From assembly GCF_003719195.1 (NCBI RefSeq), contig NZ_CP024996.1, positions 868,001 to 932,000 on the forward strand: a stretch of DNA of 64,000 bases. Reading direction: 5' to 3'. Under the pieces are notes generated by a model. It ran no database searches and had not been told where the DNA came from. It saw nothing but the letters and a program-made list of their open reading frames with translations. Made by a program: the position numbers and the translations under genes. This document shows positions 1 through 64,000 of this stretch, piece after piece. Positions within the stretch are counted from its first letter, which is position 1; every line of letters starts with the position of its first letter. The DNA comes from Herbaspirillum rubrisubalbicans. GTDB lineage: Bacteria > Pseudomonadota > Gammaproteobacteria > Burkholderiales > Burkholderiaceae_D.

Positions 1-48
1 CGCGTGCAGGCGACGGAATCGCAGGCCCGGAGTGACCGGACAACCTGA
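1..48 (+). CDS. 3' end of an upstream phage gene (partial)
   Basis: Frame 1 is open from the window edge to a TGA at 46-48 (last residues about RVQATESQARSDRTT). A second frame ends at 33-35, so which one is used is not certain. Its place directly upstream of the capsid gene is where a scaffold or head-assembly gene usually lies in T7-like phages, but 15 codons are too few to identify it. Confidence 0.25.
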   Translation, partial: RVQATESQARSDRTT

Positions 49-82
49 AAGGCGAATTCTCAATCACCTTTTGGAGATTCAA

Positions 83-949
83 ATGCCCCAGTCCATTACC
101 CAGGCCTTCGTGCAGCAGTTCGATACCTCTATCCGACTGCAGGCCCAGCAACGTCGTGCGCGCTTCGAACCCCGCGTGACTGATCGCGGCAACATCGTGG
201 GCGAGTCGTTCACTGCGAACCGCCTGGACGTCCTTGCCGACACTCCCGAGAACACCACCCGCCACGGCGACACCGTCTGGTCGGACGCCAACCACACCAC
301 CCGCGTGGCGCTGATGCGCGACTTCTACCAGGCCCTGCCGGTGGACCGTGCCGATGAGCCCAAGGTGCTGGCCAACCCCAGCGGCTCCTACATGGACTCG
401 CTGAACGCTGCCTGGAACCGCCGCAAGGACCAGATCATCTTCTCGGCTGCCATCGGCAATGCACAGGCCAAGGACGGCACCCTCATCGCCTTGCCGTCGA
501 ATCAGATCATCCTGAACGGTGGCACCGGCTTCACCAAGGCCAAGCTGATCACCGCCAAGAAGATCTTCCGTTCGAACGAGGCCGACGAGCAGGCAGATGT
601 GCCGGAAGAACTGAGCATCGCCTACACCTCCGACATGCTGGAAGACATCCTGTCGGATACCACGCTGACCTCGGCCGACTTCATGGCCGTGAAGATGCTG
701 CAGTCCGGTGATGTCTCGGGCAAGTGGATGGGCTTCAACTGGGTGCCCTACGAGAAGGTGCAGAACACTGCGGGCGTGCTGCGCACCATGGCCTGGGCCA
801 AGTCCTCGATCCACTTCGGTACCGGCTTCTTCGAAGGTCGTGCGCAGCGCCGTGGCGACAAGAAGGACACGCTGCAGCTGTCGGCCGCCGGCTCGGTGGG
901 CGCCGTCCGCGTCTGGGACTACGGCGTCGTGGCCATCGACTTCGTGTAA
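83..949 (+). CDS. phage major capsid protein
   Basis: A 288-residue protein of the roughly 300-residue capsid family found in podovirus-like prophages. It has a polar N-terminus rich in Gln/Arg, a central alpha/beta region and a hydrophobic C-terminus ending VWDYGVVAIDFV. I choose the ATG at 83 because GGAG lies at 73-76 with good spacing; the longer reading from 32 adds 17 residues that look non-coding and has no ribosome binding site. It sits first in the structural block, followed after 46 bp by a second head gene and then a terminator, as the capsid gene does in T7. No cleavable prodomain is evident. Assignment rests on overall resemblance and context. Confidence 0.8.
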   Translation: MPQSITQAFVQQFDTSIRLQAQQRRARFEPRVTDRGNIVGESFTANRLDVLADTPENTTRHGDTVWSDANHTTRVALMRDFYQALPVDRADEPKVLANPSGSYMDSLNAAWNRRKDQIIFSAAIGNAQAKDGTLIALPSNQIILNGGTGFTKAKLITAKKIFRSNEADEQADVPEELSIAYTSDMLEDILSDTTLTSADFMAVKMLQSGDVSGKWMGFNWVPYEKVQNTAGVLRTMAWAKSSIHFGTGFFEGRAQRRGDKKDTLQLSAAGSVGAVRVWDYGVVAIDFV

Positions 950-995
950 CCCAGCCCTGACATCAACCTCATTCACTCATTGAAAGGAGCCAGTC

Positions 996-1454
996 ATGGC
1001 TGAAGTCAACACCACCCAGGGCGCGAAGATCGTGAACCGCACCCCCAAGCTGCTGCCGCATGAATCCTTCGGCCGCAAGCGCATCCTGGCCGCAAAGATG
1101 CCGGCGGCTTTCGCCCAGCTGGCGATCAACGACACGATCTTCATCGGTCGTGTCCCTTCCGGCAGCCGCTTCACCCTGAACAGCAAGGTGAGCTGCGCCG
1201 CTGGTACTGCCAGCTCGACCATCGACATCGGCATCCGCTCGACCGCCACCGGTACCGTCATCGATGCGGATGGCCTGGCCGCTTCCGTGAACACCAATGC
1301 CGCCGGCCAGAAGGATGCCAATACCGGCGCCTTGATCGCCAGCGGTGCCGAGTATGTGACCACGGAAGAGGTGGATGTCTATGCCACCGTGACCGGCGCA
1401 GTGCTGCAAGCCAACCAGGCGCTGAAGTTCGAAATCGAGTACGTCAACGACTGA
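996..1454 (+). CDS. phage head protein, possible capsid decoration protein
   Basis: A 152-residue protein starting at an ATG behind an excellent ribosome binding site (GAAAGGAG at 984-991). It is rich in Thr, Ala, Ser and Val, with alternating hydrophobic residues that suggest an all-beta fold and no membrane segment (for example the stretch around TFIGRVPSGSRFTLNSKVSC). In related phages a small beta-rich protein directly after the capsid gene decorates or stabilises the head; that role is inferred here from position, size and composition. It shares a transcript with the capsid gene and is the last gene before the terminator at 1497-1525. Confidence 0.55.
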   Translation: MAEVNTTQGAKIVNRTPKLLPHESFGRKRILAAKMPAAFAQLAINDTIFIGRVPSGSRFTLNSKVSCAAGTASSTIDIGIRSTATGTVIDADGLAASVNTNAAGQKDANTGALIASGAEYVTTEEVDVYATVTGAVLQANQALKFEIEYVND

Positions 1455-1496
1455 TCGATCCTGCTGCTGTCTCGTCCCGCCCGTGCGGGTTTATCC

Positions 1497-1525
1497 AAAC
1501 CGGGGGCCTTGCTCCCGGTTTTTTT
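1497..1525 (+). terminator. rho-independent terminator after the capsid block
   Basis: An 8-bp stem (AAACCGGG at 1497-1504, CCCGGTTT at 1514-1521) with a 9-base loop runs into seven T residues (1519-1525). It lies between the two head genes and the tail genes, the position of T7 terminator T-phi. The next gene starts only 11 bp after the T-run. Confidence 0.85.
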
Positions 1526-1536
1526 GATGGTGCCCC

Positions 1537-2103
1537 ATGCCAAGTGCCGTTTCCATCTGCTCCAATGCCTTGCTCAAGCTCGGCGCCAAGACGATTGCCT
1601 CCTTTGCGGAGGGAAGCGATCACGCCACGCTGGCCAGCAACCTATTCCCATCCGTGCGCGATTCCATGCTGCGTGCTCACTACTGGAATTGCGCCATCAA
1701 GCGCGTGCTGCTTTCACCGCTGACCCAGACCCCGGCCTTCGACTTCGCCTACCAGTTCTCTCTGCCGGGCGACTGGATTCGCACCGTGCAGGTCGGCCGC
1801 AAGGGGTACCAGATTCCATACCGCAGCGAGGGCCGCAACATCCTGTCGGATGCTGCCCAGCTACCGCTGGTCTATGTTTTCAGGAACGAGAACCCGGCAT
1901 CGTGGAGCACGAATTTCATTCGAGTGATGGAGCAGGCCATGGCCGCAGAAATGGCCTACGCCGTGACGGCCTCCAGCAGCCTGCGGGACAGCATGAATGC
2001 TGAACTGCAGCAGATGCTCAAGGTGGCCAAGGCCATCGACGGCCAGGACGATCCGCCGGAAGAGTTCGAAGAGGGCTCCCTGGTCGAATCGCGGTTCTCT
2101 TGA
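1537..2103 (+). CDS. tail tubular protein A-like (T7 gp11 family)
   Basis: A 188-residue protein. The N-terminal pattern SAVSICSNALLKLGAKTI, an early LRAHYWNCAIKR helix, and the later YRSEGRNILSDA and YVFRNENPASWS segments fit the gp11-like adaptor/tail-tube A family. In T7 this protein forms the ring between the portal and the nozzle. Length matches T7 gp11 (196 residues). The ATG at 1537 has only a weak Shine-Dalgarno sequence and lies 11 bp past the terminator T-run, so expression probably depends on readthrough or a promoter I cannot recognise. It is followed after 15 bp by tail tube B. Confidence 0.75.
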   Translation: MPSAVSICSNALLKLGAKTIASFAEGSDHATLASNLFPSVRDSMLRAHYWNCAIKRVLLSPLTQTPAFDFAYQFSLPGDWIRTVQVGRKGYQIPYRSEGRNILSDAAQLPLVYVFRNENPASWSTNFIRVMEQAMAAEMAYAVTASSSLRDSMNAELQQMLKVAKAIDGQDDPPEEFEEGSLVESRFS

Positions 2104-2118
2104 GGAAAGGGGACTGAC

Positions 2119-4293
2119 ATGCCGCGCGTCAACATCATCCAAACCAATTTCACCGCAGGCGAAATCACCCCGCGCTGCTTCGGCCGCGTCGATATCGCCC
2201 GGTACCAGAATGGCGCCGAGTCCCTGGAAAACTGCATGGTGACCATCCACGGCGGCGCATTCCGCCGCTACGGCAGTGGATATCAGGCCGCTGCCAAGAT
2301 CGCTGAACGAATCTGCCGCCTGATCCCGTTCGTCTTCAGCACCACCCAGGCCTACATTCTGGAGTTCGGCCATCAGTACGTGCGCTTCTTCAACCAGGGC
2401 GGCGGCCAGATTATCTCGGGCGGTGTACCGTTGGAACTGACGACGCCTTATACCGAAGACATGCTGCGCCAGATCGATTTCACCCAGGGCGCAGACACCA
2501 TGTTGATTTTCCATCCCGATGTCCCGACTCAGATGCTGCGCCGGCTGGGCGCAGCGTCCTGGCGCCTGGAGGCCGCGCCATTCACCACCGTTCCCTTTGA
2601 TGAGGTAGGCGAGCGCTTCAATACCGCGCTCACGATCAACGATCCAACTGTGGGCGGGAGCCGCACCTTCACGGCCGGCGCCGGAGTGTTCTTGCTGGGG
2701 GACCGCGACCGGCGTATCACGTATGAGGGCGGCAGCGCGATCATCACCGGTTTCAACAGTGCCAATCAGCTGGTGGGCACGATCACCTCTCCATTCCCGG
2801 GGACTAGCGTTCCTGCCAATGAGTGGGTGCTGGAGGACTCGCCGCAGGATGCAATCACGCCAGGCGCAAAGGATCCTGTCGGCATCACCATTTCTGTTAC
2901 CTCGACGGGGGATGCATTCCGGGCATCGATGGTCGGCCGGTTCATTGAAATCAACAGCGGACTGCTGTATGTCAATGGCTTTGTGAACGCGCAGAGCATC
3001 CAGGCCAATATCATCAAGGCACTCGATTCGGTGACCGGCGCTCCCAAGGGTGCCTGGAAGCTCCTCGGCGCAATGTGGAACGAGTTTGATGGCTATCCGA
3101 ACACGGGGGCGTTCTACGAGCAGCGCCTTGTTACCGGCGGATCGCGGGGCTATCCGCAAACCATCTGGGGAAGCCAGACGGGCGTCTTCTTCGACTACAC
3201 CATCGGGACCGACGACTCCGACGCTTTCTCGTTCACGCTGCCATCTACCGGCCAGATCAACCCGATCACGCGCATGGCGTCCACTGACGTGCTGCTCATG
3301 ATGACCTACGGCGGCGAGTACACGGCCACCGGTGGGGTGGAGAAGCCGCTGACGCCGACCAATCCGCAGCTCAAGCCGCGCACGCGCTACGGCTGCAACA
3401 ACGTCAAGCCGATCTTGGTCGGTGACGAGCTGATCTATGTGACGCGCTCGGGCAAGAAGGTGCGCGCCATGTCCTACAACTACGCATCCAACAGCTTCCC
3501 GTCCCCCAACATCACCACGCTGGCCGAGCACCTGGTCAAGCCCGGCATCATCGATATGGGGTACCAGCCCGAGCCCGATGGCCGGCTGTGGTGCGTGCGC
3601 ACTGACGGCAAGATCGCCGCGCTGACCATCGATAGAGATGAGGGCGTCACAGCCTGGTCACCGCTGTCTACTGACGGCATTTATGAATCGGTGGCGGTCA
3701 TCCCGAACAACGGTATCGATGAGGTATGGGTAAGCGTGCAGCGCACGATTGATGGCACCGTGCGCCGCTACATTGAGCGCTTCGACGAAAGCCTCCTGAC
3801 CGACGCGGCAATTCTCGGCACGGATGCTACCGGCAAGACGTTATGGACCGGCCTCAATCACTTGGAGGGAAAAGAGGTCGGCGTGCGGGCTGATGGCACC
3901 TATGCCGGGAAATTCACCGTGACCGACGGCGCGATCACGCTCCCGCGCGCGGCCAAGTCCGTGGAAATCGGCATGGTCTACGTGAGCCGGATTGTGCCTC
4001 TTCGCCCCGAGATTCAAACCGGGACCGGTACCGCCCAGGGCAGCAACATGAACACCAGCCAGGCCACTGTGCTGGTGCACGAAACCATCGGCGGCAAGAT
4101 CAACGGCAAGAAGATGACGCAGCGCCGCTTCGGTAGCGACCTGTTGGACAAGGCCATTACGCCGTTTTCCGGCCTGGATCGGATTGGCATCTTGGGCTGG
4201 GAGCGTGGGGATTCGCCGCTGGTCCTGGAGCAGGACGAGCCGCTGCCGTTCCATGTTCTGTGTGTCGTCCGTCAATTCACGGTGAACTCATGA
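2119..4293 (+). CDS. tail tubular protein B-like (T7 gp12 family, nozzle)
   Basis: A 724-residue structural protein, close to T7 gp12 (794). The start MPRVNIIQTNFTAGEITPRC is characteristic of nozzle or stabilisation proteins, which begin with a sequence around NFTAGE(I/L)SP and continue with a gene-specific beta-propeller-like body. The ribosome binding site GAGGAAAGGGG lies at 2102-2112. In the virion it extends the tail below tail tube A and binds the fibres. Its stop codon overlaps the start of the GNAT gene (ATGA at 4290), so the two are translationally coupled. Confidence 0.75.
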   Translation: MPRVNIIQTNFTAGEITPRCFGRVDIARYQNGAESLENCMVTIHGGAFRRYGSGYQAAAKIAERICRLIPFVFSTTQAYILEFGHQYVRFFNQGGGQIISGGVPLELTTPYTEDMLRQIDFTQGADTMLIFHPDVPTQMLRRLGAASWRLEAAPFTTVPFDEVGERFNTALTINDPTVGGSRTFTAGAGVFLLGDRDRRITYEGGSAIITGFNSANQLVGTITSPFPGTSVPANEWVLEDSPQDAITPGAKDPVGITISVTSTGDAFRASMVGRFIEINSGLLYVNGFVNAQSIQANIIKALDSVTGAPKGAWKLLGAMWNEFDGYPNTGAFYEQRLVTGGSRGYPQTIWGSQTGVFFDYTIGTDDSDAFSFTLPSTGQINPITRMASTDVLLMMTYGGEYTATGGVEKPLTPTNPQLKPRTRYGCNNVKPILVGDELIYVTRSGKKVRAMSYNYASNSFPSPNITTLAEHLVKPGIIDMGYQPEPDGRLWCVRTDGKIAALTIDRDEGVTAWSPLSTDGIYESVAVIPNNGIDEVWVSVQRTIDGTVRRYIERFDESLLTDAAILGTDATGKTLWTGLNHLEGKEVGVRADGTYAGKFTVTDGAITLPRAAKSVEIGMVYVSRIVPLRPEIQTGTGTAQGSNMNTSQATVLVHETIGGKINGKKMTQRRFGSDLLDKAITPFSGLDRIGILGWERGDSPLVLEQDEPLPFHVLCVVRQFTVNS

Positions 4294-4748
4294 TCCGGCC
4301 GGCGACATTGGATGATCTGAGGGCCATCGTCCTCATGGGGGAGGCCCTCCATCGGGAAAGCCCACGCTGGTCACGCCTGACCTACAGCCGAGCAAAGGCG
4401 GCGGACATGCTTGCGCGCCTGATCACCCAGCCCTGGGGCCTGGTGCTGGTGGCCGAAGTGGATGGCGAAATCATCGGAGGCATCGCGGCGATCGCCACCA
4501 GCCACTGGAGCAGCACCGATGTGGTGGCAGAGGAAGTCAGCTTCTTCATGAAACCGGAGCATCGAGGCAGCTTGGCCGCGGCGCGCCTGATCTGCTGCAT
4601 GAAGAAGTGGGCAGAACTGAAAGGGGCTGTATGGCTCCACGCCGGCACGTCGACTGGCGTCAATCCTGAAAGAACGGCCCAGCTCTACGAGAAGCTGGGT
4701 TTTACACGTTGTGCAATCGGCTTGGAGGTACTGAACGATGGGAATTGA
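4290..4748 (+). CDS. GNAT-family N-acetyltransferase in the virion operon
   Basis: A 152-residue protein starting MIRPATLDDLRAIVLMGEAL, the usual beta1-alpha1 of GNAT enzymes. A central AEVDGEIIGGIAAI segment follows, then EEVSFFMKPEHRG (the acetyl-CoA pyrophosphate-binding region, here modified to EHRGSLAAARL) and a C-terminal AQLYEKLGFTRC, the typical last GNAT helix and strand. The ATG at 4290 overlaps the upstream stop, and its 3' end overlaps the next gene by 11 bases, so it is embedded in the tail/core operon. Substrate is unknown. Acetylation of a host or virion protein is possible, but nothing in the sequence says which. Confidence 0.8.
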   Translation: MIRPATLDDLRAIVLMGEALHRESPRWSRLTYSRAKAADMLARLITQPWGLVLVAEVDGEIIGGIAAIATSHWSSTDVVAEEVSFFMKPEHRGSLAAARLICCMKKWAELKGAVWLHAGTSTGVNPERTAQLYEKLGFTRCAIGLEVLNDGN

Positions 4749-5262
4749 GACTTCGGCAATTATTTTGCTGGCCGCCACTGCGGCTGGTGCCTATTCGACG
4801 CTGGAGGCCGGGCGGAAGCAGGCCAACGCGCAGCAAGCCCAGCAGCAGGAGCTGGTGAATCAGGCTGCCTATGACAAGGACGCAGCCGTGGCGCAGGCCG
4901 ACAAGATCCGCCGGGCGGCGGCCCAGCAGCAGAGCCAAGCCCGCGCGCAGCTCGCCGGCAGCGGTGCGGCGGTGGGCGAGGGGACTGCCGTCACGATCAA
5001 CGACACGATCGACCTGAATGCCAACCAGGACGCATATACAGCGCTGCTCAGCGGCAGCCGGTCGGCTGGCACTTCGCTGCGCCAGGCCTCTGCCTATGGC
5101 CAGGCTGCCGCAGATTCGGCCAGCGCCAGCTACCTGAACGCGGCGTCCTCGGTGCTGGCGACCGGGGCCGCCATCGGAAAAGGCTGGAAAACGCCTGCGA
5201 GCAGTGCGCCCAGCAGCCTCGGCAGTGGAATTACTGCGCCGGCCAACGCCCTGATCGGCTGA
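4738..5262 (+). CDS. internal virion protein, T7 gp14-like
   Basis: A 174-residue protein with a short hydrophobic N-terminus (TSAIILLAATAAGAYSTL, residues 5-22), a long Gln/Ala-rich helical region that is probably coiled coil (residues 25-75), and a Gly/Ala/Ser-rich C-terminus. This is the usual plan of podovirus internal core or ejection proteins such as T7 gp14 (196 residues), which enters the host outer membrane during DNA ejection. It lies directly upstream of two larger core-protein genes, as in T7. The start overlaps the GNAT gene. Confidence 0.7.
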   Translation: MGIETSAIILLAATAAGAYSTLEAGRKQANAQQAQQQELVNQAAYDKDAAVAQADKIRRAAAQQQSQARAQLAGSGAAVGEGTAVTINDTIDLNANQDAYTALLSGSRSAGTSLRQASAYGQAAADSASASYLNAASSVLATGAAIGKGWKTPASSAPSSLGSGITAPANALIG

Positions 5263-5274
5263 CAAGGACGAAAA

Positions 5275-7269
5275 ATGCAAATCAATCTTGGCAATTTCGG
5301 CAATGCCGTAGCGCAGCCCGAGCGTGCGGCGCCAGTGCAGGCGAACACCGCCACCGAGCAGGCGCTGGGCAATGTGGCGCGCGCAGGCCAGCAGTTGGCC
5401 GTCACTTTCCAGCAGGTCGACGAGCAGAAGCAGCGCATGCAGGCGGCTTCATCCCTGGCCAGCCTGAACAACGATCTGCACGATATCTACGACTCGGTCT
5501 CTCGCGATGTGCAGGCTGGCGTGATCAAGCCCGAGAACGCCGTCGATGCCTACAACGGCCGGGCCGCAGATGCACGCAAGGCGCGGACCGATGGCCTGAC
5601 GCCGTACCAGATCGAGACCATGGATCCGCACTTGACCAGTACCATGGGCACGCTGACGCGCAACCTGCAGGGCGTGGCGATCAAGAAGACTCAGGACGAT
5701 ATCGGCGCCGATCTGCTCAACACTGGCGAGACCTTGCAGCGCCAGGCCATGCGCGATATGCCGGGAGCAATCGCCCAGTATAAGGACATGGTCAACATCA
5801 TGGGTCCGAAGGCTGGATGGAACGAACTGCAGATGGCAAAAGCGATTCAGGGCTTTACAGAAAACGCTTCGTTCAACTTCGCCAATGCCACCCTGGAGGG
5901 CGCCGCGCAAACCGGCGACAAGGCGCTGGTGCAGGACGCGCTGGCGAAAATCCAGGGGCCGGATGGCGAAATGATCGACCCGCACAAGCGCACGTCGCTG
6001 ATTACCAAGGCCTACGGCTACATCAACGGTATCGACGCGGCGGCACAGCGCGATGCTGACCGTGCGCAGCGGGAGCAGCAGGCCCGTGAGAATGCGGCAG
6101 TGGATGTCTACAACTCCAATTACGATATGGCAATGAAAGGCCGCTACCTGTCGACCGAGGCCATCAATGCCCTTGCTGAAGCAACTGCCGGTACCAAGAT
6201 GGCCGGCCAGGCGCAGGAGTTGGTCAAGTCGCAAGCCAAAATTGCCGGATTTGCCTCGATGTCTCTACCGGAGATGCGCGCCACTGTGGAGCGTATGAAC
6301 GCCGCCGGTTCTGATCCGAAAATCGGTGTGACTCCGCTGGAACAGAAAGTTACCGAGCAGTTCAAGAGCATCCTGTCCGCCAGCGAGAAGGCCTATGCCG
6401 AGAATCCTTGGCAGGCGGCGCAAGAGCGTGGCGCGATCAAGGATGCACCGACCATCCAGCTGAACAACATTGATGACGCCGTGCAGGTGCTACGGCAGCG
6501 CATGAGCGTTATCGGCCAGGTCGAGATCAAAGCCGGGCGCAAGGTGTCGCCGCTCCAGCCCGAAGAAGCCAGCCAGATTGCCCGGGTGATCCGCATGCTT
6601 CCCCCAGATCAGCAGTCTGGCGCTCTGGCCAGCATCGGGACCATCGTTCCAGATGCCGACCGCCTGGCCGCCCTGGCCAAGCAGATGCACGACAAGGACA
6701 ACGTGCTGGGCATGGCCATGATGCTGGCGGGCGACCGCACCACGCAGGGCCGCTACAGCAGCGAGCTGCTGCTGCGCGGAGACAGGGCGATCAAGGACAA
6801 GGCCATCATGATGGACACGGCCAAGGAAACCGGCTGGCGCGGCAGCATCGCAAACCTGGTGGGGGACGCCTTCCCTAATCAGGAGGTGCGGCAGCAGGTC
6901 ATCGACTCGGCATACCTGATCAATGCTGGCATCGTGGCTGATGGTGGAAGCTCGGACCCTGCCCGGGCATTGCGCCTGACCGTCGGCAGCATCGTGGAGC
7001 GCAACGGCGTCAAGGTACCGCTGCCGCGCGGCATGGAAGAGGGTGATTTCGAAAAGCGCCTGAAGGCGGTCACCGCTGCCGATATCGCCGCCCAGACTAC
7101 GGATAAGGTCTATGCCGGTGCCCAGGCTATCCCGGTTGCCGACTTCGTCAAGCAGCTCCCCAATGCCGCCCTCGTCAGCGCTGGCCAGGGCCGGTACAAC
7201 GTCAAGGCCGGCGGCACGCTGGTGACGAACAGCCAGGGCCAGCGGATCACCATCAGGATTTCCCCATGA
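5275..7269 (+). CDS. internal virion protein, T7 gp15-like
   Basis: A 664-residue, almost entirely alpha-helical protein without a membrane segment or recognisable enzyme motif. The N-terminus (MQINLGNFGNAVAQPERAAP) is followed by Gln/Asp-rich helices. Size and place, second of the core-protein genes between gp14-like and the transglycosylase protein, match T7 gp15 (747 residues), which forms the periplasmic tunnel for DNA entry together with gp16. Sequence resemblance to gp15 itself cannot be judged by eye, so the call rests on synteny. The 3' end overlaps the next start by 4 bases (ATGA at 7266). Confidence 0.65.
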   Translation: MQINLGNFGNAVAQPERAAPVQANTATEQALGNVARAGQQLAVTFQQVDEQKQRMQAASSLASLNNDLHDIYDSVSRDVQAGVIKPENAVDAYNGRAADARKARTDGLTPYQIETMDPHLTSTMGTLTRNLQGVAIKKTQDDIGADLLNTGETLQRQAMRDMPGAIAQYKDMVNIMGPKAGWNELQMAKAIQGFTENASFNFANATLEGAAQTGDKALVQDALAKIQGPDGEMIDPHKRTSLITKAYGYINGIDAAAQRDADRAQREQQARENAAVDVYNSNYDMAMKGRYLSTEAINALAEATAGTKMAGQAQELVKSQAKIAGFASMSLPEMRATVERMNAAGSDPKIGVTPLEQKVTEQFKSILSASEKAYAENPWQAAQERGAIKDAPTIQLNNIDDAVQVLRQRMSVIGQVEIKAGRKVSPLQPEEASQIARVIRMLPPDQQSGALASIGTIVPDADRLAALAKQMHDKDNVLGMAMMLAGDRTTQGRYSSELLLRGDRAIKDKAIMMDTAKETGWRGSIANLVGDAFPNQEVRQQVIDSAYLINAGIVADGGSSDPARALRLTVGSIVERNGVKVPLPRGMEEGDFEKRLKAVTAADIAAQTTDKVYAGAQAIPVADFVKQLPNAALVSAGQGRYNVKAGGTLVTNSQGQRITIRISP

Positions 7270-9569
7270 TCGAAAACATGTTCCAAGACGGCACCGACAA
7301 GGTGCTGGACGATCGCGTGGCGCGCCCGGTTGCAGAACCGCCGGCGCGCCCGTCGTTTGGTTTGAGCCTGTGGAACACCACCAAGGCGCTGCCCAAGGGC
7401 GTGGCCACCGGTGCCACCGAGTCGGCCGCGTTCGGCTCGGACATCCTGGGCGCCTTCGGTGCTGTCCAAGGGGGCTATGGCGTGCAGGCCGATCCAGCCA
7501 TGCTGTTCGACAGCGACATGCAGCAGCGGGTCGCCGGCGCCGAAGGCCAGAAGGCCCGGGAGGATGTCCAGTCCGGCGCGGCCTTCACCAGCGAGACCGG
7601 CACCAGCCTGCGCGCCACTGCCCGCACCATGATGCCGGACGCCACCACCAGCAATGCGGCCGAGAACATCCTGTTCGGCCTGGGCCGCTTCGGCGTCAAG
7701 GCCGTGGCCTATTCCGTGCTGGGTACCCCGATTCCTGGCGCAGTCTTCACCGGTACCGATGAGGCGTTCGTGGAGGCGCAGCGACTGCAGGAACAGGGTG
7801 TGGACTTCGAAACTCGGACCAAGGCGGCGATTGCGGCTGGCGGCGCGGCTGCTGCTGCCACGGCACTGCCTGTGGCTGGCAAGACCGTCGGCCAGACGGT
7901 GGGCCTGGTGGCGGCAGGCGGCCCCGGTACCTTCATCGCGCAGCAGGCGGCCAGCCGCGCCATCCTCCAGAATGCCGGCTATGACAAGATCGCAGAGCAG
8001 TATGACCCATTCGACCCGGTAGGCCTGGCCGTCGCCACCCTGATCCCTGCAGGCTTCGGTGCCTATGCCTCGCGCGGCATGCGCAATGCCCGCCCGGTGG
8101 CCGCGCCGATGGATGCAGCAGCTTCCCGCGAGCTGGTGCAGATGGGCATGAACGAGCGGCAGGCGCTGCGCTTCGACGACGCCCGGCTCGACGCCTATGC
8201 GGTCACCGCCGCCCAGCGGGCAGGCGTGCCGCCCGAGGTGCTGCTGGCCGCGAAGAATGCCGGCGAGCGCTCCAGCAGCAGCGCCGCCACTTCCCCGGTG
8301 GGCGCCAAGGGCATCATGCAGTTCATGGATGCGACCTGGCAACAGTACGGCAAAGGCAACGTGCGCGACCCGGTGGCCTCGATCGATGCCGGAGCTGCCT
8401 ATCTGGCCGACCTGGGCAAGCAGTATGGTGGCGACTGGCGGGCCGCGCTGGCGCACTACAACGGCGGCACGCTGGCGGGCAAGGCTGTGCAGGCCGGGAA
8501 GGCCCCGCCGGCAGCAGAGACCCGCGCCTATCTGGAGCGCACCGACAAGTTCATTGCCGAGCGCCAGGGCACCGAGGCCGGCCGCGCCGCAGCAGCAGAC
8601 CCCGAAGCCGTGGCCGCCGCCCGCGTCAATCTGATTCGCGAGACCGTCAATTCCTGGAACTTGAAGGACCCCGCCGACATCGCTGGCGCCGAGCAGCACC
8701 TGGCCGCTTTCAGCCGGGCGGCGGACCAGCTGAGCGCAGGGGAGCGGGTGGCCGTCAGCGATACCCTGAACTTGGACAATCTGGCGCAGGCGCGCATGCT
8801 TGATGACTTCGGCGCCCGGATGGAGGCCATGCGCGCCACCCTGCTGGAAGATGCCGGCAACGTGGCAGAGCCGGGCGCAATTCGCTCGATGCGCGATGAA
8901 ATCACCGCGCTGCGCCAAACCATCCCAGCTGTTGACGACGCGGCGCTGCGGGCGCGTGCCAAGGAAATCCAGGCCGAGGGCGGCAGCTACAAGCAGGCCC
9001 TGGCCACCGCCACCAAGGAACTCAACGGGCGGGCGGCCGAAATCAACCAGCGTATCGACTCCCTGCAGCAGCAGATCGACCGCAATGCCGAGGCCACCCG
9101 GGCCAATGAGCAAATTGCCCAGATCGACCAGCAGATTGCCCAGGTGCGCCAGCAGCGCGCCGCAATTGATGCGCCCACCCCGAAGCGCGGCGCGCTGGCC
9201 GTGCAGCAGGCGCTGGCCGAGCCGCCCGCGAAAAGTGCCAAATCTGGCACTCTCGAGAGTGGTAAATCCAGTGGTACACCAGCACCTGAAAATTTACCAG
9301 CATCCCCGAAAGCCACGCCGCAAGCGGCTGAAGGTGGAAAGCCTGCTGCTGACTCGAGTAGCCAGGCCAGTCCCGTTGCCGCCGTGCTCGACGGCCAGAC
9401 CGCTGAAATCGGCCGCCTCTCGCCCGACATGATGATCCAGCTGGAAGGCATGGACGCACCGCTGCCGCTGGCCGAGGCGCTGGCCAAGGTCAAGGAAGAG
9501 GCCGCCGCCGAGGCCAAGGACGCCGGCCTGCTCCAGGTGGCCGCCGAATGCTTCCTGCGCAATTCTTAA
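7266..9569 (+). CDS. internal virion protein with lytic transglycosylase domain
   Basis: A 767-residue protein. A soluble lytic transglycosylase (SLT) domain lies at about residues 315-400: the AGVPPEVLLAAKNAGERS helix with the probable catalytic Glu in GERS, then SPVGAKGIMQFMDATW and, further on, ADLGKQYGGDWRAALAHYNGG. These are the standard SLT motifs that cut peptidoglycan during DNA injection, as the N-terminus of T7 gp16 does. Residues 200-230 contain a Gly/Ala-rich hydrophobic stretch. The C-terminal third is helical and Ala/Gln-rich and ends in a low-complexity linker. T7 gp16 is about 1318 residues; here the function seems divided between this gene and the following 831-codon gene. 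Confidence 0.8.
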   Translation: MIENMFQDGTDKVLDDRVARPVAEPPARPSFGLSLWNTTKALPKGVATGATESAAFGSDILGAFGAVQGGYGVQADPAMLFDSDMQQRVAGAEGQKAREDVQSGAAFTSETGTSLRATARTMMPDATTSNAAENILFGLGRFGVKAVAYSVLGTPIPGAVFTGTDEAFVEAQRLQEQGVDFETRTKAAIAAGGAAAAATALPVAGKTVGQTVGLVAAGGPGTFIAQQAASRAILQNAGYDKIAEQYDPFDPVGLAVATLIPAGFGAYASRGMRNARPVAAPMDAAASRELVQMGMNERQALRFDDARLDAYAVTAAQRAGVPPEVLLAAKNAGERSSSSAATSPVGAKGIMQFMDATWQQYGKGNVRDPVASIDAGAAYLADLGKQYGGDWRAALAHYNGGTLAGKAVQAGKAPPAAETRAYLERTDKFIAERQGTEAGRAAAADPEAVAAARVNLIRETVNSWNLKDPADIAGAEQHLAAFSRAADQLSAGERVAVSDTLNLDNLAQARMLDDFGARMEAMRATLLEDAGNVAEPGAIRSMRDEITALRQTIPAVDDAALRARAKEIQAEGGSYKQALATATKELNGRAAEINQRIDSLQQQIDRNAEATRANEQIAQIDQQIAQVRQQRAAIDAPTPKRGALAVQQALAEPPAKSAKSGTLESGKSSGTPAPENLPASPKATPQAAEGGKPAADSSSQASPVAAVLDGQTAEIGRLSPDMMIQLEGMDAPLPLAEALAKVKEEAAAEAKDAGLLQVAAECFLRNS

Positions 9570-9581
9570 CGAGAGGAAACC

Positions 9582-12077
9582 ATGCACCCACGATGCAGAC
9601 AGGCAGTGCAGCAGGCCGCCGGCCGTGCGCTGACCGACAGCGAAATCCAGAAAATCGACGACGCCATGAGCGCCAACATGCGCCGGCTGGCGCGTCAGGA
9701 CCCCGCCGGCTGGGCCGCGAAGTCTGCCGACCAGCGTGTACTGGAGGCAGCGGCCGCCGGTATGCAGGATATCCAGGCGGCAGCTGCCCTCAAGGTGCAG
9801 CGCGCGCAGTTGCAGATCCTGCGCACTGCATCCATGGAAAGCCGGGTTGGCGACCTCATGGCCAGCTATGCCAGCGGCCGCAGCCGCGCCCTGGTGCATG
9901 AACTGGACCAGACCAGCCTGTATATCGAGGGCGTCAAGCGCGAGAACATGGCGCGTCTGGTCGACCTGATGGAAGCAGCCACCAGCAAGCAGGGCGCCGG
10001 CCTCGGGCGCCAGGGCCTCATGCTGCTGTTCGACGCTGAGAATCCCACTATGAGCCGGGACCTTGCCCGCGAAATCTTCGGTAATGCCGCCGGCACCACC
10101 GGCAACAAGCTGGCACAGCAGGGCGCCCGGGCGTGGCTCGATACCATCGAAGGCATGCGCCAGCGGTTTAATGCGGCCGGCGGCGATGTCGGCAAGCTGG
10201 ATTACGGCTACCTGCCACAGCCGCACGACCAGGGGCGCGTGCGCGGCAAGGGCGATACCGCTGCGCAGGCTGAATGGGTACAGCGCACGCTGCCCCTGCT
10301 GGATCGTCGGCAGTACGTGCTGGAAGACGGCAGCCTGATGAACGATGCCCAGGTGTCGGCATTGCTCTCCCGCGCCTGGGAAACCCTGGCCAGCGGCGGC
10401 ATCAACAAAATCGAGCCGGGGAAGGGCGGTGGCCGGGGTGCCCGCGCAAACGCTGGCGCAGAGAGCCGGCAGATTCACTTCCGGGACGCGGATGCATATC
10501 TCACCTACCTGAGCCAGTACGGCGGCGGCAGCATGTATGACGCGATGCTCGGCCACGTGGGCGGCATGTCGCGGGATATCGGCCTGGTGGAGCGCTATGG
10601 CCCGAACCCGGAACAGCAGATGCGTCTGCAGTTCGACCTGGCCGAGCGCTCGGATAACGGCATCAAGCGCTCTTTCGGCCTGCGCCCGCAGTCGTATTGG
10701 GATGTGGTCAGCGGCAAGACCGGCATGGCCGATAACGGCAACATCGCCCAGATCGGCCAGGACCTGCGCAATATCCAGACCTTCGGCAAGCTGCAGGGCG
10801 CCGTGCTCACCAGTATCACCGATCTGGGCACCCACTTCGTGACCACCGGTTTCAACAAGCTCTCCTACTGGGATGCGCTCAAGAACATCGCCGCGCAGGC
10901 CAGCGGCGAGACCCGCGACTTCCTGACCATGCACGGCATCATCGCGGAAACGATGGTTTCCGACCTGAACCGCTGGAGCGGCGACAACATCAAGAACAAC
11001 TGGTCCGGCCGCATCGCCAACAGCACGATGAAGCTGTCCCTCATGAACGCCTGGACCGACACGCTGCGCCGCAGCTTCTCGATGACCATGATGAATGGGC
11101 TGGCGAAGCTGAGCAAAACGGACTGGGGCAGGCTGACCGAGTATGACCGCTGGCGCATGACCAGCAAGGGCATCGATGCTGCAGACTGGGCCGTCATTCA
11201 GCAGGCCCAGCTCACCACGCACCGTGGAGCTGAGTTCCTGACGCCGGAAGCCATCCGGGCCAGCGGCTCCCCCGAGGCCGACCGGGTGGTGGCCAAGGTG
11301 CTGGGCATGATCACCGATGAATCCGAATATGCTGTTCTCAATCCTGACCTGGCCACGCGCACGCTATCCAGTGGCGGCGGGGAACAGCGCGGGACGATGC
11401 GCGGTGAGCTGGCCAGGTCGGTCATGCAGTTCAAGTCCTTCCCGATCGCGATGGTCTCGCGGCACTGGCGCCGCATGATGGACACACCGCAGGGTCTGGA
11501 GGGCGCGCCCATCGCCGCCAATCGCGTGGCCTATGCTGGCGCGCTCTTCGCATCGCTTGGCATGCTTGGTGCGATCGCCTACCAGACCAAGCAGATCACC
11601 GCCGGCAAAGACCCGGCCGACATGACCACCGGAAAATTCTGGGTCAAGGCCATTGCCCAAGGCGGCGTGCTATCGATCATGGGCGACATCCTGCTGGCCG
11701 ACTCGACCGAGGAAGCTGGCCAATATGCATCCAAGACCATCAGCGGCCTGGCCGGCCCCACCATCGGCGCGGCCGCCGACCTGAGCCTGAAGGTCATCAA
11801 GGGCAACATCGATAAGGCCGCCGCCGGCAAGGAAACGCATGCAGGTGCCGAGGCACTGACCCTGGCGCGCTCTCATCTGCCATACGTCAATCTCTGGTAC
11901 GCCAAGGCCGCACTCGATCATGCTGGACTACACGCCTTGCAAGAGAACCTGTCCCCGGGATACCTTTCACGAATGCAACAGCGAGCGCGAAAGGACTGGG
12001 GGCAGGATTGGTGGTGGAAGCCCGGCACCGGCGCACCGGATCGAACACCAGATTTAGGAGCGGCACTTGGAAAATGA
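9582..12077 (+). CDS. large internal virion / DNA-ejection protein
   Basis: An 831-residue, helix-rich protein behind a GAGAGGAAA ribosome binding site. It follows the transglycosylase gene by 12 bp and probably supplies the rest of a gp16-like ejection machine. A hydrophobic segment, about residues 650-668 (AYAGALFASLGMLGAIAYQ), suggests membrane insertion during ejection. I see no enzyme motif. The 3' end overlaps the next gene by 11 bases. Identity rests on position, length and composition. Confidence 0.6.
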   Translation: MHPRCRQAVQQAAGRALTDSEIQKIDDAMSANMRRLARQDPAGWAAKSADQRVLEAAAAGMQDIQAAAALKVQRAQLQILRTASMESRVGDLMASYASGRSRALVHELDQTSLYIEGVKRENMARLVDLMEAATSKQGAGLGRQGLMLLFDAENPTMSRDLAREIFGNAAGTTGNKLAQQGARAWLDTIEGMRQRFNAAGGDVGKLDYGYLPQPHDQGRVRGKGDTAAQAEWVQRTLPLLDRRQYVLEDGSLMNDAQVSALLSRAWETLASGGINKIEPGKGGGRGARANAGAESRQIHFRDADAYLTYLSQYGGGSMYDAMLGHVGGMSRDIGLVERYGPNPEQQMRLQFDLAERSDNGIKRSFGLRPQSYWDVVSGKTGMADNGNIAQIGQDLRNIQTFGKLQGAVLTSITDLGTHFVTTGFNKLSYWDALKNIAAQASGETRDFLTMHGIIAETMVSDLNRWSGDNIKNNWSGRIANSTMKLSLMNAWTDTLRRSFSMTMMNGLAKLSKTDWGRLTEYDRWRMTSKGIDAADWAVIQQAQLTTHRGAEFLTPEAIRASGSPEADRVVAKVLGMITDESEYAVLNPDLATRTLSSGGGEQRGTMRGELARSVMQFKSFPIAMVSRHWRRMMDTPQGLEGAPIAANRVAYAGALFASLGMLGAIAYQTKQITAGKDPADMTTGKFWVKAIAQGGVLSIMGDILLADSTEEAGQYASKTISGLAGPTIGAAADLSLKVIKGNIDKAAAGKETHAGAEALTLARSHLPYVNLWYAKAALDHAGLHALQENLSPGYLSRMQQRARKDWGQDWWWKPGTGAPDRTPDLGAALGK

Positions 12078-12363
12078 AACACTGCGGAAATGCATGGCTT
12101 GCGGTGAGCAAAAGCCGATATCAATGTTTTACCGCCGCCCGAATAGGCCGTGTGGGACTGTAAGTCAGTGCAAGGCCTGCAAGGCTATTAAGGCAGCCGC
12201 TTATCGTGCCGCCAATCTTTCCGCATGTAAGGATCGATCCTTGGCATGGTACAGAGATAACAAAGAGCACTCCATCAAGACCACGCGGGAGTGGCAGGAA
12301 GAAAACAAGGAACGCGTCTTGAAAAAGCGCCGTGAATGGCTGGCAAAACGGAAGGGGATCTAA
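12067..12363 (+). CDS. small zinc-ribbon protein (HNH-associated type), TTG start
   Basis: A 98-residue basic protein with two CxxC pairs (CMAC at residues 9-12 and CKAC at 35-38), in the pattern that precedes the catalytic part in many phage HNH endonucleases: KxCxxCGExKPxSxFYxR...SQCKAC. The C-terminal half is a charged helix rich in Lys, Glu and Arg with no HNH motif, so only the DNA-binding zinc module is present. The start is TTG at 12067: AGGAG at 12056-12060 is ideally spaced, and the next in-frame ATG (12094) would delete the first Cys. Lying just upstream of the terminases, it may help in cos or pac recognition; that is inference. Confidence 0.6.
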   Translation: MENETLRKCMACGEQKPISMFYRRPNRPCGTVSQCKACKAIKAAAYRAANLSACKDRSLAWYRDNKEHSIKTTREWQEENKERVLKKRREWLAKRKGI

Positions 12364-12744
12364 ATGCGGCAAGACCAATACCTGCGCCTGCAGGAGCTGA
12401 CCGAGAAACTGACGGATGCCTTTATCAGGGAGGCCGATCCGGACAAGTGGCCTGGTGCCGGCATGGAGGTTGCGGCCATGGACCAGCAGACTCGGGGCGA
12501 CCGTTACTGGAGCAAGAAGAACGCGGCCGCCACGCTGACGGTGATGATGAAGACCACCAATCTGCTTGGCATGATCCAGCTGGGCGGTGCCGAGGTGGGC
12601 GCGCCGGATGCTGAGAAGCCAGTCGAGGAAGAGGCAAGTCTCGACAGGGATATTGCGGCCGCAGAGGCGGAAGCGCAGAAGATGCTCGACAAGATCCAGA
12701 GCACCGCAAGGAAGGCATCCGGCAAGAAGGTGCATGGACAATAA
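12364..12744 (+). CDS. small terminase subunit (T7 gp18-like)
   Basis: A 126-residue protein starting immediately after the stop of the zinc-ribbon gene (TAA then ATG at 12364). The N-terminal helical part (MRQDQYLRLQELTEKLTDAF) and an acidic then basic C-terminus fit small terminases, which bind the packaging site and feed DNA to the large subunit. Position just before the large terminase, overlapping it by 11 bases, is the main evidence; the sequence itself is not diagnostic. Confidence 0.65.
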   Translation: MRQDQYLRLQELTEKLTDAFIREADPDKWPGAGMEVAAMDQQTRGDRYWSKKNAAATLTVMMKTTNLLGMIQLGGAEVGAPDAEKPVEEEASLDRDIAAAEAEAQKMLDKIQSTARKASGKKVHGQ

Positions 12745-14377
12745 GCCAATCAGCTTCCTGGCCTTCTTCCTGCTGTGGGCGAAGGTGATGAAATGGGAGG
12801 TACCGCCGCTGCACGTGCGCGTATGCCACTGGCTTGAGCACACCGATGACCCGGTGCGCGTGCTGCAGGTCTTCCGTGGCGCGGCCAAGTCCAGCATCTT
12901 CGCGGTGTATAAGGCCTGGCAGCTGTATTGCGACCGCACCTGGGTGTCACTGATCTGGGCTGCCGACGGCAAGCTGGCCACCAAGCTGACGCGGGATACC
13001 ATCAACATCCTGCGCCGACACCCACTGTGCGGCGGCATGCTGCCCACCAAGCCCGGCGCGCAAATGTTCTGGGTCATGGGTTCCATCGATGCGCGCAATG
13101 CCAGCATGACCGCCACCGGCGTTGACCAGAACGTGACGTCCGCGCGCGCGAAGAGCATCGACTATGACGACATCGAAGTCCCCAAGAACATCAAGACAGC
13201 CGAAGCCCGGGAGAACCTGCGCGACAAGATCCAGGAAGCCACCTTCATTCTGGTGCCTGGCGGGCAGGAGACCTACATCGGCACGCCGCACACGCACAAT
13301 TCCATCTATCCGGAGTTGATCGAGAACGGTGCTGCCTCGCTGAAAATCCCGCTGTTTGAATCCTCGATCCGCTACGAGGACACGGCCACCCGCTTGCGGT
13401 ACCGCTTCCCCTTCACGCCTGGTGACGACGGGCTATATGTCTTCGTTGGCATCCATAAGCATGCCAAGTTGCTGGTGGCGGGCGAGGACTTCGCCATCGA
13501 TGGGCAGGATGTCGTCTTCACCAAGCCGCCCGGAAAGCTGCTGGATATCTATGCGCACTGCGCCTGGCCTGAGCGATTCACCCGCGACGACGTGGAGCGC
13601 CGGCGCAAGAAGACCCGGACCATCAACTACTGGGACAGCCAATATATGCTGGAAGCCAAGCCGATCAATGAAAGCCGCCTTGATCCGGCGGATATCAAAG
13701 CCTACGACGTCCAGCCTCGGCTGGAGTATGCGAACCGTGCTGTACGCATGATGCTGGGGAAAACCCATGTGGTGAGCGGTCGGGCCTATTGGGACCCATC
13801 CCTGGGCAAGAAGAAGAGCGATGCGTCTGCGTTCTCGGTGGTCTATGACGACAGCCTGGGTAATCACTACTGGCACGTCTGCAAGGAATTGACGGGAGAT
13901 TTCGCCGTTTTCAGCGACTCGCGCAACACCGTCATCGAATCCGGCCAAGTGCTGCAGGCCTGCGACATCATCGCGAAAGCGAACATTCTGCATGTCTACG
14001 TGGAAACCAATGGCGTCGGCAGCTTTGCCGGCAAGCTGCTCCAGCGCGCATTGAAGCAGCGCGGGCTGGCGGTGGGCGTCACCGAGATTCAGGAGAGCAG
14101 CAACAAGAACGAGCGAATCCTGGGTGCGCTGGAAGGCCCCATCCGATCGGGCGTGCTCTGGGCGCATATCGACGCTCTCAACGGGCCACTGTGGGACCAG
14201 ATGAAGGATTGGAAGCCGGAAGTCAAAGAACAGCCCGACGACTTTCTGGACAGCGGCGCGGGCGCCGTGGAGCAGGCCCCGGTGCGTATCAACAAATTAG
14301 TCGGGAAACCGACCCCGGAGACGCGTCAAGATTGGCGCCAATCAACGGGCGTTTTTGAAGTGACGCTCGACCCGTAG
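12734..14377 (+). CDS. terminase large subunit, T7 gp19-like
   Basis: A 547-residue DNA-packaging ATPase/nuclease. The ATP-binding loop is FRGAAKSS (about residues 47-54), the divergent Walker A form seen in T7 gp19 rather than GxGKS. A Walker-B-like ARAKSIDYDDIEV follows at about 137-149. The nuclease half has the SDASAFSVVYDD segment with its Asp residues and a later YVETNGVGSFAGKLL. Length is close to T7 gp19 (586). I start at the ATG at 12734, preceded by AGAAGG and overlapping the small subunit; the open frame extends further upstream only because the small terminase gene is high in G+C. Confidence 0.9.
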   Translation: MDNKPISFLAFFLLWAKVMKWEVPPLHVRVCHWLEHTDDPVRVLQVFRGAAKSSIFAVYKAWQLYCDRTWVSLIWAADGKLATKLTRDTINILRRHPLCGGMLPTKPGAQMFWVMGSIDARNASMTATGVDQNVTSARAKSIDYDDIEVPKNIKTAEARENLRDKIQEATFILVPGGQETYIGTPHTHNSIYPELIENGAASLKIPLFESSIRYEDTATRLRYRFPFTPGDDGLYVFVGIHKHAKLLVAGEDFAIDGQDVVFTKPPGKLLDIYAHCAWPERFTRDDVERRRKKTRTINYWDSQYMLEAKPINESRLDPADIKAYDVQPRLEYANRAVRMMLGKTHVVSGRAYWDPSLGKKKSDASAFSVVYDDSLGNHYWHVCKELTGDFAVFSDSRNTVIESGQVLQACDIIAKANILHVYVETNGVGSFAGKLLQRALKQRGLAVGVTEIQESSNKNERILGALEGPIRSGVLWAHIDALNGPLWDQMKDWKPEVKEQPDDFLDSGAGAVEQAPVRINKLVGKPTPETRQDWRQSTGVFEVTLDP

Positions 14378-14413
14378 CGCCGTTATCGAGGCGCGCCACG
14401 ACTAGAGGCTGCT

Positions 14414-15124
14414 GTGACCGTAACCACTCAAATACCGTTCAACACGTACACGGCGAGCCCTGGCGCAACGCTGTTTCCGTACCAGTTCAAGATCGCCAAG
14501 GCAGAGGATATGTCGGTCTCTGTGAATGGGGTTCGACTGATGTTGGGCCTGAACTACACGGTTTCTGGAACTGGCAATGATGGGGGGGATGTAGCGCTTG
14601 TTGTCCCGATGACCGGTGGAGAAAAGATTCTGCTGATGCGGGATATGAAGCTGGAGCGTGATACCGATTACCAGCAGAACGGCGAATTCCCGGCTGATAT
14701 CGTCAATCTGGATTTTGACTCCATCTGGCTGGCACTGCAGCAATACCAGGCAGATTCCAACCGCACGCTGAAATTCCCGATTGAAGAGCAGGGTGGCCAG
14801 ACGCTCAACGTTACCGCTGCCGCCCGTGCTGGGAAGGCGCTGATCTTCGACGTTAATGGCAACCCCACGGTGTCCGATGACAACTACGTCGACCAGGCAG
14901 CAAATGCTGCTGCCAGTGCCGCTGCCGCCTTGGCAAGCCAACAGGCCGCAGCGGGGAGCCAGGCCGCTGCAGAGAACGCATCCGGTACCGCCACAGTCGC
15001 CGCATCCCAGGCGCTCTATTACGCACAGCACGGCACCGGCTTCACCGCCGGCACCGCCTATGACCTCGGCTCGGTTGCCGATCCGCTGAACATTTTCAAT
15101 ACCGACCTCGGGAGCGTTCCATAA
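14414..15124 (+). CDS. tail fibre protein with T7 gp17 N-terminal domain
   Basis: A 236-residue protein with GTG start behind AGAGG. The N-terminal about 150 residues (TQIPFNTYTASPGATLFPYQFKI..., then VSVNGVRLMLGLNYTVSG and IWLALQQYQADSNRTLKFP) carry the T7 tail-fibre attachment domain that docks the fibre to the tail tube. It is followed by a low-complexity Ala/Ser/Gln region, typical of a fibre stalk linker. The receptor-binding end is missing: at 236 residues it is much shorter than T7 gp17 (553). It probably acts as an adaptor for the spike encoded by the next gene, whose start overlaps its stop by one base. Confidence 0.8.
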   Translation: MTVTTQIPFNTYTASPGATLFPYQFKIAKAEDMSVSVNGVRLMLGLNYTVSGTGNDGGDVALVVPMTGGEKILLMRDMKLERDTDYQQNGEFPADIVNLDFDSIWLALQQYQADSNRTLKFPIEEQGGQTLNVTAAARAGKALIFDVNGNPTVSDDNYVDQAANAAASAAAALASQQAAAGSQAAAENASGTATVAASQALYYAQHGTGFTAGTAYDLGSVADPLNIFNTDLGSVP

Positions 15125-16044
15125 TGTCCACCGTCCTCCAGCTCCGTCGCGGCACTACCGCACAGCATGCATCGTTCGTCGGTCAGCCCGGCGAAGTCAC
15201 CTTCGATACAACCAAGAAGGTTTTTGTCGGTCACGATGGCGTCACGCCTGGCGGATTTCCGATGGCGCGTCAGGCTTCTTCAGCAATTGGCACCAGCGGT
15301 CACAGTGGGCTGATCGGCGCCAATGATGCCACCACGCCAAACAGCAAGTTCACCGTTTCATCGATCACCGCCACCTACCGCAATGCCGAGGGTGGCACGC
15401 TCACGCTGTACACCGGATCGACACAGACCGTGGATATCAGCCAGGCCGGCCCGGTGGCGAATGGCCGCGATCAATCCGGCACGTTCGGCGCGTCCGCGAA
15501 GGTCAACCTGTACAAGATCTACAACGGCACCACCGAGGCGCTGATCGCTTCCCTGGCCGGCCCATCTGTGGGGCCGGCGCTCCCGAGTGGCTATACCTAC
15601 TGGGCTTACGCCGGTTCGGTGGTGCTGGATGGAAGCGCGAACATGCGCCGGATGTATATGGCCAGTAGTCGGATGATTTTCCAATCGCCGCCGCTGGTGT
15701 TGTCGGCCAACCCAACACTGGCAGTGCAGTCCGTATCGCACGCGGCATATGTGCCGACATTAGCGCTCGATGTAGTGCTGAATTGCTATGGCAGCGTAAC
15801 GATGCCGACTGCGGGCGAAGCATCAAATGTCATTCAGCTTGCAAGTGGCATCACATTTGATCGTGCAACTTCGATCACAGAAAACGCTGGCACTGGTTAC
15901 GCAGGGTATGGGCGCACGGTCATTGTTCCAAACCTTCCGAGTCAAGCTGTTTTCAGCGGATGGGCCTACCCGGTTACCGTGCCGACAGCGGTAGCCAGCA
16001 ACATCGCTGTTCAGTCCTTTACCGTCCCCAATGGAGCAATCTGA
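15124..16044 (+). CDS. tail spike/fibre protein with tropism-determinant-like N-terminus
   Basis: A 306-residue protein. The first 50 residues (STVLQLRRGTTAQHASFVG, then GEVTFDTTKKVFVGHDGVTPGG) are the small beta domain that begins many phage fibre and spike proteins, for example the major tropism determinant N-terminus. The rest is Ser/Thr/Gly-rich beta structure, consistent with a trimeric receptor-binding tip. The ATG overlaps the adaptor fibre stop (ATAATG). Together the two genes probably form a two-part receptor-binding device. The receptor is unknown. Confidence 0.7.
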   Translation: MSTVLQLRRGTTAQHASFVGQPGEVTFDTTKKVFVGHDGVTPGGFPMARQASSAIGTSGHSGLIGANDATTPNSKFTVSSITATYRNAEGGTLTLYTGSTQTVDISQAGPVANGRDQSGTFGASAKVNLYKIYNGTTEALIASLAGPSVGPALPSGYTYWAYAGSVVLDGSANMRRMYMASSRMIFQSPPLVLSANPTLAVQSVSHAAYVPTLALDVVLNCYGSVTMPTAGEASNVIQLASGITFDRATSITENAGTGYAGYGRTVIVPNLPSQAVFSGWAYPVTVPTAVASNIAVQSFTVPNGAI

Positions 16045-16045
16045 C

Positions 16046-16234
16046 ATGGATGAAATCCAGGATATCCCGAAGCGCTCATTCCGCGACAAAGTCACCGGAG
16101 TGCTGGTGTGGTGGGGCTTCGTCGAGGGTGATTATCCCGAGTGGGATGACCGGATCGAAGATATCGACTTCGATCTGGAGCCCGGCAATTGGCGCTTCGA
16201 CGAAGACCTGCAGGAATGGGTGCCGTACCCATGA
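16046..16234 (+). CDS. small acidic phage protein, unknown
   Basis: A 62-residue, strongly acidic protein rich in Trp (WWGFVEGDYPEWDD, GNWRF, EEW-like end). I use the ATG at 16046 because GGAG at 16033-16036 precedes it; an ATG at 16031 in frame lacks a ribosome binding site. The 3' end overlaps the next start (ATGA at 16231). No domain is recognised. Its place between spike and lysis genes suggests a fibre-assembly chaperone, but that is a guess. Confidence 0.55.
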   Translation: MDEIQDIPKRSFRDKVTGVLVWWGFVEGDYPEWDDRIEDIDFDLEPGNWRFDEDLQEWVPYP

Positions 16235-16551
16235 GCGACACCAAGGTCATCGATACAAAGCTGGCCCTGGCGTGGCTGGCACCTCTGGGCGTCACCATCG
16301 TTGCGGGCCTTATCACCCTCGTCTGGATGGCCGCCCAGCAGACCAGCACCATCAACACACTGCTGGAGACGCAGCGGGAAATGAAGGCCCAGATGGGGGC
16401 GCGGGACCAGCGGGACGAAGCATTCAAGGCCGCGCAGATCACCGCCATCGCCGAGGTGAAGCTTAACGATGCGCGCCAGGACATCCGCATCGAGAACCTG
16501 GAGAAGGCAGTTGGCGCCAAGCCGCCTCCACTGGGGAAGTGGACAAAATGA
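16231..16551 (+). CDS. phage membrane protein with coiled coil
   Basis: A 106-residue protein with one N-terminal membrane span (LAWLAPLGVTIVAGLITLVWMAA, about residues 12-34) followed by a charged helix with heptad-like repeats (residues 38-95). Starts and stops overlap neighbours by four bases on each side. The single-span plus coiled-coil plan resembles i-spanin-like or antiholin-like proteins of lysis cassettes, but a better i-spanin is present at 17175, so function is left open. Confidence 0.6.
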   Translation: MSDTKVIDTKLALAWLAPLGVTIVAGLITLVWMAAQQTSTINTLLETQREMKAQMGARDQRDEAFKAAQITAIAEVKLNDARQDIRIENLEKAVGAKPPPLGKWTK

Positions 16552-16799
16552 AAATCCAACTGGTAGACGACAAGGGCCTCATCCATCGCCGCTGGAGCGT
16601 GCGCCTGGCCAAGGTAGGCGCTGCTGTCATGGCCGGCTGGGCCGCACTCACCTCGGCCGGCCTGGGCAGCACCTTGCCCATCTGGGTGGCGCAGGTGGTA
16701 GCCGGCGTGATCCTGGTGTGCATCTGTGGCGCCGCCTACCTCAAGCAGCCGGAACCGGCTGAGAAAGGACAGGGCGATGAAGCTCCTCCTGCAGCGTGA
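16548..16799 (+). CDS. holin
   Basis: An 83-residue protein starting MKIQLVDDKGLIHRRWSVRL, the polar amphipathic N-terminus of a common phage holin family. Two hydrophobic segments follow (AKVGAAVMAGWAALTSAGL, about 21-40, and LPIWVAQVVAGVILVCICGAAYL, about 43-65) and a charged C-terminal tail. It would form the lesion in the inner membrane that times lysis. Start overlaps the previous stop (ATGA); the 3' end overlaps the DUF5675 gene by 23 bases, so holin and its presumed partner are translationally linked. Confidence 0.75.
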   Translation: MKIQLVDDKGLIHRRWSVRLAKVGAAVMAGWAALTSAGLGSTLPIWVAQVVAGVILVCICGAAYLKQPEPAEKGQGDEAPPAA

Positions 16800-17178
16800 G
16801 CCCAGCACCAAGAAGAGTACGGCGGGCAAGCTCTTCATCGATGGCGTTTTCGAGTGCTACACCCTTGAGGACATCGTGCGCGCCCGGGGCGTGAAGGTCT
16901 ACGGCCAGACGGCTATCCCGGCTGGCACCTATCAGGTGCTCCTGACGCAGTCGCCGCGGTTCAAGCGCGTGCTGCCGCTGCTGCTGAACGTGCCGGGCTT
17001 CGAAGGCATCCGTATCCATCCCGGCAACAAGGCCGAGGATACCGACGGCTGCATCCTGGTGGGCGATGCGCCGGCGCCGGACTGGGTGGGCCAGAGCAAG
17101 GTGGCATTCGACCGGCTGTTTGCCAAGCTGCGCCTCACCGCCGAGCCGATCACCATTGAAATCCGGGGGGCAGCATGA
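16777..17178 (+). CDS. DUF5675-family protein, candidate endolysin
   Basis: A 133-residue protein with the DUF5675 pattern: KLFIDGVFECYTLEDIVR (about 18-35), KVYGQTAIPAGTYQV (40-54), and the conserved block GIRIHPGNKAEDTDGCILVG (77-96), containing His81, Gly83-Asn84, Asp88-Thr89 and Gly91-Cys92. The His...GC arrangement recalls the L,D-transpeptidase active site. It lies between holin and spanin genes, where phages keep the endolysin, and no lysozyme, amidase or peptidase is otherwise present in the cassette. Peptidoglycan activity is inferred; I know of no certain proof for the family. I chose the ATG at 16777, preceded by AAAGGA; the reading can be extended upstream but only into the holin gene. 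Confidence 0.8.
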   Translation: MKLLLQREPSTKKSTAGKLFIDGVFECYTLEDIVRARGVKVYGQTAIPAGTYQVLLTQSPRFKRVLPLLLNVPGFEGIRIHPGNKAEDTDGCILVGDAPAPDWVGQSKVAFDRLFAKLRLTAEPITIEIRGAA

Positions 17179-17447
17179 TCGACATCCTCTTGAGTATCGC
17201 CCCCTGGCTGGCCGGCCTGATCGGTATCGTCGCCGGCCTGTTTATGCACCAGCAGGCCAAGGCCACCAAGGCCCAGGCAGCGCAAGAAGTTGCCGAGACC
17301 AAGCAAGAAGTTGACGACCGAAACACTGCGGCCGCCCAGAAAGCAGCCCAGGCCACAGGAGAACGCGGAAATGTGGAAAACGAGATTGCTGCTATGCCTG
17401 CTGCTGACCGTGAGCAGCGGCTGCGAGATGACTGGACGCGTGAATAA
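17175..17447 (+). CDS. Rz-like i-spanin
   Basis: A 90-residue inner-membrane protein. One N-terminal membrane span (IAPWLAGLIGIVAGLFM, about 8-24) is followed by a long Ala/Gln/Lys/Glu-rich periplasmic coiled coil. It would join the o-spanin encoded within its 3' end to fuse inner and outer membranes at the end of lysis. The start overlaps the DUF5675 stop by four bases. Confidence 0.75.
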   Translation: MIDILLSIAPWLAGLIGIVAGLFMHQQAKATKAQAAQEVAETKQEVDDRNTAAAQKAAQATGERGNVENEIAAMPAADREQRLRDDWTRE

Positions 17448-17613
17448 TCCTGTTGCCGTGACGCCCACTATCGTGGACAACGGCTGCAACTGGACGCGCC
17501 CCATCTTCATCGACAAGACCGACAAGCTGAGCCAGGGCACGGTCGACCAGATCCTGGCGCACAATATGACCGGGCAGCGGCTGTGCGGCTGGCAACCAAG
17601 CAAGAAAAACTGA
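17371..17613 (+). CDS. Rz1-like o-spanin lipoprotein, nested out of frame
   Basis: An 80-residue lipoprotein beginning MWKTRLLLCLLLTVSSGCEMTG: a basic start, hydrophobic core and a lipobox ending SSGC with the lipidated Cys at residue 19. The gene begins inside the i-spanin frame (about 77 bases of overlap) and continues past it, the overlapping architecture typical of Rz/Rz1 pairs. The lipobox is slightly non-canonical (Ser at -3). The mature part contains two further Cys residues (NNGC/QRLCGW regions). Confidence 0.7.
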   Translation: MWKTRLLLCLLLTVSSGCEMTGRVNNPVAVTPTIVDNGCNWTRPIFIDKTDKLSQGTVDQILAHNMTGQRLCGWQPSKKN

Positions 17614-17686
17614 TCTTTGATATAGTCCGCCCCGCCGGCGGCTTCATTCTCCGTCGGCATCCCCACCAGTGAGAACTGGACCTCTA

Positions 17687-17724
17687 ACCCGCATTGCATC
17701 CCCCCAAGCAATGCGGGTCTTTTT
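17687..17724 (+). terminator. strong rho-independent terminator ending the phage late operon
   Basis: A perfect 11-bp stem (ACCCGCATTGC at 17687-17697 with GCAATGCGGGT at 17708-17718), a 10-base loop, and a following CTTTTT. It lies about 75 bp after the o-spanin gene and closes the structural-lysis transcription unit. Confidence 0.9.
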
Positions 17725-17844
17725 CCCCTGTAAGTTTCGTTTGAAATAATCGCGTCTGGCATTGAAATAGCGCGGAAACCGATCATCGGTAAGATGCACA
17801 CATGGTCAGACGCACTTCCGCACCGACATTTCCAGGAGAAAACC

Positions 17845-17949
17845 ATGATCGATTACGTCTTGCATTCCCTTTTGGATCCGTTCATTCGTATAGCCGGTGG
17901 GATGCACGGCGCAGTGGATCATTTCGGCCAGATGACGGGCTTCTTCTAG
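17845..17949 (+). CDS. 34-residue ORF upstream of the accessory gene
   Basis: A short ORF (MIDYVLHSLLDPFIRIAGGM... ending QMTGFF) with a very good ribosome binding site (CCAGGAGAAAACC just before the ATG). It lies after the late terminator and 54 bp before the 388-codon gene. It is amphipathic with no clear membrane span. It could be a leader peptide, a small toxin-like protein, or chance. Nothing identifies it. Confidence 0.4.
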   Translation: MIDYVLHSLLDPFIRIAGGMHGAVDHFGQMTGFF

Positions 17950-18003
17950 AGGGCCTTCATCCTGACGGATGTGACCATACATATCGCTTTCAAAGGGGAT
18001 CGT

Positions 18004-19170
18004 ATGTTCATGACACGCATCACTCGTTCCGAACTGCACGACCTGATTTGGTCTCAGCCAGCAAAGGATGTCGCGCAGCGCCTTGGCATGTCTCCCGAGC
18101 AGCTCAGGGCTGCCTGTGAAACGGCCAGGATTCCACGACCAGGTCGCGGATATTGGAACATGGTGAATGGCGGCGGTAAGCCCAAGAGGGTGCCGTTGCC
18201 CGATCGGCTGCTTGGCCAGGCAGAACATGTCATCCTTGTTGACGAATCGCGAATGGGCTCCGGCGTGCGGCGACGGATGCTGCTGGACGAGCCGCCGCTG
18301 GAGACTCCAGAATTTCGGGAAGGCCTGAGCATAGTCGAATTGAGGGCGCGTGCGCTAGCAGCGGCGGCCCCATTGCGGAAGACGCTATCCAACAAGCACC
18401 ACGCGATCTCCAAACTGCTCATAAAGGATGAAGAAAACAAACAGAGGTGGAGAGGGCATCCCTTGGACGCAGAGTTCTACCCGGTCATTTCCTCAACTAA
18501 GCAGGGGCGCCGCCGCCTGCTGATCTTGAATCAGCTGCTTCAGGCCCTTTCTTATTGCGGAGCTGGAGCCGCTAAAACTAAAGAGCCCGGGTACGAGTGG
18601 AGCATTCGGATAGGAGACATGAATGTGGCATTCGAACTGCGCGCGGTGGGTGCGCCGGCGAGCGAGATCTCGCGCAGGCATCAGGAGCGCGACGATCCAG
18701 GGGACCTAGAATTGGTGATACGCGGGGAGGCGACGGGGGGGATAGAGACAGAGTGGCGCGATTCGGCGTCTAGGCCGCTCCAAGCACAGATGAGGGAAAT
18801 CGTCGCCGGGTTCCTGATCTTTGCCGAGCTTTCCTATAGGCGCGGCGAGATTGACAGAGTTCAACGGCTGCTGCAGAAGAGGGCTGAATTGGAGGCCACG
18901 ATTCAGCGTCATAAACAGGAACGCCTACAGGAGCAACTTGAAGGCTGGAAGAAAGCCGAGGAGGAACGGCGGGGTGACCTCCTGGTGGAGGTAGAGGACT
19001 GGAAAAAAGCACATGAGATCAGGGCATTTATTAATGCCAGGCTGCTGGCGGCCGAGGATGGTACGCCTGAAGAGAGAGAGCTGTCGGAACGATGGGCACG
19101 CTGGGCCTTGTCAATAGCGGATGCTATCGATCCAATCACAAAGCACCGGGCTGAAGAAAATGATCAGTGA
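18004..19170 (+). CDS. prophage accessory protein with N-terminal HTH-like domain and coiled coil
   Basis: A 388-residue protein. The N-terminus has the pattern ELHDLIWSQPAKDVAQRLGMS...IPRPGRGYW, which I recognise from a widespread uncharacterised family in proteobacterial mobile elements: an LW-x-P-xxxVAxxxGxS helix-turn-helix-like start followed by IPxPxRGYW and PLP. The middle is mixed; the C-terminal third (about residues 285-345) is a highly charged coiled coil. I start at the ATG at 18004 behind AAAGGGG; an ATG 33 bases upstream lacks such a site. Located between the late terminator and attR, it fits a lysogen-expressed cargo gene. Regulation or defence are both conceivable; function unknown. 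Confidence 0.75.
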   Translation: MFMTRITRSELHDLIWSQPAKDVAQRLGMSPEQLRAACETARIPRPGRGYWNMVNGGGKPKRVPLPDRLLGQAEHVILVDESRMGSGVRRRMLLDEPPLETPEFREGLSIVELRARALAAAAPLRKTLSNKHHAISKLLIKDEENKQRWRGHPLDAEFYPVISSTKQGRRRLLILNQLLQALSYCGAGAAKTKEPGYEWSIRIGDMNVAFELRAVGAPASEISRRHQERDDPGDLELVIRGEATGGIETEWRDSASRPLQAQMREIVAGFLIFAELSYRRGEIDRVQRLLQKRAELEATIQRHKQERLQEQLEGWKKAEEERRGDLLVEVEDWKKAHEIRAFINARLLAAEDGTPEERELSERWARWALSIADAIDPITKHRAEENDQ

Positions 19171-19320
19171 ATATCTAACCGCGGCGGAATTGGCGTCACT
19201 CATCGGATGCCGGCCGACCAGCATTGCTTGCATGAAGTGCTGGCTCGCAAAAAATGGATGGCCCCATGTGGCGCACGCGGTCAGGCCGAGCAGGGCGATT
19301 ACAGAAATTGCTTTTTTCAT
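19111..19320 (-). pseudogene. possible lipoprotein gene fragment
   Basis: The minus-strand reading starts MKKAISVIALLGLTACATWG, a convincing lipoprotein signal with lipobox LTAC. It then runs antisense through the DUF4224 remnant and the end of the 388-codon gene, giving sequence that looks non-coding after about residue 20. No good ribosome binding site precedes it. It is best read as a lipoprotein 5' end left by recombination, or coincidence. Confidence 0.3.
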
Positions 19321-19426
19321 CTTGATCCACGAGAAAATTCTTGAACTTTTCTCCAGCCTGACAGCAGAAGCTGGTCGAGTAAAGGACCAGGCGTTTTTCC
19401 GGATAGCGAAGTGTTGCGCGCTATGA
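19160..19426 (+). pseudogene. DUF4224-like protein, probably truncated
   Basis: An 88-codon frame whose first 35 residues (SEYLTAAELASLIGCRP... then WLAKNGWPHV) match the DUF4224 pattern FLTxxELxxLxGC...WLxxNGWP. DUF4224 genes usually sit directly upstream of a phage integrase. After GWPHV the expected GxPxVxR ending is lost and the frame continues as hydrophobic, unrelated sequence. No integrase follows: only about 134 bp separate this frame from attR. The start overlaps the stop of the 388-codon gene. Confidence 0.45.
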
Positions 19427-19460
19427 CCAAAACCTGCCCAAACTAGGCTTGAATCGGGCA

Positions 19461-19546
19461 AAATAGACGGGAAAGTGCAGCCGGTAAATGGGATGGCTTC
19501 CGCTGCAGGTCGTTGATTTGACTGCACTTTCCTTGTTTGTCTATTT
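19461..19546. repeat. inverted repeat next to attR
   Basis: Left arm AAATAGAC (19461-19468) plus GGAAAGTGCAG (19470-19480); right arm CTGCACTTTCC (19522-19532) plus GTCTATTT (19539-19546). The 11-bp inner arms and the 8-bp outer arms are perfect and separated by one base on the left and six on the right. Lying 14 bp from the tRNA remnant, it may hold integrase or excisionase sites, or be the remains of a terminator. Confidence 0.6.
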
Positions 19547-19559
19547 GTAGTCAGAAAGT

Positions 19560-19604
19560 CTCATAATCCGTTGGTGCCGTGTTCGACTCACGGGGGGGCC
19601 ACCA
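19560..19604 (+). other. attR: duplicated 3' half of a CAU-anticodon tRNA gene
   Basis: The 45 bases fold exactly as a tRNA 3' half: anticodon loop CTCATAA (19560-19566), anticodon-stem 3' strand TCCGT, 5-base variable region TGGTG, T-stem CCGTG, T-loop TTCGACT, T-stem CACGG, acceptor GGGGGCC (19594-19600), discriminator A, CCA (19602-19604). The bases upstream (AAAGT) cannot pair with TCCGT and no 5' half is present, so this is a remnant and not a gene. Anticodon CAU with acceptor GGGGGCC suits tRNA-Ile2 or elongator tRNA-Met. The intact gene should lie at the left prophage end. Confidence 0.85.
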
Positions 19605-19611
19605 GTACCAG

Positions 19612-19653
19612 AGCGGCTTAGCGACTTATGGTCCTAAGCCGCTTTTTCTTTTG
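19612..19653 (+). terminator. rho-independent terminator, probably of the host tRNA gene
   Basis: Stem AGCGGCTTA (19612-19620) with TAAGCCGCT (19635-19643), 14-base loop, followed by TTTTCTTTT. It starts 8 bp after the tRNA CCA end, so before integration it would have terminated the tRNA transcript. Confidence 0.8.
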
Positions 19654-19877
19654 CTGGGGGATTTTTTGCCCATTCTAAAAAAAGCTGTGGGCAACTGGAG
19701 TGTTTTGTTCAACGGCTGACCATCACGCCCGCAGCAACTAAGTGCTGCTCAAGATATACATCTACGGCAATCTCAATCGATTGCAGTCGAGCCGGCAACT
19801 GGAGTGCGAGGTGCAGCGCAATGTCGAACTGATGTGGCTATCCGGGATGACTTGACCGCTACAGTGCTTGCTGGTCT
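19654..19877. other. intergenic region, no gene seen
   Basis: Host sequence between the tRNA terminator and the amidase terminator. I find no ribosome binding site with a credible frame and no structured RNA. Confidence 0.6.
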
Positions 19878-19903
19878 AAAAAAGGGCGGCTGTTTAGGCC
19901 GCC
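19878..19903 (-). terminator. terminator of the amidase operon
   Basis: On the - strand: GGCGGC, 7-base loop, GCCGCC, then a run of six T (A-run at 19878-19883 on the + strand). It lies 50 bp downstream of the amidase stop. Confidence 0.8.
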
Positions 19904-19952
19904 GAAAAGGCTGAGAATGATTTCCAACGACTCAACCAGAGGTCACAACTAT

Positions 19953-21401
19953 TTATCGGTTCAACGCATCTACGACTGCCAACGGTGCTTGGGAAACCCA
20001 CGGGCGCAAGGCTTCCAGTGCATGTGCCAATTGCAAAACACCTATGTCGTCTCGGGATGGACCAATGATCTGCATTCCCATAGGCAGGCCGTTCGTTCCG
20101 AAGCCGACCGGTACACTCATGGCCGGTAGGCCCGCCAGTGTCGGGCCAATGACCACCTCCATCCAGCGATGGTAGGTATCCATTTCCCGGCCCGCTATGT
20201 TGCGCGGCCACGTCGTGGCCGCATCGAACGCAAACATCTGTGCGCTGGGCAGCAGCAGGTAATCATATTGCTCGAAGAGCTGATGAATTGCGCGATACCA
20301 ATCGCTGCGAGCAACAGACGCGCGGAAAATATCAATCCCCTTCAGATTCAGGCCCGATTCTACTTCCCATTGTGCCTCTGGCTTGAGCAAGCCGCGCTGT
20401 GCCGGGTTAGCGAAGTAGGCGTTCAAGTTGGCGCCGACTAGCCAGTGCCGATGAATGAGCCAGGTCTCCCAGAGCTTTTCCATCGGATAGTCGGGTTGGC
20501 ATTGCTCTACCGTACAGCCAATATCGGTAAAGTCCGACAGCGCTGCCTCGCACAGCACCATGACCTCCTTCTCTATCGGCAAGTAACCGTCGTAGTTCCC
20601 GAGCCAACCAATTCTCGTGCCTTTGAAATCCCGCTTGAGTTGCGCCACCTCGCCAGTCACGTCCGTGTCATTCGATAGCGGGCAACGGCGGTCATAGCCT
20701 GCCTGGGTAGCGAAAAGCCGGGCGACGTCGGCCACGGTGCGTCCCATGGGGCCCTCCGTGCTCAATTGCTGCAGGAAGAGTTCTCCGCCTGAGCCGTAAG
20801 GGACACGGCCCTGCGTCGGCCTGAAGCCATAGACATTGTTGAACGCGGCCGGATTTCTCAAGGAGCCCATCATGTCGCTACCATCAGCCACGGGCAGCAT
20901 ACGCATCGCCAGCGCTGCAGCGGCACCACCACTGCTACCGCCAGCAATGCGCGAGAAGTCATAGGCATTCCGGGTTACGCCGAATACCGGGTTGTAGCTG
21001 TTCGAGCCGAGTCCGAATTCGGAGACGTTAGTCTTTCCGATGAAAATGGCACCCGCTTCACGCACACGGGCGATGCAAGTTGTATCGCTCAGGTCCGGTT
21101 CCATGGCTGACAGAGGAGAGCCTTTGCTGGTAGGCAGTCCTTTGCACGAAGCGAGGTCCTTCGGTGCCTGGGGCATACCGTGCATCCATCCCAGATATCT
21201 GCCCTGCGCAAGCAATTGGTCTGCACGCTCGGCTTCGTCCAGTAGCGCCTCAGTCGGGCGCAGCGAAACGATGGCGTTCACATGCGGGTTGACCTTCTCG
21301 ATATGCTGCAGATACGCCTGCATGACTTCGCGGCAAGAAACTTTCTTGCGGCGAATAGCATCGGACAATGCCAGTGCATCGAGGGTAACCAGTTGATCCA
21401 T
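19953..21401 (-). CDS. amidase (amidase-signature family)
   Basis: A 482-residue hydrolase of the Ser-cisSer-Lys amidase-signature family (GatA, AtzF and others), which hydrolyses C-N amide bonds. The triad is visible: Lys81 in PQAPKDLASCKG, the cis-Ser in GGSSGG (156-157), and nucleophile Ser180 in GSDMMGSLRNPA. There is no GatB-type partner nearby, so it is a catabolic amidase and not a Gln-tRNA amidotransferase. I start at MDQLVTLDAL, where AAGGAGC precedes by 8 bases; the frame can be extended by 15 residues without a site. It lies 41 bp downstream of an MHS transporter, so an imported amide or acylated amine is a likely substrate. Identity of the substrate is unknown. Confidence 0.85.
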   Translation of the reverse strand: MDQLVTLDALALSDAIRRKKVSCREVMQAYLQHIEKVNPHVNAIVSLRPTEALLDEAERADQLLAQGRYLGWMHGMPQAPKDLASCKGLPTSKGSPLSAMEPDLSDTTCIARVREAGAIFIGKTNVSEFGLGSNSYNPVFGVTRNAYDFSRIAGGSSGGAAAALAMRMLPVADGSDMMGSLRNPAAFNNVYGFRPTQGRVPYGSGGELFLQQLSTEGPMGRTVADVARLFATQAGYDRRCPLSNDTDVTGEVAQLKRDFKGTRIGWLGNYDGYLPIEKEVMVLCEAALSDFTDIGCTVEQCQPDYPMEKLWETWLIHRHWLVGANLNAYFANPAQRGLLKPEAQWEVESGLNLKGIDIFRASVARSDWYRAIHQLFEQYDYLLLPSAQMFAFDAATTWPRNIAGREMDTYHRWMEVVIGPTLAGLPAMSVPVGFGTNGLPMGMQIIGPSRDDIGVLQLAHALEALRPWVSQAPLAVVDALNR

Positions 21402-21442
21402 CTTTTGTGCTCCTTGCATTGCCTGCGAACCCATCCCTACTG

Positions 21443-22756
21443 TCACTTGAGCTCTCCAATTCCGGCGAAGACTTCTGTCTGCCGATTCTTCGCTGCCGGG
21501 CTTTGGTCACGCATCGCCCAGGCTGCGGCAACGCCGATACAGGCAGCCAACAGCACATACCAGGCGGGCGCGACCGGTGAACCCGATGTCTTGGTGAGCC
21601 AGGTCACGATGAACGGAGCAAAGCCACCGAAGAGCATCGCTGCCAGATTGTAGGCCACGGCAAGGCCGGTGGAGCGCACCCGCGTAGGGAATTGCTCCGA
21701 CAAGGCGGTGGGCATCGGGCCGTAGTTTGCGCCGATCATGATGCACAGAAGGACTTGCATCACCAGCAGACGGGGCAGACTGGGCGCTGTGGCGACCCAG
21801 ACGAACAGAGGGTACACCGTCAACAGGAATGCCAGCGAGCTGTAGAGCAGGACGGTGCGGCGGCCGATGCGGTCGGACAGTGCGCCGGCAAACGGAATGA
21901 TGAGGGTGAGCAGCGCCACGGCAATCATCTGCACCATGAACGCCTGATCGAGAGGAAGCCCCAGTTGCTTGTTGGCGAAGGTGGGCATATTCACCAGAAC
22001 AACGTAGAAGGCCACCGTACCGTTGATGACTTGCCCCATCGATACCAGCACGCCACGCAGGTTGGTTTTGACCACATCAAGCAGCTTGATGGGGGCTGCG
22101 TCGGGCTTGTTGGCGCTCTCCATGAAATCGTCTGTCTCATGCATGTGGCGGCGAATCCAGAGACCGACCGGCCCGATGAGCAGGCCAATCACAAACGGCA
22201 GTCGCCAGCCCCAGCTGTCCAGGGCCTGCGGCGACAGATTGCGTGTCACCAGAGCGCCCATGCCTGCACCACAGAAGACCGCCAGGCACTGACCGACCAA
22301 CTGCCACGAGCCGTACAGGCCACGCTGGTTGGCGGGGGCACTCTCCACTAGGAATGCAGTCGAACTGGAATATTCACCACCGGTAGCGAAACCCTGCAGC
22401 ATCCGCGCGACCACAATCATGATCGGCGCTGCGATACCGATGGTTGCGTAGGTGGGCGTAAAGGCAATGATGGCGATGGCCAGGGTCATCAAAACGATGA
22501 TGACCTGCATCGCCGCCTTACGGCCTTTGCGGTCGGCGTAAAGGCCGAGCAGCACGCCACCCACGGGGCGCATGAAAAATCCGATGCCGAAGGTCGCCAG
22601 GGCTACCAGCAAGGAGGTGTATTCGTTGTCGGCCGGGAAGAACAGCCTAGCGATAATGGCCGAGAAAAAACCATACACGATGAAGTCGTACCATTCGAGG
22701 GCATTACCGACAATCGCGGCAATGACTTGGCGTTGTTTACTAAGTTGTGGTTGCAC
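21443..22756 (-). CDS. MHS-family (MFS) metabolite:proton symporter
   Basis: A 437-residue inner-membrane transporter with about 12 spans. The start VIAAIVGNALEWYDFIVYGFF and the loop 2-3 motif GLYADRKGRK are diagnostic of the metabolite:H+ symporter branch (ProP, KgtP, CitA-like). LQGFATGGEYSSS is the conserved fourth-helix motif. Substrates of the branch are small organic acids, betaines and osmolytes. Upstream of the amidase on the same strand with a 41-bp gap, it most likely imports the amidase substrate or a relative. Confidence 0.85.
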   Translation of the reverse strand: MQPQLSKQRQVIAAIVGNALEWYDFIVYGFFSAIIARLFFPADNEYTSLLVALATFGIGFFMRPVGGVLLGLYADRKGRKAAMQVIIVLMTLAIAIIAFTPTYATIGIAAPIMIVVARMLQGFATGGEYSSSTAFLVESAPANQRGLYGSWQLVGQCLAVFCGAGMGALVTRNLSPQALDSWGWRLPFVIGLLIGPVGLWIRRHMHETDDFMESANKPDAAPIKLLDVVKTNLRGVLVSMGQVINGTVAFYVVLVNMPTFANKQLGLPLDQAFMVQMIAVALLTLIIPFAGALSDRIGRRTVLLYSSLAFLLTVYPLFVWVATAPSLPRLLVMQVLLCIMIGANYGPMPTALSEQFPTRVRSTGLAVAYNLAAMLFGGFAPFIVTWLTKTSGSPVAPAWYVLLAACIGVAAAWAMRDQSPAAKNRQTEVFAGIGELK

Positions 22757-22910
22757 GGTAGGTCCCTATCAATGGGTTGGCAAGAGCTGCTGACTTACGA
22801 ACTGGCGACGGAACAAAACCAGCCTTCGCCTTATCGTCTTGGTATCTTGCCGCCTCAACTTGATTTTCCGTTTGACCCCAAAACACAGCTTCTTGATAGT
22901 CAACGACAAT

Positions 22911-22933
22911 AAAAAACGGCCCTACAAAGGCCG
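22911..22933 (-). terminator. terminator after the AraC regulator gene
   Basis: On the - strand: CGGCC, 7-base loop, GGCCG, then six T. It lies 29 bp past the AraC stop and separates that gene from the MHS transporter transcript. Confidence 0.7.
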
Positions 22934-22961
22934 CTAACAAAACCGTTGCCGATTGGTAATC

Positions 22962-24023
22962 TCACTGAACGCGCGGGTGCCCGCCGAGATGCTGGCGCCG
23001 CCATTCCGTTGGGGAAATACCGTGCCAACGCTGAAAGGCCCGGGAAAATGCACTGATTTCCGAGTAGCCCAGAAGGAAGGAGAGCTCGGAAATCTGCAGC
23101 GCCGGGTCCTTCAGATACACAAGCGCCATGTTCTTGCGGACATCCAGGAGAACCTCTTGATAAGTCAGCCCGGCCGCACGCAATCTGCGTTGCAGCGTCC
23201 AGTTCGCCATGCCCAGTGCGCTTGCAATGTCGTCCAGCGTGGGTTCCCTGTCATCGAGTCGCTGCCGGATGGCGGCGCGCACTTTGTCGACCAGGGTTTC
23301 AGCGACCGACGCTGTCAGCCCCAGCTGGCGCAGGTTGTTGCGCATCAGGCTGTGCAGATGCACATCAGCCCCTGGCATGGGCGCATCGAGCTCATCTCCT
23401 CGAAGCACGATGGCATTGGTCGCCTGAGAAAAATGGATCGGAGCACCAAAAATGTGCTCATGCTCCTCGTCGCCGTGCAACGCACCATGTTCGAAATGAA
23501 TTTCCAGGGGCCGCCATTGCTGGCCCAGTGCCTGCCTGAGCACATTGAAGAACATCCCGATGGATAATTCGGCATCCTGGCGACGTTGAGTGATGAGCGG
23601 GTCGGTGATGCGGTATTCGACGTAGGCCAGACCATCCGCGTGGGTCACGCCCAGATGCGAACGCTGCTGATGATGGTGGAACATGGCACCCATGTTGCAC
23701 AGGGCCTCGCCTACTGTGGGTGAGGTCAAACCAAGGTAGCCCAACATGCCAAGCCCTGCGGGCATGAATTGTTGGCCAAAGCGCAAGCCGAAATGCGCAT
23801 TTTGCGTCTGACGTGCGGCTTGCTCCATCGCGTTGCAATATATTTCCAGGCTCAAGGTCGCGGTGGGCTGCTCGATGGTATCGCAGTCAGCACCGGCCGC
23901 TCCCAGGATGCGCTCCGGGTCACCACCTTCGCTCTGAATGAATTCAAGCAGGCCCGTTGCCGCTGCTGAAAGAATGCATGACTGGTGGTCGGAAGCACGA
24001 GATAGACGCGGCGCATTGGACAT
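22962..24023 (-). CDS. AraC-family transcriptional regulator
   Basis: A 353-residue regulator. The N-terminal about 200 residues are the arabinose-binding-like sensor of OruR/ArgR-type AraC proteins (GLLEFIQSEGGDPERILGAAG, FGLRFGQQF, GYLGLTSPTVGEAL). The C-terminal about 100 residues hold the two helix-turn-helix units: SALGMANWTLQRRLRAAGLTYQEVL, then ELSFLLGYSEISAFSRAFQRWHG with the classic PxEWR end. Flanked by the kinase and transporter genes on the same strand and ended by its own terminator, it is the obvious regulator of this catabolic island. Confidence 0.85.
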   Translation of the reverse strand: MSNAPRLSRASDHQSCILSAAATGLLEFIQSEGGDPERILGAAGADCDTIEQPTATLSLEIYCNAMEQAARQTQNAHFGLRFGQQFMPAGLGMLGYLGLTSPTVGEALCNMGAMFHHHQQRSHLGVTHADGLAYVEYRITDPLITQRRQDAELSIGMFFNVLRQALGQQWRPLEIHFEHGALHGDEEHEHIFGAPIHFSQATNAIVLRGDELDAPMPGADVHLHSLMRNNLRQLGLTASVAETLVDKVRAAIRQRLDDREPTLDDIASALGMANWTLQRRLRAAGLTYQEVLLDVRKNMALVYLKDPALQISELSFLLGYSEISAFSRAFQRWHGISPTEWRRQHLGGHPRVQ

Positions 24024-24082
24024 GGTCAGACTCCATTTTCATGGTAAATAATTTCCCAACCATCCTAGCAATTTTCAGACCA

Positions 24083-25084
24083 TTAGCCCATTTGGCGCAG
24101 ATAATCGGTTGCTAACTCTGCCGTAGCTGCCACCCAGCGCTGGCCGAGGCTTTGTGCCAGCTCGGTTTCACTGTGCGATGCCATCCATGCGAGCAGTTGC
24201 AGGCGTCGCTGCATCAGGAAGGTCGGGAATTCCTCGACATCATCTTGTGTCAGCGCACCGTGGCGTGCATAACCATCCGCCCAGCGCAGCATCAACTCGC
24301 GGCGGTCGGGACGGTGTTCGATGAAGCTCAGCGCCGTTGCCATATCGTGTAAGAACCAGCCGATACCGCAGTCGTCGAAATCGATGATGGTGGTGCAATC
24401 CCCTTTGACCAGAAGGTTCGCCATACGCAGGTCTGCGTGGATCAGCCCATACTTGTCCGGAGACTTTCCGAATGAAGCCAGCCGCAAGCTCATCAAATCT
24501 CGCGCCTGCGCAAGCACATTCACCTGTTCCTTGCCGAGCCAGGGAGCATCCCGCCAGCGGCCCCAACGGCCATTCTCGCCCACGGTATCTTCGAGACTCC
24601 AGGTATGGCGTTCGAAATAATCTGGGCGTTGCCATTGCCGCGACTGCCGGTGCATTCTCGCGCTCAATTCGCCTAATTTCTGCAGTGATGGAGTGAGGTT
24701 TGCCTCATCGGGAAAGTCCCCTTCCACCCATGCAAATACTGCGACCATTCTGGTGCCGGCGGCTTCGGTATCGACCTGGATCAACGACTCACCGTCCAGC
24801 GTGCGCAGCGGCTGCGGCGTAGCAATTCCCGCTTCGTTGAGTGCGGTCATCCAGTCCAACTCTGACTGGATCGCATCAGGAGTCTGATAATTGGCCCGGT
24901 GCACGCGCATCACCGCACGCCAGCCGGTCTTCGGATTGTCCAGCCGGAATACCGTGTTCTCCGAATGGCTCAGCAGGGCGACTTCGATATTGGATGGGAA
25001 TCCATATCTCGGCAGCGCAGAGCGGGCCAGTTCTCGAAGCGTCGCGATGTAGGAAAGATGGGATTGAGGAGTGGTGAGGGTCAT
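24083..25084 (-). CDS. APH/choline-kinase-family small-molecule kinase (hydroxylysine-kinase-like)
   Basis: A 333-residue kinase of the aminoglycoside phosphotransferase fold. The catalytic loop HADLRMANLL and the metal-binding IDFDD are clear; residues about 35-75 (SENTVFRLDNP...RAVMRVHR) are the N-lobe ATP-binding sheet with Lys replaced by Arg in VMRVHR, as in homoserine-kinase/hydroxylysine-kinase-like members. Start at MTLTTPQSHL with GGAG 8 bases upstream; a longer frame by 31 codons overlaps the promoter region. Divergent from a class-III PLP enzyme resembling phospho-lyases: in animals hydroxylysine kinase and phosphohydroxylysine phospho-lyase act in series, and an analogous amino-alcohol kinase role is inferred here. 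Confidence 0.75.
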   Translation of the reverse strand: MTLTTPQSHLSYIATLRELARSALPRYGFPSNIEVALLSHSENTVFRLDNPKTGWRAVMRVHRANYQTPDAIQSELDWMTALNEAGIATPQPLRTLDGESLIQVDTEAAGTRMVAVFAWVEGDFPDEANLTPSLQKLGELSARMHRQSRQWQRPDYFERHTWSLEDTVGENGRWGRWRDAPWLGKEQVNVLAQARDLMSLRLASFGKSPDKYGLIHADLRMANLLVKGDCTTIIDFDDCGIGWFLHDMATALSFIEHRPDRRELMLRWADGYARHGALTQDDVEEFPTFLMQRRLQLLAWMASHSETELAQSLGQRWVAATAELATDYLRQMG

Positions 25085-25308
25085 GAAGAGGCTCCGAGTA
25101 GCGTTGCATACATCTTCGCGCCAGCGCCGACGACTTCGTTTGACATCGCAACACAAATCGTTGACCTTGGATATCAAGCTGTAGCGACCTCATACGGCGA
25201 CCCGCAAGAGCGTCTTCTGCGATCAAGGAAATGTCGTCGATGGTCAAGACAGACTTGTCTCTTCGCGAGCACCATTGAAGTGCCGAATTATCTTGTACTG
25301 GAGAGACA

Positions 25309-26637
25309 ATGACCCACGCTGATGGAATGCTTGCGTTGAACGCCTTCAATCCGCAATCAGGCAGCACCAACTCACCCGCGACATGCGCCCTGATCGAACG
25401 CAGGCGCAACACATTTGGCGACGGCGTTCCATTGTTCTATCGCGACCCCGTACATTTCGTCAGCGCTTCCGGCGTCTGGTTGCGTGACCAGGAGGGCCTC
25501 GACTACCTCGATGCTTACAATAACGTGCCCTCGGTTGGCCATTGCCATCCCCATGTCGTCGCGGCAGTGTCCAAGCAGGTCGCGACCCTCAACACCCACA
25601 CGCGCTATCTCTCCAATGTCGTCACGTCCTATGCGGAACGACTTCTCGGCACGTTCCCTCGCGCACTTTCCAAAGTGCTTTTCACGAGCAGCGGTACCGA
25701 GAGCGTAGACCTGGCAATGCGCCTGGCGCGCCTCTACACGGGGGGCACCGGCTTCATCGTGACGCGCTTCGCCTATCATGGCCATTCGACTGCGGTCGCC
25801 GAAATCACGCCGGCATTCGGCCCTGGCGTTCCTGTTGGCGTCAACGTGCGCCTAGTGGATGCTCCCGATGGATATCGGCAGGATGCGCCGGTCGGCGTCA
25901 AATTCGCGCAGGACGTGGCTACGGCTATCGCTGACCTGGAGCGCCACGGCATCAAGTTTGCCGGCCTCATCCTCGATACCGTATGTTCCAGTGATGGCCT
26001 GTTTGTTGACCCACCAGGCTTCCTCAAGGAAGTCGTTGCCACCGTCAAAAAGGCCGGCGGCGTGTTCGTTGCCGACGAGGTGCAGCCGGGCTTCGGAAGA
26101 ACTGGCGAAGGAATGTGGGGATTCGAGCGGCACGGAATTGACCCGGATATCGTCGTGATGGGAAAGCCCATGGGAAATGGTATGCCTATCGCCGCCACCG
26201 TCACCACCTCAGACATCATGCAGGCCTTCACTGAGCGCTCGGGCTACTTCAACACATTCGGCGGAAACACGGTCTGCTGTGCGGCCGCATCAGCGGTTCT
26301 GGACGTCATTGAATCGGAAGGCCTGATCGACAACGCCAAGCAAACCGGAGCGTATCTGAAACGCGGACTGGAGCAACTGAAAGTACAGCATCAGTGCATT
26401 GGCGACGTCCGTGCCATCGGTCTCTATGCCGCCGTTGAGTTTGTGCAGCCTGGTACCAAAAACGGTGATGCCGTAATGGCACTCAATGTGGTCAATGAGC
26501 TGAGGAAGAGACGTGTTTTGATAAGCACCTGCGGCCCTCAAGGCAATATTCTGAAGATCCGACCACCACTTCAATTCTCCTCCGAGAACTGCGACATACT
26601 AGTCACCGCAATCGACGACACTCTTCGGATTCGCTGA
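25309..26637 (+). CDS. class-III PLP enzyme, aminotransferase or phospho-lyase
   Basis: A 442-residue PLP-dependent enzyme of fold type I, class III. PLP-site residues are present: SSGTESVDLAMRLAR (phosphate binding), ADEVQPGFGRTGEGMWGFE with the pyridine-N Asp, and VVMGKPMGNGMPIAA with Lys286. The N-terminal YLDAYNNVPSVGHCHPHVV and the following NTHTRYLSNVV segment resemble the ethanolamine-phosphate and phosphohydroxylysine phospho-lyases (AGXT2L1/L2) more than ordinary omega-aminotransferases. Start at 25309 behind CTGGAGAGACA. Divergent from the kinase gene. The pair could phosphorylate an amino alcohol and eliminate phosphate and ammonia to an aldehyde. A plain aminotransferase remains possible. 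Confidence 0.8.
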   Translation: MTHADGMLALNAFNPQSGSTNSPATCALIERRRNTFGDGVPLFYRDPVHFVSASGVWLRDQEGLDYLDAYNNVPSVGHCHPHVVAAVSKQVATLNTHTRYLSNVVTSYAERLLGTFPRALSKVLFTSSGTESVDLAMRLARLYTGGTGFIVTRFAYHGHSTAVAEITPAFGPGVPVGVNVRLVDAPDGYRQDAPVGVKFAQDVATAIADLERHGIKFAGLILDTVCSSDGLFVDPPGFLKEVVATVKKAGGVFVADEVQPGFGRTGEGMWGFERHGIDPDIVVMGKPMGNGMPIAATVTTSDIMQAFTERSGYFNTFGGNTVCCAAASAVLDVIESEGLIDNAKQTGAYLKRGLEQLKVQHQCIGDVRAIGLYAAVEFVQPGTKNGDAVMALNVVNELRKRRVLISTCGPQGNILKIRPPLQFSSENCDILVTAIDDTLRIR

Positions 26638-26950
26638 ATCGAGAATTCCGCCGGGCGCGTCGGGTATGTGGCCCGCTCCCTTGAGCGGAGCCTCCTTCCC
26701 TAAGCAGTGGCACTCGGGGCAAGCAGCGAGGGCAAATTTGAACGGTTCCAGGTACTGCCGTGCGAGCAGTTGTTGCGCTCCCAGAAAAACGACGTGTTCG
26801 TGGTGAAAACCCCATCAGCTAGCTCGATGCCTGGTTGCCGGATACCCGGGCCTGGCACGGGCAGAGCATCGACGGCGGCAGCGCTTGGGGCGCGGTACTG
26901 GGCGCTTATCTGCGCCAGGTCGCTACCGCTGCGCCGATACTGCCGGCCGC
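26638..26950. other. degenerate intergenic region
   Basis: No intact gene. In one frame (about 26826-26940) a protein-like stretch ending WGAVLGAYLRQVATAAPILP appears, but it has no start signal and is cut before the ompW remnant. It looks like gene debris. Confidence 0.4.
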
Positions 26951-27157
26951 GCGACCACGAGCGCCTTCGGCCCGGTCTTGCCACTCGGTGTGAACGTACC
27001 GTTCAACGAACACTGGAGCCTGGTGCTGGATGTGAAGAAGATCTGGGCCAGTACCATCGCCACCGCCACGCTGCCGGCCTTTGGCGGTAGTGCTGCCAGT
27101 GCCGATGTCAGGCTTGATCCCTTGGTCAGTACGCTGGCATTGAGCTATCGTTTTTGA
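26951..27157 (+). pseudogene. ompW-like outer-membrane protein, 3' remnant
   Basis: The last about 68 codons of an OmpW-family beta-barrel: SAFGPVLPLGVNVPFNEHWS, then LDVKKIWASTIATA, and ADVRLDPLVSTLALSYRF with the obligatory C-terminal Phe for outer-membrane insertion. These are the final strands of OmpW; the signal peptide and first two thirds (about 130 residues) are missing and the upstream sequence is unrelated. The surviving frame has no credible start. Confidence 0.7.
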
Positions 27158-27160
27158 TGT

Positions 27161-27457
27161 TTGTCTCAGAGACGATTTCCCTATGAAACTTGGGCGCTAG
27201 CCAGTCTCGGCGCGTCACTTGAAGATGCGCTGGCGATCATATTCCCCCAGGCGGGACCGGCAGAATTATCTTGTCTTCCGGGAGGCGTATTTGGGGAGCC
27301 AGGGCGGTTCTTCTTGCTATTTTGCGAATCAGCAATGCCCTTCCTGCCTGTCGTCAAAGAAGAAAAGCCCTGCTTCTCCCACCCAGCTTCTGACCTTGCC
27401 ATGCCATCAGCTGCGTTATAGTCGATCCTTCTGATCGCCTCTTTTTGCGCGCAAATA
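27161..27457. other. intergenic region upstream of the LysR gene
   Basis: About 300 bp without a credible gene. An 86-codon + frame (27161-27421) and a 97-codon - frame overlap each other and have no ribosome binding sites; I regard both as chance. Confidence 0.5.
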
Positions 27458-28384
27458 ATGAAAAACAACGCCATGGATTACCTGCCTCGTATGGTGATCT
27501 TTTCCCGCGTGGTCGAGCTGGGCGCCTTTTCCAAGGCAGCCCGCGAACTGGGGCTGACCTCTTCATCGGTCAGCCAGCACATCAGTGCCCTGGAAGCCAT
27601 CCTTGGCACCACGCTGTTGCACCGGACCACGCGCAAACTATGCTTGACCGAAGCCGGCCAGGGCTTCTATGCCCATTGCGCACGCATCGTGGCGCTGGCC
27701 AACGAGGCACGGGAAAACACCGAAAGCCTGCACAAGGAACTGGTGGGCGAGTTGCGCATCGCCGCCTCCAGCTTCATGGCTTCCGAATATCTGGTGCCGG
27801 CACTGGAGGAATTCATCCGCAGTCATCCGCAACTCAAGATCAACATTGACGTGAACGACCATAATGTCGACCTGATGGATAAGAGCGTCGACCTCGCCTT
27901 GCGCGTAGGCAAGCTGCCCGGTGCCGGTGATATCGCGTTGGCCCGGCTGGAAGCGGTGCTATGTGCGTCACCTGCTTACCTGCAAAGGCAGCCGCCGATT
28001 CGCCGTCCCGAGGATCTGCTGATGCATCATTTTCTCTTTTTCACGCCCGTTGGCGTGGATTTGACCTTGCGCAACCGCGTGGGGCATTGTGCGCAGTTGC
28101 GACTGACGCCCAGCATCGCCGTCAACCATGCCCGCTCCTTGCGCAAGCTGGTCTTGCAAGGGCATGGCGTGGCGCGCATGTTGAAGAGCAAGGTTCAGGA
28201 TGACCTGGATGCGGGGCGGCTACAGGTCGTGCTGCCGGATTGGTCGCCGGATAGTTATTGCGCCTTCATCACCACCAAGTATCGCGATGCGGTGCCGGCC
28301 AAGATCCTTGTCTGCATCGCGCAGATCCAGGCTTATTTCAGGCGTCGCCATCCGGGCGTGGACGATACCTTCCAGCCTGGCTGA
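27458..28384 (+). CDS. LysR-family transcriptional regulator
   Basis: A 308-residue regulator. The winged helix at residues about 6-65 (MVIFSRVVELGAFSKAARELGLTSSSVSQHISALEAILG, followed by LLHRTTRKLCLTEAG) is typical LysR of the CrgA/DsdC-like 'FxxVVExGSFSxAA' subgroup. The effector domain starts at about 92 (GELRIAASSFMASEYLVPAL). Start at 27458; MDYLPRM at 27473 is an alternative and neither has a strong ribosome binding site. Its 3' end overlaps the convergent HD-GYP gene by 52 bases. The target is unknown: no divergent intact gene is present, only the ompW remnant. Confidence 0.85.
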   Translation: MKNNAMDYLPRMVIFSRVVELGAFSKAARELGLTSSSVSQHISALEAILGTTLLHRTTRKLCLTEAGQGFYAHCARIVALANEARENTESLHKELVGELRIAASSFMASEYLVPALEEFIRSHPQLKINIDVNDHNVDLMDKSVDLALRVGKLPGAGDIALARLEAVLCASPAYLQRQPPIRRPEDLLMHHFLFFTPVGVDLTLRNRVGHCAQLRLTPSIAVNHARSLRKLVLQGHGVARMLKSKVQDDLDAGRLQVVLPDWSPDSYCAFITTKYRDAVPAKILVCIAQIQAYFRRRHPGVDDTFQPG

Positions 28385-29634
28385 TTGGCGCCACCCGGCA
28401 GCTCGGAAGTTGCGGCGTTGGTGCCTGGCTCCTTGAGCATGACCGGCCATGAACCGGTCACCAGTTCGTGGCTCCTGAGCCAGTCCTGTCCGCTGCGCTC
28501 GACGATGGCATCGGTCTGGCCGGCAGCGGCCAAGTCGACGATCTCGTGCTCCATTACCTCCATCGCCGCACTGGTGGTGAAGGCTTTCACTAACGGGCGC
28601 GTCAGGTCCTTGCGGTTCTGCTGGATCACCAGCGCAGTGCGTCCCGAGCGCAAGGTGACGATGGAGCCCAGTGGATAGATGCCCAGCATCTTCACGAAGG
28701 CCAGGAAGATGGTGCGGTCGAAGTGTCCCTGCCAGGAAGCCATGCGCGAGAGCGATTCGGCCGGATCCCAGGCCCCCTTGTAGACGCGGTGCGAAGTGAC
28801 TGCGTCGTACACGTCGCATACCGCTGCCATACGCGAAAACAGGCTTATCTTCTGGTCCTGCTGGCGTGCCGGATAGCCTGAGCCATCCATCTTTTGGTGG
28901 TGATGCAGGCACACGTCCAGCACTTCATCAGGTACGCCCACCAGGCCGCTCAGATAGGCGTGTCCCAGCACGGGGTGGCGCTGCACGATCTTGTATTCCT
29001 GCTCGGTGAGCAGACCGGGTTTGTTGAGTACTTCCAGCGGGATGAAGGCCTTGCCCACGTCGTGCAGGAATCCGGCCAGCCCGGCCTGTTGGCAGGCGGT
29101 GTCGTCCAGACCCAGGGTGCGCGCCAGTGCGACCATCATGGTACAGACCGCAATCGAATGCAGGTAGGTGTATTCATCGGCGCGCTTGAGGCGGATGATG
29201 CTCAACAGGGCATCCGCATTGTGTGCCAGCGAAGCGGCGATCTGCTCAACCAGTTCCTTGCACTTGGCTACGTGCAGCGATTTGCCCAGGCGTGCCTGGT
29301 TAAACACTTCCTGTGCAGTCTGCTGGCCCATCTCGTAGAGCCGCAGCGCTTCGAGCAGGTCGGGATTGAGTACATCTTGCTGTGTGGCAGGCGGCATGGA
29401 TGAGTCATCGGACGTCGAGTCCGGCGCTTGCAGCTCAGTGCTCGGTGCCAAGCCCTTGTGCACGTCGATCCAGCAATGTCCGAGTCCGGCCTGTTGTGCT
29501 TGCCGCACCTCGGCCTCGGTGCGAATGAGGAAGCTGGCGCGCCAGAAAGGCGAGGCAATCCACGCACCATCGAAGCCGGAAAAATACATGCCTATGCTGA
29601 GTTGGCTGACAGGGATTCGTCTTAGGCGCGTCAT
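28333..29634 (-). CDS. HD-GYP cyclic-di-GMP phosphodiesterase with DUF3391
   Basis: A 433-residue protein. N-terminal DUF3391 (about 1-110: VSQLSIGMYFSGFDGAWIASPFW), then a linker and the HD-GYP domain (about 160-330): HSIAVCTMMVALA, GFLHDVGKAFIPLEVLNKPG, and the signature HHHQKMDGSGYP. All metal ligands expected of an active enzyme appear present. It would hydrolyse cyclic di-GMP in the cytoplasm, favouring motility over biofilm. A paralogue with the same architecture lies at 58629-59846. The last 40 residues are low-complexity and overlap the LysR gene tail-to-tail. Confidence 0.9.
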   Translation of the reverse strand: MTRLRRIPVSQLSIGMYFSGFDGAWIASPFWRASFLIRTEAEVRQAQQAGLGHCWIDVHKGLAPSTELQAPDSTSDDSSMPPATQQDVLNPDLLEALRLYEMGQQTAQEVFNQARLGKSLHVAKCKELVEQIAASLAHNADALLSIIRLKRADEYTYLHSIAVCTMMVALARTLGLDDTACQQAGLAGFLHDVGKAFIPLEVLNKPGLLTEQEYKIVQRHPVLGHAYLSGLVGVPDEVLDVCLHHHQKMDGSGYPARQQDQKISLFSRMAAVCDVYDAVTSHRVYKGAWDPAESLSRMASWQGHFDRTIFLAFVKMLGIYPLGSIVTLRSGRTALVIQQNRKDLTRPLVKAFTTSAAMEVMEHEIVDLAAAGQTDAIVERSGQDWLRSHELVTGSWPVMLKEPGTNAATSELPGGANQPGWKVSSTPGWRRLK

Positions 29635-30134
29635 CGGATGGTGTGGAGTGGGAAGGAGGCATGGCGGCGTGGTTAGCCGGTGCTGCCCGCAGCCGAGCTG
29701 CGGCTTGCGCCAATGTATTACATTTCGCGAGGATTGATTAGGGGCCTGTTTTTAACAAGTGTGGTAAATCATTTTCTGTAATTCTCCGACAGCACCAGCG
29801 CATGGACTGGGGCGTCGTACATTGTTAAGCAGAATTAATGAGTTCTTTCGCAAAAAGATGGCTAATCAAATTGCATCGCTTGTAATACAGTTGCTTGGCC
29901 GAACCCTGCCGGGATGTGTCGGGGGGCACAGCGGGCGTCAGCCCGCACCGGCGCTGTGCAGCCATGGAGGGGATTGCGGCTGCACGCCACACTGTCACGG
30001 TAAGGGAACGATGCCGACGATCGCAGGATGCACCCTGACCCTGGCAAACGGGACGGCAGTCAATGGACAGGTCAGGCATCCGCTCGGCATCGTGATCGAC
30101 ATTGGCATGCCACACTACCAGCAGCCGGTAGCTG
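29635..30134. other. intergenic region upstream of the HD-GYP gene
   Basis: About 500 bp with no supported gene. Overlapping frames on both strands (29822-30256 +, 29825-30235 -) lack ribosome binding sites and run into the fold-back element. Confidence 0.55.
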
Positions 30135-30402
30135 GAACTCATTTCATAAATAGGCGTGAGATGCGTTCTGCCCAGAAAGGGCGCTGGCAAGGCGCGCGAC
30201 GCGTCGTGTGGCGGTGCCACACGCAAGGAGCGCAACGCGGCCAGCGCCCTTTCTGAGCAGAACCCGAAGGGAGCGGCCCGTTTGGGCGAATTGCTGCGTT
30301 ACGAATTTGGGTCAAGACGCCCAGTCTTGACCCAAATTCGCGCCTTGCACTTCATCCCAAACGGGACTCGCTCGCACTCACGCCTATTTATGAAATGAGT
30401 TC
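30135..30402. repeat. 268-bp fold-back element with nested inverted repeats (MITE-like)
   Basis: Terminal inverted repeats are 26 bp and perfect: 30135-30160, starting GAACTCATTTCATAAATAGG, against 30377-30402. Inside are two further arms. Arm 1: 23 bp at 30165-30187 against 30241-30263 with one mismatch, holding an 8-bp hairpin (CGTGTGGC 30205-30212 / GCCACACG 30216-30223). Arm 2: CCCGTTTGGG (30277-30286) against CCCAAACGGG (30356-30365), enclosing a perfect 17-bp hairpin (30302-30318 / 30324-30340) with a 5-base loop. The whole can fold into a cloverleaf-like structure. It contains no gene. The design suggests a non-autonomous mobile element or a structured repeat. Confidence 0.9.
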
Positions 30403-30646
30403 TAGCCAGTACTTGGCTGCCGGCGCGACATGAGTGCCTGGACCGTCTTTCTGTATCAGTGCATCACAGCAATCGGTCAGCACCGTCATTCCCGCTTATG
30501 TTGTCCTGGTGAAAACATCTCTCCCTTGCTGGCTTGATGCAGGTCAGCATTGCAGGAGATTGCGCTGGCGCACAGGTCGCCAGGCAGCATCATGGCAGTT
30601 GCGATCCCGCCCGCCTTGCGTGCCGTCTTCCGGCGGCCTTTTCCCG

Positions 30647-32941
30647 ATGAACTGGCGCCAACGATTCCATCTTCCGGTGGTACTGTGCTGCACCCTGGCA
30701 TTGGCTGGCGGTGTGCTGTTGCAGTTCTGGCAGATGCCGCTGCCGGCGGCCCGGCTATGGCAGGGCAGTGCCGCCCTGGTATTGCTGTTCGTGCTGGGCC
30801 AGACACTGCTGGCGCTATGGCGCCGGCAATGGGGGCTGGACCTGATCGCGCTGGTGACCCTGGCCGGCGCATTGGCCTTGCAGGAAAACCTGACGGCCGC
30901 CGTGATCGCGCTCATGTTCGTCACGGGTCGTGCCCTGGAAAACCATGCCGAGCGTCGCGCGCAACAGGATATGTCGGCCCTGCTGGCCAAGGTGCCGCAG
31001 CGTGCGCATCGCTATGAGAATGGGCGCATCGTCGAGGTCGCGCTGGCGCAGATCCGCCCTGGTGACCGCTTGCTGGTGCGCTCCGGTGAAACGGTACCGG
31101 TCGATGGCACGCTGTTGGGTGCGGCCGTGGTGGACCAGTCCACTCTGAGCGGCGAATCCTTGCCGCTCAGCTGTGCCCAGGGAGCGTTTCTGCCCAGCGG
31201 CAGTATCAATGCCGGCGAAGCCTTCGAGCTCCTGGCCAGCAGTACGGCAGAGCAGGGCACGCTGGGCCACATCGTGCGCCTGGTCCATTCGGCCCAGCAA
31301 TCGCGGGCACCGGCCGCGCGCCTGGCGGACCGCTACGCCTTATGGTTCGTCCCGGTGGCGCTGGGACTGGCCGCGCTGGCGTGGCTGCTCAGTGGTGAGC
31401 CAGAGCGCGCACTGGCCGTGGCGGTGGTGGCCACACCCTGTCCGCTGATCCTGGCCGTCCCGGTGGCGCTGGTCTGCGCCATGTCACGTTGCGCCCAGCG
31501 CGGCGTGCTCATCAAGCATGGTGGTGCGCTGGAAAAGTTAGCCCATCTGCATACCCTGTTCCTGGACAAGACCGGTACCCTGACCAGCGGCAAGGCACGC
31601 CTGACCGCCATCGATGTTGCCCCAGGAATGGAACCGCACGACTTGCTCAGGCTGGCCGCTTCGCTGGAGCAACTGTCGGCCCATGCCATCGCCCAGGCGG
31701 TAGTGGCTGCCGCCCTCGCACGTGGCCTCCCCCTGGCGCTGCCCGAGCAGGTCAGCGAGCAGCCTGGTGCCGGCCTCACTGGTCAGGTCGATGGGCGCCA
31801 GGTGCGGGTAGGGACGCGTGACTTCGTGCTCGGTCTTGATGCACTCCCCGACTGGGCCGTGCATCCGGGCGCACGGATCGGTTATGAAGGAACGGCTGGG
31901 GTGTATCTGGCCCTGGATGGTCACTTGGCGGGGGTGATGCAACTGGCCGACCAAGTCCGGCTGGAAACGCCACGCGCATTGCGCCTGCTGCGTACACTGG
32001 GGGCGCAACGCATCGTGATGCTGACCGGCGATCATCGTGAGGTGGCCACGACCATCGGTCATGCCCTGGGCGTGGATGACATCTTGTCCGAGCAAACGCC
32101 AGCCTCCAAGCTGGAGGCCATTCGCCAGGCGCGCCAGCAAGGCGTCACCATGATGGTGGGCGATGGCGTCAACGATGCACCGGCGCTGGCTGCGGCCGAT
32201 GTCGGTGTGGCCATGGGCGCGCGCGGTGCTGCTGCGGCGGCCGAGTCGGCCCAGGTGGTCTTGCTGGTGGACCGGCTCGACCGTCTGGCCTTTGCTGTGC
32301 GCCTGGCGCAACAGACCCGCCGTATCGCCCTGCAAAGCGTGGTGGCAGGCATGGGACTGTCGTTGCTGGCCATGGTAGTGGCGGCACTGGGTTACCTGCC
32401 GCCGGTCGCGGGCGCGGTGTTGCAGGAGTTGATCGATGTGGCCGTCATCCTCAATGCGCTGCGGGTGCTGACGCTGGAGAAGGAAGAGGCCAGGGGACAG
32501 ATTTCGGCGGCAGACCTGCAGGCCTTGCAGCAGGAACACGCCGCCCTGGCCCCGGTCATTGATCGCCTGCTATGGCTGGCCGAGCGCTGCGATGTCTTGC
32601 CGGTGACGCAGTTGCGTGAGCAATTGCACTCGGTGAGCGGGCTGTTGACAACCCGCCTGCTCCCGCATGAGTCGGAGGATGACGCGCGGCTCTACCCGCG
32701 TTTGGCCAGATTGATCGGCGGGCGCGATCCGCTGGCTTCCATGAGCAGCACGCATCGCGAAATCCATCGCCTGAGTCGCACCATCGAACGGCTGGCGGCC
32801 GATATGAATACCTGCGCTGCCAGCCAACCGCCCGATGCTGCCACCTCGCAGGAAGTCCGCCATGCGCTGTATGCGCTGGAAGCCATCCTGCGGCTGCATT
32901 TCGCCCAGGAGGAAGAAATCTTCCATGGGCTTTCTTCCTGA
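30647..32941 (+). CDS. P1B-5-type metal-transport ATPase with C-terminal hemerythrin domain
   Basis: A 764-residue P-type ATPase. Actuator SGES loop at about 168-171; membrane metal motif TPCP (263-266) instead of CPC; phosphorylation motif DKTGT (307-311); TGDHR; hinge GDGVNDAPAL. The usual HP dipeptide appears as SAHAIA. After the last helix, residues about 655-764 form a hemerythrin-like domain (HESEDDARLYP, STHREIHRL, LRLHFAQEEEIF), whose His/Glu pattern suits a diiron site. TPCP plus hemerythrin defines group P1B-5, whose characterised member Nia of Sinorhizobium is linked to Ni and Fe. There is no N-terminal heavy-metal-associated domain. I start at the ATG at 30647; upstream in-frame sequence looks non-coding. 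Converges on a siderophore receptor. Confidence 0.88.
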   Translation: MNWRQRFHLPVVLCCTLALAGGVLLQFWQMPLPAARLWQGSAALVLLFVLGQTLLALWRRQWGLDLIALVTLAGALALQENLTAAVIALMFVTGRALENHAERRAQQDMSALLAKVPQRAHRYENGRIVEVALAQIRPGDRLLVRSGETVPVDGTLLGAAVVDQSTLSGESLPLSCAQGAFLPSGSINAGEAFELLASSTAEQGTLGHIVRLVHSAQQSRAPAARLADRYALWFVPVALGLAALAWLLSGEPERALAVAVVATPCPLILAVPVALVCAMSRCAQRGVLIKHGGALEKLAHLHTLFLDKTGTLTSGKARLTAIDVAPGMEPHDLLRLAASLEQLSAHAIAQAVVAAALARGLPLALPEQVSEQPGAGLTGQVDGRQVRVGTRDFVLGLDALPDWAVHPGARIGYEGTAGVYLALDGHLAGVMQLADQVRLETPRALRLLRTLGAQRIVMLTGDHREVATTIGHALGVDDILSEQTPASKLEAIRQARQQGVTMMVGDGVNDAPALAAADVGVAMGARGAAAAAESAQVVLLVDRLDRLAFAVRLAQQTRRIALQSVVAGMGLSLLAMVVAALGYLPPVAGAVLQELIDVAVILNALRVLTLEKEEARGQISAADLQALQQEHAALAPVIDRLLWLAERCDVLPVTQLREQLHSVSGLLTTRLLPHESEDDARLYPRLARLIGGRDPLASMSSTHREIHRLSRTIERLAADMNTCAASQPPDAATSQEVRHALYALEAILRLHFAQEEEIFHGLSS

Positions 32942-32977
32942 GATCAGTCCATCCCGAGGGCGGGACGGGCAGATCGC

Positions 32978-35101
32978 TTACAGATCGATCTTCATGCGCG
33001 CCACCACGGTACGCTCCGCGCCCGGCATCACGTAGAGGTTGTTCCACGAGCCCGGATAGTAGTTGCGATTGAAGAGGTTGTTCACATCCAGCGACAGCCG
33101 CACATGCTTGCTCACCTGCCAGTAGCTCAGCAGCTTGACCGTCGCATAAGCCGGCAGCGAGTAGGTGTCGGCCGTATTGCCCGAACGATTGCCCACATAG
33201 TTGATACCGCCACCCAGGCCATAACGCGCACCGCTGGCGGTGGCATCCTCGCGGATGGCCAGCAGGCCGGCGCTATAGGCCGGGATATTGGTCAGGCGGG
33301 TGCCGGCTGCCAGGGTCTTGTCCTTGGTCACGCGCGCGTTGTCCCAGGAAAAATTGGCCGAGATGCGCCAGTGTGCATCCAATTGACCATAGGCATCGGC
33401 TTCGAAGCCGGTGCTCTTGGCTTCGCCTGCGGCCACCATGAAGCCGGGTACGTCGCTGGCGGTCAGCACATTGGTCTTGGTGATGTCGTAGAGAGCGAAG
33501 TTGGCACCCAGGCGTTCATCGCTGGTCTGCAGCTTGAGGCCGGCTTCATAGGCGGTCGAATGCTGCGGATCGAAGGCGCGGCCGTTGACGTCCACCCCGC
33601 TATTGGGACGGAAGGACTTGCCCGCCGACAGGTAGAGCGAACTCCAGGCATTGGGCAGATAGCTGATGCCGGCGCGCGGAGAGACCGCACTTTGCTGTTG
33701 CGAGGTGTTGGTCACACCGCCGACGCGGTTCTGGATGCTCTGGTTGTACTGGTCCCAGCGCAAGCCGGCCAGCAGCTTCCATTGCGACGACAGGCTCAAC
33801 TGGTCCTGGACAAACACGGCCTTGACACGCTGGTGTTCGTCCGAGCTGCTGGTGCGATTGGTCAGCGGTAGCAGGGGGCTACTGCCATAGACCGGATTGT
33901 AGATGTCGATGGAGGTGAGGGCGGCCGAACGCAGGATTTCGGTATTCATCCACAAAGTGGAACTCTCCGCCCCGAGTAGCAGGGTGTGGCCGATGGTGCC
34001 GGTACTGAAGTTGCCTTGCAGCTCGGCCTGCACCGAGGTATCGCGCGAGGGAAGCTGACGCCAGGTGCGGGTGCGCCTCAGGGTGCGGTTGTCGGCGGCC
34101 AGGGGATTGCTGAGAGCGGCTTCGGTATAGAAACCGTCGAAGCTGCTTTCCTTGTAGCTGGCGCCGAGCTTGGCACGCCATTGTTCGGACAGGGTGCGTT
34201 CCAGCGTGAGCTGGTGGGTGTTGCTGCGCATGGCCATGTTGCCGTCCGAGGGTTCGTTGAGCACGCGGTCGCGCGGCAAGCCACCCAGTACGCCGCGCAC
34301 GTTGATCAGTCCACGGTCCAGGGGCGTACTGGCTTGCAGGAATTCGGCTTCGTAGTTCAGCAGGGTGTCCTTGTCGATCACCCAGGCTAGCGACGGCGCC
34401 ACCAGCGAGCGACGATTGCTGAGCAGGCTGGAGCGGCTGTCGCCTTCCTCTGTCATGGCAATGAGGCGATAGGCCAGGTTCTGGCTCAGCGGCCCGGTGC
34501 TGTCCACGGTGGCGCGCTTGAGGCCACCGCTGCCGGCGCTCAACTCGGCGCTGTTCTTGCGGGTGAACTGCGGTTTCTTGGTGACGATGTTGATGGTGCC
34601 GCCTGGCTCGCTGCTGCCATAGAGCGCCGCCGCCGGGCCCTTGAGGAATTCGATACGCTCGATGGTGGCCGTATCGCGGCGCGGGTTGTAGCCGCGCGAA
34701 CCGGGGAAGCCATTGACCAGGAAACCCATGTCGGTGCTGCTGAAGCCGCGGATGGCGAAGTTGTCCCAGGTACCGCCGAAGTCATTGAGCCGGCTGATGC
34801 CGCTGACGTAATCCACCGTATCGGCCAGGCGCACCGCGCCCAGGTCTTCGATCTGCTGGGTGGTCATCACACGCACGGCCTGCGGGATTTCCATCAACGG
34901 GGTATCGGTGCGGGTGGCGCCGCTGGTGCTGGGCGCAAGGTAGCTGCTCTTATCCTTGCTGGCCGAGACGCTGACCTCCGGCAAGGCGGTCGCACTGCCA
35001 CTGTCTTGGGCCGGTGTTTGCGCCCAGGCCAGGGGCGCTGCAGTGATCAGGCTGGCGGCCAGCCAGCAGGCGGTAGAGGGAAGTGCTTGTTGCGTCGTCA
35101 T
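32978..35101 (-). CDS. TonB-dependent siderophore receptor
   Basis: A 707-residue outer-membrane protein. Signal peptide about 1-27 ending LAWA. The plug domain has the IPQAVRVMTTQQI segment (about 72-84), YVSGISRLNDFGG, FAIRGFSS and IEFLKGPAAALYGSSEPGGTINIVTKKP, the family signature. A 22-stranded barrel follows, ending ARMKIDL; the last residue is Leu, not the commoner Phe. Length and plug motifs are those of FhuE/FoxA/FpvA-like hydroxamate receptors without an N-terminal signalling extension. A Fur-box-like site lies about 40 bp upstream. No TonB or transporter gene is adjacent. Confidence 0.9.
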   Translation of the reverse strand: MTTQQALPSTACWLAASLITAAPLAWAQTPAQDSGSATALPEVSVSASKDKSSYLAPSTSGATRTDTPLMEIPQAVRVMTTQQIEDLGAVRLADTVDYVSGISRLNDFGGTWDNFAIRGFSSTDMGFLVNGFPGSRGYNPRRDTATIERIEFLKGPAAALYGSSEPGGTINIVTKKPQFTRKNSAELSAGSGGLKRATVDSTGPLSQNLAYRLIAMTEEGDSRSSLLSNRRSLVAPSLAWVIDKDTLLNYEAEFLQASTPLDRGLINVRGVLGGLPRDRVLNEPSDGNMAMRSNTHQLTLERTLSEQWRAKLGASYKESSFDGFYTEAALSNPLAADNRTLRRTRTWRQLPSRDTSVQAELQGNFSTGTIGHTLLLGAESSTLWMNTEILRSAALTSIDIYNPVYGSSPLLPLTNRTSSSDEHQRVKAVFVQDQLSLSSQWKLLAGLRWDQYNQSIQNRVGGVTNTSQQQSAVSPRAGISYLPNAWSSLYLSAGKSFRPNSGVDVNGRAFDPQHSTAYEAGLKLQTSDERLGANFALYDITKTNVLTASDVPGFMVAAGEAKSTGFEADAYGQLDAHWRISANFSWDNARVTKDKTLAAGTRLTNIPAYSAGLLAIREDATASGARYGLGGGINYVGNRSGNTADTYSLPAYATVKLLSYWQVSKHVRLSLDVNNLFNRNYYPGSWNNLYVMPGAERTVVARMKIDL

Positions 35102-35141
35102 CGAAATTCAACCTGCCATGCAAATAATCGGGAGGCCGAAT

Positions 35142-35165
35142 ATAAATGATAATCGTTAACAATTG
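35142..35165 (-). promoter_or_regulatory. Fur-box-like operator of the siderophore receptor
   Basis: AAATGATAATCGTTAACAATT (35144-35164 region) resembles the Fur consensus GATAATGATAATCATTATC: TGATAAT is followed by a diverged right half with TTA. The surroundings are AT-rich and lie just upstream of the receptor start at 35101. Iron repression via Fur is inferred. Confidence 0.6.
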
Positions 35166-35227
35166 TTGGTAAAGTGTAAGATTTTTGTGAAAAATCGTCA
35201 GTAATAGTTGTTATTTTGCAATATGGC

Positions 35228-36370
35228 CTATTTCAGTGCCGAGATCTGCCCCGTGCGGATCAGGCGGGCACGCAGCACGTTGCGACTGATGTCGAGCAGG
35301 CGTGCGGCCTGCACTTGATTGCGTTCGCAAAATTCGAAGGCGGTACGAAAGACGGTGTCTTCGATCTTTTCGAACAAGCCGGCCTGGGACTGGTTGAACA
35401 GCGACTGCAAGACTTGCTCCAGGGCTTGCAGCGGATCGTCGGCATGGCTACCCACCACTGGCTGCGCTGCACCCAGTCGCTCCACGTGGGAGAGGTGCAA
35501 GTGCTCGGCGCGCAGTTGCTCATCCTGGCAGATCAGCAGGGCATGATGGATGGCATTTTCCAGCTCGCGGATATTGCCGGGCCAGTCGTGGCTGCGCAGC
35601 TTGCGCTCGCCCTCGGCATCGATGCCACGGGCGCCATAGCCCAGGCGTTGGCGGTATTCATCGAGGAAGTGATAGGCCAGCGGCAGGATGTCTTCGGGCC
35701 GTTCGCGCAGCCGCGGAATGGTCAACTGCACCACCTGCAGACGATAGTAAAGATCCTGGCGGAAATGCCCGGCTGCCACCGCATCCTGCAAGCGCACGTT
35801 GGTGGCGGCGATGATGCGCACGTCAATCGGAATACTGCGACGCGAACCCAGGCGCACCACTTCACGCTCCTGCAGCACACGCAATAGCTTGACCTGGATC
35901 GCCAGTGGCAGGTCGCCGATTTCATCGAGGAACAGCGTGCCGCCATTGGCCGCTTCGAACCATCCCGCCTTGTGAGCAATGGCGCCGGTGAAGGCGCCTT
36001 TTTCATGGCCGAACAATTCGCTTTCGGCCAAGTTCTCGGAAAACGCCCCGCAGTTCACGGCCACGAACGGACCATTGCGCCGCGTGCTCAACTCGTGCAC
36101 GTGGCGCGCAATCAATTCTTTACCGGTACCGGTGGCGCCGATGATGACTACGTTGGCGTCACTGGGGGCCACCATCTGCACGCGTTCCAGCAAGGCCACC
36201 GACACCGGGTCGTGAAAGACCTGGGCGGTAGCGCGAATGGAGGTGCCGAGCTTGCGCGCATGGGGGAGCGTCAGCAGTGGCGTGGCAGTGCGTGCAGCCT
36301 CGGTGGAGGAGGGCAGCGCATACAGATGGGCAGAGCGATTGCTGGCGTTCATGTCAGGCTCCGAGCTCAT
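35228..36370 (-). CDS. sfnR: sigma-54-dependent activator SfnR
   Basis: A 380-residue enhancer-binding protein. AAA+ domain: Walker A GATGTGKE (78-85), sigma-54 contact loop GAFTGA (125-130), Walker B GTLFLDE (144-150), arginine-finger region [19 protein letters not shown]-terminal Fis-type helix-turn-helix ([20 protein letters not shown]). The N-terminus is only about 50 residues with no receiver or PAS domain, as in SfnR of Pseudomonas, so it is probably controlled by its own level, under sulfur limitation. I start at [10 protein letters not shown]; the frame extends 19 codons further. Divergent from the sulfone operon, whose upstream region has the matching sites. Confidence 0.88.
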
Positions 36371-36614
36371 GGGAGTGATCCCAACGAGGGTAGCGATGCG
36401 GGGGGAAGGTGAAATTAATTCTAACAATATGCGCCAAGCTTCTTAACGACCAATTCAGCATAAGTATGCTCGGTTTGTTTTGGTTGATTAGCCGCAAACG
36501 CTTGTCTGACAAGGCGCTGACGGTGATCTGTCGGGATGGGGCGACAATGGGTGCCGACAGGCCAAACGAGATGTACAGACTTAAAAAAATAAGTCATCCG
36601 GTCCTCTCGGAACT

Positions 36615-36660
36615 TGCTGCTCCAGCAGCAGCCATTGTGCACATTGCTGCTGCAGCAGTA
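36615..36660. promoter_or_regulatory. two palindromic activator sites (probable SfnR UAS)
   Basis: Site 1, TGCTGCTCCAGCAGCA (36615-36630), is symmetrical except for its central two bases. Site 2, TGCTGCTGCAGCAGTA (36645-36660), contains the perfect palindrome CTGCTGCAGCAG. Their centres are 30 bp apart, about three helical turns, and lie about 110 and 80 bp upstream of the predicted transcription start. Confidence 0.7.
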
Positions 36661-36673
36661 ACACGTTTTTTTG

Positions 36674-36686
36674 CAAGTCATTGATT
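36674..36686 (-). promoter_or_regulatory. IHF-binding site
   Basis: On the - strand the bases AATCAATGACTTG match the IHF consensus WATCAANNNNTTR at every defined position. The site lies between the palindromes and the -24/-12 promoter, where DNA bending brings an activator to sigma-54 polymerase. Confidence 0.7.
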
Positions 36687-36703
36687 TGCAAGGCTTTGCA
36701 GGC

Positions 36704-36719
36704 TGGCACGCTCTTCGCT
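36704..36719 (+). promoter_or_regulatory. sigma-54 (-24/-12) promoter of the sulfone operon
   Basis: TGGCACG, four bases, TCGCT fits the consensus TGGCACG-N4-TTGCW with one mismatch (C for T in the -12 element). Start of transcription is expected near 36730, giving a 50-base leader before the FMN reductase gene. Confidence 0.8.
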
Positions 36720-36779
36720 GAAGAAGAGCTACGCAATCGATGTCGCGTCCCCCTTCTTCAGCATAGGAGCGTTCCTTTC

Positions 36780-37340
36780 ATGAGCCGTCCACTGCAAGTC
36801 GTCGTCGTCGCCGGAAGCGGCCGCCGTCCCTCCCGTACCCTGGGCCTGCTCAATGCCATTGCCGCGCAACTGGGTCAGCACCTGAGCATCCAGACCGAAG
36901 TGGTGGCCCTGTCGGATCTGACCGGGCAGTTGCTCGGTGCCACTGAACTGGACCAGTTGCCCGCGCCGGTACGCCAGAACATCGCCGCTATTGAGGCGGC
37001 CGACCTGCTGCTGGCGGGCAGCCCCGTCTATCGCGGGTCCTACTCGGGTTTGTTCAAACACCTGTTCGACCTGGTGCCGCAGGAGTCGCTGTTCGGCAAG
37101 CCGGTCCTGCTGGCGGCCACCGGTGGCAGCGATCGCCATGCATTGACCATCGATCACCAGTTGCGTCCGCTGTTCGCCTTCTTCCAGACCCTCACGTTGC
37201 CGCTGGGCGTGTATGCCAATGCCCAGGAATTCGACAACGAAACCATCATCAGCACCGCCTTGCAGGAGCGTATCGCACTGACCGTGCAGCGTGCCCTGCC
37301 GGTATTGCAGGCGCTGACTACCGCACGCAGCAACGCATGA
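36780..37340 (+). CDS. NAD(P)H-dependent FMN reductase (MsuE/SsuE-like)
   Basis: A 186-residue flavodoxin-like reductase: VVVVAGSGRRPSRTLGLLNAI (FMN phosphate loop, about 6-26), LLLAGSPVYRGSYSGLFKHLFDLV (about 77-100), and LLAATGGSDRHALTIDHQLRPLF. It supplies FMNH2 to the flavin-dependent monooxygenase SfnG encoded next; MsuE does so in Pseudomonas. The ATG at 36780 follows AGGAG by 9 bases. First gene of the sigma-54 operon. Confidence 0.85.
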   Translation: MSRPLQVVVVAGSGRRPSRTLGLLNAIAAQLGQHLSIQTEVVALSDLTGQLLGATELDQLPAPVRQNIAAIEAADLLLAGSPVYRGSYSGLFKHLFDLVPQESLFGKPVLLAATGGSDRHALTIDHQLRPLFAFFQTLTLPLGVYANAQEFDNETIISTALQERIALTVQRALPVLQALTTARSNA

Positions 37341-37404
37341 CATCGATGCACTGAATTTATTTTTCACTCCCCCCGATTACCCGAATTCCCCAAGGAGATT
37401 CTCC

Positions 37405-38595
37405 ATGAGCCAAGCCCCCTCTCACACCTCCCACACCTCCCACACCTCCCACAACGCTTCCGCCGCCCGCACCGATGCCGTCAAGTTCGCCTATTGGGTG
37501 CCCAATGTCAGCGGCGGCCTGGTGGTCAGCAAGATCCCGCAGCGTACCGAATGGAGCCTGGAGTACAACCAGCGCCTGGCCGTGGCCGCCGAAAAAGCCG
37601 GCTTCGAATATGCCCTGAGCCAGATCCGCTTCACCGCCGGTTATGGTGCCGAATACCAGCATGAATCGGTGTCCTTCAGCCAGGCCCTGCTGCACGCCAC
37701 CACCAAGCTCAAGGTGCTGGCCGCGATCTTGCCAGGGCCGTGGCATCCGGCCGTGGTGGCCAAGCAGATCGCCACCATCGATCACATCTCCAATGGCCGT
37801 ATCGCCATCAACGTGGTCAGCGGCTGGTTCAAGGGCGAGTTCCAGGCCATCGGCGAACCCTGGCTGGAACATGATGAACGCTATCGTCGTTCCCATGAAT
37901 TCATCCAGGCACTGAAGGGGATCTGGACCCAGGATGACTTCACCTTCAAGGGCGATTTCTATCGCTTCAACAATTACACCCTGAGCCCCAAGCCGGTCCA
38001 GAAACCGCACCCGGAAATCTTCCAGGGCGGCAGCTCCCGTGCGGCGCGCGACAATGCGGCCAGCGTCTCGGACTGGTACTTCACCAACGGCAATACGGTC
38101 GAGGCATTGAAGGCGCAGATCGACGACATCCAGGCCAAGGCCGCACAGAACGGCCACAAGGTGCGCATCGGCGTGAATGCCTTCGTGATCGCCCGCGATA
38201 CCGAGGAAGAAGCGCAAGCCGTGCTGGAGGACATCATCAAGCACGCCCACGTGGAAGCGGTGCACGCCTTTGGCGACGCCGTCAAGCAGGCCGGCAAGGC
38301 GTCGCCGGAAGGCGAGGGCAACTGGGCCAAGTCCAGCTTCGAAGACCTGGTGCAATACAACGATGGTTTCAAGACCAACCTGATCGGTACACCGCAACAG
38401 ATCGCCGAGCGTATCGTGGCCTTGAAGGCGGTCGGTGTGGACCTGGTGCTGACCGGCTTCCTGCACTTCATCGAGGAAGTCGAATACTTCGGCCAGAAGG
38501 TCTTGCCGCTGGTGCGTGAGCTGGAGGCCCGCCAGGCCGCTGGCGCAGTGCAAGGCAATGCCAGCCGCTCGGCGGCCCTGGAAGCGGTGGCATGA
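37405..38595 (+). CDS. sfnG: FMNH2-dependent dimethyl sulfone monooxygenase
   Basis: A 396-residue bacterial-luciferase-type TIM barrel. KFAYWVPNVSGGLVVSKIPQRTEWS near the N-terminus, FTAGYGAEYQHESVSFSQALL, and VVSGWFKGEFQAIGEPWLEHDERYRRS are the family hallmarks of SfnG, which oxidises dimethyl sulfone to methanesulfinate and formaldehyde using FMNH2 and O2. SsuD is the near alternative; the context favours SfnG. A stretch of repeated Ser-His-Thr (residues 6-16) comes from a short tandem DNA repeat. The stop overlaps the next start (ATGA at 38592). Confidence 0.88.
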   Translation: MSQAPSHTSHTSHTSHNASAARTDAVKFAYWVPNVSGGLVVSKIPQRTEWSLEYNQRLAVAAEKAGFEYALSQIRFTAGYGAEYQHESVSFSQALLHATTKLKVLAAILPGPWHPAVVAKQIATIDHISNGRIAINVVSGWFKGEFQAIGEPWLEHDERYRRSHEFIQALKGIWTQDDFTFKGDFYRFNNYTLSPKPVQKPHPEIFQGGSSRAARDNAASVSDWYFTNGNTVEALKAQIDDIQAKAAQNGHKVRIGVNAFVIARDTEEEAQAVLEDIIKHAHVEAVHAFGDAVKQAGKASPEGEGNWAKSSFEDLVQYNDGFKTNLIGTPQQIAERIVALKAVGVDLVLTGFLHFIEEVEYFGQKVLPLVRELEARQAAGAVQGNASRSAALEAVA

Positions 38596-39467
38596 CCATG
38601 ACCAGCACGCTGCAGCCGCAGCTGGCGCCGCTGGAGCTTGGCGCTGCTGCTCATGCCACCGCGCCGCTGGCCAGGCAGGCCAGCGCGCCGGTGCTGCAAC
38701 TGAGCGACGTCAGCCTTTCCTTCGGTGGCGTGCAGGCCTTGAGCCACATCGACCTGGCCATCCATGCGCGCGAGATCCTGGCCGTCATCGGCCCCAATGG
38801 TGCGGGCAAGAGTTCGCTGGTCAATGTCATGAGCGGCTTGTATCGCCCCACCCAAGGCCAGGTCCAGCTGGCAGGCCGATACTGGCCGCAGGTGCCGACG
38901 GCCCGCCTGGGCCGGCTCGGCGTGGCGCGCACCTTCCAGAACCTGGCCTTGTTCAAGGGCTTGAGCGTGCGCGACAACATCGTGCTGGGTCGGGTCAATG
39001 CCATGCGCGCCAGCTTCCTGGAACAGATCGCCGGCCTCGGACGAGCTCGGCGCGAACGCCAGCAGGCGCGCGCACTGGCCGACCAGATGATCGCCTTCCT
39101 CGATCTGGGTGCCCATGCCGAGCGCGTGGTCGGCGGCCTGCCCTATGGCCTGCAAAAGCGTGTGGAGCTGGCGCGTGCGCTGGTGGCGCAGCCGCACCTG
39201 CTGTTGCTGGATGAACCCATGGCCGGCATGACCGTCATCGAAAAAAGCGAGATGGCCGGTTTCGTGCGGGCGGCACGTGACCAGTTCGGTACCGCCATCC
39301 TGCTCATCGAACATGACATCGGTCTGGTCTTCGACCTCTCCGACCGCGTGGCCGTGCTCAACTATGGCCGCAAGATCGCCGATGGCACCCCGGCCGCAGT
39401 GCGCCAGGATGCAGCCGTGATCGAGGCCTATCTCGGCGTGGCCCACCGCGAACAGGAGGCCGCGTGA
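38592..39467 (+). CDS. branched-chain-type ABC transporter ATPase (LivG-like)
   Basis: A 291-residue ATPase. Walker A GPNGAGKSS (about 67-75), signature GLPYGLQKRVELARALV, Walker B LLLLDEPMAGM, H-loop IEHDIGLVFDLSDRVAVLNYG, which is the LivG subfamily ending. It pairs with the LivF-like ATPase at the operon end. Residues 1-30 are an Ala-rich extension; an ATG 6 bases downstream is also possible. Located between sfnG and two LIV permeases, so transport of a sulfone or sulfonate is likely. Confidence 0.85.
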   Translation: MTMTSTLQPQLAPLELGAAAHATAPLARQASAPVLQLSDVSLSFGGVQALSHIDLAIHAREILAVIGPNGAGKSSLVNVMSGLYRPTQGQVQLAGRYWPQVPTARLGRLGVARTFQNLALFKGLSVRDNIVLGRVNAMRASFLEQIAGLGRARRERQQARALADQMIAFLDLGAHAERVVGGLPYGLQKRVELARALVAQPHLLLLDEPMAGMTVIEKSEMAGFVRAARDQFGTAILLIEHDIGLVFDLSDRVAVLNYGRKIADGTPAAVRQDAAVIEAYLGVAHREQEAA

Positions 39468-40363
39468 TGGCTGATTTCGATTGGGTATTCTTCGCCGAAG
39501 TGCTGACCGGTGGTCTCCTCTCGGGCGTGATGTATTCGCTGGTGGCCATCGGCTTCGTGCTGATCTACAAGACCTCGGGCGTACTCAATTTCGCCCAGGG
39601 CGCGCAGTTGCTGTTTGCCGCGCTGACCTTCGTGAGCCTGGTGGAGCATGGCATCCCGTTTGCACTGGCATTGCTGCTGACGTTGGCGGCCATGATCCTG
39701 CTGGGCCTGTCGATCGAACGGGTGGTGCTGCGCCCGCTGGTGAACCAGTCGCCGATGACGCTGTTCATGGCGACCCTGGGCCTGTCCTATGTGATCGAGG
39801 GCGTGGCGCAGTTGCTGTGGGGTACGCAAGTCCATGCGCTGGACCTGGGCATCGACGATACCCCGCTGCATGTAGGCCAGATGATGATTTCTTCCTTCGA
39901 CCTGTTCGCCGCCATCACGGCCGCCCTGATGGTGGCGCTGCTCTCGGCCTTCTTCCGCTATACCCGCATGGGGCTGGAATTCCGGGCCCTGGCCGATGAC
40001 AGCTATGCCGCCCTGGCCGTGGGCTTGCGCCTGCCGCGCATCCTCACCGCGGTGTGGGCCACGGCCGGCCTGATTGCCTTGATCGCGGGGCTGTTGTGGG
40101 GGGCGCGTCTCGGGGTGCAATTCTCGCTCTCGCTGGTGGTGTTGAAGGCCTTGCCGGTGCTGGTGCTGGGCGGTTTCGATTCGATCCTGGGTGCCATCGT
40201 CGGCGGTCTGCTGATCGGTGCGCTGGAAAAACTGGCCGAGGTCTACCTGGGGCCGCTGGTGGGCAGCGGCATCGAGGGCTGGTTCGCCTATGTCGCCGCG
40301 CTGGCCTTCCTGCTGGTCAAACCAAGCGGCTTGTTCGGACAAGCTGCGCTGCAAAGGGCATGA
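39467..40363 (+). CDS. branched-chain-type ABC permease (LivH-like)
   Basis: A 298-residue inner-membrane permease with about eight spans. GVMYSLVAIGFVLIYKTSGVLNFAQG (about 16-41) is the LivH signature; FRALADDSYAALAVGL and VLVLGGFDSILGAIVGGLLIG are the expected later motifs, the latter containing the GG of the ATPase-coupling loop. AGGAGG lies 7 bases upstream of the ATG at 39467, so I prefer it over GTG at 39464. Overlaps the preceding stop by one base. Confidence 0.88.
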   Translation: MADFDWVFFAEVLTGGLLSGVMYSLVAIGFVLIYKTSGVLNFAQGAQLLFAALTFVSLVEHGIPFALALLLTLAAMILLGLSIERVVLRPLVNQSPMTLFMATLGLSYVIEGVAQLLWGTQVHALDLGIDDTPLHVGQMMISSFDLFAAITAALMVALLSAFFRYTRMGLEFRALADDSYAALAVGLRLPRILTAVWATAGLIALIAGLLWGARLGVQFSLSLVVLKALPVLVLGGFDSILGAIVGGLLIGALEKLAEVYLGPLVGSGIEGWFAYVAALAFLLVKPSGLFGQAALQRA

Positions 40364-40364
40364 A

Positions 40365-41429
40365 ATGACCACTTCCTTCACTCCCTACGCCGCTTCTGCT
40401 GCGCCCAAGGCCCATCCTGCTGCGCAGTTACGGCGGGCTTGGCCCTGGCTGCTGTTGCTGGTGGTGGCCTATGGCGTGCTGCCCTGGGCTGCCTCCAACT
40501 ATGTCATCGATGCCTTGCTGATTCCCTTCCTGGCGCTCTCGCTGGCCGCCGTCGGCTTGAACCTGTTGACCGGTTATGCCGGCCAGCTCTCGCTGGGCAG
40601 CTCGGCCTTCATGGCGGTGGGCGCCTTTGCTGCCTACAACATCAACCTGCGCGTGGAAGGCTTGCCGCTGCTGCTGTCCATCGCCCTGGCCGGTCTGGCC
40701 GCAACCGCCGTGGGCCTGGTGTTCGGCCTGCCCAGCCTGCGCCTGCGCGGTTTCTACCTGGCCGTCTCGACCCTGGCTGCGCAGTTCTTCGTGCAATGGG
40801 TGCTGGTCAAGTTCAGCTGGTTCAGCAACGACAATCCCTCCGGTGTCATCGACGCTCCCGCGCTGGTGGTGGGCGGGATCAGCTTCGATACCCCGGCCGG
40901 GCGCTATCTGTTCGCGCTGGGCATCGTCACCGTGCTGACCCTGTTGAGCTGGCGCCTGGTGCTGACCCAGACCGGCCATCATTTCATTGCCGTGCGCGAC
41001 AACGAGCAGGCTGCACGGGTGATCGGCATTCCGGTGTTGCGCACCAAGCTGCTGGCCTTTGCCATCTCTTCCTTCATCATCGGCGTGGCCGGGGTGTTGT
41101 GGGGCTTCGTTTACCTGCGCACGGTGGAGCCGGCCGGCTTCAACCTCGACCGCTCCTTGCAGATTCTCTTCATCGTCATCATCGGTGGCCTGGCGACGAT
41201 ACGCGGCGCCTTCCTGGGGGCCGCGCTGATCGTGGTCTTTCCACTGCTGCTGTCGCGCCTGGGCAGCTTGCTGCTGGGGCAGTGGTTCGACTCGGGCGTG
41301 CTGGAGATGAGCCAACGCATCGTGCTGGGGGCGCTGATCATCTTTTTCCTCATCGTCGAACCACAGGGGCTGGCGGCGCTATGGGAGCGGGCGCGCCGCA
41401 GCCTTCATCAGCGCGCATCTTCTACCTGA
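40365..41429 (+). CDS. branched-chain-type ABC permease (LivM-like)
   Basis: A 354-residue permease with about nine or ten spans. SLAAVGLNLLTGYAGQLSLGSSAFMAVGAFAA and RGFYLAVSTLAAQFF are LivM signatures; VRDNEQAARVIGI is the conserved cytoplasmic coupling loop. It starts 2 bp after the LivH stop (ATG at 40365). With LivH it forms the channel of a six-part LIV-type importer. Confidence 0.88.
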   Translation: MTTSFTPYAASAAPKAHPAAQLRRAWPWLLLLVVAYGVLPWAASNYVIDALLIPFLALSLAAVGLNLLTGYAGQLSLGSSAFMAVGAFAAYNINLRVEGLPLLLSIALAGLAATAVGLVFGLPSLRLRGFYLAVSTLAAQFFVQWVLVKFSWFSNDNPSGVIDAPALVVGGISFDTPAGRYLFALGIVTVLTLLSWRLVLTQTGHHFIAVRDNEQAARVIGIPVLRTKLLAFAISSFIIGVAGVLWGFVYLRTVEPAGFNLDRSLQILFIVIIGGLATIRGAFLGAALIVVFPLLLSRLGSLLLGQWFDSGVLEMSQRIVLGALIIFFLIVEPQGLAALWERARRSLHQRASST

Positions 41430-41476
41430 TTTTTTTACCTTCACTTCCAACCTCACCACGGAGAAGCTCTCTGACC

Positions 41477-42793
41477 ATGCTGCACTCAAAATTATTAAAA
41501 ACCTTCACCTTGGCCGTCGCCTTGCTGGCTACAGGCCTGCAAAATGCCCGTGCCGATGAACAATTCTTCCCATTGCAGAGTTACCGGGTCGGTCCTTACG
41601 CCGCTGGCGGTACCGGCTTCTTCGGCGGCTTCATCGATTACCTCAACCTGGTCAACCTGCGCGATGGCGGCGTGGGTGGCGTCAAGCTGACCTGGGAAGA
41701 AGGCGAGACCCAGTACGAAGTCGAACGCGGCGTCGAAGTCTATGAACGCCTGAAGCAACATCCTGGCATCGCCACCTGGAATCCGCTCTCGGTGGGCATT
41801 GCCTACGCACTGCTGGACCGCGTCACCGCCGACAAGGTGCCGCTGCTGACCATCAACCACGGTCGCACCGATACCACCGATGGCAGGGTCTTCAAGTACA
41901 TTTTCCCACTGCTGCTCAACCCCTATAGCGAGACCTCGGGCATCGTCAACTACATCGCCACCAAGGTCGGCGGGACCGACAAGCTCAAGGGCAAGAAGAT
42001 CGTGGTGCTCTACCACGGTTCGCCCTATGGCAAGGAGACCATTCCCATCTACCAGTTGCTGGCCGAAAAATATGGTTTCACCGTGCAGCAGATCGAAGTA
42101 CCGCACCCCGGCAATGAACAGCAGGCGCAATGGCTGGCGATCCGCCGCGCCAAGCCGGATTACGTGGTGTTGCGCGGCTGGGGCGTGATGAACCCGGTGG
42201 CCTTGAAGACGGCGCAGAAGTCGGGCTTCCCGGCTGACCACATCATCGGCAATGTCTGGTCCAATTCGGAAGAAGACGTGATTCCCGCAGGCGATGCCGC
42301 CAAGGGCTATGTGGCCATCACCACCGTGGCCGCTGGCGCGCAGTATCCGGTGCTGCAGGACATCCAGAAGATCGTCTATGGCGCGGGCAAGGGCAACCTG
42401 CAGGATCCCAAGCGCATCGGCAGCGTCTATCACAACCTGGGTGTGCTCAACGGCATCCTCAACGTGGAAGCCATCCGCATCGCCCAGGCCAAGTTCGGCA
42501 AGCGCACCCTGACCGGCGACGAAATCCGCTGGGGCCTGGAAAACCTCAACATCGACCAGGCGCGGGCTGCGGCACTGGGTGCCAAGGGCCTGTTCCATTC
42601 CATCCACGTGACCTGGGACAACCATGAAGGCGATGGCCTGGTGGCCTTCCAGCAATGGGATGGCAAGCAGTGGAAGGTGGTCTCCGACTGGATCGCACCG
42701 GACTGGAAACTGTTGCGCCCCATCATCGAGAAATCCGCCCTGGCCTATGCCAAGGAAAAGAGCATCAAGGTGCGCAAGAGCATTGACGATTGA
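41477..42793 (+). CDS. periplasmic substrate-binding protein (LivK/ANF-type)
   Basis: A 438-residue protein with signal peptide (LLKTFTLAVALLATGLQNARA, cleavage near 26). The mature part is a type-I periplasmic binding fold (FGGFIDYLNLVNLRDGGVGG, LTINHGRTDTTDGRVFKYIF, KIVVLYHGSPYGKETIPIY). It should set the specificity of the adjacent transporter. Nearest relatives bind amino acids, urea or amides; the operon suggests a sulfur compound. The start is the ATG at 41477; the frame remains open far upstream only because of G+C richness. Confidence 0.88.
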   Translation: MLHSKLLKTFTLAVALLATGLQNARADEQFFPLQSYRVGPYAAGGTGFFGGFIDYLNLVNLRDGGVGGVKLTWEEGETQYEVERGVEVYERLKQHPGIATWNPLSVGIAYALLDRVTADKVPLLTINHGRTDTTDGRVFKYIFPLLLNPYSETSGIVNYIATKVGGTDKLKGKKIVVLYHGSPYGKETIPIYQLLAEKYGFTVQQIEVPHPGNEQQAQWLAIRRAKPDYVVLRGWGVMNPVALKTAQKSGFPADHIIGNVWSNSEEDVIPAGDAAKGYVAITTVAAGAQYPVLQDIQKIVYGAGKGNLQDPKRIGSVYHNLGVLNGILNVEAIRIAQAKFGKRTLTGDEIRWGLENLNIDQARAAALGAKGLFHSIHVTWDNHEGDGLVAFQQWDGKQWKVVSDWIAPDWKLLRPIIEKSALAYAKEKSIKVRKSIDD

Positions 42794-42857
42794 TCTCCCG
42801 GCGGTCCTGCGGGACCGCTTTCTCCCCCCATCCCCCCTATCTTTGAAAGGCCTGACC

Positions 42858-44117
42858 ATGTCCGCCGTTCTCGCCCCCTCCCAGCAGCAATACTCGCCCG
42901 CCAGCGGCCCGGTGCCCGGCCTGCCACGCGCCACCCAGCCGGCGCACGTGATCCGTGACGACGCCGAAGCCATCGCCGTGGCCCATACACTGGCCCAGCG
43001 CCTGGCCGAAGGCGCTTCCGAACGCGACCGTCTGCGTCGCTGGCCGGTGGAAGAAATCGAAGCCTATTCGCAAAGCGGCCTGTGGGCCATCAACGTGCCG
43101 CGTGCCTTCGGTGGGGCCGAAGTCTCCTATGCCACGCTGGCCGAAGTGATCGCCATCATCGCCGCCGCCGATCCGTCGCTTGCGCAGATCACGCAGAACC
43201 ACCTGGGTTTCGTGGCGGCGGTGCGTACCGTCTCCGATGCCGAACAACAGCAGCGCTTCTTTGCCGACTTCCTGCGCGGCGTGCGCTGGGGCAATGCGTT
43301 TTCCGAATCCGGCTCCAAGCGTGCCGCTGACTTTGAGACCCGCTTCGTCGATGCCGGCGACCATGTCATCGTCACCGGCAAGAAGTTCTATTCCACCGGC
43401 GCCTTGCTGGCGCACTACGTGCCCATCGTCGCCAATGACGAAGAGAACCGCACCTGGTACGTGGTAGCCGACCGCAATGCACCGGGCCTGACCGTGATCG
43501 ACGACTGGTCCGCCTTCGGCCAGCGCACCACCTTGAGCGGTACCGTCATCATCGACCAGGTGAAGGTGCCCAAGAGCCAACTGATCCCGGCCTACAAGGG
43601 CTACCAGGAACCCTCCGCCGATGGCGCCATCTTCCAGATCATCCAGGCCGCCATCGACGAGGGCATTGCCCGGGCCGCCATTGCCGATACCCAGGAATTC
43701 GTGCGCACCAAGTCGCGTCCATGGATCGACAGCCAGCGTGACCATGCCTGGGAAGATCCGTATTCGATCCAGGCCGTGGGCGACCTGCAGATCCGCCTGC
43801 ACGCCAGTGACGCCTTGCTGGAACGCGCCGGGCGCGCCATCGACGCGGCGGTGGCGGCACCGGACGCCGAGAGTGTGGCGCGCGCACAGATCTTGACGGC
43901 CGAGGCCAAGGTCTTGTCCACCGAAATCGCCATCCTTGCCACCAACAAGCTCTTCGAACTGGCCGGCACGCGTTCTACCCTGGCCCAATACAACCTGGAC
44001 CGCCATTGGCGCAATGCGCGCACCCATACCTTGCATGATCCGGTGCGCTGGAAATACGCCCTCATCGGCAACTACTACCTCAACGGCGTCAAGCCACCGT
44101 TCCACGCGTGGAGCTGA
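42858..44117 (+). CDS. SfnB-like acyl-CoA-dehydrogenase-family flavoprotein
   Basis: A 419-residue enzyme of the acyl-CoA dehydrogenase fold, close to the SfnB/DszC sulfur-acquisition branch: RRWPVEEIEAYSQSGLWAINVPRAFGGAEVSY, then QITQNHLGFVAAVRT, GNAFSESGSKRAADFE, and the C-terminal RNARTHTLHDPVRWKYALIGNYYLNG, where the His and Arg suit flavin monooxygenases. It probably oxidises an organosulfur compound with FMNH2 from the first gene; the exact substrate is unknown. It lies inside the transporter genes, between binding protein and the second ATPase. Confidence 0.8.
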   Translation: MSAVLAPSQQQYSPASGPVPGLPRATQPAHVIRDDAEAIAVAHTLAQRLAEGASERDRLRRWPVEEIEAYSQSGLWAINVPRAFGGAEVSYATLAEVIAIIAAADPSLAQITQNHLGFVAAVRTVSDAEQQQRFFADFLRGVRWGNAFSESGSKRAADFETRFVDAGDHVIVTGKKFYSTGALLAHYVPIVANDEENRTWYVVADRNAPGLTVIDDWSAFGQRTTLSGTVIIDQVKVPKSQLIPAYKGYQEPSADGAIFQIIQAAIDEGIARAAIADTQEFVRTKSRPWIDSQRDHAWEDPYSIQAVGDLQIRLHASDALLERAGRAIDAAVAAPDAESVARAQILTAEAKVLSTEIAILATNKLFELAGTRSTLAQYNLDRHWRNARTHTLHDPVRWKYALIGNYYLNGVKPPFHAWS

Positions 44118-44118
44118 G

Positions 44119-44874
44119 ATGAGCGCGCCGCTATTGCAGGTCGACGCCATCCAGGTGCTCTACCAGGGCGCGCTGCTGGCCTTGCAGGAGGTCAGCCTGA
44201 CGTTGCAGCCGGGCGAGATCCATGCCCTGCTGGGCGCCAATGGCGCCGGCAAGTCCACCACGCTCAAGGCCGTCTCCAACCTGCTGGCGGCGCAACGCGG
44301 GCAGTTGCGCAGTGGGCGCATCCTCTTCGATGGACAGGATATTGCGCGCAGCAGCCCGGCCGATCTGGTGCGGCAGGGGCTGGCCCAGGTGCTGGAGGGG
44401 CGGCATTGCTTTGCCTCGCTGTCGGTGGAAGAAAACCTGCTGACCGGCTGGCCCGGCCGCTTCACGCGGCGCGCCGTACTGCGCGATGCGCTGGAGCGCA
44501 TCTACGCGATCTTTCCCTTGTTGCGCAATCGGCGTCGCAGCCTGGCCGGCTTGTGCTCGGGCGGAGAGCAACAGATGGTGGCGATCGGGCGCGCGCTGAT
44601 TTCGCGGCCGCGCTTGCTGGTGCTGGATGAACCTTCTATGGGCCTGGCCCCGCTGGTGGTGGCCGACATCTTTGCGCAATTGAGCCGGCTCAACCGGGAA
44701 GAGGGCGTGGCCCTGCTGGTGGCCGAGCAGAACTCGGCGGTGGCCTTGCAATACGCGCATCGCGCCACCGTGCTGGAGAATGGCGCCAGCGTGCTGCATG
44801 GGCCGGCAGAGGTGTTGCGGCAGAGGTCCGATATCCAGTCGTTCTACTTTGGCGAGAGTCGCATCGCGGCCTGA
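44119..44874 (+). CDS. branched-chain-type ABC transporter ATPase (LivF-like)
   Basis: A 251-residue ATPase: Walker A GANGAGKSTT (about 40-49), signature LCSGGEQQMVAIGRALI, Walker B LLVLDEPSMGLAPLVV (LivF hallmark), and AEQNSAVALQYAHRATVLENG. It starts one base after the flavoprotein stop and completes the ABC transporter. Last gene of the sfn operon. Confidence 0.87.
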   Translation: MSAPLLQVDAIQVLYQGALLALQEVSLTLQPGEIHALLGANGAGKSTTLKAVSNLLAAQRGQLRSGRILFDGQDIARSSPADLVRQGLAQVLEGRHCFASLSVEENLLTGWPGRFTRRAVLRDALERIYAIFPLLRNRRRSLAGLCSGGEQQMVAIGRALISRPRLLVLDEPSMGLAPLVVADIFAQLSRLNREEGVALLVAEQNSAVALQYAHRATVLENGASVLHGPAEVLRQRSDIQSFYFGESRIAA

Positions 44875-44995
44875 GCATTAGCGCGGCATGAAGGTTCGTC
44901 GCAAGGAGCATTAAAGTTGGCTTAACCCTAGCGCAGATCAAATCATCGCCAGTTTGCAGTGGGGAAGGCGCACCAGTCTGACTATACTCGGTGGC

Positions 44996-45030
44996 AAGAT
45001 GGCCGCACGGCAAGGCCGTGCGGCCATCTT
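44996..45030 (+). other. 16-bp perfect hairpin in the DASS transporter leader
   Basis: AAGATGGCCGCACGGC pairs perfectly with GCCGTGCGGCCATCTT around a 3-base loop. A -10-like TATACT (44983-44988) lies just upstream, so the hairpin would form at or near the very 5' end of the mRNA. Only three T residues follow. It could protect the transcript, act as a protein-binding site, or terminate the upstream operon weakly. Confidence 0.6.
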
Positions 45031-45057
45031 GCTTTCATAGTCTCACAGGATGATGCG

Positions 45058-46563
45058 ATGCTCGCCCAACTCAAAGCCACCTTCAAGTATTTCAACGATG
45101 CTGTTCCCTTCAAGCTGGTCCCTGCCCTGATCGCTACCGCGGTCCTGATCCTGCTGTTGCTCACCCCCTGTCCGGCCGGCCTGGAGCCCAAGGCCTGGGC
45201 GCTGGTGGCGATCTTCCTTACCACCATCGTGGCCATCATCCTGAAGGTGATGCCCATCGGCGTGATGGCGATGATGGCCATCGTCATCGTCTCGCTTTCG
45301 CAAGTTACCTCCACCTCTTCCAAGGGCGCCATAGCCGACGCCCTGGCCAGTTTCTCCAATCCGCTGATCTGGCTCATCGTGGTGGCCATCCTGATTTCCC
45401 GGGGCTTGAAGAAGACCGGTCTGGGTCGGCGCGTGGGCTTGATGTTCATCGCCTTGCTGGGCAAGCGCACCATCGGCATCGGCTACGGCCTGGCCATCTG
45501 CGAACTGGTGCTGGCCCCCTTCACGCCCAGCAATACCGCGCGCGGCGGCGGCATCGTCCACCCCATCATGAAGTCGATTGCCAACGCCTTTGACTCCGAC
45601 CCGGCCAAGGGCACGCAGAACAAGGTTGGCAGTTACCTGGCGCTGGTCAACTACCACGCCAACCCGATCACCTCGGCCATGTTCCTCACCGCCACTGCGC
45701 CCAATCCGCTGGTGGTCAACTACGTGGCCAAGGCTACCGGTCATGCGCTGCAACTGAGCTGGACCACCTGGGCGCTGTGCATGTTGCTGCCGGGCCTGGT
45801 ATGCCTGTTGATCATGCCGCTGGTGATCTACCTGCTCTCGCCGCCGGAACTGAAGTCCACCCCGAACGCGGTCGATTATGCGCGCAGCGAACTGGACAAG
45901 ATGGGCAAGCTGGGCGCCAGCGAAAAGGTCATGCTGGGTACCTTCGCGCTGTTGCTGCTGCTGTGGGCCAATGTGCCGGCCATGCTGCTGGGGGCGGCCT
46001 TCACGCTGGACCCGACGGTGGTGGCCTTCGTCGGCCTGTTCGTGTTGATCATCACCGGCACCATCGACTGGGACGACGTGCTCTCCGAAAAGAGCGCCTG
46101 GGATACCCTGGTCTGGTTCGGCGCGCTGGTGATGCTGGCCGAGCAGTTGAACAAGACCGGCGTGGTGGCCTGGTTCTCCGATGGCATGAAGGCCGCCATC
46201 GTGGCCAGTGGCATGGGCTGGTATGCGGTGGCAGCGGTGCTGCTGCTGGTGTTCGTGCTGTCGCATTACTTCTTCGCCAGTACCACGGCCCACATCAGCG
46301 CGATGATGCTGGCTTTCCTGACGGTCGGTGCGCAGTTGCTGCCGCCGCAGTATGTGGTTCCCTTCATGCTGATGATGACCGCCGGCTCGGGTGTGATGAT
46401 GACCTTGACCCACTATGCCACCGGCACTTCGCCCATCATCTTCGGCAGTGGTTATGTGTCCATGGGCAAGTGGTGGGGCGTGGGCTTTGTCATGGCTGTG
46501 GTGGAGTTGCTGGTGTTTGCGACGGTGGGGACGGTTTGGTGGAAGGTGTTGGGGTATTGGTAA
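45058..46563 (+). CDS. DASS-family dicarboxylate/citrate:anion transporter
   Basis: A 501-residue inner-membrane protein with about 12 hydrophobic segments. SRGLKKTGLGRRVGLMFIALLGKRT, FTPSNTARGGGIVHPIMKSIA (the SNT signature near the first substrate loop), LTATAPNPLVVNYV, and the C-terminal THYATGTSPIIFGSGYVSMGKWW (second signature) are diagnostic of the DASS/CitT branch. Substrate probably a C4-dicarboxylate, tartrate, succinate or citrate. The leader holds the hairpin described at 44996. It stands alone as a transcription unit. Confidence 0.9.
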   Translation: MLAQLKATFKYFNDAVPFKLVPALIATAVLILLLLTPCPAGLEPKAWALVAIFLTTIVAIILKVMPIGVMAMMAIVIVSLSQVTSTSSKGAIADALASFSNPLIWLIVVAILISRGLKKTGLGRRVGLMFIALLGKRTIGIGYGLAICELVLAPFTPSNTARGGGIVHPIMKSIANAFDSDPAKGTQNKVGSYLALVNYHANPITSAMFLTATAPNPLVVNYVAKATGHALQLSWTTWALCMLLPGLVCLLIMPLVIYLLSPPELKSTPNAVDYARSELDKMGKLGASEKVMLGTFALLLLLWANVPAMLLGAAFTLDPTVVAFVGLFVLIITGTIDWDDVLSEKSAWDTLVWFGALVMLAEQLNKTGVVAWFSDGMKAAIVASGMGWYAVAAVLLLVFVLSHYFFASTTAHISAMMLAFLTVGAQLLPPQYVVPFMLMMTAGSGVMMTLTHYATGTSPIIFGSGYVSMGKWWGVGFVMAVVELLVFATVGTVWWKVLGYW

Positions 46564-46680
46564 TACGCTTTCCCAGCTCGGAGAGCAGCGAGATTGTCGT
46601 ACTCTTCGGCAGTTTCGCCGCAACTAGTGCATCGGTTCGGTTAGGATTCCTCTTCTATCTATCAAGCTGTCGAGAGGCCA

Positions 46681-46992
46681 ATGATGAGAAATCTGAATTC
46701 GATTGCACCAGGCGAGATACTTCGAGAAGAATTTCTTAAGCCCATGGGCATCACCCAATACCGCCTGGCAAAGGAAATTGGCGTCTCTCAGTTGCGCATC
46801 AGTGAGATCGTCAACGGCAAGCGCGCAATCACGGCAGATACCGATTTGCGGCTGGCGCGCTTCTTCGGTCTATCCGATGGCTACTGGCTGCGCGCGCAGG
46901 TTGCGCATGATACTGAGGTGGCACGGGAAAAGATGCGCGATGTATTGGCGGGCATCAAGCAATGGCAACCCAAGGAATCGACCCCGGCCTGA
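46681..46992 (+). CDS. HigA-family antitoxin / XRE regulator without a visible toxin gene
   Basis: A 103-residue helix-turn-helix protein of the HigA/VapI family: IAPGEILREEFLKPMGITQYRLAKEIGVSQLRISEIVNGKRAITADTDLRLARFFG is the full family pattern. Start ATG (46681 or the following Met at 46684) behind GAGAGG. HigA genes normally follow a higB toxin. The 117 bp upstream hold no HigB-like frame, and no frame downstream resembles one, so this is an orphan. Confidence 0.85.
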   Translation: MMRNLNSIAPGEILREEFLKPMGITQYRLAKEIGVSQLRISEIVNGKRAITADTDLRLARFFGLSDGYWLRAQVAHDTEVAREKMRDVLAGIKQWQPKESTPA

Positions 46993-47011
46993 ACGTGAAA
47001 TGCAGTCAATG

Positions 47012-47045
47012 AAAATGGCGGCTTCCAAAAGGAGCCGCCATTTTT
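47012..47045. terminator. bidirectional terminator between higA and adh
   Basis: AATGGCGGCT (47014-47023) pairs with AGCCGCCATT (47033-47042), flanked by an A-run on the left and a T-run on the right, with an inner CC/GG pair. It serves the orphan higA gene and the convergent alcohol dehydrogenase. Confidence 0.85.
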
Positions 47046-47061
47046 CATGCCAGTGATTTGC

Positions 47062-48087
47062 TTACTTCAGATCCAGCACAATGCGCCCATCAATCTTGCC
47101 CTCTTCCATACGCGCAAAGATGGCGTTGATGTTGTCCAGCTTGTCCCAGGTGAAGTGCGCGGCGACCTTGCCTTCGGCGGCGAAGACCAGGGACTCTTCC
47201 AGGTCCTGGCGGGTGCCGACGATGGAGCCGCGCACGGTGATGCGCTTCAAGACCGTGTTGAATACCGGCAGGCTGATGTCGCCCGGGGGCAGGCCGACCA
47301 GGGCCATGGTGCCGTGCGAGCGCAGGAAGCCGAAGGCCTGTTCCATCGCCTTGGGCGAGACCGCTGTCACCAAGGCGCCATGGGCGCCGCCGATGATGCG
47401 CTGGACGTCGGCTACCGCATTGTGGTCGCGACCATCCACGGTGAGGTCGGCGCCCAGTTTCTTGGCCAGGGCCAGTTTGTCTTCATGGATGTCGGCGGCC
47501 ACCACGTGCATCCCCATGGCCTTGGCATATTGCACGGCCATGTGGCCCAGGCCGCCGATGCCGGAGATGACCACCCATTCGCCCGGGCGTACTTCGGTTT
47601 CCTTCAAACCCTTGTAGACGGTCACGCCTGCGCACAGCACCGGGGCGGCCGGGCCGAACTCCAGGCTGGCCGGCAGGCGGCCGACGAAGTTGGGATCGGC
47701 CAGGCCATATTCGGCAAACGTGCCGTTGACCGAGTAACCGGTATTCTGTTGTTCTGCGCACAGGGTTTCCCAGCCGGTGCGGCAGGGCGAGCAGCAGCCG
47801 CAGGCCGTATGCAGCCAGGGCACGCCGACCCGATCGCCTTCCTTGACGTGCTTCACGCCGGTCCCCAGCGCGGCCACATAGCCAGTGCCTTCGTGGCCGG
47901 GAATGAAAGGTGGGGTGGGCTTGACGGGCCAGTCGCCTTGGGCGGCGTGCAGGTCGGTGTGGCATACGCCGCTGGCCTCGAACTTGACCAGGATCTGTCC
48001 CGGTCCGGGTGTGGGGACGGGGACTTGTTCGATGGACAGGGGCTTGCCGAATTCGCGGACCACGGCCGCTTTCATCATTTGCGTCAT
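47062..48087 (-). CDS. adhP: zinc-dependent alcohol dehydrogenase (AdhP-type)
   Basis: A 341-residue medium-chain dehydrogenase. Catalytic zinc residues in GVCHTDLHAAQGDWP and FIPGHEGTGYV, structural-zinc cysteines in CGCCSPCRTGWETLC, NAD-binding SGIGGLGHMAVQYAKAMGM. Length and motifs fit AdhP/AdhA ethanol-type enzymes. Start at MTQMMKAA with GAGAGGAG 6 bases upstream; the frame reads five residues further. Stands alone. Confidence 0.9.
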   Translation of the reverse strand: MTQMMKAAVVREFGKPLSIEQVPVPTPGPGQILVKFEASGVCHTDLHAAQGDWPVKPTPPFIPGHEGTGYVAALGTGVKHVKEGDRVGVPWLHTACGCCSPCRTGWETLCAEQQNTGYSVNGTFAEYGLADPNFVGRLPASLEFGPAAPVLCAGVTVYKGLKETEVRPGEWVVISGIGGLGHMAVQYAKAMGMHVVAADIHEDKLALAKKLGADLTVDGRDHNAVADVQRIIGGAHGALVTAVSPKAMEQAFGFLRSHGTMALVGLPPGDISLPVFNTVLKRITVRGSIVGTRQDLEESLVFAAEGKVAAHFTWDKLDNINAIFARMEEGKIDGRIVLDLK

Positions 48088-48334
48088 ATGCACTCCTCTC
48101 AAGGGGGATCAACGGGATGCGCGGGCAGGGCGGCGGCCTTGTTGCTGCGTTTGCGGCCTGTTGTGCCTGCCGGCAGCGATCACTATCCTCCGCGCCTGCA
48201 ATGACGACAATCGATGATTGCGCATGGATTGATCCATGTCGCCCATCGTTGAAAACTTGAATGGCCTTTCAAGAAAACTTATTCACCTGACCTTGACAAT
48301 CTTGCCTGCCCAGGGCTTGCGCAGACGTCATTGT
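48088..48334. other. intergenic region between adh promoter side and the glpR 3' end
   Basis: About 250 bp. Small frames on the + strand overlap glpR antisense and have no starts of their own. I see nothing functional beyond the adh promoter region. Confidence 0.5.
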
Positions 48335-49093
48335 TCATATGGCGATGACAACTTCCACATCCGTCTCGGCCAGCAGCTTGGCCAGTTCCGGGGGTGGCGG
48401 GGCGTCGGTGAAGAGCACGTCGATCTGCGACAGGTGCGCCATCTTCACCAGCGCCTGCCGGCCGAACTTGCTGGCGTCGGCCACCAGCCAGACCTGGCGC
48501 GATTGTTCGATGATGGTCTGGGCGACCTTGACTTCGCGGGCGTCGAAGTCGCGCAGCACGCCATCCATTTCGATGCTGGAAATGCCGATGATGCCGATGT
48601 CGACCTTGAACTGGCGGATGAAATCGATGGTGGCCTCGCCCACGATGCCGCGGTCGCGCGCGCGCACCACGCCGCCGGCGATGATGACTTCGAGCTCGGG
48701 ATTGCTGGCCAGGGAGGTGGCCACGTTCAGATTGTTGGTGACCACGTGCAGGTGCTTGTGCTGCTGCAGGGCGCGCGCCACCTCTTCGGTGGTGGTGCCC
48801 AGGTTCAGGATCAGCGAGCAGCCGTCCGGCACCCGCGCCGCCACGGTCTGGCCGATGCGGCGCTTGGCTTCGGCGTGCATCACCTGGCGCTGCGGATAGG
48901 CGATGTTCTCGGTCGATGACAGCAGGCCGACCCCGCCGTGATAGCGCGCCAGCAGGCTGGCATCGACCATCGCCTTGACGTCACGGCGCACGGTCTGGGT
49001 GGTGACGTTGAGTTGCTGGGCCAGCTCTTCCACCGAGATGGTGCCGTGCTTGCGGACGCATTCCAGCAGCGTCTGTTGCCTGGGATTAAGCAT
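48335..49093 (-). CDS. glpR: glycerol-3-phosphate regulon repressor GlpR (DeoR family)
   Basis: A 252-residue repressor. DeoR-type helix-turn-helix at about 1-57 (NPRQQTLLECVRKHGTISVEELAQQLNVTTQTVRRDV), then the DeoR sensor with the conserved LNLGTTTEEVARAL and AGGVVRARDRGIVGEAT. Divergent from glpD, with repeat structures between the two starts. It is expected to be released by glycerol 3-phosphate. Confidence 0.88.
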   Translation of the reverse strand: MLNPRQQTLLECVRKHGTISVEELAQQLNVTTQTVRRDVKAMVDASLLARYHGGVGLLSSTENIAYPQRQVMHAEAKRRIGQTVAARVPDGCSLILNLGTTTEEVARALQQHKHLHVVTNNLNVATSLASNPELEVIIAGGVVRARDRGIVGEATIDFIRQFKVDIGIIGISSIEMDGVLRDFDAREVKVAQTIIEQSRQVWLVADASKFGRQALVKMAHLSQIDVLFTDAPPPPELAKLLAETDVEVVIAI

Positions 49094-49099
49094 CTTGTC

Positions 49100-49132
49100 G
49101 TTGAAATTTTTGTTGAAATTCGCGTTGAAATT
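49100..49132. repeat. three 9-bp direct repeats at 12-bp period upstream of glpR
   Basis: GTTGAAATT occurs exactly at 49100-49108, 49112-49120 and 49124-49132, just upstream of the glpR start. Further into the divergent region lie GATATGAACATT (near 49152) and ATAAACGAACTT (near 49171), which resemble GlpR half-sites ATGTTCG/CGAACAT, and the palindrome CAACAA-N4-TTGTTG at 49187-49202. Together these look like the GlpR operators controlling both directions. Confidence 0.65.
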
Positions 49133-49327
49133 TAATCAACTATATTGATTCGATATGAACATTAAAAAACATAAACGAACTTAAAACAACAAATAATTGT
49201 TGATTTACTTTCAGGATGTCGCTTATCTTACGGGGCACTGACAACTTCCGGCTACTCCAGTATTCCGGTGGTTGCACGGGATGATGGCGTCCCGAACCAA
49301 CACGGCACGAATGTGGAGAAGCGGCCA

Positions 49328-50869
49328 ATGGCGCTCGAATATGATCTCTTGGTAGTAGGTGGCGGTATCAATGGCGCGGGCATCGCGCGCGATGCGGCTG
49401 GCCGCGGCTTGCGGGTGTTGCTGTGCGAGCAGCACGACCTGGCCCAGCATACGTCTTCCTCCAGCACCAAGCTCATCCATGGTGGCTTGCGCTATCTCGA
49501 GTACTACGAATTCAAGCTGGTGCGCAAGGCGCTGCAGGAGCGCGAAGTGCTGTTGCGCTCGGCACCGCACATCATCTGGCCGCTGCGCTTCGTCATGCCG
49601 CACGATGCCAGCCAACGCCCGGCCTGGATGATCCGTGCCGGCCTGTTCATGTACGACCACCTGGCCAAGCGCGAGATCCTGCCGGCCTCCGAAGGCGTCA
49701 ACCTGGGCCGTCATGCTGCCGGCCAGCCACTGAAGGGTGACTATCGTCGTGGCTTCGTCTATTCCGATGGCTGGGTCGATGATGCGCGCCTGGTGGTGTT
49801 GAATGCGATGGATGCGCAAGAGCATGGTGCACGCATCCTCACCCGTACCAAGTGCGTCAGCGCGCGCCGCGACGGCCAGACCTGGCACGCCGTGCTGGAA
49901 CACCAGGCCGCGGGCAGCGTGCAGCAGGAAGAAGTGCGCGCCCGTGCCATCGTCAATGCCGCCGGTCCTTGGGCCGCCCGCTTTGCGCAGGCCGTGCCGC
50001 AGGCCAAGACCGGGCGCAGCCTGCGCCTGATCAAGGGCAGCCACATCGTGGTCAAGCGCCTGTTCGACCACCCCTATGCGTATATCTTCCAGAACCCCGA
50101 CAAGCGCATCATCTTTGCCATTCCCTACCAGGAAGAATTCACCCTGATCGGCACCACCGACCTCGAATACCACGGCGACGCCGGCCAGGTCGAGATCGAT
50201 GCCGAAGAGATCGATTACCTGTGCCAGATGGCCAATCGTTATTTCAATCGCCAGATCAGCAAGAGCGACGTGGTGTGGACCTATTCCGGCGTGCGTCCGC
50301 TGCTGGACGACAGCGCCGAGAATGCCTCGGCCATCACCCGCGACTACCTGCTCGAATGCGACGATGCCGGCGCCCCCATGTTGAACGTCTGGGGCGGCAA
50401 GATCACCACCTACCGCAAGCTGGCCGAGGAAGCCTTGTCCATGCTGGCGCCGCACCTGGGGGCGTCGACCCAGCCCTGGACGGCTGGTGCGCCGCTGCCG
50501 GGCGGCGACCTGGAGCAGGCCGGCAAGATGGTGGCCCGTTATGACTTCGATGGCTGGTTGCGCCAGTTCCAGGCACGCCACCCGTGGCTGCCGGCTGAGC
50601 TTGCCCATCGCTATGCGCGCAGCTATGGTTCGCGCGTGGAGCAGTTCATTGGTCAGGCCGACAGCCTGGCGGCATTGGGTGAAGAACTGAGCCCCGGCCT
50701 GTACGAAGCCGAGGCGCACTACCTGGTGCAACACGAATGGGCGCGCAGCGCCGACGATATCCTGTGGCGTCGTAGCAAGCTGGGCCTGCACAGCGGGCCG
50801 CAGCACAGAGGACGATTGGAGGCGTGGCTGGCCGGTTTGCCAGAACCCGCCGCTCCAGTGCCCCACTGA
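49328..50869 (+). CDS. glpD: aerobic glycerol-3-phosphate dehydrogenase
   Basis: A 513-residue FAD enzyme: YDLLVVGGGINGAGIARDAAGRG (FAD binding, about 5-27), TSSSSTKLIHGGLRYLEYYEF (family signature), RLIKGSHIVVKR, TLIGTTDLEY, and the C-terminal domain to about 500. It oxidises glycerol 3-phosphate to dihydroxyacetone phosphate at the inner membrane. Start at 49328 behind GGAG. First gene of the glp operon. Confidence 0.92.
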   Translation: MALEYDLLVVGGGINGAGIARDAAGRGLRVLLCEQHDLAQHTSSSSTKLIHGGLRYLEYYEFKLVRKALQEREVLLRSAPHIIWPLRFVMPHDASQRPAWMIRAGLFMYDHLAKREILPASEGVNLGRHAAGQPLKGDYRRGFVYSDGWVDDARLVVLNAMDAQEHGARILTRTKCVSARRDGQTWHAVLEHQAAGSVQQEEVRARAIVNAAGPWAARFAQAVPQAKTGRSLRLIKGSHIVVKRLFDHPYAYIFQNPDKRIIFAIPYQEEFTLIGTTDLEYHGDAGQVEIDAEEIDYLCQMANRYFNRQISKSDVVWTYSGVRPLLDDSAENASAITRDYLLECDDAGAPMLNVWGGKITTYRKLAEEALSMLAPHLGASTQPWTAGAPLPGGDLEQAGKMVARYDFDGWLRQFQARHPWLPAELAHRYARSYGSRVEQFIGQADSLAALGEELSPGLYEAEAHYLVQHEWARSADDILWRRSKLGLHSGPQHRGRLEAWLAGLPEPAAPVPH

Positions 50870-50916
50870 GCCAGGTCGCCACAGCCATCAATTAAAAAAA
50901 GTAGCGAGGAGACAGC

Positions 50917-52017
<1,101 letters not shown>

Positions 52018-52018
52018 T

Positions 52019-53107
52019 ATGGCCCGCATCGAATTCAAGAACCTGGGCCACGCCTACGGTAGCAATCCCGCCAGCCTCAAGGACTATGCCCTGCAACCGA
52101 TGAACATGGTGTGGGAAGACGGTGGCGCCTATGCGCTGCTGGGGCCTTCCGGCTGTGGAAAATCGACCTTGCTCAACATCATCTCGGGCCTGTTGCAGCC
52201 TTCCGAAGGGCAAGTGCTCTTCGATGGCCAGGACATGACCCGCAAGGCCACCCGTGAGCGCAATATCGCCCAGGTGTTCCAGTTCCCGGTGCTCTACGAC
52301 ACCATGAGCGTGTTCGACAACCTGGCCTTCCCGCTGCGCAATCGCAAGATCGCCGAGCGTGAAGTGCAGGCCCGCGTGCGCGAGATCGCCGAGATGCTTG
52401 ATCTCACCCGCGACCTCAAGCAGCGCGCTGCGGGCTTGTCGGCTGACGCCAAGCAAAAGATTTCGCTGGGCCGCGGCCTGGTGCGCAAGGATGTGGCGGC
52501 GATCCTGTTCGATGAACCGCTGACGGTGATCGATCCGCACATGAAGTGGGAGTTGCGCCAGAAGCTGAAGGAAATCCATCACCAGTTGAAGCTCACCCTC
52601 ATCTACGTCACCCACGACCAGGTCGAAGCGCTGACCTTCGCCGATGAAGTGGTGGTGATGACCGAGGGCAAGGTGGTGCAGCAGGGCAAGCCGGAGGCAC
52701 TCTTCCTGCGCCCGGACCATACCTTCGTCGGCTATTTCATCGGCAGCCCCGGTATGAACTTCTGTTCCTTGCGCGTTGAAGGAGACGCCGTCCTGCTGGG
52801 CCAGCAGCGCATACAGCTCGATGCGGCGCAATTGCAGGCACTGAAGAATTCTTCCGGGGAGCTGAAGCTGGGCATCCGTCCCGAATTCGTCGAACTGGCC
52901 GCGCCCGGCACGCCCGGTGCGGTCAGCGCCGAGGTTACCCAGGTTCAGCATCTGGGGACCAGCCAACTGGTGAGCGCGCAGTTCGATGGCATGAGCGTGA
53001 AGGCGCGCATTGCGCCCGAGATGAAGGTCGTCACCGGCCCGCAATGGCTGCGACTGGCCAAGCCGGAAACGATCTACTTCAGCAACGACCAGAGAATAGG
53101 ACGCTAA
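52019..53107 (+). CDS. glpT: glycerol ABC transporter ATPase GlpT, degenerate signature motif
   Basis: A 362-residue ATPase: Walker A GPSGCGKST (42-50), Walker B FDEP (164-167), intact H-loop YVTHDQVEA (His199), but signature LSADA (140-144) in place of LSGGQ. C-terminal OB-type domain about 240-355. Together with GlpS it makes one fully canonical and one defective composite ATP site. Not related to the E. coli glycerol-3-phosphate antiporter of the same name. Confidence 0.82.
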   Translation: MARIEFKNLGHAYGSNPASLKDYALQPMNMVWEDGGAYALLGPSGCGKSTLLNIISGLLQPSEGQVLFDGQDMTRKATRERNIAQVFQFPVLYDTMSVFDNLAFPLRNRKIAEREVQARVREIAEMLDLTRDLKQRAAGLSADAKQKISLGRGLVRKDVAAILFDEPLTVIDPHMKWELRQKLKEIHHQLKLTLIYVTHDQVEALTFADEVVVMTEGKVVQQGKPEALFLRPDHTFVGYFIGSPGMNFCSLRVEGDAVLLGQQRIQLDAAQLQALKNSSGELKLGIRPEFVELAAPGTPGAVSAEVTQVQHLGTSQLVSAQFDGMSVKARIAPEMKVVTGPQWLRLAKPETIYFSNDQRIGR

Positions 53108-53110
53108 GCC

Positions 53111-54001
53111 ATGAACAAGCCATACAACAACAAGGCCTGGTTCTTCATCCTCCCGGTCTTCCTCACCGTCGCTTTCTCGGCCATCATCCCGCTCATGACG
53201 GTGGTCAACTATTCGGTGCAGGACATCATCAGTCCCGAGCAGAAAGTCTTCGTCGGTCTGGACTGGTTCCGCGAAGTCATGCGCGACGGCGAGCTGCACG
53301 CCGCCCTGTTGCGCCAACTGATCTTTTCCTTCTGCGTGCTGCTGGTGCAGATCCCGCTGGGCATCGGCCTGGCGCTGGCGATGCCCTACAAGGGTTGGAA
53401 ATCCTCGGCCACGCTGGTGATCCTGGCCATGCCCCTGCTGATTCCCTGGAACGTGGTGGGCACCATCTGGCAGATCTTCGGGCGCGCCGACATCGGCCTG
53501 GGTGGCCATGTGTTGAACCTGCTGGGCAGCGACTACAACTATGCCTCCAATCCGGCCGACGCCTGGCTGACCGTGCTGGTGATGGATGTGTGGCACTGGA
53601 CGCCGCTGGTGGCGCTGCTGGCCTTCGCCGGTCTGCGTTCCATTCCCGACGCCTATTACCAGGCCGCGCAGATCGACGGCGCCAGCCGCTGGGCGGTGTT
53701 CCGTTTCATCCAGTTGCCCAAGATGCGTGGCGTGCTGGTGATCGCGGTGCTGCTGCGCTTCATGGATAGCTTCATGATCTATACCGAGCCCTTCGTGCTC
53801 ACCGGTGGCGGCCCTGGTAACTCGACCACCTTCCTGAGCCAGTACCTCACGCAGAAAGCCGTGGGCCAGTTCGACCTCGGTCCGGCCGCCGCCTTCTCGC
53901 TGATCTACTTCCTCATCATCCTGCTGCTGTCCTTCGTGCTCTACAACTGGATGCAGAGCGCCGGCAACAACGCCAATGCTTCGGGAGGCCAACATGAATA
54001 A
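53111..54001 (+). CDS. glpP: glycerol ABC transporter permease GlpP
   Basis: A 296-residue sugar-type permease (MalF/UgpA class) with six spans. N-terminal FFILPVFLTVAFSAIIPLM, then PLGIGLALAMPYKGWKSSATLVILAMPLLIPWNVVG, and the EAA loop SIPDAYYQAAQIDGASRWAVFRFIQLP. The 3' end overlaps GlpQ by 8 bases. Confidence 0.85.
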   Translation: MNKPYNNKAWFFILPVFLTVAFSAIIPLMTVVNYSVQDIISPEQKVFVGLDWFREVMRDGELHAALLRQLIFSFCVLLVQIPLGIGLALAMPYKGWKSSATLVILAMPLLIPWNVVGTIWQIFGRADIGLGGHVLNLLGSDYNYASNPADAWLTVLVMDVWHWTPLVALLAFAGLRSIPDAYYQAAQIDGASRWAVFRFIQLPKMRGVLVIAVLLRFMDSFMIYTEPFVLTGGGPGNSTTFLSQYLTQKAVGQFDLGPAAAFSLIYFLIILLLSFVLYNWMQSAGNNANASGGQHE

Positions 54002-54812
54002 AAACCAGGATCAGAGCATCACCCGCGTGCTGGTGATGCTGCTCTACATCGCCTTTACGCTGATTCCGCTGTACTGGCTGCTCAACACCTCGCTCAAGAC
54101 CAACGAGGAAACGCTGTCGGTCTTCACGCTCTGGCCGAACGCGCCCACGCTGGACAACTACAAGGTGATCTTCACCGACCCTTCGTGGTACTCCGGCTAT
54201 ATCAACTCCATCATCTACGTGGCCATGAACACGGTCATGTCGCTGCTGGTGGCCTTGCCGGCGGCCTATGCCTTCTCGCGCTATCGCTTCCTGGGCGACA
54301 AGCACATGTTCTTCTGGCTGCTGACCAATCGCATGACGCCGCCGGCGGTGTTCCTGCTGCCGTTCTTCCAGCTCTATTCCACCATCGGCCTGTCGGACAC
54401 CCACATCGCGGTGGCGCTGGCGCACATGCTCTTCAACGTGCCGCTGGCGGTGTGGATCCTGGAAGGCTTTATGTCGGGCGTGCCGCGCGAGATCGATGAG
54501 ACCGCCTATATCGACGGCTTCTCCTTCCCGCGCTTCTTCCTGCGTATCTTCCTGCCGCTGATCAAGTCGGGCGTGGGCGTGACGGCCTTCTTCTGCTTCA
54601 TGTTCAGTTGGGTGGAGTTGCTGCTGGCGCGCACGCTGACCTCGGTCAATGCCAAGCCGATCAGCGCCATCATGACCCGCACCGCTTCGGCGGCGGGCAT
54701 GGACTGGGGCATCCTGGCCGCCGCCGGGGTGTTGACGATCGTTCCGGGCGCCCTGGTGATCTGGTTCGTGCGCAACCATATCGCCAAGGGCTTTGCGATG
54801 GGGAGAGTGTGA
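53994..54812 (+). CDS. glpQ: glycerol ABC transporter permease GlpQ
   Basis: A 272-residue MalG/UgpE-class permease with six spans: VLVMLLYIAFTLIPLYWLLNTSLK at the N-terminus, the EAA loop GVPREIDETAYIDGFSFPRFFLRIFLP near 180, and C-terminal LTIVPGALVIWFVRNHIAKGFAMGRV. The start MNKNQDQ overlaps GlpP. Not the E. coli periplasmic phosphodiesterase GlpQ. Confidence 0.85.
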   Translation: MNKNQDQSITRVLVMLLYIAFTLIPLYWLLNTSLKTNEETLSVFTLWPNAPTLDNYKVIFTDPSWYSGYINSIIYVAMNTVMSLLVALPAAYAFSRYRFLGDKHMFFWLLTNRMTPPAVFLLPFFQLYSTIGLSDTHIAVALAHMLFNVPLAVWILEGFMSGVPREIDETAYIDGFSFPRFFLRIFLPLIKSGVGVTAFFCFMFSWVELLLARTLTSVNAKPISAIMTRTASAAGMDWGILAAAGVLTIVPGALVIWFVRNHIAKGFAMGRV

Positions 54813-54814
54813 TC

Positions 54815-55099
54815 ATGGGAAATGCATTGTCGTGGATGTCGTGGACGCCACCGGTGGCGATCTTCTTCGCCTGTGTGGTGCTGATGCTGGTGGGCATGAC
54901 GGTGTGGGAAATCCGTTCACCCACCATCGAGCGCAAGGGCTTTCTGCCCATGCGCACCACCCGTGGCGACCGGCTGTTCATCGGCTTGTTGACGGCGGCC
55001 TACATCAACCTGGCCTGGGTCGGCCTCAGCGATCTCGACCAGTGGTATGCGGCGGCACTGGGTTTCGTGGCTCTGGTGCTGATCATGCGCAAGGGGTAA
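54815..55099 (+). CDS. glpU: small membrane protein GlpU (DUF2160)
   Basis: A 94-residue protein with about three hydrophobic segments (WTPPVAIFFACVVLMLVGMTVWEI, FIGLLTAAYINLAWVGL, YAAALGFVALVLIMR) and the conserved FLPMRTTRGDRLFIG linker of DUF2160. It lies 2 bp after GlpQ. Members are always next to this type of glycerol transporter; role unknown. The frame reads upstream but the Met at 54815 is the only start with suitable length. Confidence 0.8.
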   Translation: MGNALSWMSWTPPVAIFFACVVLMLVGMTVWEIRSPTIERKGFLPMRTTRGDRLFIGLLTAAYINLAWVGLSDLDQWYAAALGFVALVLIMRKG

Positions 55100-55207
55100 G
55101 TACAGTTTTTGAGTAGCAACAGGCAATAGATCTGTCATCAGAACGGACGTCCGGGGATTCTCCTTCCCTACCCGGTACGCCAAACCAGGGGAAGGTGATG
55201 AGGAGAC

Positions 55208-56956
<1,749 letters not shown>

Positions 56957-56987
56957 TCCAGGTTGATCGCGACCGCGCATGAGAAGG

Positions 56988-57015
56988 CGCCATCCTGGCC
57001 GGTGTCGGGATGGCG
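56988..57015 (+). other. intercistronic hairpin between glpV and glpK
   Basis: CGCCATCC (56988-56995) pairs with GGATGGCG (57008-57015) around a 12-base loop. No T-run follows immediately, so it more likely stabilises the glpV message 3' end than terminates. The downstream 57040-57100 region is T-rich. Confidence 0.4.
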
Positions 57016-57121
57016 TCGTCGTCTGTAGGGACGCCGTTGGAAGAGTAAGTTTTCGCTTCCGTATTGTTTAGTTTTTTATTTTTCAAACCTTAGTTTTTCA
57101 GTACGTCTGCAAGGAATCATC

Positions 57122-58603
57122 ATGGCCTATCTGCTCGCCCTCGACCAGGGAACCTCCAGCTCGCGCAGCATCATCTTCGACCAGAGTGGCGCCATCGTCG
57201 CCACGGCCCAGCAGGAATTCCCGCAGATCTTCCCGCAGCCGGGCTGGGTCGAACACGATCCCATGGACCTGTGGCAGAGCCAGTTGCAGACCGCCCAGCG
57301 GGTGCTGGCGCAAAGCGGCATCCAGGCCAGTGAATTGACCGCGCTGGGCATCACCAACCAGCGCGAAACCACCGTGGTGTGGGAGCGCGCCACCGGCAAG
57401 CCGGTCTATAACGCCGTGGTGTGGCAGGACCGGCGCGCCGAAGTAGTGTGTGCGGCCTTGCGCGAACGCGGCCTGGGCGAGGCGATCCAGAACAAGACCG
57501 GGCTGGTGCTGGATCCTTATTTTTCCGGCACCAAGCTGCGCTGGATCCTGGATAACGTTGCCGGGCTGCGGGAACGCGCCGAGCGCGGCGAGCTGCTGTT
57601 CGGTACCGTCGATGCCTGGCTGGTGTGGAACCTGACCGGTGGCCGCCTGCATGTGAGCGATGTTTCCAATGCCTCGCGCACCATGCTGTGGAATATCCAT
57701 ACCGGTGCCTGGGATGAAGAATTGCTGCAATGGCTGGGCGTTCCGGCGTCGATGCTGCCGCAGGTGCACGCCTCTTCCCACCTCTTCGGCGAGATCGATG
57801 TGGCGCACCTGGGCGCGGCAGTGAAGATCGGCGGCATCGCCGGCGACCAGCAGTCGGCGCTGTTCGGCCAGGCTTGCCTGCGTCCAGGCATGGCCAAGAA
57901 TACCTATGGCACCGGTTGCTTCATGTTGCTGCATACCGGCGACCAGTGCGCGACTTCCCACAATGGGCTCATCAGCACGGCAGCCTGCCAGGTCGATGCG
58001 CAGAAACAATATGCGCTGGAAGGCAGCGTCTTCATCGGCGGCGCCGTGGTGCAATGGTTGCGTGACGGCTTGAAGGCCATCAAGACCTCCACCGATGTCG
58101 AGGGCCTGGCCTGCACGGTGGAGGATTCGGGTGGCGTGGTGTTCGTGCCGTCGTTCACCGGCCTGGGCGCTCCTTACTGGAACCCCACCGCCAAGGGCGC
58201 CATCGTCGGCTTGAGCCGAGGTAGCACGGTGGCGCACATCGCCCGCGCTGCACTGGAGTCGATCGCCTTCCAGAGCAGTGCGCTGCTCAATGCCATGGTG
58301 CGCGATGCCGTCTCGCCGATTACCGAGTTGCGGGTGGATGGCGGGGCTGCAGCCAACAACCTATTGCTGCAATTCCAGGCCGATCTGTTGGGCATTCCCG
58401 TGATTCGACCGCAAGTGACCGAGACCACGGCGCTGGGCGCGGCCTATCTGGCGGGCTTGGCTACAGGCGTCTATCGGGATGTCTCGGAGTTGTCGTCGCA
58501 ATGGCGCATGGAGCGCCGCTTTGAACCCGGCATCACCCGTGACGAGGCCGAGGAGCGGATCGGGGCCTGGGAGGCGGCGATCCGCCAGGTTCGCGCAGCT
58601 TGA
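57122..58603 (+). CDS. glpK: glycerol kinase
   Basis: A 493-residue FGGY-family kinase: [19 protein letters not shown] (ATP and phosphate site, 5-23), [47 protein letters not shown] (glycerol-binding), and [32 protein letters not shown]. It phosphorylates imported glycerol to glycerol 3-phosphate, the substrate of GlpD and effector of GlpR. Last gene of the cluster; ends 25 bp from a convergent gene. Confidence 0.93.
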
Positions 58604-58628
58604 ATCGCGCCGGCCGGCACGCGCTTGT

Positions 58629-59846
58629 TCAGCCCGGCGTGCCGGTGCTGAGCAATTGCATCGCGTCCAGATGGCTCAGGCGCGCCCATTCCTCGCCGCC
58701 ACGGGCGATGATGGTATCGGCTTCGGGGGTGGCCATCAGGTCGAGGATTTCTGTGTCGCTCATTTCCATGTTGTCGTTGTAGCGGAACACCTTCAACACC
58801 GGGCGCGTGAGGTCCTGGGCATTCTGCCGGATGACGAAGCCCGAGCGGCCCGATTCCAGCTTGACGATGGAACCCACCGGATAGATCCCCAGCGTCTTGA
58901 CGAAGGCCAGGAACATGGCGCGGTCGAAGTGGCCGGTCCAGGTGGCCATGCTGGAAATTGCTTCAGCCGGATCCCAGGCGCGCTTGTAGGGGCGGTCCGA
59001 GGTGAGGGCGTCATAGACATCGCAGATGGCGGCCATGCGTGAATACAGGCTGATGTTGCCAGCCCGCAGCGACTCCGGGTAACCGGTGCCATCCATCTTT
59101 TCGTGATGGTGCAGACAGACGTCGCGCGCGTAGTCGGGGACGTTGGGGTCCAGGCTCAGATACTTGTAGCCCAGCTCGGGGTGTTTCTTGATCTGGGAAA
59201 ACTCTTCATCGGTGAGCCTGCCGGGCTTGTTGAGCACCTCCTGCGGCAGGAAGGCCTTACCCACGTCATGCAGGAAACCGCCCAGGCCGGCTTCGCGACA
59301 GGCGGTTTCATCCAGCCCCAGAGTACGGCCCAGCGCCACCATCAGTGCGCAGACGGCGACCGAGTGCAGATAGGTGTATTCATCGGCCAGTTTCAGACGC
59401 AGCACGCTGAGCAAACCATTGGGGCTTTGCACCACCGAGCCGGCGATTTCTTCCACTACCGATACGCAACGATCCATGTCCAGCACCTTGCCCATGCGGG
59501 CGGCGCTGAACATGGCCATGGTGGCTTTCTTGGCATTCTCGCGCAGGGCTGCGGCGTCCAGCAGGGCGATATCGATGCCCGGCTCGGGCGGTTCCTGCAG
59601 TGGCTCGGGTTCAGTGCTGGCAGGGGACTCGTCCTGCTCTTGTGCGGGTTCTTGCTCGGCCACATCCAGGCCCCGCGCGGGATCGATCCAGCAATAGGCG
59701 ATACCGCTCTCATGAGCCTGTTTCAGTTCGCTTTCATGCTTGAGGAGGAACTTGTTCTTCCAGAACGGATGGTCCAGCCATGCGGCTTCGAAGCCACAGA
59801 AATACATGCCGAGGACCAGATCCTCCGTTTTGATTTTTTTCAACAT
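58629..59846 (-). CDS. HD-GYP cyclic-di-GMP phosphodiesterase with DUF3391 (second copy)
   Basis: A 405-residue paralogue of the protein at 28333-29634. DUF3391 at about 1-70 (TEDLVLGMYFCGFEAAWLDHPFW), an acidic Gln/Glu/Pro linker (70-95), then HD-GYP: HSVAVCALMVALGRTLGL, GGFLHDVGKAFLPQEVLNKPGRL, HHHEKMDGTGYP. Catalytic residues are intact. It ends tail-to-tail with glpK. The leader side has an unexplained terminator about 220 bp upstream. Confidence 0.9.
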   Translation of the reverse strand: MLKKIKTEDLVLGMYFCGFEAAWLDHPFWKNKFLLKHESELKQAHESGIAYCWIDPARGLDVAEQEPAQEQDESPASTEPEPLQEPPEPGIDIALLDAAALRENAKKATMAMFSAARMGKVLDMDRCVSVVEEIAGSVVQSPNGLLSVLRLKLADEYTYLHSVAVCALMVALGRTLGLDETACREAGLGGFLHDVGKAFLPQEVLNKPGRLTDEEFSQIKKHPELGYKYLSLDPNVPDYARDVCLHHHEKMDGTGYPESLRAGNISLYSRMAAICDVYDALTSDRPYKRAWDPAEAISSMATWTGHFDRAMFLAFVKTLGIYPVGSIVKLESGRSGFVIRQNAQDLTRPVLKVFRYNDNMEMSDTEILDLMATPEADTIIARGGEEWARLSHLDAMQLLSTGTPG

Positions 59847-60065
59847 TTCTCGTGCATCTCTCCGGCGCGCCGGGGGAACAGGTTAGCTCGGCCACCCATT
59901 CCGGGTGCGGTGCTGCGCTGGAGGTAGTATGGGTCAGGATTTCTAGTTGTTAATCATCTCATATGGTGGAGCATAAGTGAAAGGTTCTGCTTGTTGCAAT
60001 TCTGCCCATATTGTTCCAGCTGTGCGTCACACACGCGTCAAAAGGCAATCTGGCGATGACAGGGA

Positions 60066-60099
60066 CGAAAAAAAGCCCGTCCGGGGGAGTGGACGGGCT
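60066..60099 (-). terminator. orphan minus-strand terminator, candidate small RNA 3' end
   Basis: On the - strand AGCCCGTCC, an 8-base loop, GGACGGGCT and a run of seven T. No minus-strand gene lies upstream within the window edge of this intergenic region (60100-60393), and the next minus-strand gene downstream starts 220 bp later. The transcript it ends could be a small RNA or an attenuated leader of the HD-GYP gene. Confidence 0.55.
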
Positions 60100-60393
60100 G
60101 AAAGATCCGCTGGATGTCGTCGCAGCGGACAAGGGGAAGAAGTGTTTCCGATGTGCTCACTGTAGGCGCCGAAAATTAAGCCAGACTTAAATCGCCGGAA
60201 AAATCGAAAATGCTTTTGCTGCTCCTGGGTAAATCAAGTGTCAGGCTTGCGCAATGCCGTCTGGCAAGGGGTTTCGGACAGGAAATGCTTTGTGGCAGAG
60301 TTCAAACAAAGTTGTCAATTTGTTCAAAATTTAGTTGTCTTTTGATTAAAATTTGTTTTACATTAATATCAATTAGACAACAAAAAGGAACAT

Positions 60394-61098
60394 ATGAAAG
60401 CCTTGATTGCAGCCATCCTTCTGGTAGCCAGTTCAATCGCGGTAGCAGCACCCGGTGGTCACAATGGCGGGGGCGGCTCCGGTAATTCGGGCAGTTCCGG
60501 TGGCTCGACTTTGGTGACTCCGTCGGTGGCCGACGTCACCCTGGACGGTCAGCAAGCCAGCAGCTTCACCGTCGCCAGCGGCAATGCTCAGGGCGGTCCC
60601 AACGGTGACAGTTCACTCTTTAGCAGCGCCTTCGGCGGCGGTAACTGGAATCTGCTGAGCAAGTTCGGTTCCACTGGGACCCTGTCTGGCGCATCTTCCA
60701 GCGTACTGGGTTCCACCTTCACGGTGAGCATGAATCTGGGTAGCGACAGCACGTCCGGTACCTGGAGCATCACCTCCAGCAAGAGCCTGCAGATGGATCT
60801 GGTGCTGGGCATCCACGCGGGTGGCTACACCGGTTCCTTCCTGTTCGATAACCTGGTCCTGAACGCTGGCCAGACCAAGAGCGGTACCTTTGTAATCAAC
60901 TGGACCAACAATGGCAACCAGGTACCAGCGTTTTCCAACCTGACCATGTTCTCAGCCAACGCATCGCTGCATAACGTGGCGCCGGTGCCGGAACCCTCGA
61001 CCTATGCCATGTTGCTGGCCGGCCTGGCTTTGGTGGGCTGGATGGCCTGGCGTCGTCGCAGCAAGCTTGCTGATCCGGCCTTGCTGGCTGCGGCCTGA
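60394..61098 (+). CDS. PEP-CTERM sorted exported protein
   Basis: A 234-residue secreted protein. Signal peptide about 1-19 (LIAAILLVASSIAVAA), a Gly/Ser/Asn-rich segment (GGHNGGGGSGNSG), a beta-rich body, and the sorting signal VPEPSTYAMLLAGLALVGWMAWRRRS at about 198-223: PEP motif, membrane span and basic end. Such proteins are cut and anchored by an exosortase and are linked to exopolysaccharide and floc formation. The exosortase is not in this window. The start follows AAAAAGGAA; the promoter region is strongly AT-rich. Confidence 0.88.
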   Translation: MKALIAAILLVASSIAVAAPGGHNGGGGSGNSGSSGGSTLVTPSVADVTLDGQQASSFTVASGNAQGGPNGDSSLFSSAFGGGNWNLLSKFGSTGTLSGASSSVLGSTFTVSMNLGSDSTSGTWSITSSKSLQMDLVLGIHAGGYTGSFLFDNLVLNAGQTKSGTFVINWTNNGNQVPAFSNLTMFSANASLHNVAPVPEPSTYAMLLAGLALVGWMAWRRRSKLADPALLAAA

Positions 61099-61122
61099 TG
61101 ACAGAGCCGGTTCAGTTCCGAT

Positions 61123-61159
61123 AAAAAACGCGCTGGCTTGCGGGCCAGCGCGTTTTTTT
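61123..61159. terminator. bidirectional terminator between PEP-CTERM and MFS genes
   Basis: ACGCGCTGGC (61128-61137) pairs perfectly with GCCAGCGCGT (61144-61153); six A precede and seven T follow. It can stop transcripts from both sides. Confidence 0.9.
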
Positions 61160-61192
61160 GCGTCCTGCGATTACCTCTGGCGGCGGTGTTGC

Positions 61193-62431
61193 TCAGCGTT
61201 CCCGCACGTCCGGCAACAATACGGTCAGCAGGCCGGCCAGCGGCAGGAAGGCGCATAGGCCATAGACCCAGGCAATGCCGTAGAGGTCTGCCAGGTGGCC
61301 CAGCAGGGCGGCGCCGATGCCGCCGAAGCCGAACATGAGGCCGAAGAACACCCCGGCAATCATGCCCACCTTGCCCGGCACCAGTTCTTGGGCATAGACC
61401 ACGATGGCCGAGAAGGCCGAGGAAATGATCAGCCCGATGAGCACCGACAGCACGGCTGTCCAGAACAGGTTGGCGTGCGGCAGCATCAGTGCGAAGGGGG
61501 CGGCGCCCAGGATCGAGATCCAGATCACCAGCTTGCGACCAATGCGGTCACCAATCGGGCCACCCACGAAGGTGCCTACCGCCACCGCAGCAAGGAACAG
61601 GAACAGGTAGAGCTGCGAGGATGCCACCGACATCTGGAAGCGTTCGATCAGGTAGAAGGTGAAGTAGCTGGTAAAGCTGGCCATGTAGAAGTACTTGGAA
61701 AACACCAGCAGCGCCAGCACCACGAGTGCGCGCCGCACGGTCGACGCGGGTAGTTGATGGGCTGCACGCACCTTGCCGCGGCCCTTGCCTGCTGCCAGGT
61801 GGCCGCGATACCAGGCCGACACGCGGGAGAGCACCACGATGGCCAGCACCGACAGCAGCACGAACCAGGCCACGTTGGTCTGGCCATAAGGCACTACGAT
61901 GGCCGCCGCCAGCAAGGGGCCGAAGGCCGAGCCGGCATTGCCGCCGACCTGGAAGGTCGATTGCGCCAGGCCGAAGCGCCCGCCCGAGGCCATGCGCGCA
62001 ATGCGCGAGGCTTCCGGGTGGAAGGTGGAGGAGCCGATGCCGATCAGGGCGGCTGCCAGCAGGAAGGCTTCGAAGCTGCCCGCCAGCGCCAGCAATACGA
62101 TGCCCAGCAGGGTGGCGACCGCGCCGCAGGGCAACAGCCAGGGCTGTGGATGACGGTCGGTATACATGCCGATCCAGGGTTGCAGCAGCGAGGCGGTGAC
62201 CTGGAAGGTCAGTGTGATCAGGCCGACCTGGGTGAAGCTCAAGCCATAGCCGGTCTTCAACATCGGGTAGATCGAGGGCAACAGGGCCTGGATCATGTCA
62301 TTGATCAGGTGCGCGCCGCCGCAAGCCAGGATGATGCTCATCACCAGCGGCTGGGCGGCGATGGCGGCGGAAGAAGCTGGGGCGTCGGCACTGGCGGCGA
62401 CGGACGCGGTGGAGTCGGTGGCACTGGTCAT
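61193..62431 (-). CDS. MFS exporter, fosmidomycin-resistance (Fsr)-like
   Basis: A 412-residue inner-membrane protein with 12 spans. ACGGAHLINDMIQALLPSIYPMLK (first span), GLITLTFQVTASLLQPWIGMYTDRHPQPW, ALIGIGSSTFHPEASRIAR and GLAQSTFQVGGNAGSAFGPLLAA are characteristic of the Fsr branch. It is divergent from an AraC regulator with operator-like repeats in between, so it is probably induced by its substrate. I start at MTSATDS; the frame runs 23 residues further but those overlap the operator. Confidence 0.87.
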   Translation of the reverse strand: MTSATDSTASVAASADAPASSAAIAAQPLVMSIILACGGAHLINDMIQALLPSIYPMLKTGYGLSFTQVGLITLTFQVTASLLQPWIGMYTDRHPQPWLLPCGAVATLLGIVLLALAGSFEAFLLAAALIGIGSSTFHPEASRIARMASGGRFGLAQSTFQVGGNAGSAFGPLLAAAIVVPYGQTNVAWFVLLSVLAIVVLSRVSAWYRGHLAAGKGRGKVRAAHQLPASTVRRALVVLALLVFSKYFYMASFTSYFTFYLIERFQMSVASSQLYLFLFLAAVAVGTFVGGPIGDRIGRKLVIWISILGAAPFALMLPHANLFWTAVLSVLIGLIISSAFSAIVVYAQELVPGKVGMIAGVFFGLMFGFGGIGAALLGHLADLYGIAWVYGLCAFLPLAGLLTVLLPDVRER

Positions 62432-62473
62432 GGTGTGGGGGATCGCAAACAGAATGGAGGAGGCAAGCGTATC

Positions 62474-62509
62474 ATTGGCACCTATTGATGCTGATGCCAA
62501 TTATTGGCG
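62474..62509. promoter_or_regulatory. operator-like repeats between the MFS and AraC genes
   Basis: ATTGGCA (62474-62480) and its inverted copy TGCCAAT (62495-62501) are 14 bp apart, and a third, ATTGGCG, follows at 62503-62509. They lie in the short space between the divergent starts and probably bind the AraC regulator. Confidence 0.6.
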
Positions 62510-62519
62510 ATTAAATGCC

Positions 62520-63344
62520 ATGCGTGTCCAACTCACCTCCGTTTGTCCCAGCGCCGAAGTGGATGCCTTCCAGCATCTGGGCAGTGCCGTAGTAGCCTTT
62601 GCGCGCGAGCTGGCCTATCGCGACCTGCTGCGGGCACACTCGCATCGGCGTGGTCAGTTGCTCTATGCGGTGGAAGGCGTGATGCAGGTGCGAACCCCGC
62701 AAGGGGTGTGGATGGTGCCGCCGCAGCGGGCGCTGTGGGTGCCGCCCCAGGTGGAGCATGAGATTCGCATGTTGAGCAAGGTGAGTATGCGCACGTTGTA
62801 CATTGGCGAAGTGGAGGGGCAGGTGATCGGTGCGCAATGTCGTCTGCTGGAAGTGTCGGTGCTGCTGCGCGAGCTGATCCTGGCCTTGCTGGCCGAGCCG
62901 CGCGACTATGCTCCGCACAGCCGTGCCGGTCACGTGGCCGAATTGATCCTCTCCGAGCTGGGGCGGGCACCCGCCATTCCGGTGGCCATCCCCTGGCCCC
63001 GTGATCGTCGCCTGCAAGCCATCTGCGAAGCCATTCTGGCCGATCCCGGCCGTCAGTTTTCACTGGCCGACTGGGCCGGGCTGGGCGGGGCCAGCGTGCG
63101 CACGGTAATCCGTCTCTTTCCCAGGGAGACCGGTCTGCAGTTTCGCCACTGGGTGCAGCAGGTGCATCTGAGCGAAGCGCTGGTGCGGCTGGCGCGTGGA
63201 GATGCGGTCGGGGTGGTGGCGCAGGCCTTGGGCTATCGCAGCCAGAGTGCGTTTTCCAGCATGTTCCGCAAGGCCTTGCGCAGCACGCCCAACCAATACC
63301 TGCCACGTCAGGAAAAGCGCCGCATCACCCTGGCTACGCAATAG
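62520..63344 (+). CDS. AraC-family regulator (NimR-like)
   Basis: A 274-residue regulator. N-terminal cupin-type sensor (AHSHRRGQLLYAVEGVMQVRTPQGVWMVPPQRALWVPP, about 40-77) and a C-terminal double helix-turn-helix (SLADWAGLGGASVRTVIRLFPRETGLQFRHWVQQVHLSEA, then GVVAQALGYRSQSAFSSMFRKALRSTPNQYL). This architecture controls an adjacent MFS exporter, as NimR does for NimT. ATG at 62520 is the first start beyond the operator. Confidence 0.87.
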   Translation: MRVQLTSVCPSAEVDAFQHLGSAVVAFARELAYRDLLRAHSHRRGQLLYAVEGVMQVRTPQGVWMVPPQRALWVPPQVEHEIRMLSKVSMRTLYIGEVEGQVIGAQCRLLEVSVLLRELILALLAEPRDYAPHSRAGHVAELILSELGRAPAIPVAIPWPRDRRLQAICEAILADPGRQFSLADWAGLGGASVRTVIRLFPRETGLQFRHWVQQVHLSEALVRLARGDAVGVVAQALGYRSQSAFSSMFRKALRSTPNQYLPRQEKRRITLATQ

Positions 63345-63410
63345 GGGATGACCGCCCACGGCGATTGCGGGCACACTAGCGCACTTCCCTGTTCGTTTTC
63401 TGGAGTTTGC

Positions 63411-64000
63411 ATGGTTCAACCTCAACCTACCCGCCTGCCTGCCATCACACGCGAGGCGATGCGTCCCGACCAGCGTGCGATGCTCGACGCCATCCTGGCC
63501 GGCCCGCGCAAGAATCTCAACGGCCCTTTCGTGGCCTGGATCCACAGTCCGCCGCTGGGCGAACTGGCCCAACGTCTGGGCGCCTTTTGCCGTTATGACA
63601 CCGGCTTGCCGCTACGCTTGTCGGAACTGGCCATTCTGACCACGGCGGCGTGCTGGCAATCGCAGGCGGAGTGGTTCATCCACTTGCCCATCGCCATCGA
63701 GGCAGGTATCGACCCGGCCGTGGCCGAGCAGATCCGCCTGGGCCAGAGCCCGCATTTCGTCGCCGCCGATGAAGCGCTGGTCTGGCGCTTTGCCAGCGAG
63801 CTGTATCGTGACAAACGCGTCTCCGAGACCACCTATGCGCAGGCCTGCGAGATGTTCGGCCTGCAGGTGGTGGTGAACCTGGTGGGTCTGCTCGGTTATT
63901 ACGCGCTGGTGGCCATGACCTTGAACACCTTCGCTATGCGCGCCGAAGGGCAGGGCGAGGATCAACTGCCCTTTGCGGAGCCGCCGTCAGCGTCTGTCTG
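63411..64000 (+). CDS. carboxymuconolactone decarboxylase-family protein (partial, cut by window end)
   Basis: The frame is open from the ATG at 63411 (TGGAG at 63401-63405) to the window end, 196 codons. It reads TRLPAITREAMRPDQRAM..., FVAWIHSPPLGELAQRLGAF, LPLRLSELAILTTAACWQSQAEWFIHLPIAIEAG, the core of the CMD/AhpD fold with Glu and His positions in EW..H. A metabolic decarboxylase or a peroxidase-like protein is possible; the active-site CxxC of AhpD is not present. The C-terminus appears nearly complete. Confidence 0.8.
   Translation, partial: MVQPQPTRLPAITREAMRPDQRAMLDAILAGPRKNLNGPFVAWIHSPPLGELAQRLGAFCRYDTGLPLRLSELAILTTAACWQSQAEWFIHLPIAIEAGIDPAVAEQIRLGQSPHFVAADEALVWRFASELYRDKRVSETTYAQACEMFGLQVVVNLVGLLGYYALVAMTLNTFAMRAEGQGEDQLPFAEPPSASV

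Follow-up and report, generated by a model that had tools for sequence, protein, structure and literature searches.

What kind of element is the 268-bp stretch at positions 30135-30402 of the window (the whole 64,000-nt stretch of Herbaspirillum rubrisubalbicans DNA that was analysed), and why is its interior so strongly folded? The initial annotation described a fold-back element with five nested inverted repeats and no coding, and offered three readings: a MITE mobilised in trans, a single-strand-transposed element, or a structured RNA. Using a complementarity check, we found all five inverted repeats. The perfect 26-bp termini, the 10-bp arm and the hairpins of 8 and 17 bp are as described, and the arm given as 23 bp is in fact 24 nt long with one mismatch. 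The folding is far beyond chance: the predicted DNA fold has -115.1 kcal/mol, compared to a mean of -47.8 for shuffled sequences (z = -17.95), and the RNA fold has -183.2 (z = -17.88), with none of the 200 shuffles as stable in either case. Open reading frames overlap the element (e.g., 30156-30398, 80 aa) but traverse the palindromes, and there is no convincing coding. The upstream neighbour, an HD-domain/DUF3391 protein (28333-29634), is on the minus strand and the downstream neighbour, a P-type ATPase ORF (30434-32941), is on the plus strand; thus, the window copy lies between divergent genes.

The interior consists of two homologous arms of about 114 nt, inverted and on opposite strands, which meet at a CCC-NNN-GGG centre. 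They are enclosed by a left terminal inverted repeat (30135-30160, plus strand), the outer 20 bp of which, GAACTCATTTCATAAATAGG, are identical to those at the left end of L172, an IS5-family element, and by a right repeat (30377-30402, minus strand) complementary to the left one at 26 of 26 positions. Both arms are matched over their full length by covariance models: arm 1 (30158-30271, plus strand) by R1 and R2, with 113.2 bits for R2, and arm 2 (30263-30380, minus strand) by R2 on the other strand, with 65.7 bits. All parts of arm 1 are given on the plus strand: (i) the basal helix P1, in which 30165-30188 pairs with 30240-30263 (24 nt, the single mismatch included); (ii) the conserved internal-loop strand GCAAGGCG (30187-30194) and the conserved opposite strand GCAACGCGG (30232-30240); (iii) the apical hairpin P3 (30205-30223), with 8 bp between 30205-30212 and 30216-30223. 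The centre, shared by both arms, is the mini-hairpin CCC-GAA-GGG with a GNA-type triloop (CCCGAAGGG, 30263-30271). Arm 2 has a 10-bp basal helix (30277-30286, plus strand, pairing with 30356-30365), an apical 17-bp hairpin (30302-30340, plus strand; 30302-30318 with 30324-30340) and the conserved GCAAGGCGCG, read on the minus strand at 30339-30348. On the right, the element is followed by TA (30403-30404), the right half of a target duplication. On the left stands TG (30133-30134) where other copies have TA, and this is probably the left half of the same duplication, altered by a point mutation.

A blastn search of the source genome returned six near-complete copies of the window family, together with fragments and 35-bp minis. 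Scanning the same genome with R2 revealed at least 21 arms, which form ten two-armed elements and one single-armed element (at least 11 elements), and these counts are lower bounds, with 150 of 6509 candidates scored. Two types of terminal repeats occur in this genome, six elements having the GAACTC end and five having an end of the GGGCCTGTTCAC type, and the interior plan behind the second end type is the same as that of the window family. Among the sampled genomes of the family, 29 of 145 match the window element, and two sister genomes each contain at least five near-identical copies at different places. TA is found on both sides of L002-L005 in the source genome and, over all 136 elements, on both sides in 76 cases and on one side in 45, although the choice of boundaries favours TA. 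A vacant site was found for one copy, L087, which has the second end type and lies between surA-like and pdxA-like sequence: of 22 sister loci listed, 15 show a surA-pdxA-like junction (7 were unreadable), and the element is absent from all 15 readable junctions. For the window copy itself, the relatives offered the ATPase at 75% identity in one sister genome only, with no alignable flank. The element is thus a MITE: it is short and lacks a transposase gene, and it has terminal inverted repeats, dispersed copies at unrelated sites, a target duplication, vacant sites for one copy and partner elements with the same ends. Occurrence as a single copy with no empty sites, which the initial annotation had named as a refutation, does not apply to an element that is multi-copy in its genome.

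The ends of the element point to a partner of the IS5 family. The outer 19-20 bp of the window copy's ends are common to full-length IS5-family elements of 853-855 bp, namely L172 and L173 (855 bp, same genus as the source) and L175 (853 bp, another genus), which have ends GAA[CT][TC]CATTTCATAAATAG and TA flanks. The L175 protein belongs to the IS5 family (NF033580, 211 bits with a cut-off of 110; Pfam DUF4096 and DDE_Tnp_1). As for the IS427 group, which is characterised by TA duplication and a frameshifted two-frame transposase, the flanks are TA, and two frames overlap at an A-run in L173 whereas L175 is a single frame. The source genome itself contains a decayed IS copy of 532 bp (4179208-4179739; L069 1501-2032) with the same ends as the window element. 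A C-terminal piece of its transposase is found at 99-100% identity at 12 places in genome G026 and at one in G059, and an autonomous partner with ends matching the window end type is present in G026, G059 and G002 (IS ends were examined in one copy each of G026 and G059). The terminal repeat of the decayed copy, L069, contains the stop codon of the transposase.

In the case of other end types, resemblance to an IS5-family end of the same genome, at 15 of 17 positions, was found in G085 and G574, which belong to two other genera, and in G574 at one end only. The other 12 genomes with an NF033580 match yielded no matching ends among the loci returned (30 loci were examined across 14 genomes), and 16 of the 30 carrier genomes had no match to this profile at E 1e-10. 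The transposase fragment likewise found no counterpart in the carriers G082, G116 and G142, which belong to the same genus. A search of the source genome for a partner of the second end type, using the end pattern, revealed none; it gave the known elements, several end-only minis of 49-57 bp and single ends. The missing partners could be explained by partner loss, by partners from other branches of IS5, or by incomplete sampling. We infer with good support from the shared ends that an IS5-family DDE transposase would recognise the ends of the element and mobilise it in trans, as the first of the three initial readings proposed. The second, a single-strand-transposed element, is not supported, as the terminal inverted repeats, the TA flanks and the DDE transposase point to ordinary DDE transposition; an IS200/IS605-derived element, which has no terminal inverted repeats or target duplication and uses an HUH transposase, was rejected on the same grounds. 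Nor is the element decaying from a larger known one, which the initial annotation had raised as a contrary case, since arms of this kind are missing from the 855-bp IS.

The arms keep their shape although their letters change. In a first alignment of 21 elements from one family, made without reference to structure, 25 of the 37 base pairs of arm 1 show two-sided change. Free structure prediction was poorer for arm 2 (22 pairs, 15 of them with two-sided change, the apical part not predicted); however, when read on the other strand, arm 2 matches the model of arm 1, and the two matches share the centre. Across 123 arms (alignment A4), two-sided compensatory change affects 35 of 37 pairs and 95.2% of cells are paired, and covariation is 0.861, whereas shuffled alignments give 0.181 (none of 500 reaches the observed value) and slid ones no more than 0.105. 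It should be noted that A4 was fitted to the structure and that the shuffles ignore kinship, so that these pair figures lean upward and the E-values of the models are rough; the first alignments, made without structure, agree with the fold of arm 1. The terminal repeats vary: in 56 elements, end identity ranges from 0.24 to 1.00 at a core identity of 60-70%, and at a core identity of 80-90% it still falls as low as 0.65. The shape of the two homologous, opposite-strand arms is thus kept by compensatory change across the phylum, whereas the terminal repeats vary.

Read in the sense frame, an arm consists of a basal helix, the loop strand C(A/T)AGGCG, a short helix, CGCNG and the apical hairpin, followed by CAAG, the short helix, GCAACGC and the basal helix. 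The alignment columns suggest that the two internal loops may represent one motif, C(AA)G / C(GCN)G, used in opposite sense. Counted in the sense frame of the arm concerned, G-T mismatches outnumber A-C mismatches by 159 to 41 when the model alignment is used. If the anchors disregard pairing, the excess is 64 to 29 (26 versus 10 arms, P = 0.011), and it persists among 43 less related arms (19 versus 7, P = 0.029). The strand asymmetry is only suggestive because the terminal repeats also lean toward G-T (31 to 19). These results suggest that the folded single strand of each arm matters. Of the third initial reading, a structured RNA, the structure stands, being clearly kept by compensatory change; the strand data do not separate RNA from single-stranded DNA.

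Model searches of the order and the phylum (model from the 21-element alignment, strict filters, nine candidates scored per genome) found arms in 131 of 399 and 62 of 398 sampled genomes, respectively, behind very different ends. A strict motif pattern gave at least 118 stretches; the 80 listed with names are mostly from Beta- and Gammaproteobacteria, and also include Roseibium, a Hyphomicrobiales bin, a Desulfovibrionaceae bin and a Pseudonocardia record, although bins and single records may be contaminated. Named hosts include Pseudomonas, Azotobacter, Acidovorax, Herbaspirillum and an alphaproteobacterium. The strict motif was also found in seven viral contigs, and the element at L125 in four plasmid records. 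There were no matches for the window element in 72,556 plasmid records, for the L125 element in E. coli records, or for the L231 stretch in phage records.

We regard as probable an explanation in which the locus is an IS5-mobilised, non-autonomous element that carries a conserved, functional twin-hairpin passenger. The passenger may work as a folded single strand, of RNA or of DNA, a weaker part of the explanation that derives from the pattern of mismatches. A different view of the same arms is that they serve transposition itself, as a DNA device in which the arms, folded as single strands or as a cruciform, help the IS5 transposase or a host factor to pair the ends. The near-palindromic element, and arms that accompany many end types, are consistent with such a device. 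So is the centre, which is CCC-NNN-GGG in 122 of 136 elements; NNN is GNA or TNC in 112 of these 122, which means that one strand carries a GNA triloop, and GNA triloops are unusually stable in DNA. However, the full-length L172, L173 and L175 have no such arms at their ends, single arms occur, and the source genome contains minis that consist of ends only. We consider a device of this type possible but rather unlikely.

The genomic context bears on another function, a bidirectional transcription terminator or an mRNA-stability hairpin, similar to REP, ERIC or the R repeats of P. fluorescens. The hairpins are indeed very stable, and copy L087 interrupts the loop of a hairpin that resembles a terminator, downstream of surA-like sequence. 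According to a crude GC3-based gene-caller script, 18 of 110 elements are in predicted genes, 78 are between genes and 14 are unclassified. The 78 intergenic elements comprise 49 co-directional, 21 divergent and 8 convergent cases, where intergenic length predicts 52.5, 26 and 21.5%; the deficit between convergent genes is significant (P = 0.013), whereas the co-directional share is not (P = 0.07). Among the 49 co-directional insertions, 30 are in pre-insertion gaps of 150 bp or less, compared to 21% expected by length. For example, a copy on a P. aeruginosa plasmid is separated by 28 bp from the preceding acyl-CoA dehydrogenase gene and by 22 bp from the CoA-transferase gene that follows in the same direction; a copy on an Azotobacter plasmid is far from genes that are listed as convergent in the PLSDB gene table, which is incomplete. 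TA-rich stop codons alone could draw insertions to gene ends and contribute to this pattern. Depletion between convergent genes and presence in tight co-directional gaps run counter to the placement of the R repeats, which are reported in PMC2718517 to be biased toward tail-to-tail gene pairs. The conserved internal loops are likewise not needed by terminators, and we judge this function unlikely.

A further alternative is an ordinary MITE with functionless hairpins, whose arms stay complementary because one is copied from the other during hairpin-templated repair and gene conversion. The resulting stems would be almost perfect inside an element yet differ freely among elements, as is the case here. 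However, such correction is expected to erase loops and to let lengths drift. The internal loops, which are non-complementary, keep their letters across the phylum while the stems change, and the arm and total lengths are nearly fixed, with 100 of 136 elements at 260-272 bp and several of the shorter values being boundary cuts. We judge templated correction improbable. Finally, an integron attC-like or other tyrosine-recombinase hairpin site is suggested by hairpins with internal loops and by GTT/AAC at the base of many arms, but is extremely improbable: GTT and AAC at the outer base (by eye on alignment A1) are in the reverse of the attC box order, RYYYAAC...GTTRRRY, they are absent in some families (L109, L114), and the terminal inverted repeats and TA flanks fit DDE transposition.

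How might a conserved passenger in a probably IS5-mobilised element be of use? One arm would read correctly on each strand, so that any transcript or single strand would carry one arm in the sense fold, and the orientation of the insertion would be irrelevant because the arms lie on opposite strands. The most likely use, which is speculative, is that an insertion in an operon does no harm because the fold lets RNA polymerase or mRNA decay get past it, in analogy to the put RNAs of phage HK022. Harmless insertion would explain the persistence of the element between tightly spaced co-directional genes. In a broader reading, which we put forward tentatively as a possibility, the arms represent a phylum-wide structured nucleic-acid class that rides on IS5-type elements, swaps its terminal repeats to those of the local IS5 lineage, and has a fold that makes operon insertions tolerable either way. 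The class would have a fixed geometry (a basal helix of about 20 bp, an internal loop used twice, a short middle helix and an apical hairpin) and would occur singly or as an inverted pair. A MITE is commonly seen as no more than an empty shell framed by two transposase sites; in this case, it is the shell that varies and the interior that persists, one folded module recurring behind numerous unrelated ends at a fixed size and with strong compensatory change. If the reading is true, a device made of nucleic acid is at work inside a parasite of parasites, and the old question of how highly structured insertions survive inside operons gains a precise, testable fold.

Among 23 single-arm candidates, 10 have terminal repeats, 8 of them measuring 155-161 bp (L208, L217, L250, L256, L271, L275, L296 and L303, one of which is in a Pseudonocardia record), and 13 are without. 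The orientation of single arms to genes is mixed (3 sense, 2 antisense, 3 convergent and 2 divergent) and therefore gives no support to an orientation rule.

Compared to known systems, the element is a MITE, a known kind, with an unusual passenger. Scanning the window with Rfam 15 gave no matches at the gathering score; the seven sub-threshold matches, at E up to 5, are all of eukaryotic miRNA or snoRNA types. Twister-sister-like and k-turn-like readings of the internal loop were dropped, and the Rfam scan of the window listed neither. We found no description of the element in the open-access literature searched. REP and REPIN elements, built on a 20-40 bp palindrome with a GTAG or CGTC tag and a RAYT partner, were rejected for an element of 268 bp with terminal inverted repeats and a DDE partner.

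The closest parallels in mobilisation are the MITEs of IS5 origin, similar to MITEPsy1 of P. syringae (100 nt, 4-nt duplication, few species), which are also non-autonomous, with ends like a local IS5-family IS and a short TA-containing duplication; as far as the description in PMC3189936 goes, the present element differs by a length-conserved passenger that recurs behind many end types across the phylum. The R0 and R2 repeats of P. fluorescens are likewise hairpin-forming intergenic repeats with ends that match a local IS, and have been proposed to be MITEs, but they measure 89 and 110 bp and are strain-bound, with a tail-to-tail bias and with no phylum-wide loop motif reported in the sections of PMC2718517 on these families. 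Correia/NEMIS elements share terminal repeats of about 25 bp and TA at the termini, and differ in that their account in PMC2229807 is of one genus and of no two-armed conserved interior; their transcribed hairpin is cut by RNase III (PMC2229807). Two arms joined by a linker are found in the Caulobacter CIR, which, as outlined in PMC2229807, is about 110 bp long, has a GANTC motif in the loop and has arms not enclosed by end-to-end pairing. Pae-1 of P. aeruginosa is an intergenic repeat family with two adjacent stem-loops, but has 84 bp and is from one species, and terminal repeats are unmentioned in its description in PMC2267715. MRSC-65-2, one of 250 mobile or repeat candidates in PMC11109978, is likewise abundant and mobile, with a structure that shows covariation and, in some cases, a transposase gene nearby; it was rejected as a match on its text description (PMC11109978), a single long stem with UYCCGG repeats, the present element being two-armed. 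It is possible that the element overlaps one of the other 249 candidates of PMC11109978.

Several further features of the copies were observed. At L014, L016, L021 and L026 (match at 1501-1535), minis of 34-35 bp have the form TA-GAACTCATTTCATMAATAGGCGTGAGATGCGTTC-TA, L021 being without the right TA; they represent a left element end closed by a cryptic end from inside arm 1. Armless minis of 49-57 bp with the second end type are found in the source genome (G000) at 306918-306966, 582691-582747, 2878307-2878363, 3019969-3020023 and 2463282-2463334. The copy at L087 (1504-1769) is inserted in the loop of the terminator-like hairpin between surA-like and pdxA-like sequence, and, prompted by this copy, we considered a preference for hairpin-loop targets. 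Flank complementarity of 133 elements gave 10 cases at a score of 10 or more, compared to 0.13 expected; we claim no target preference because the top cases read as terminal repeats cut short by the TA-favouring boundary. The P-type ATPase ORF next to the window copy (30434-32941) has a hemerythrin HHE domain at its C-terminus according to Pfam, which is, to our knowledge, an unusual combination. In L004, L005, L006 and L043, the inner hairpin of arm 1 is deleted exactly between the direct repeats GCAAGGCGCGCGACGCG / GCAAGGAGCGCAACGCG, one repeat being left. L047 and L043, from families with different end types, share one position in arm 2 at which each has an insertion of about 13-15 bases (GGGGCGGCCATCCG), similar in the two.
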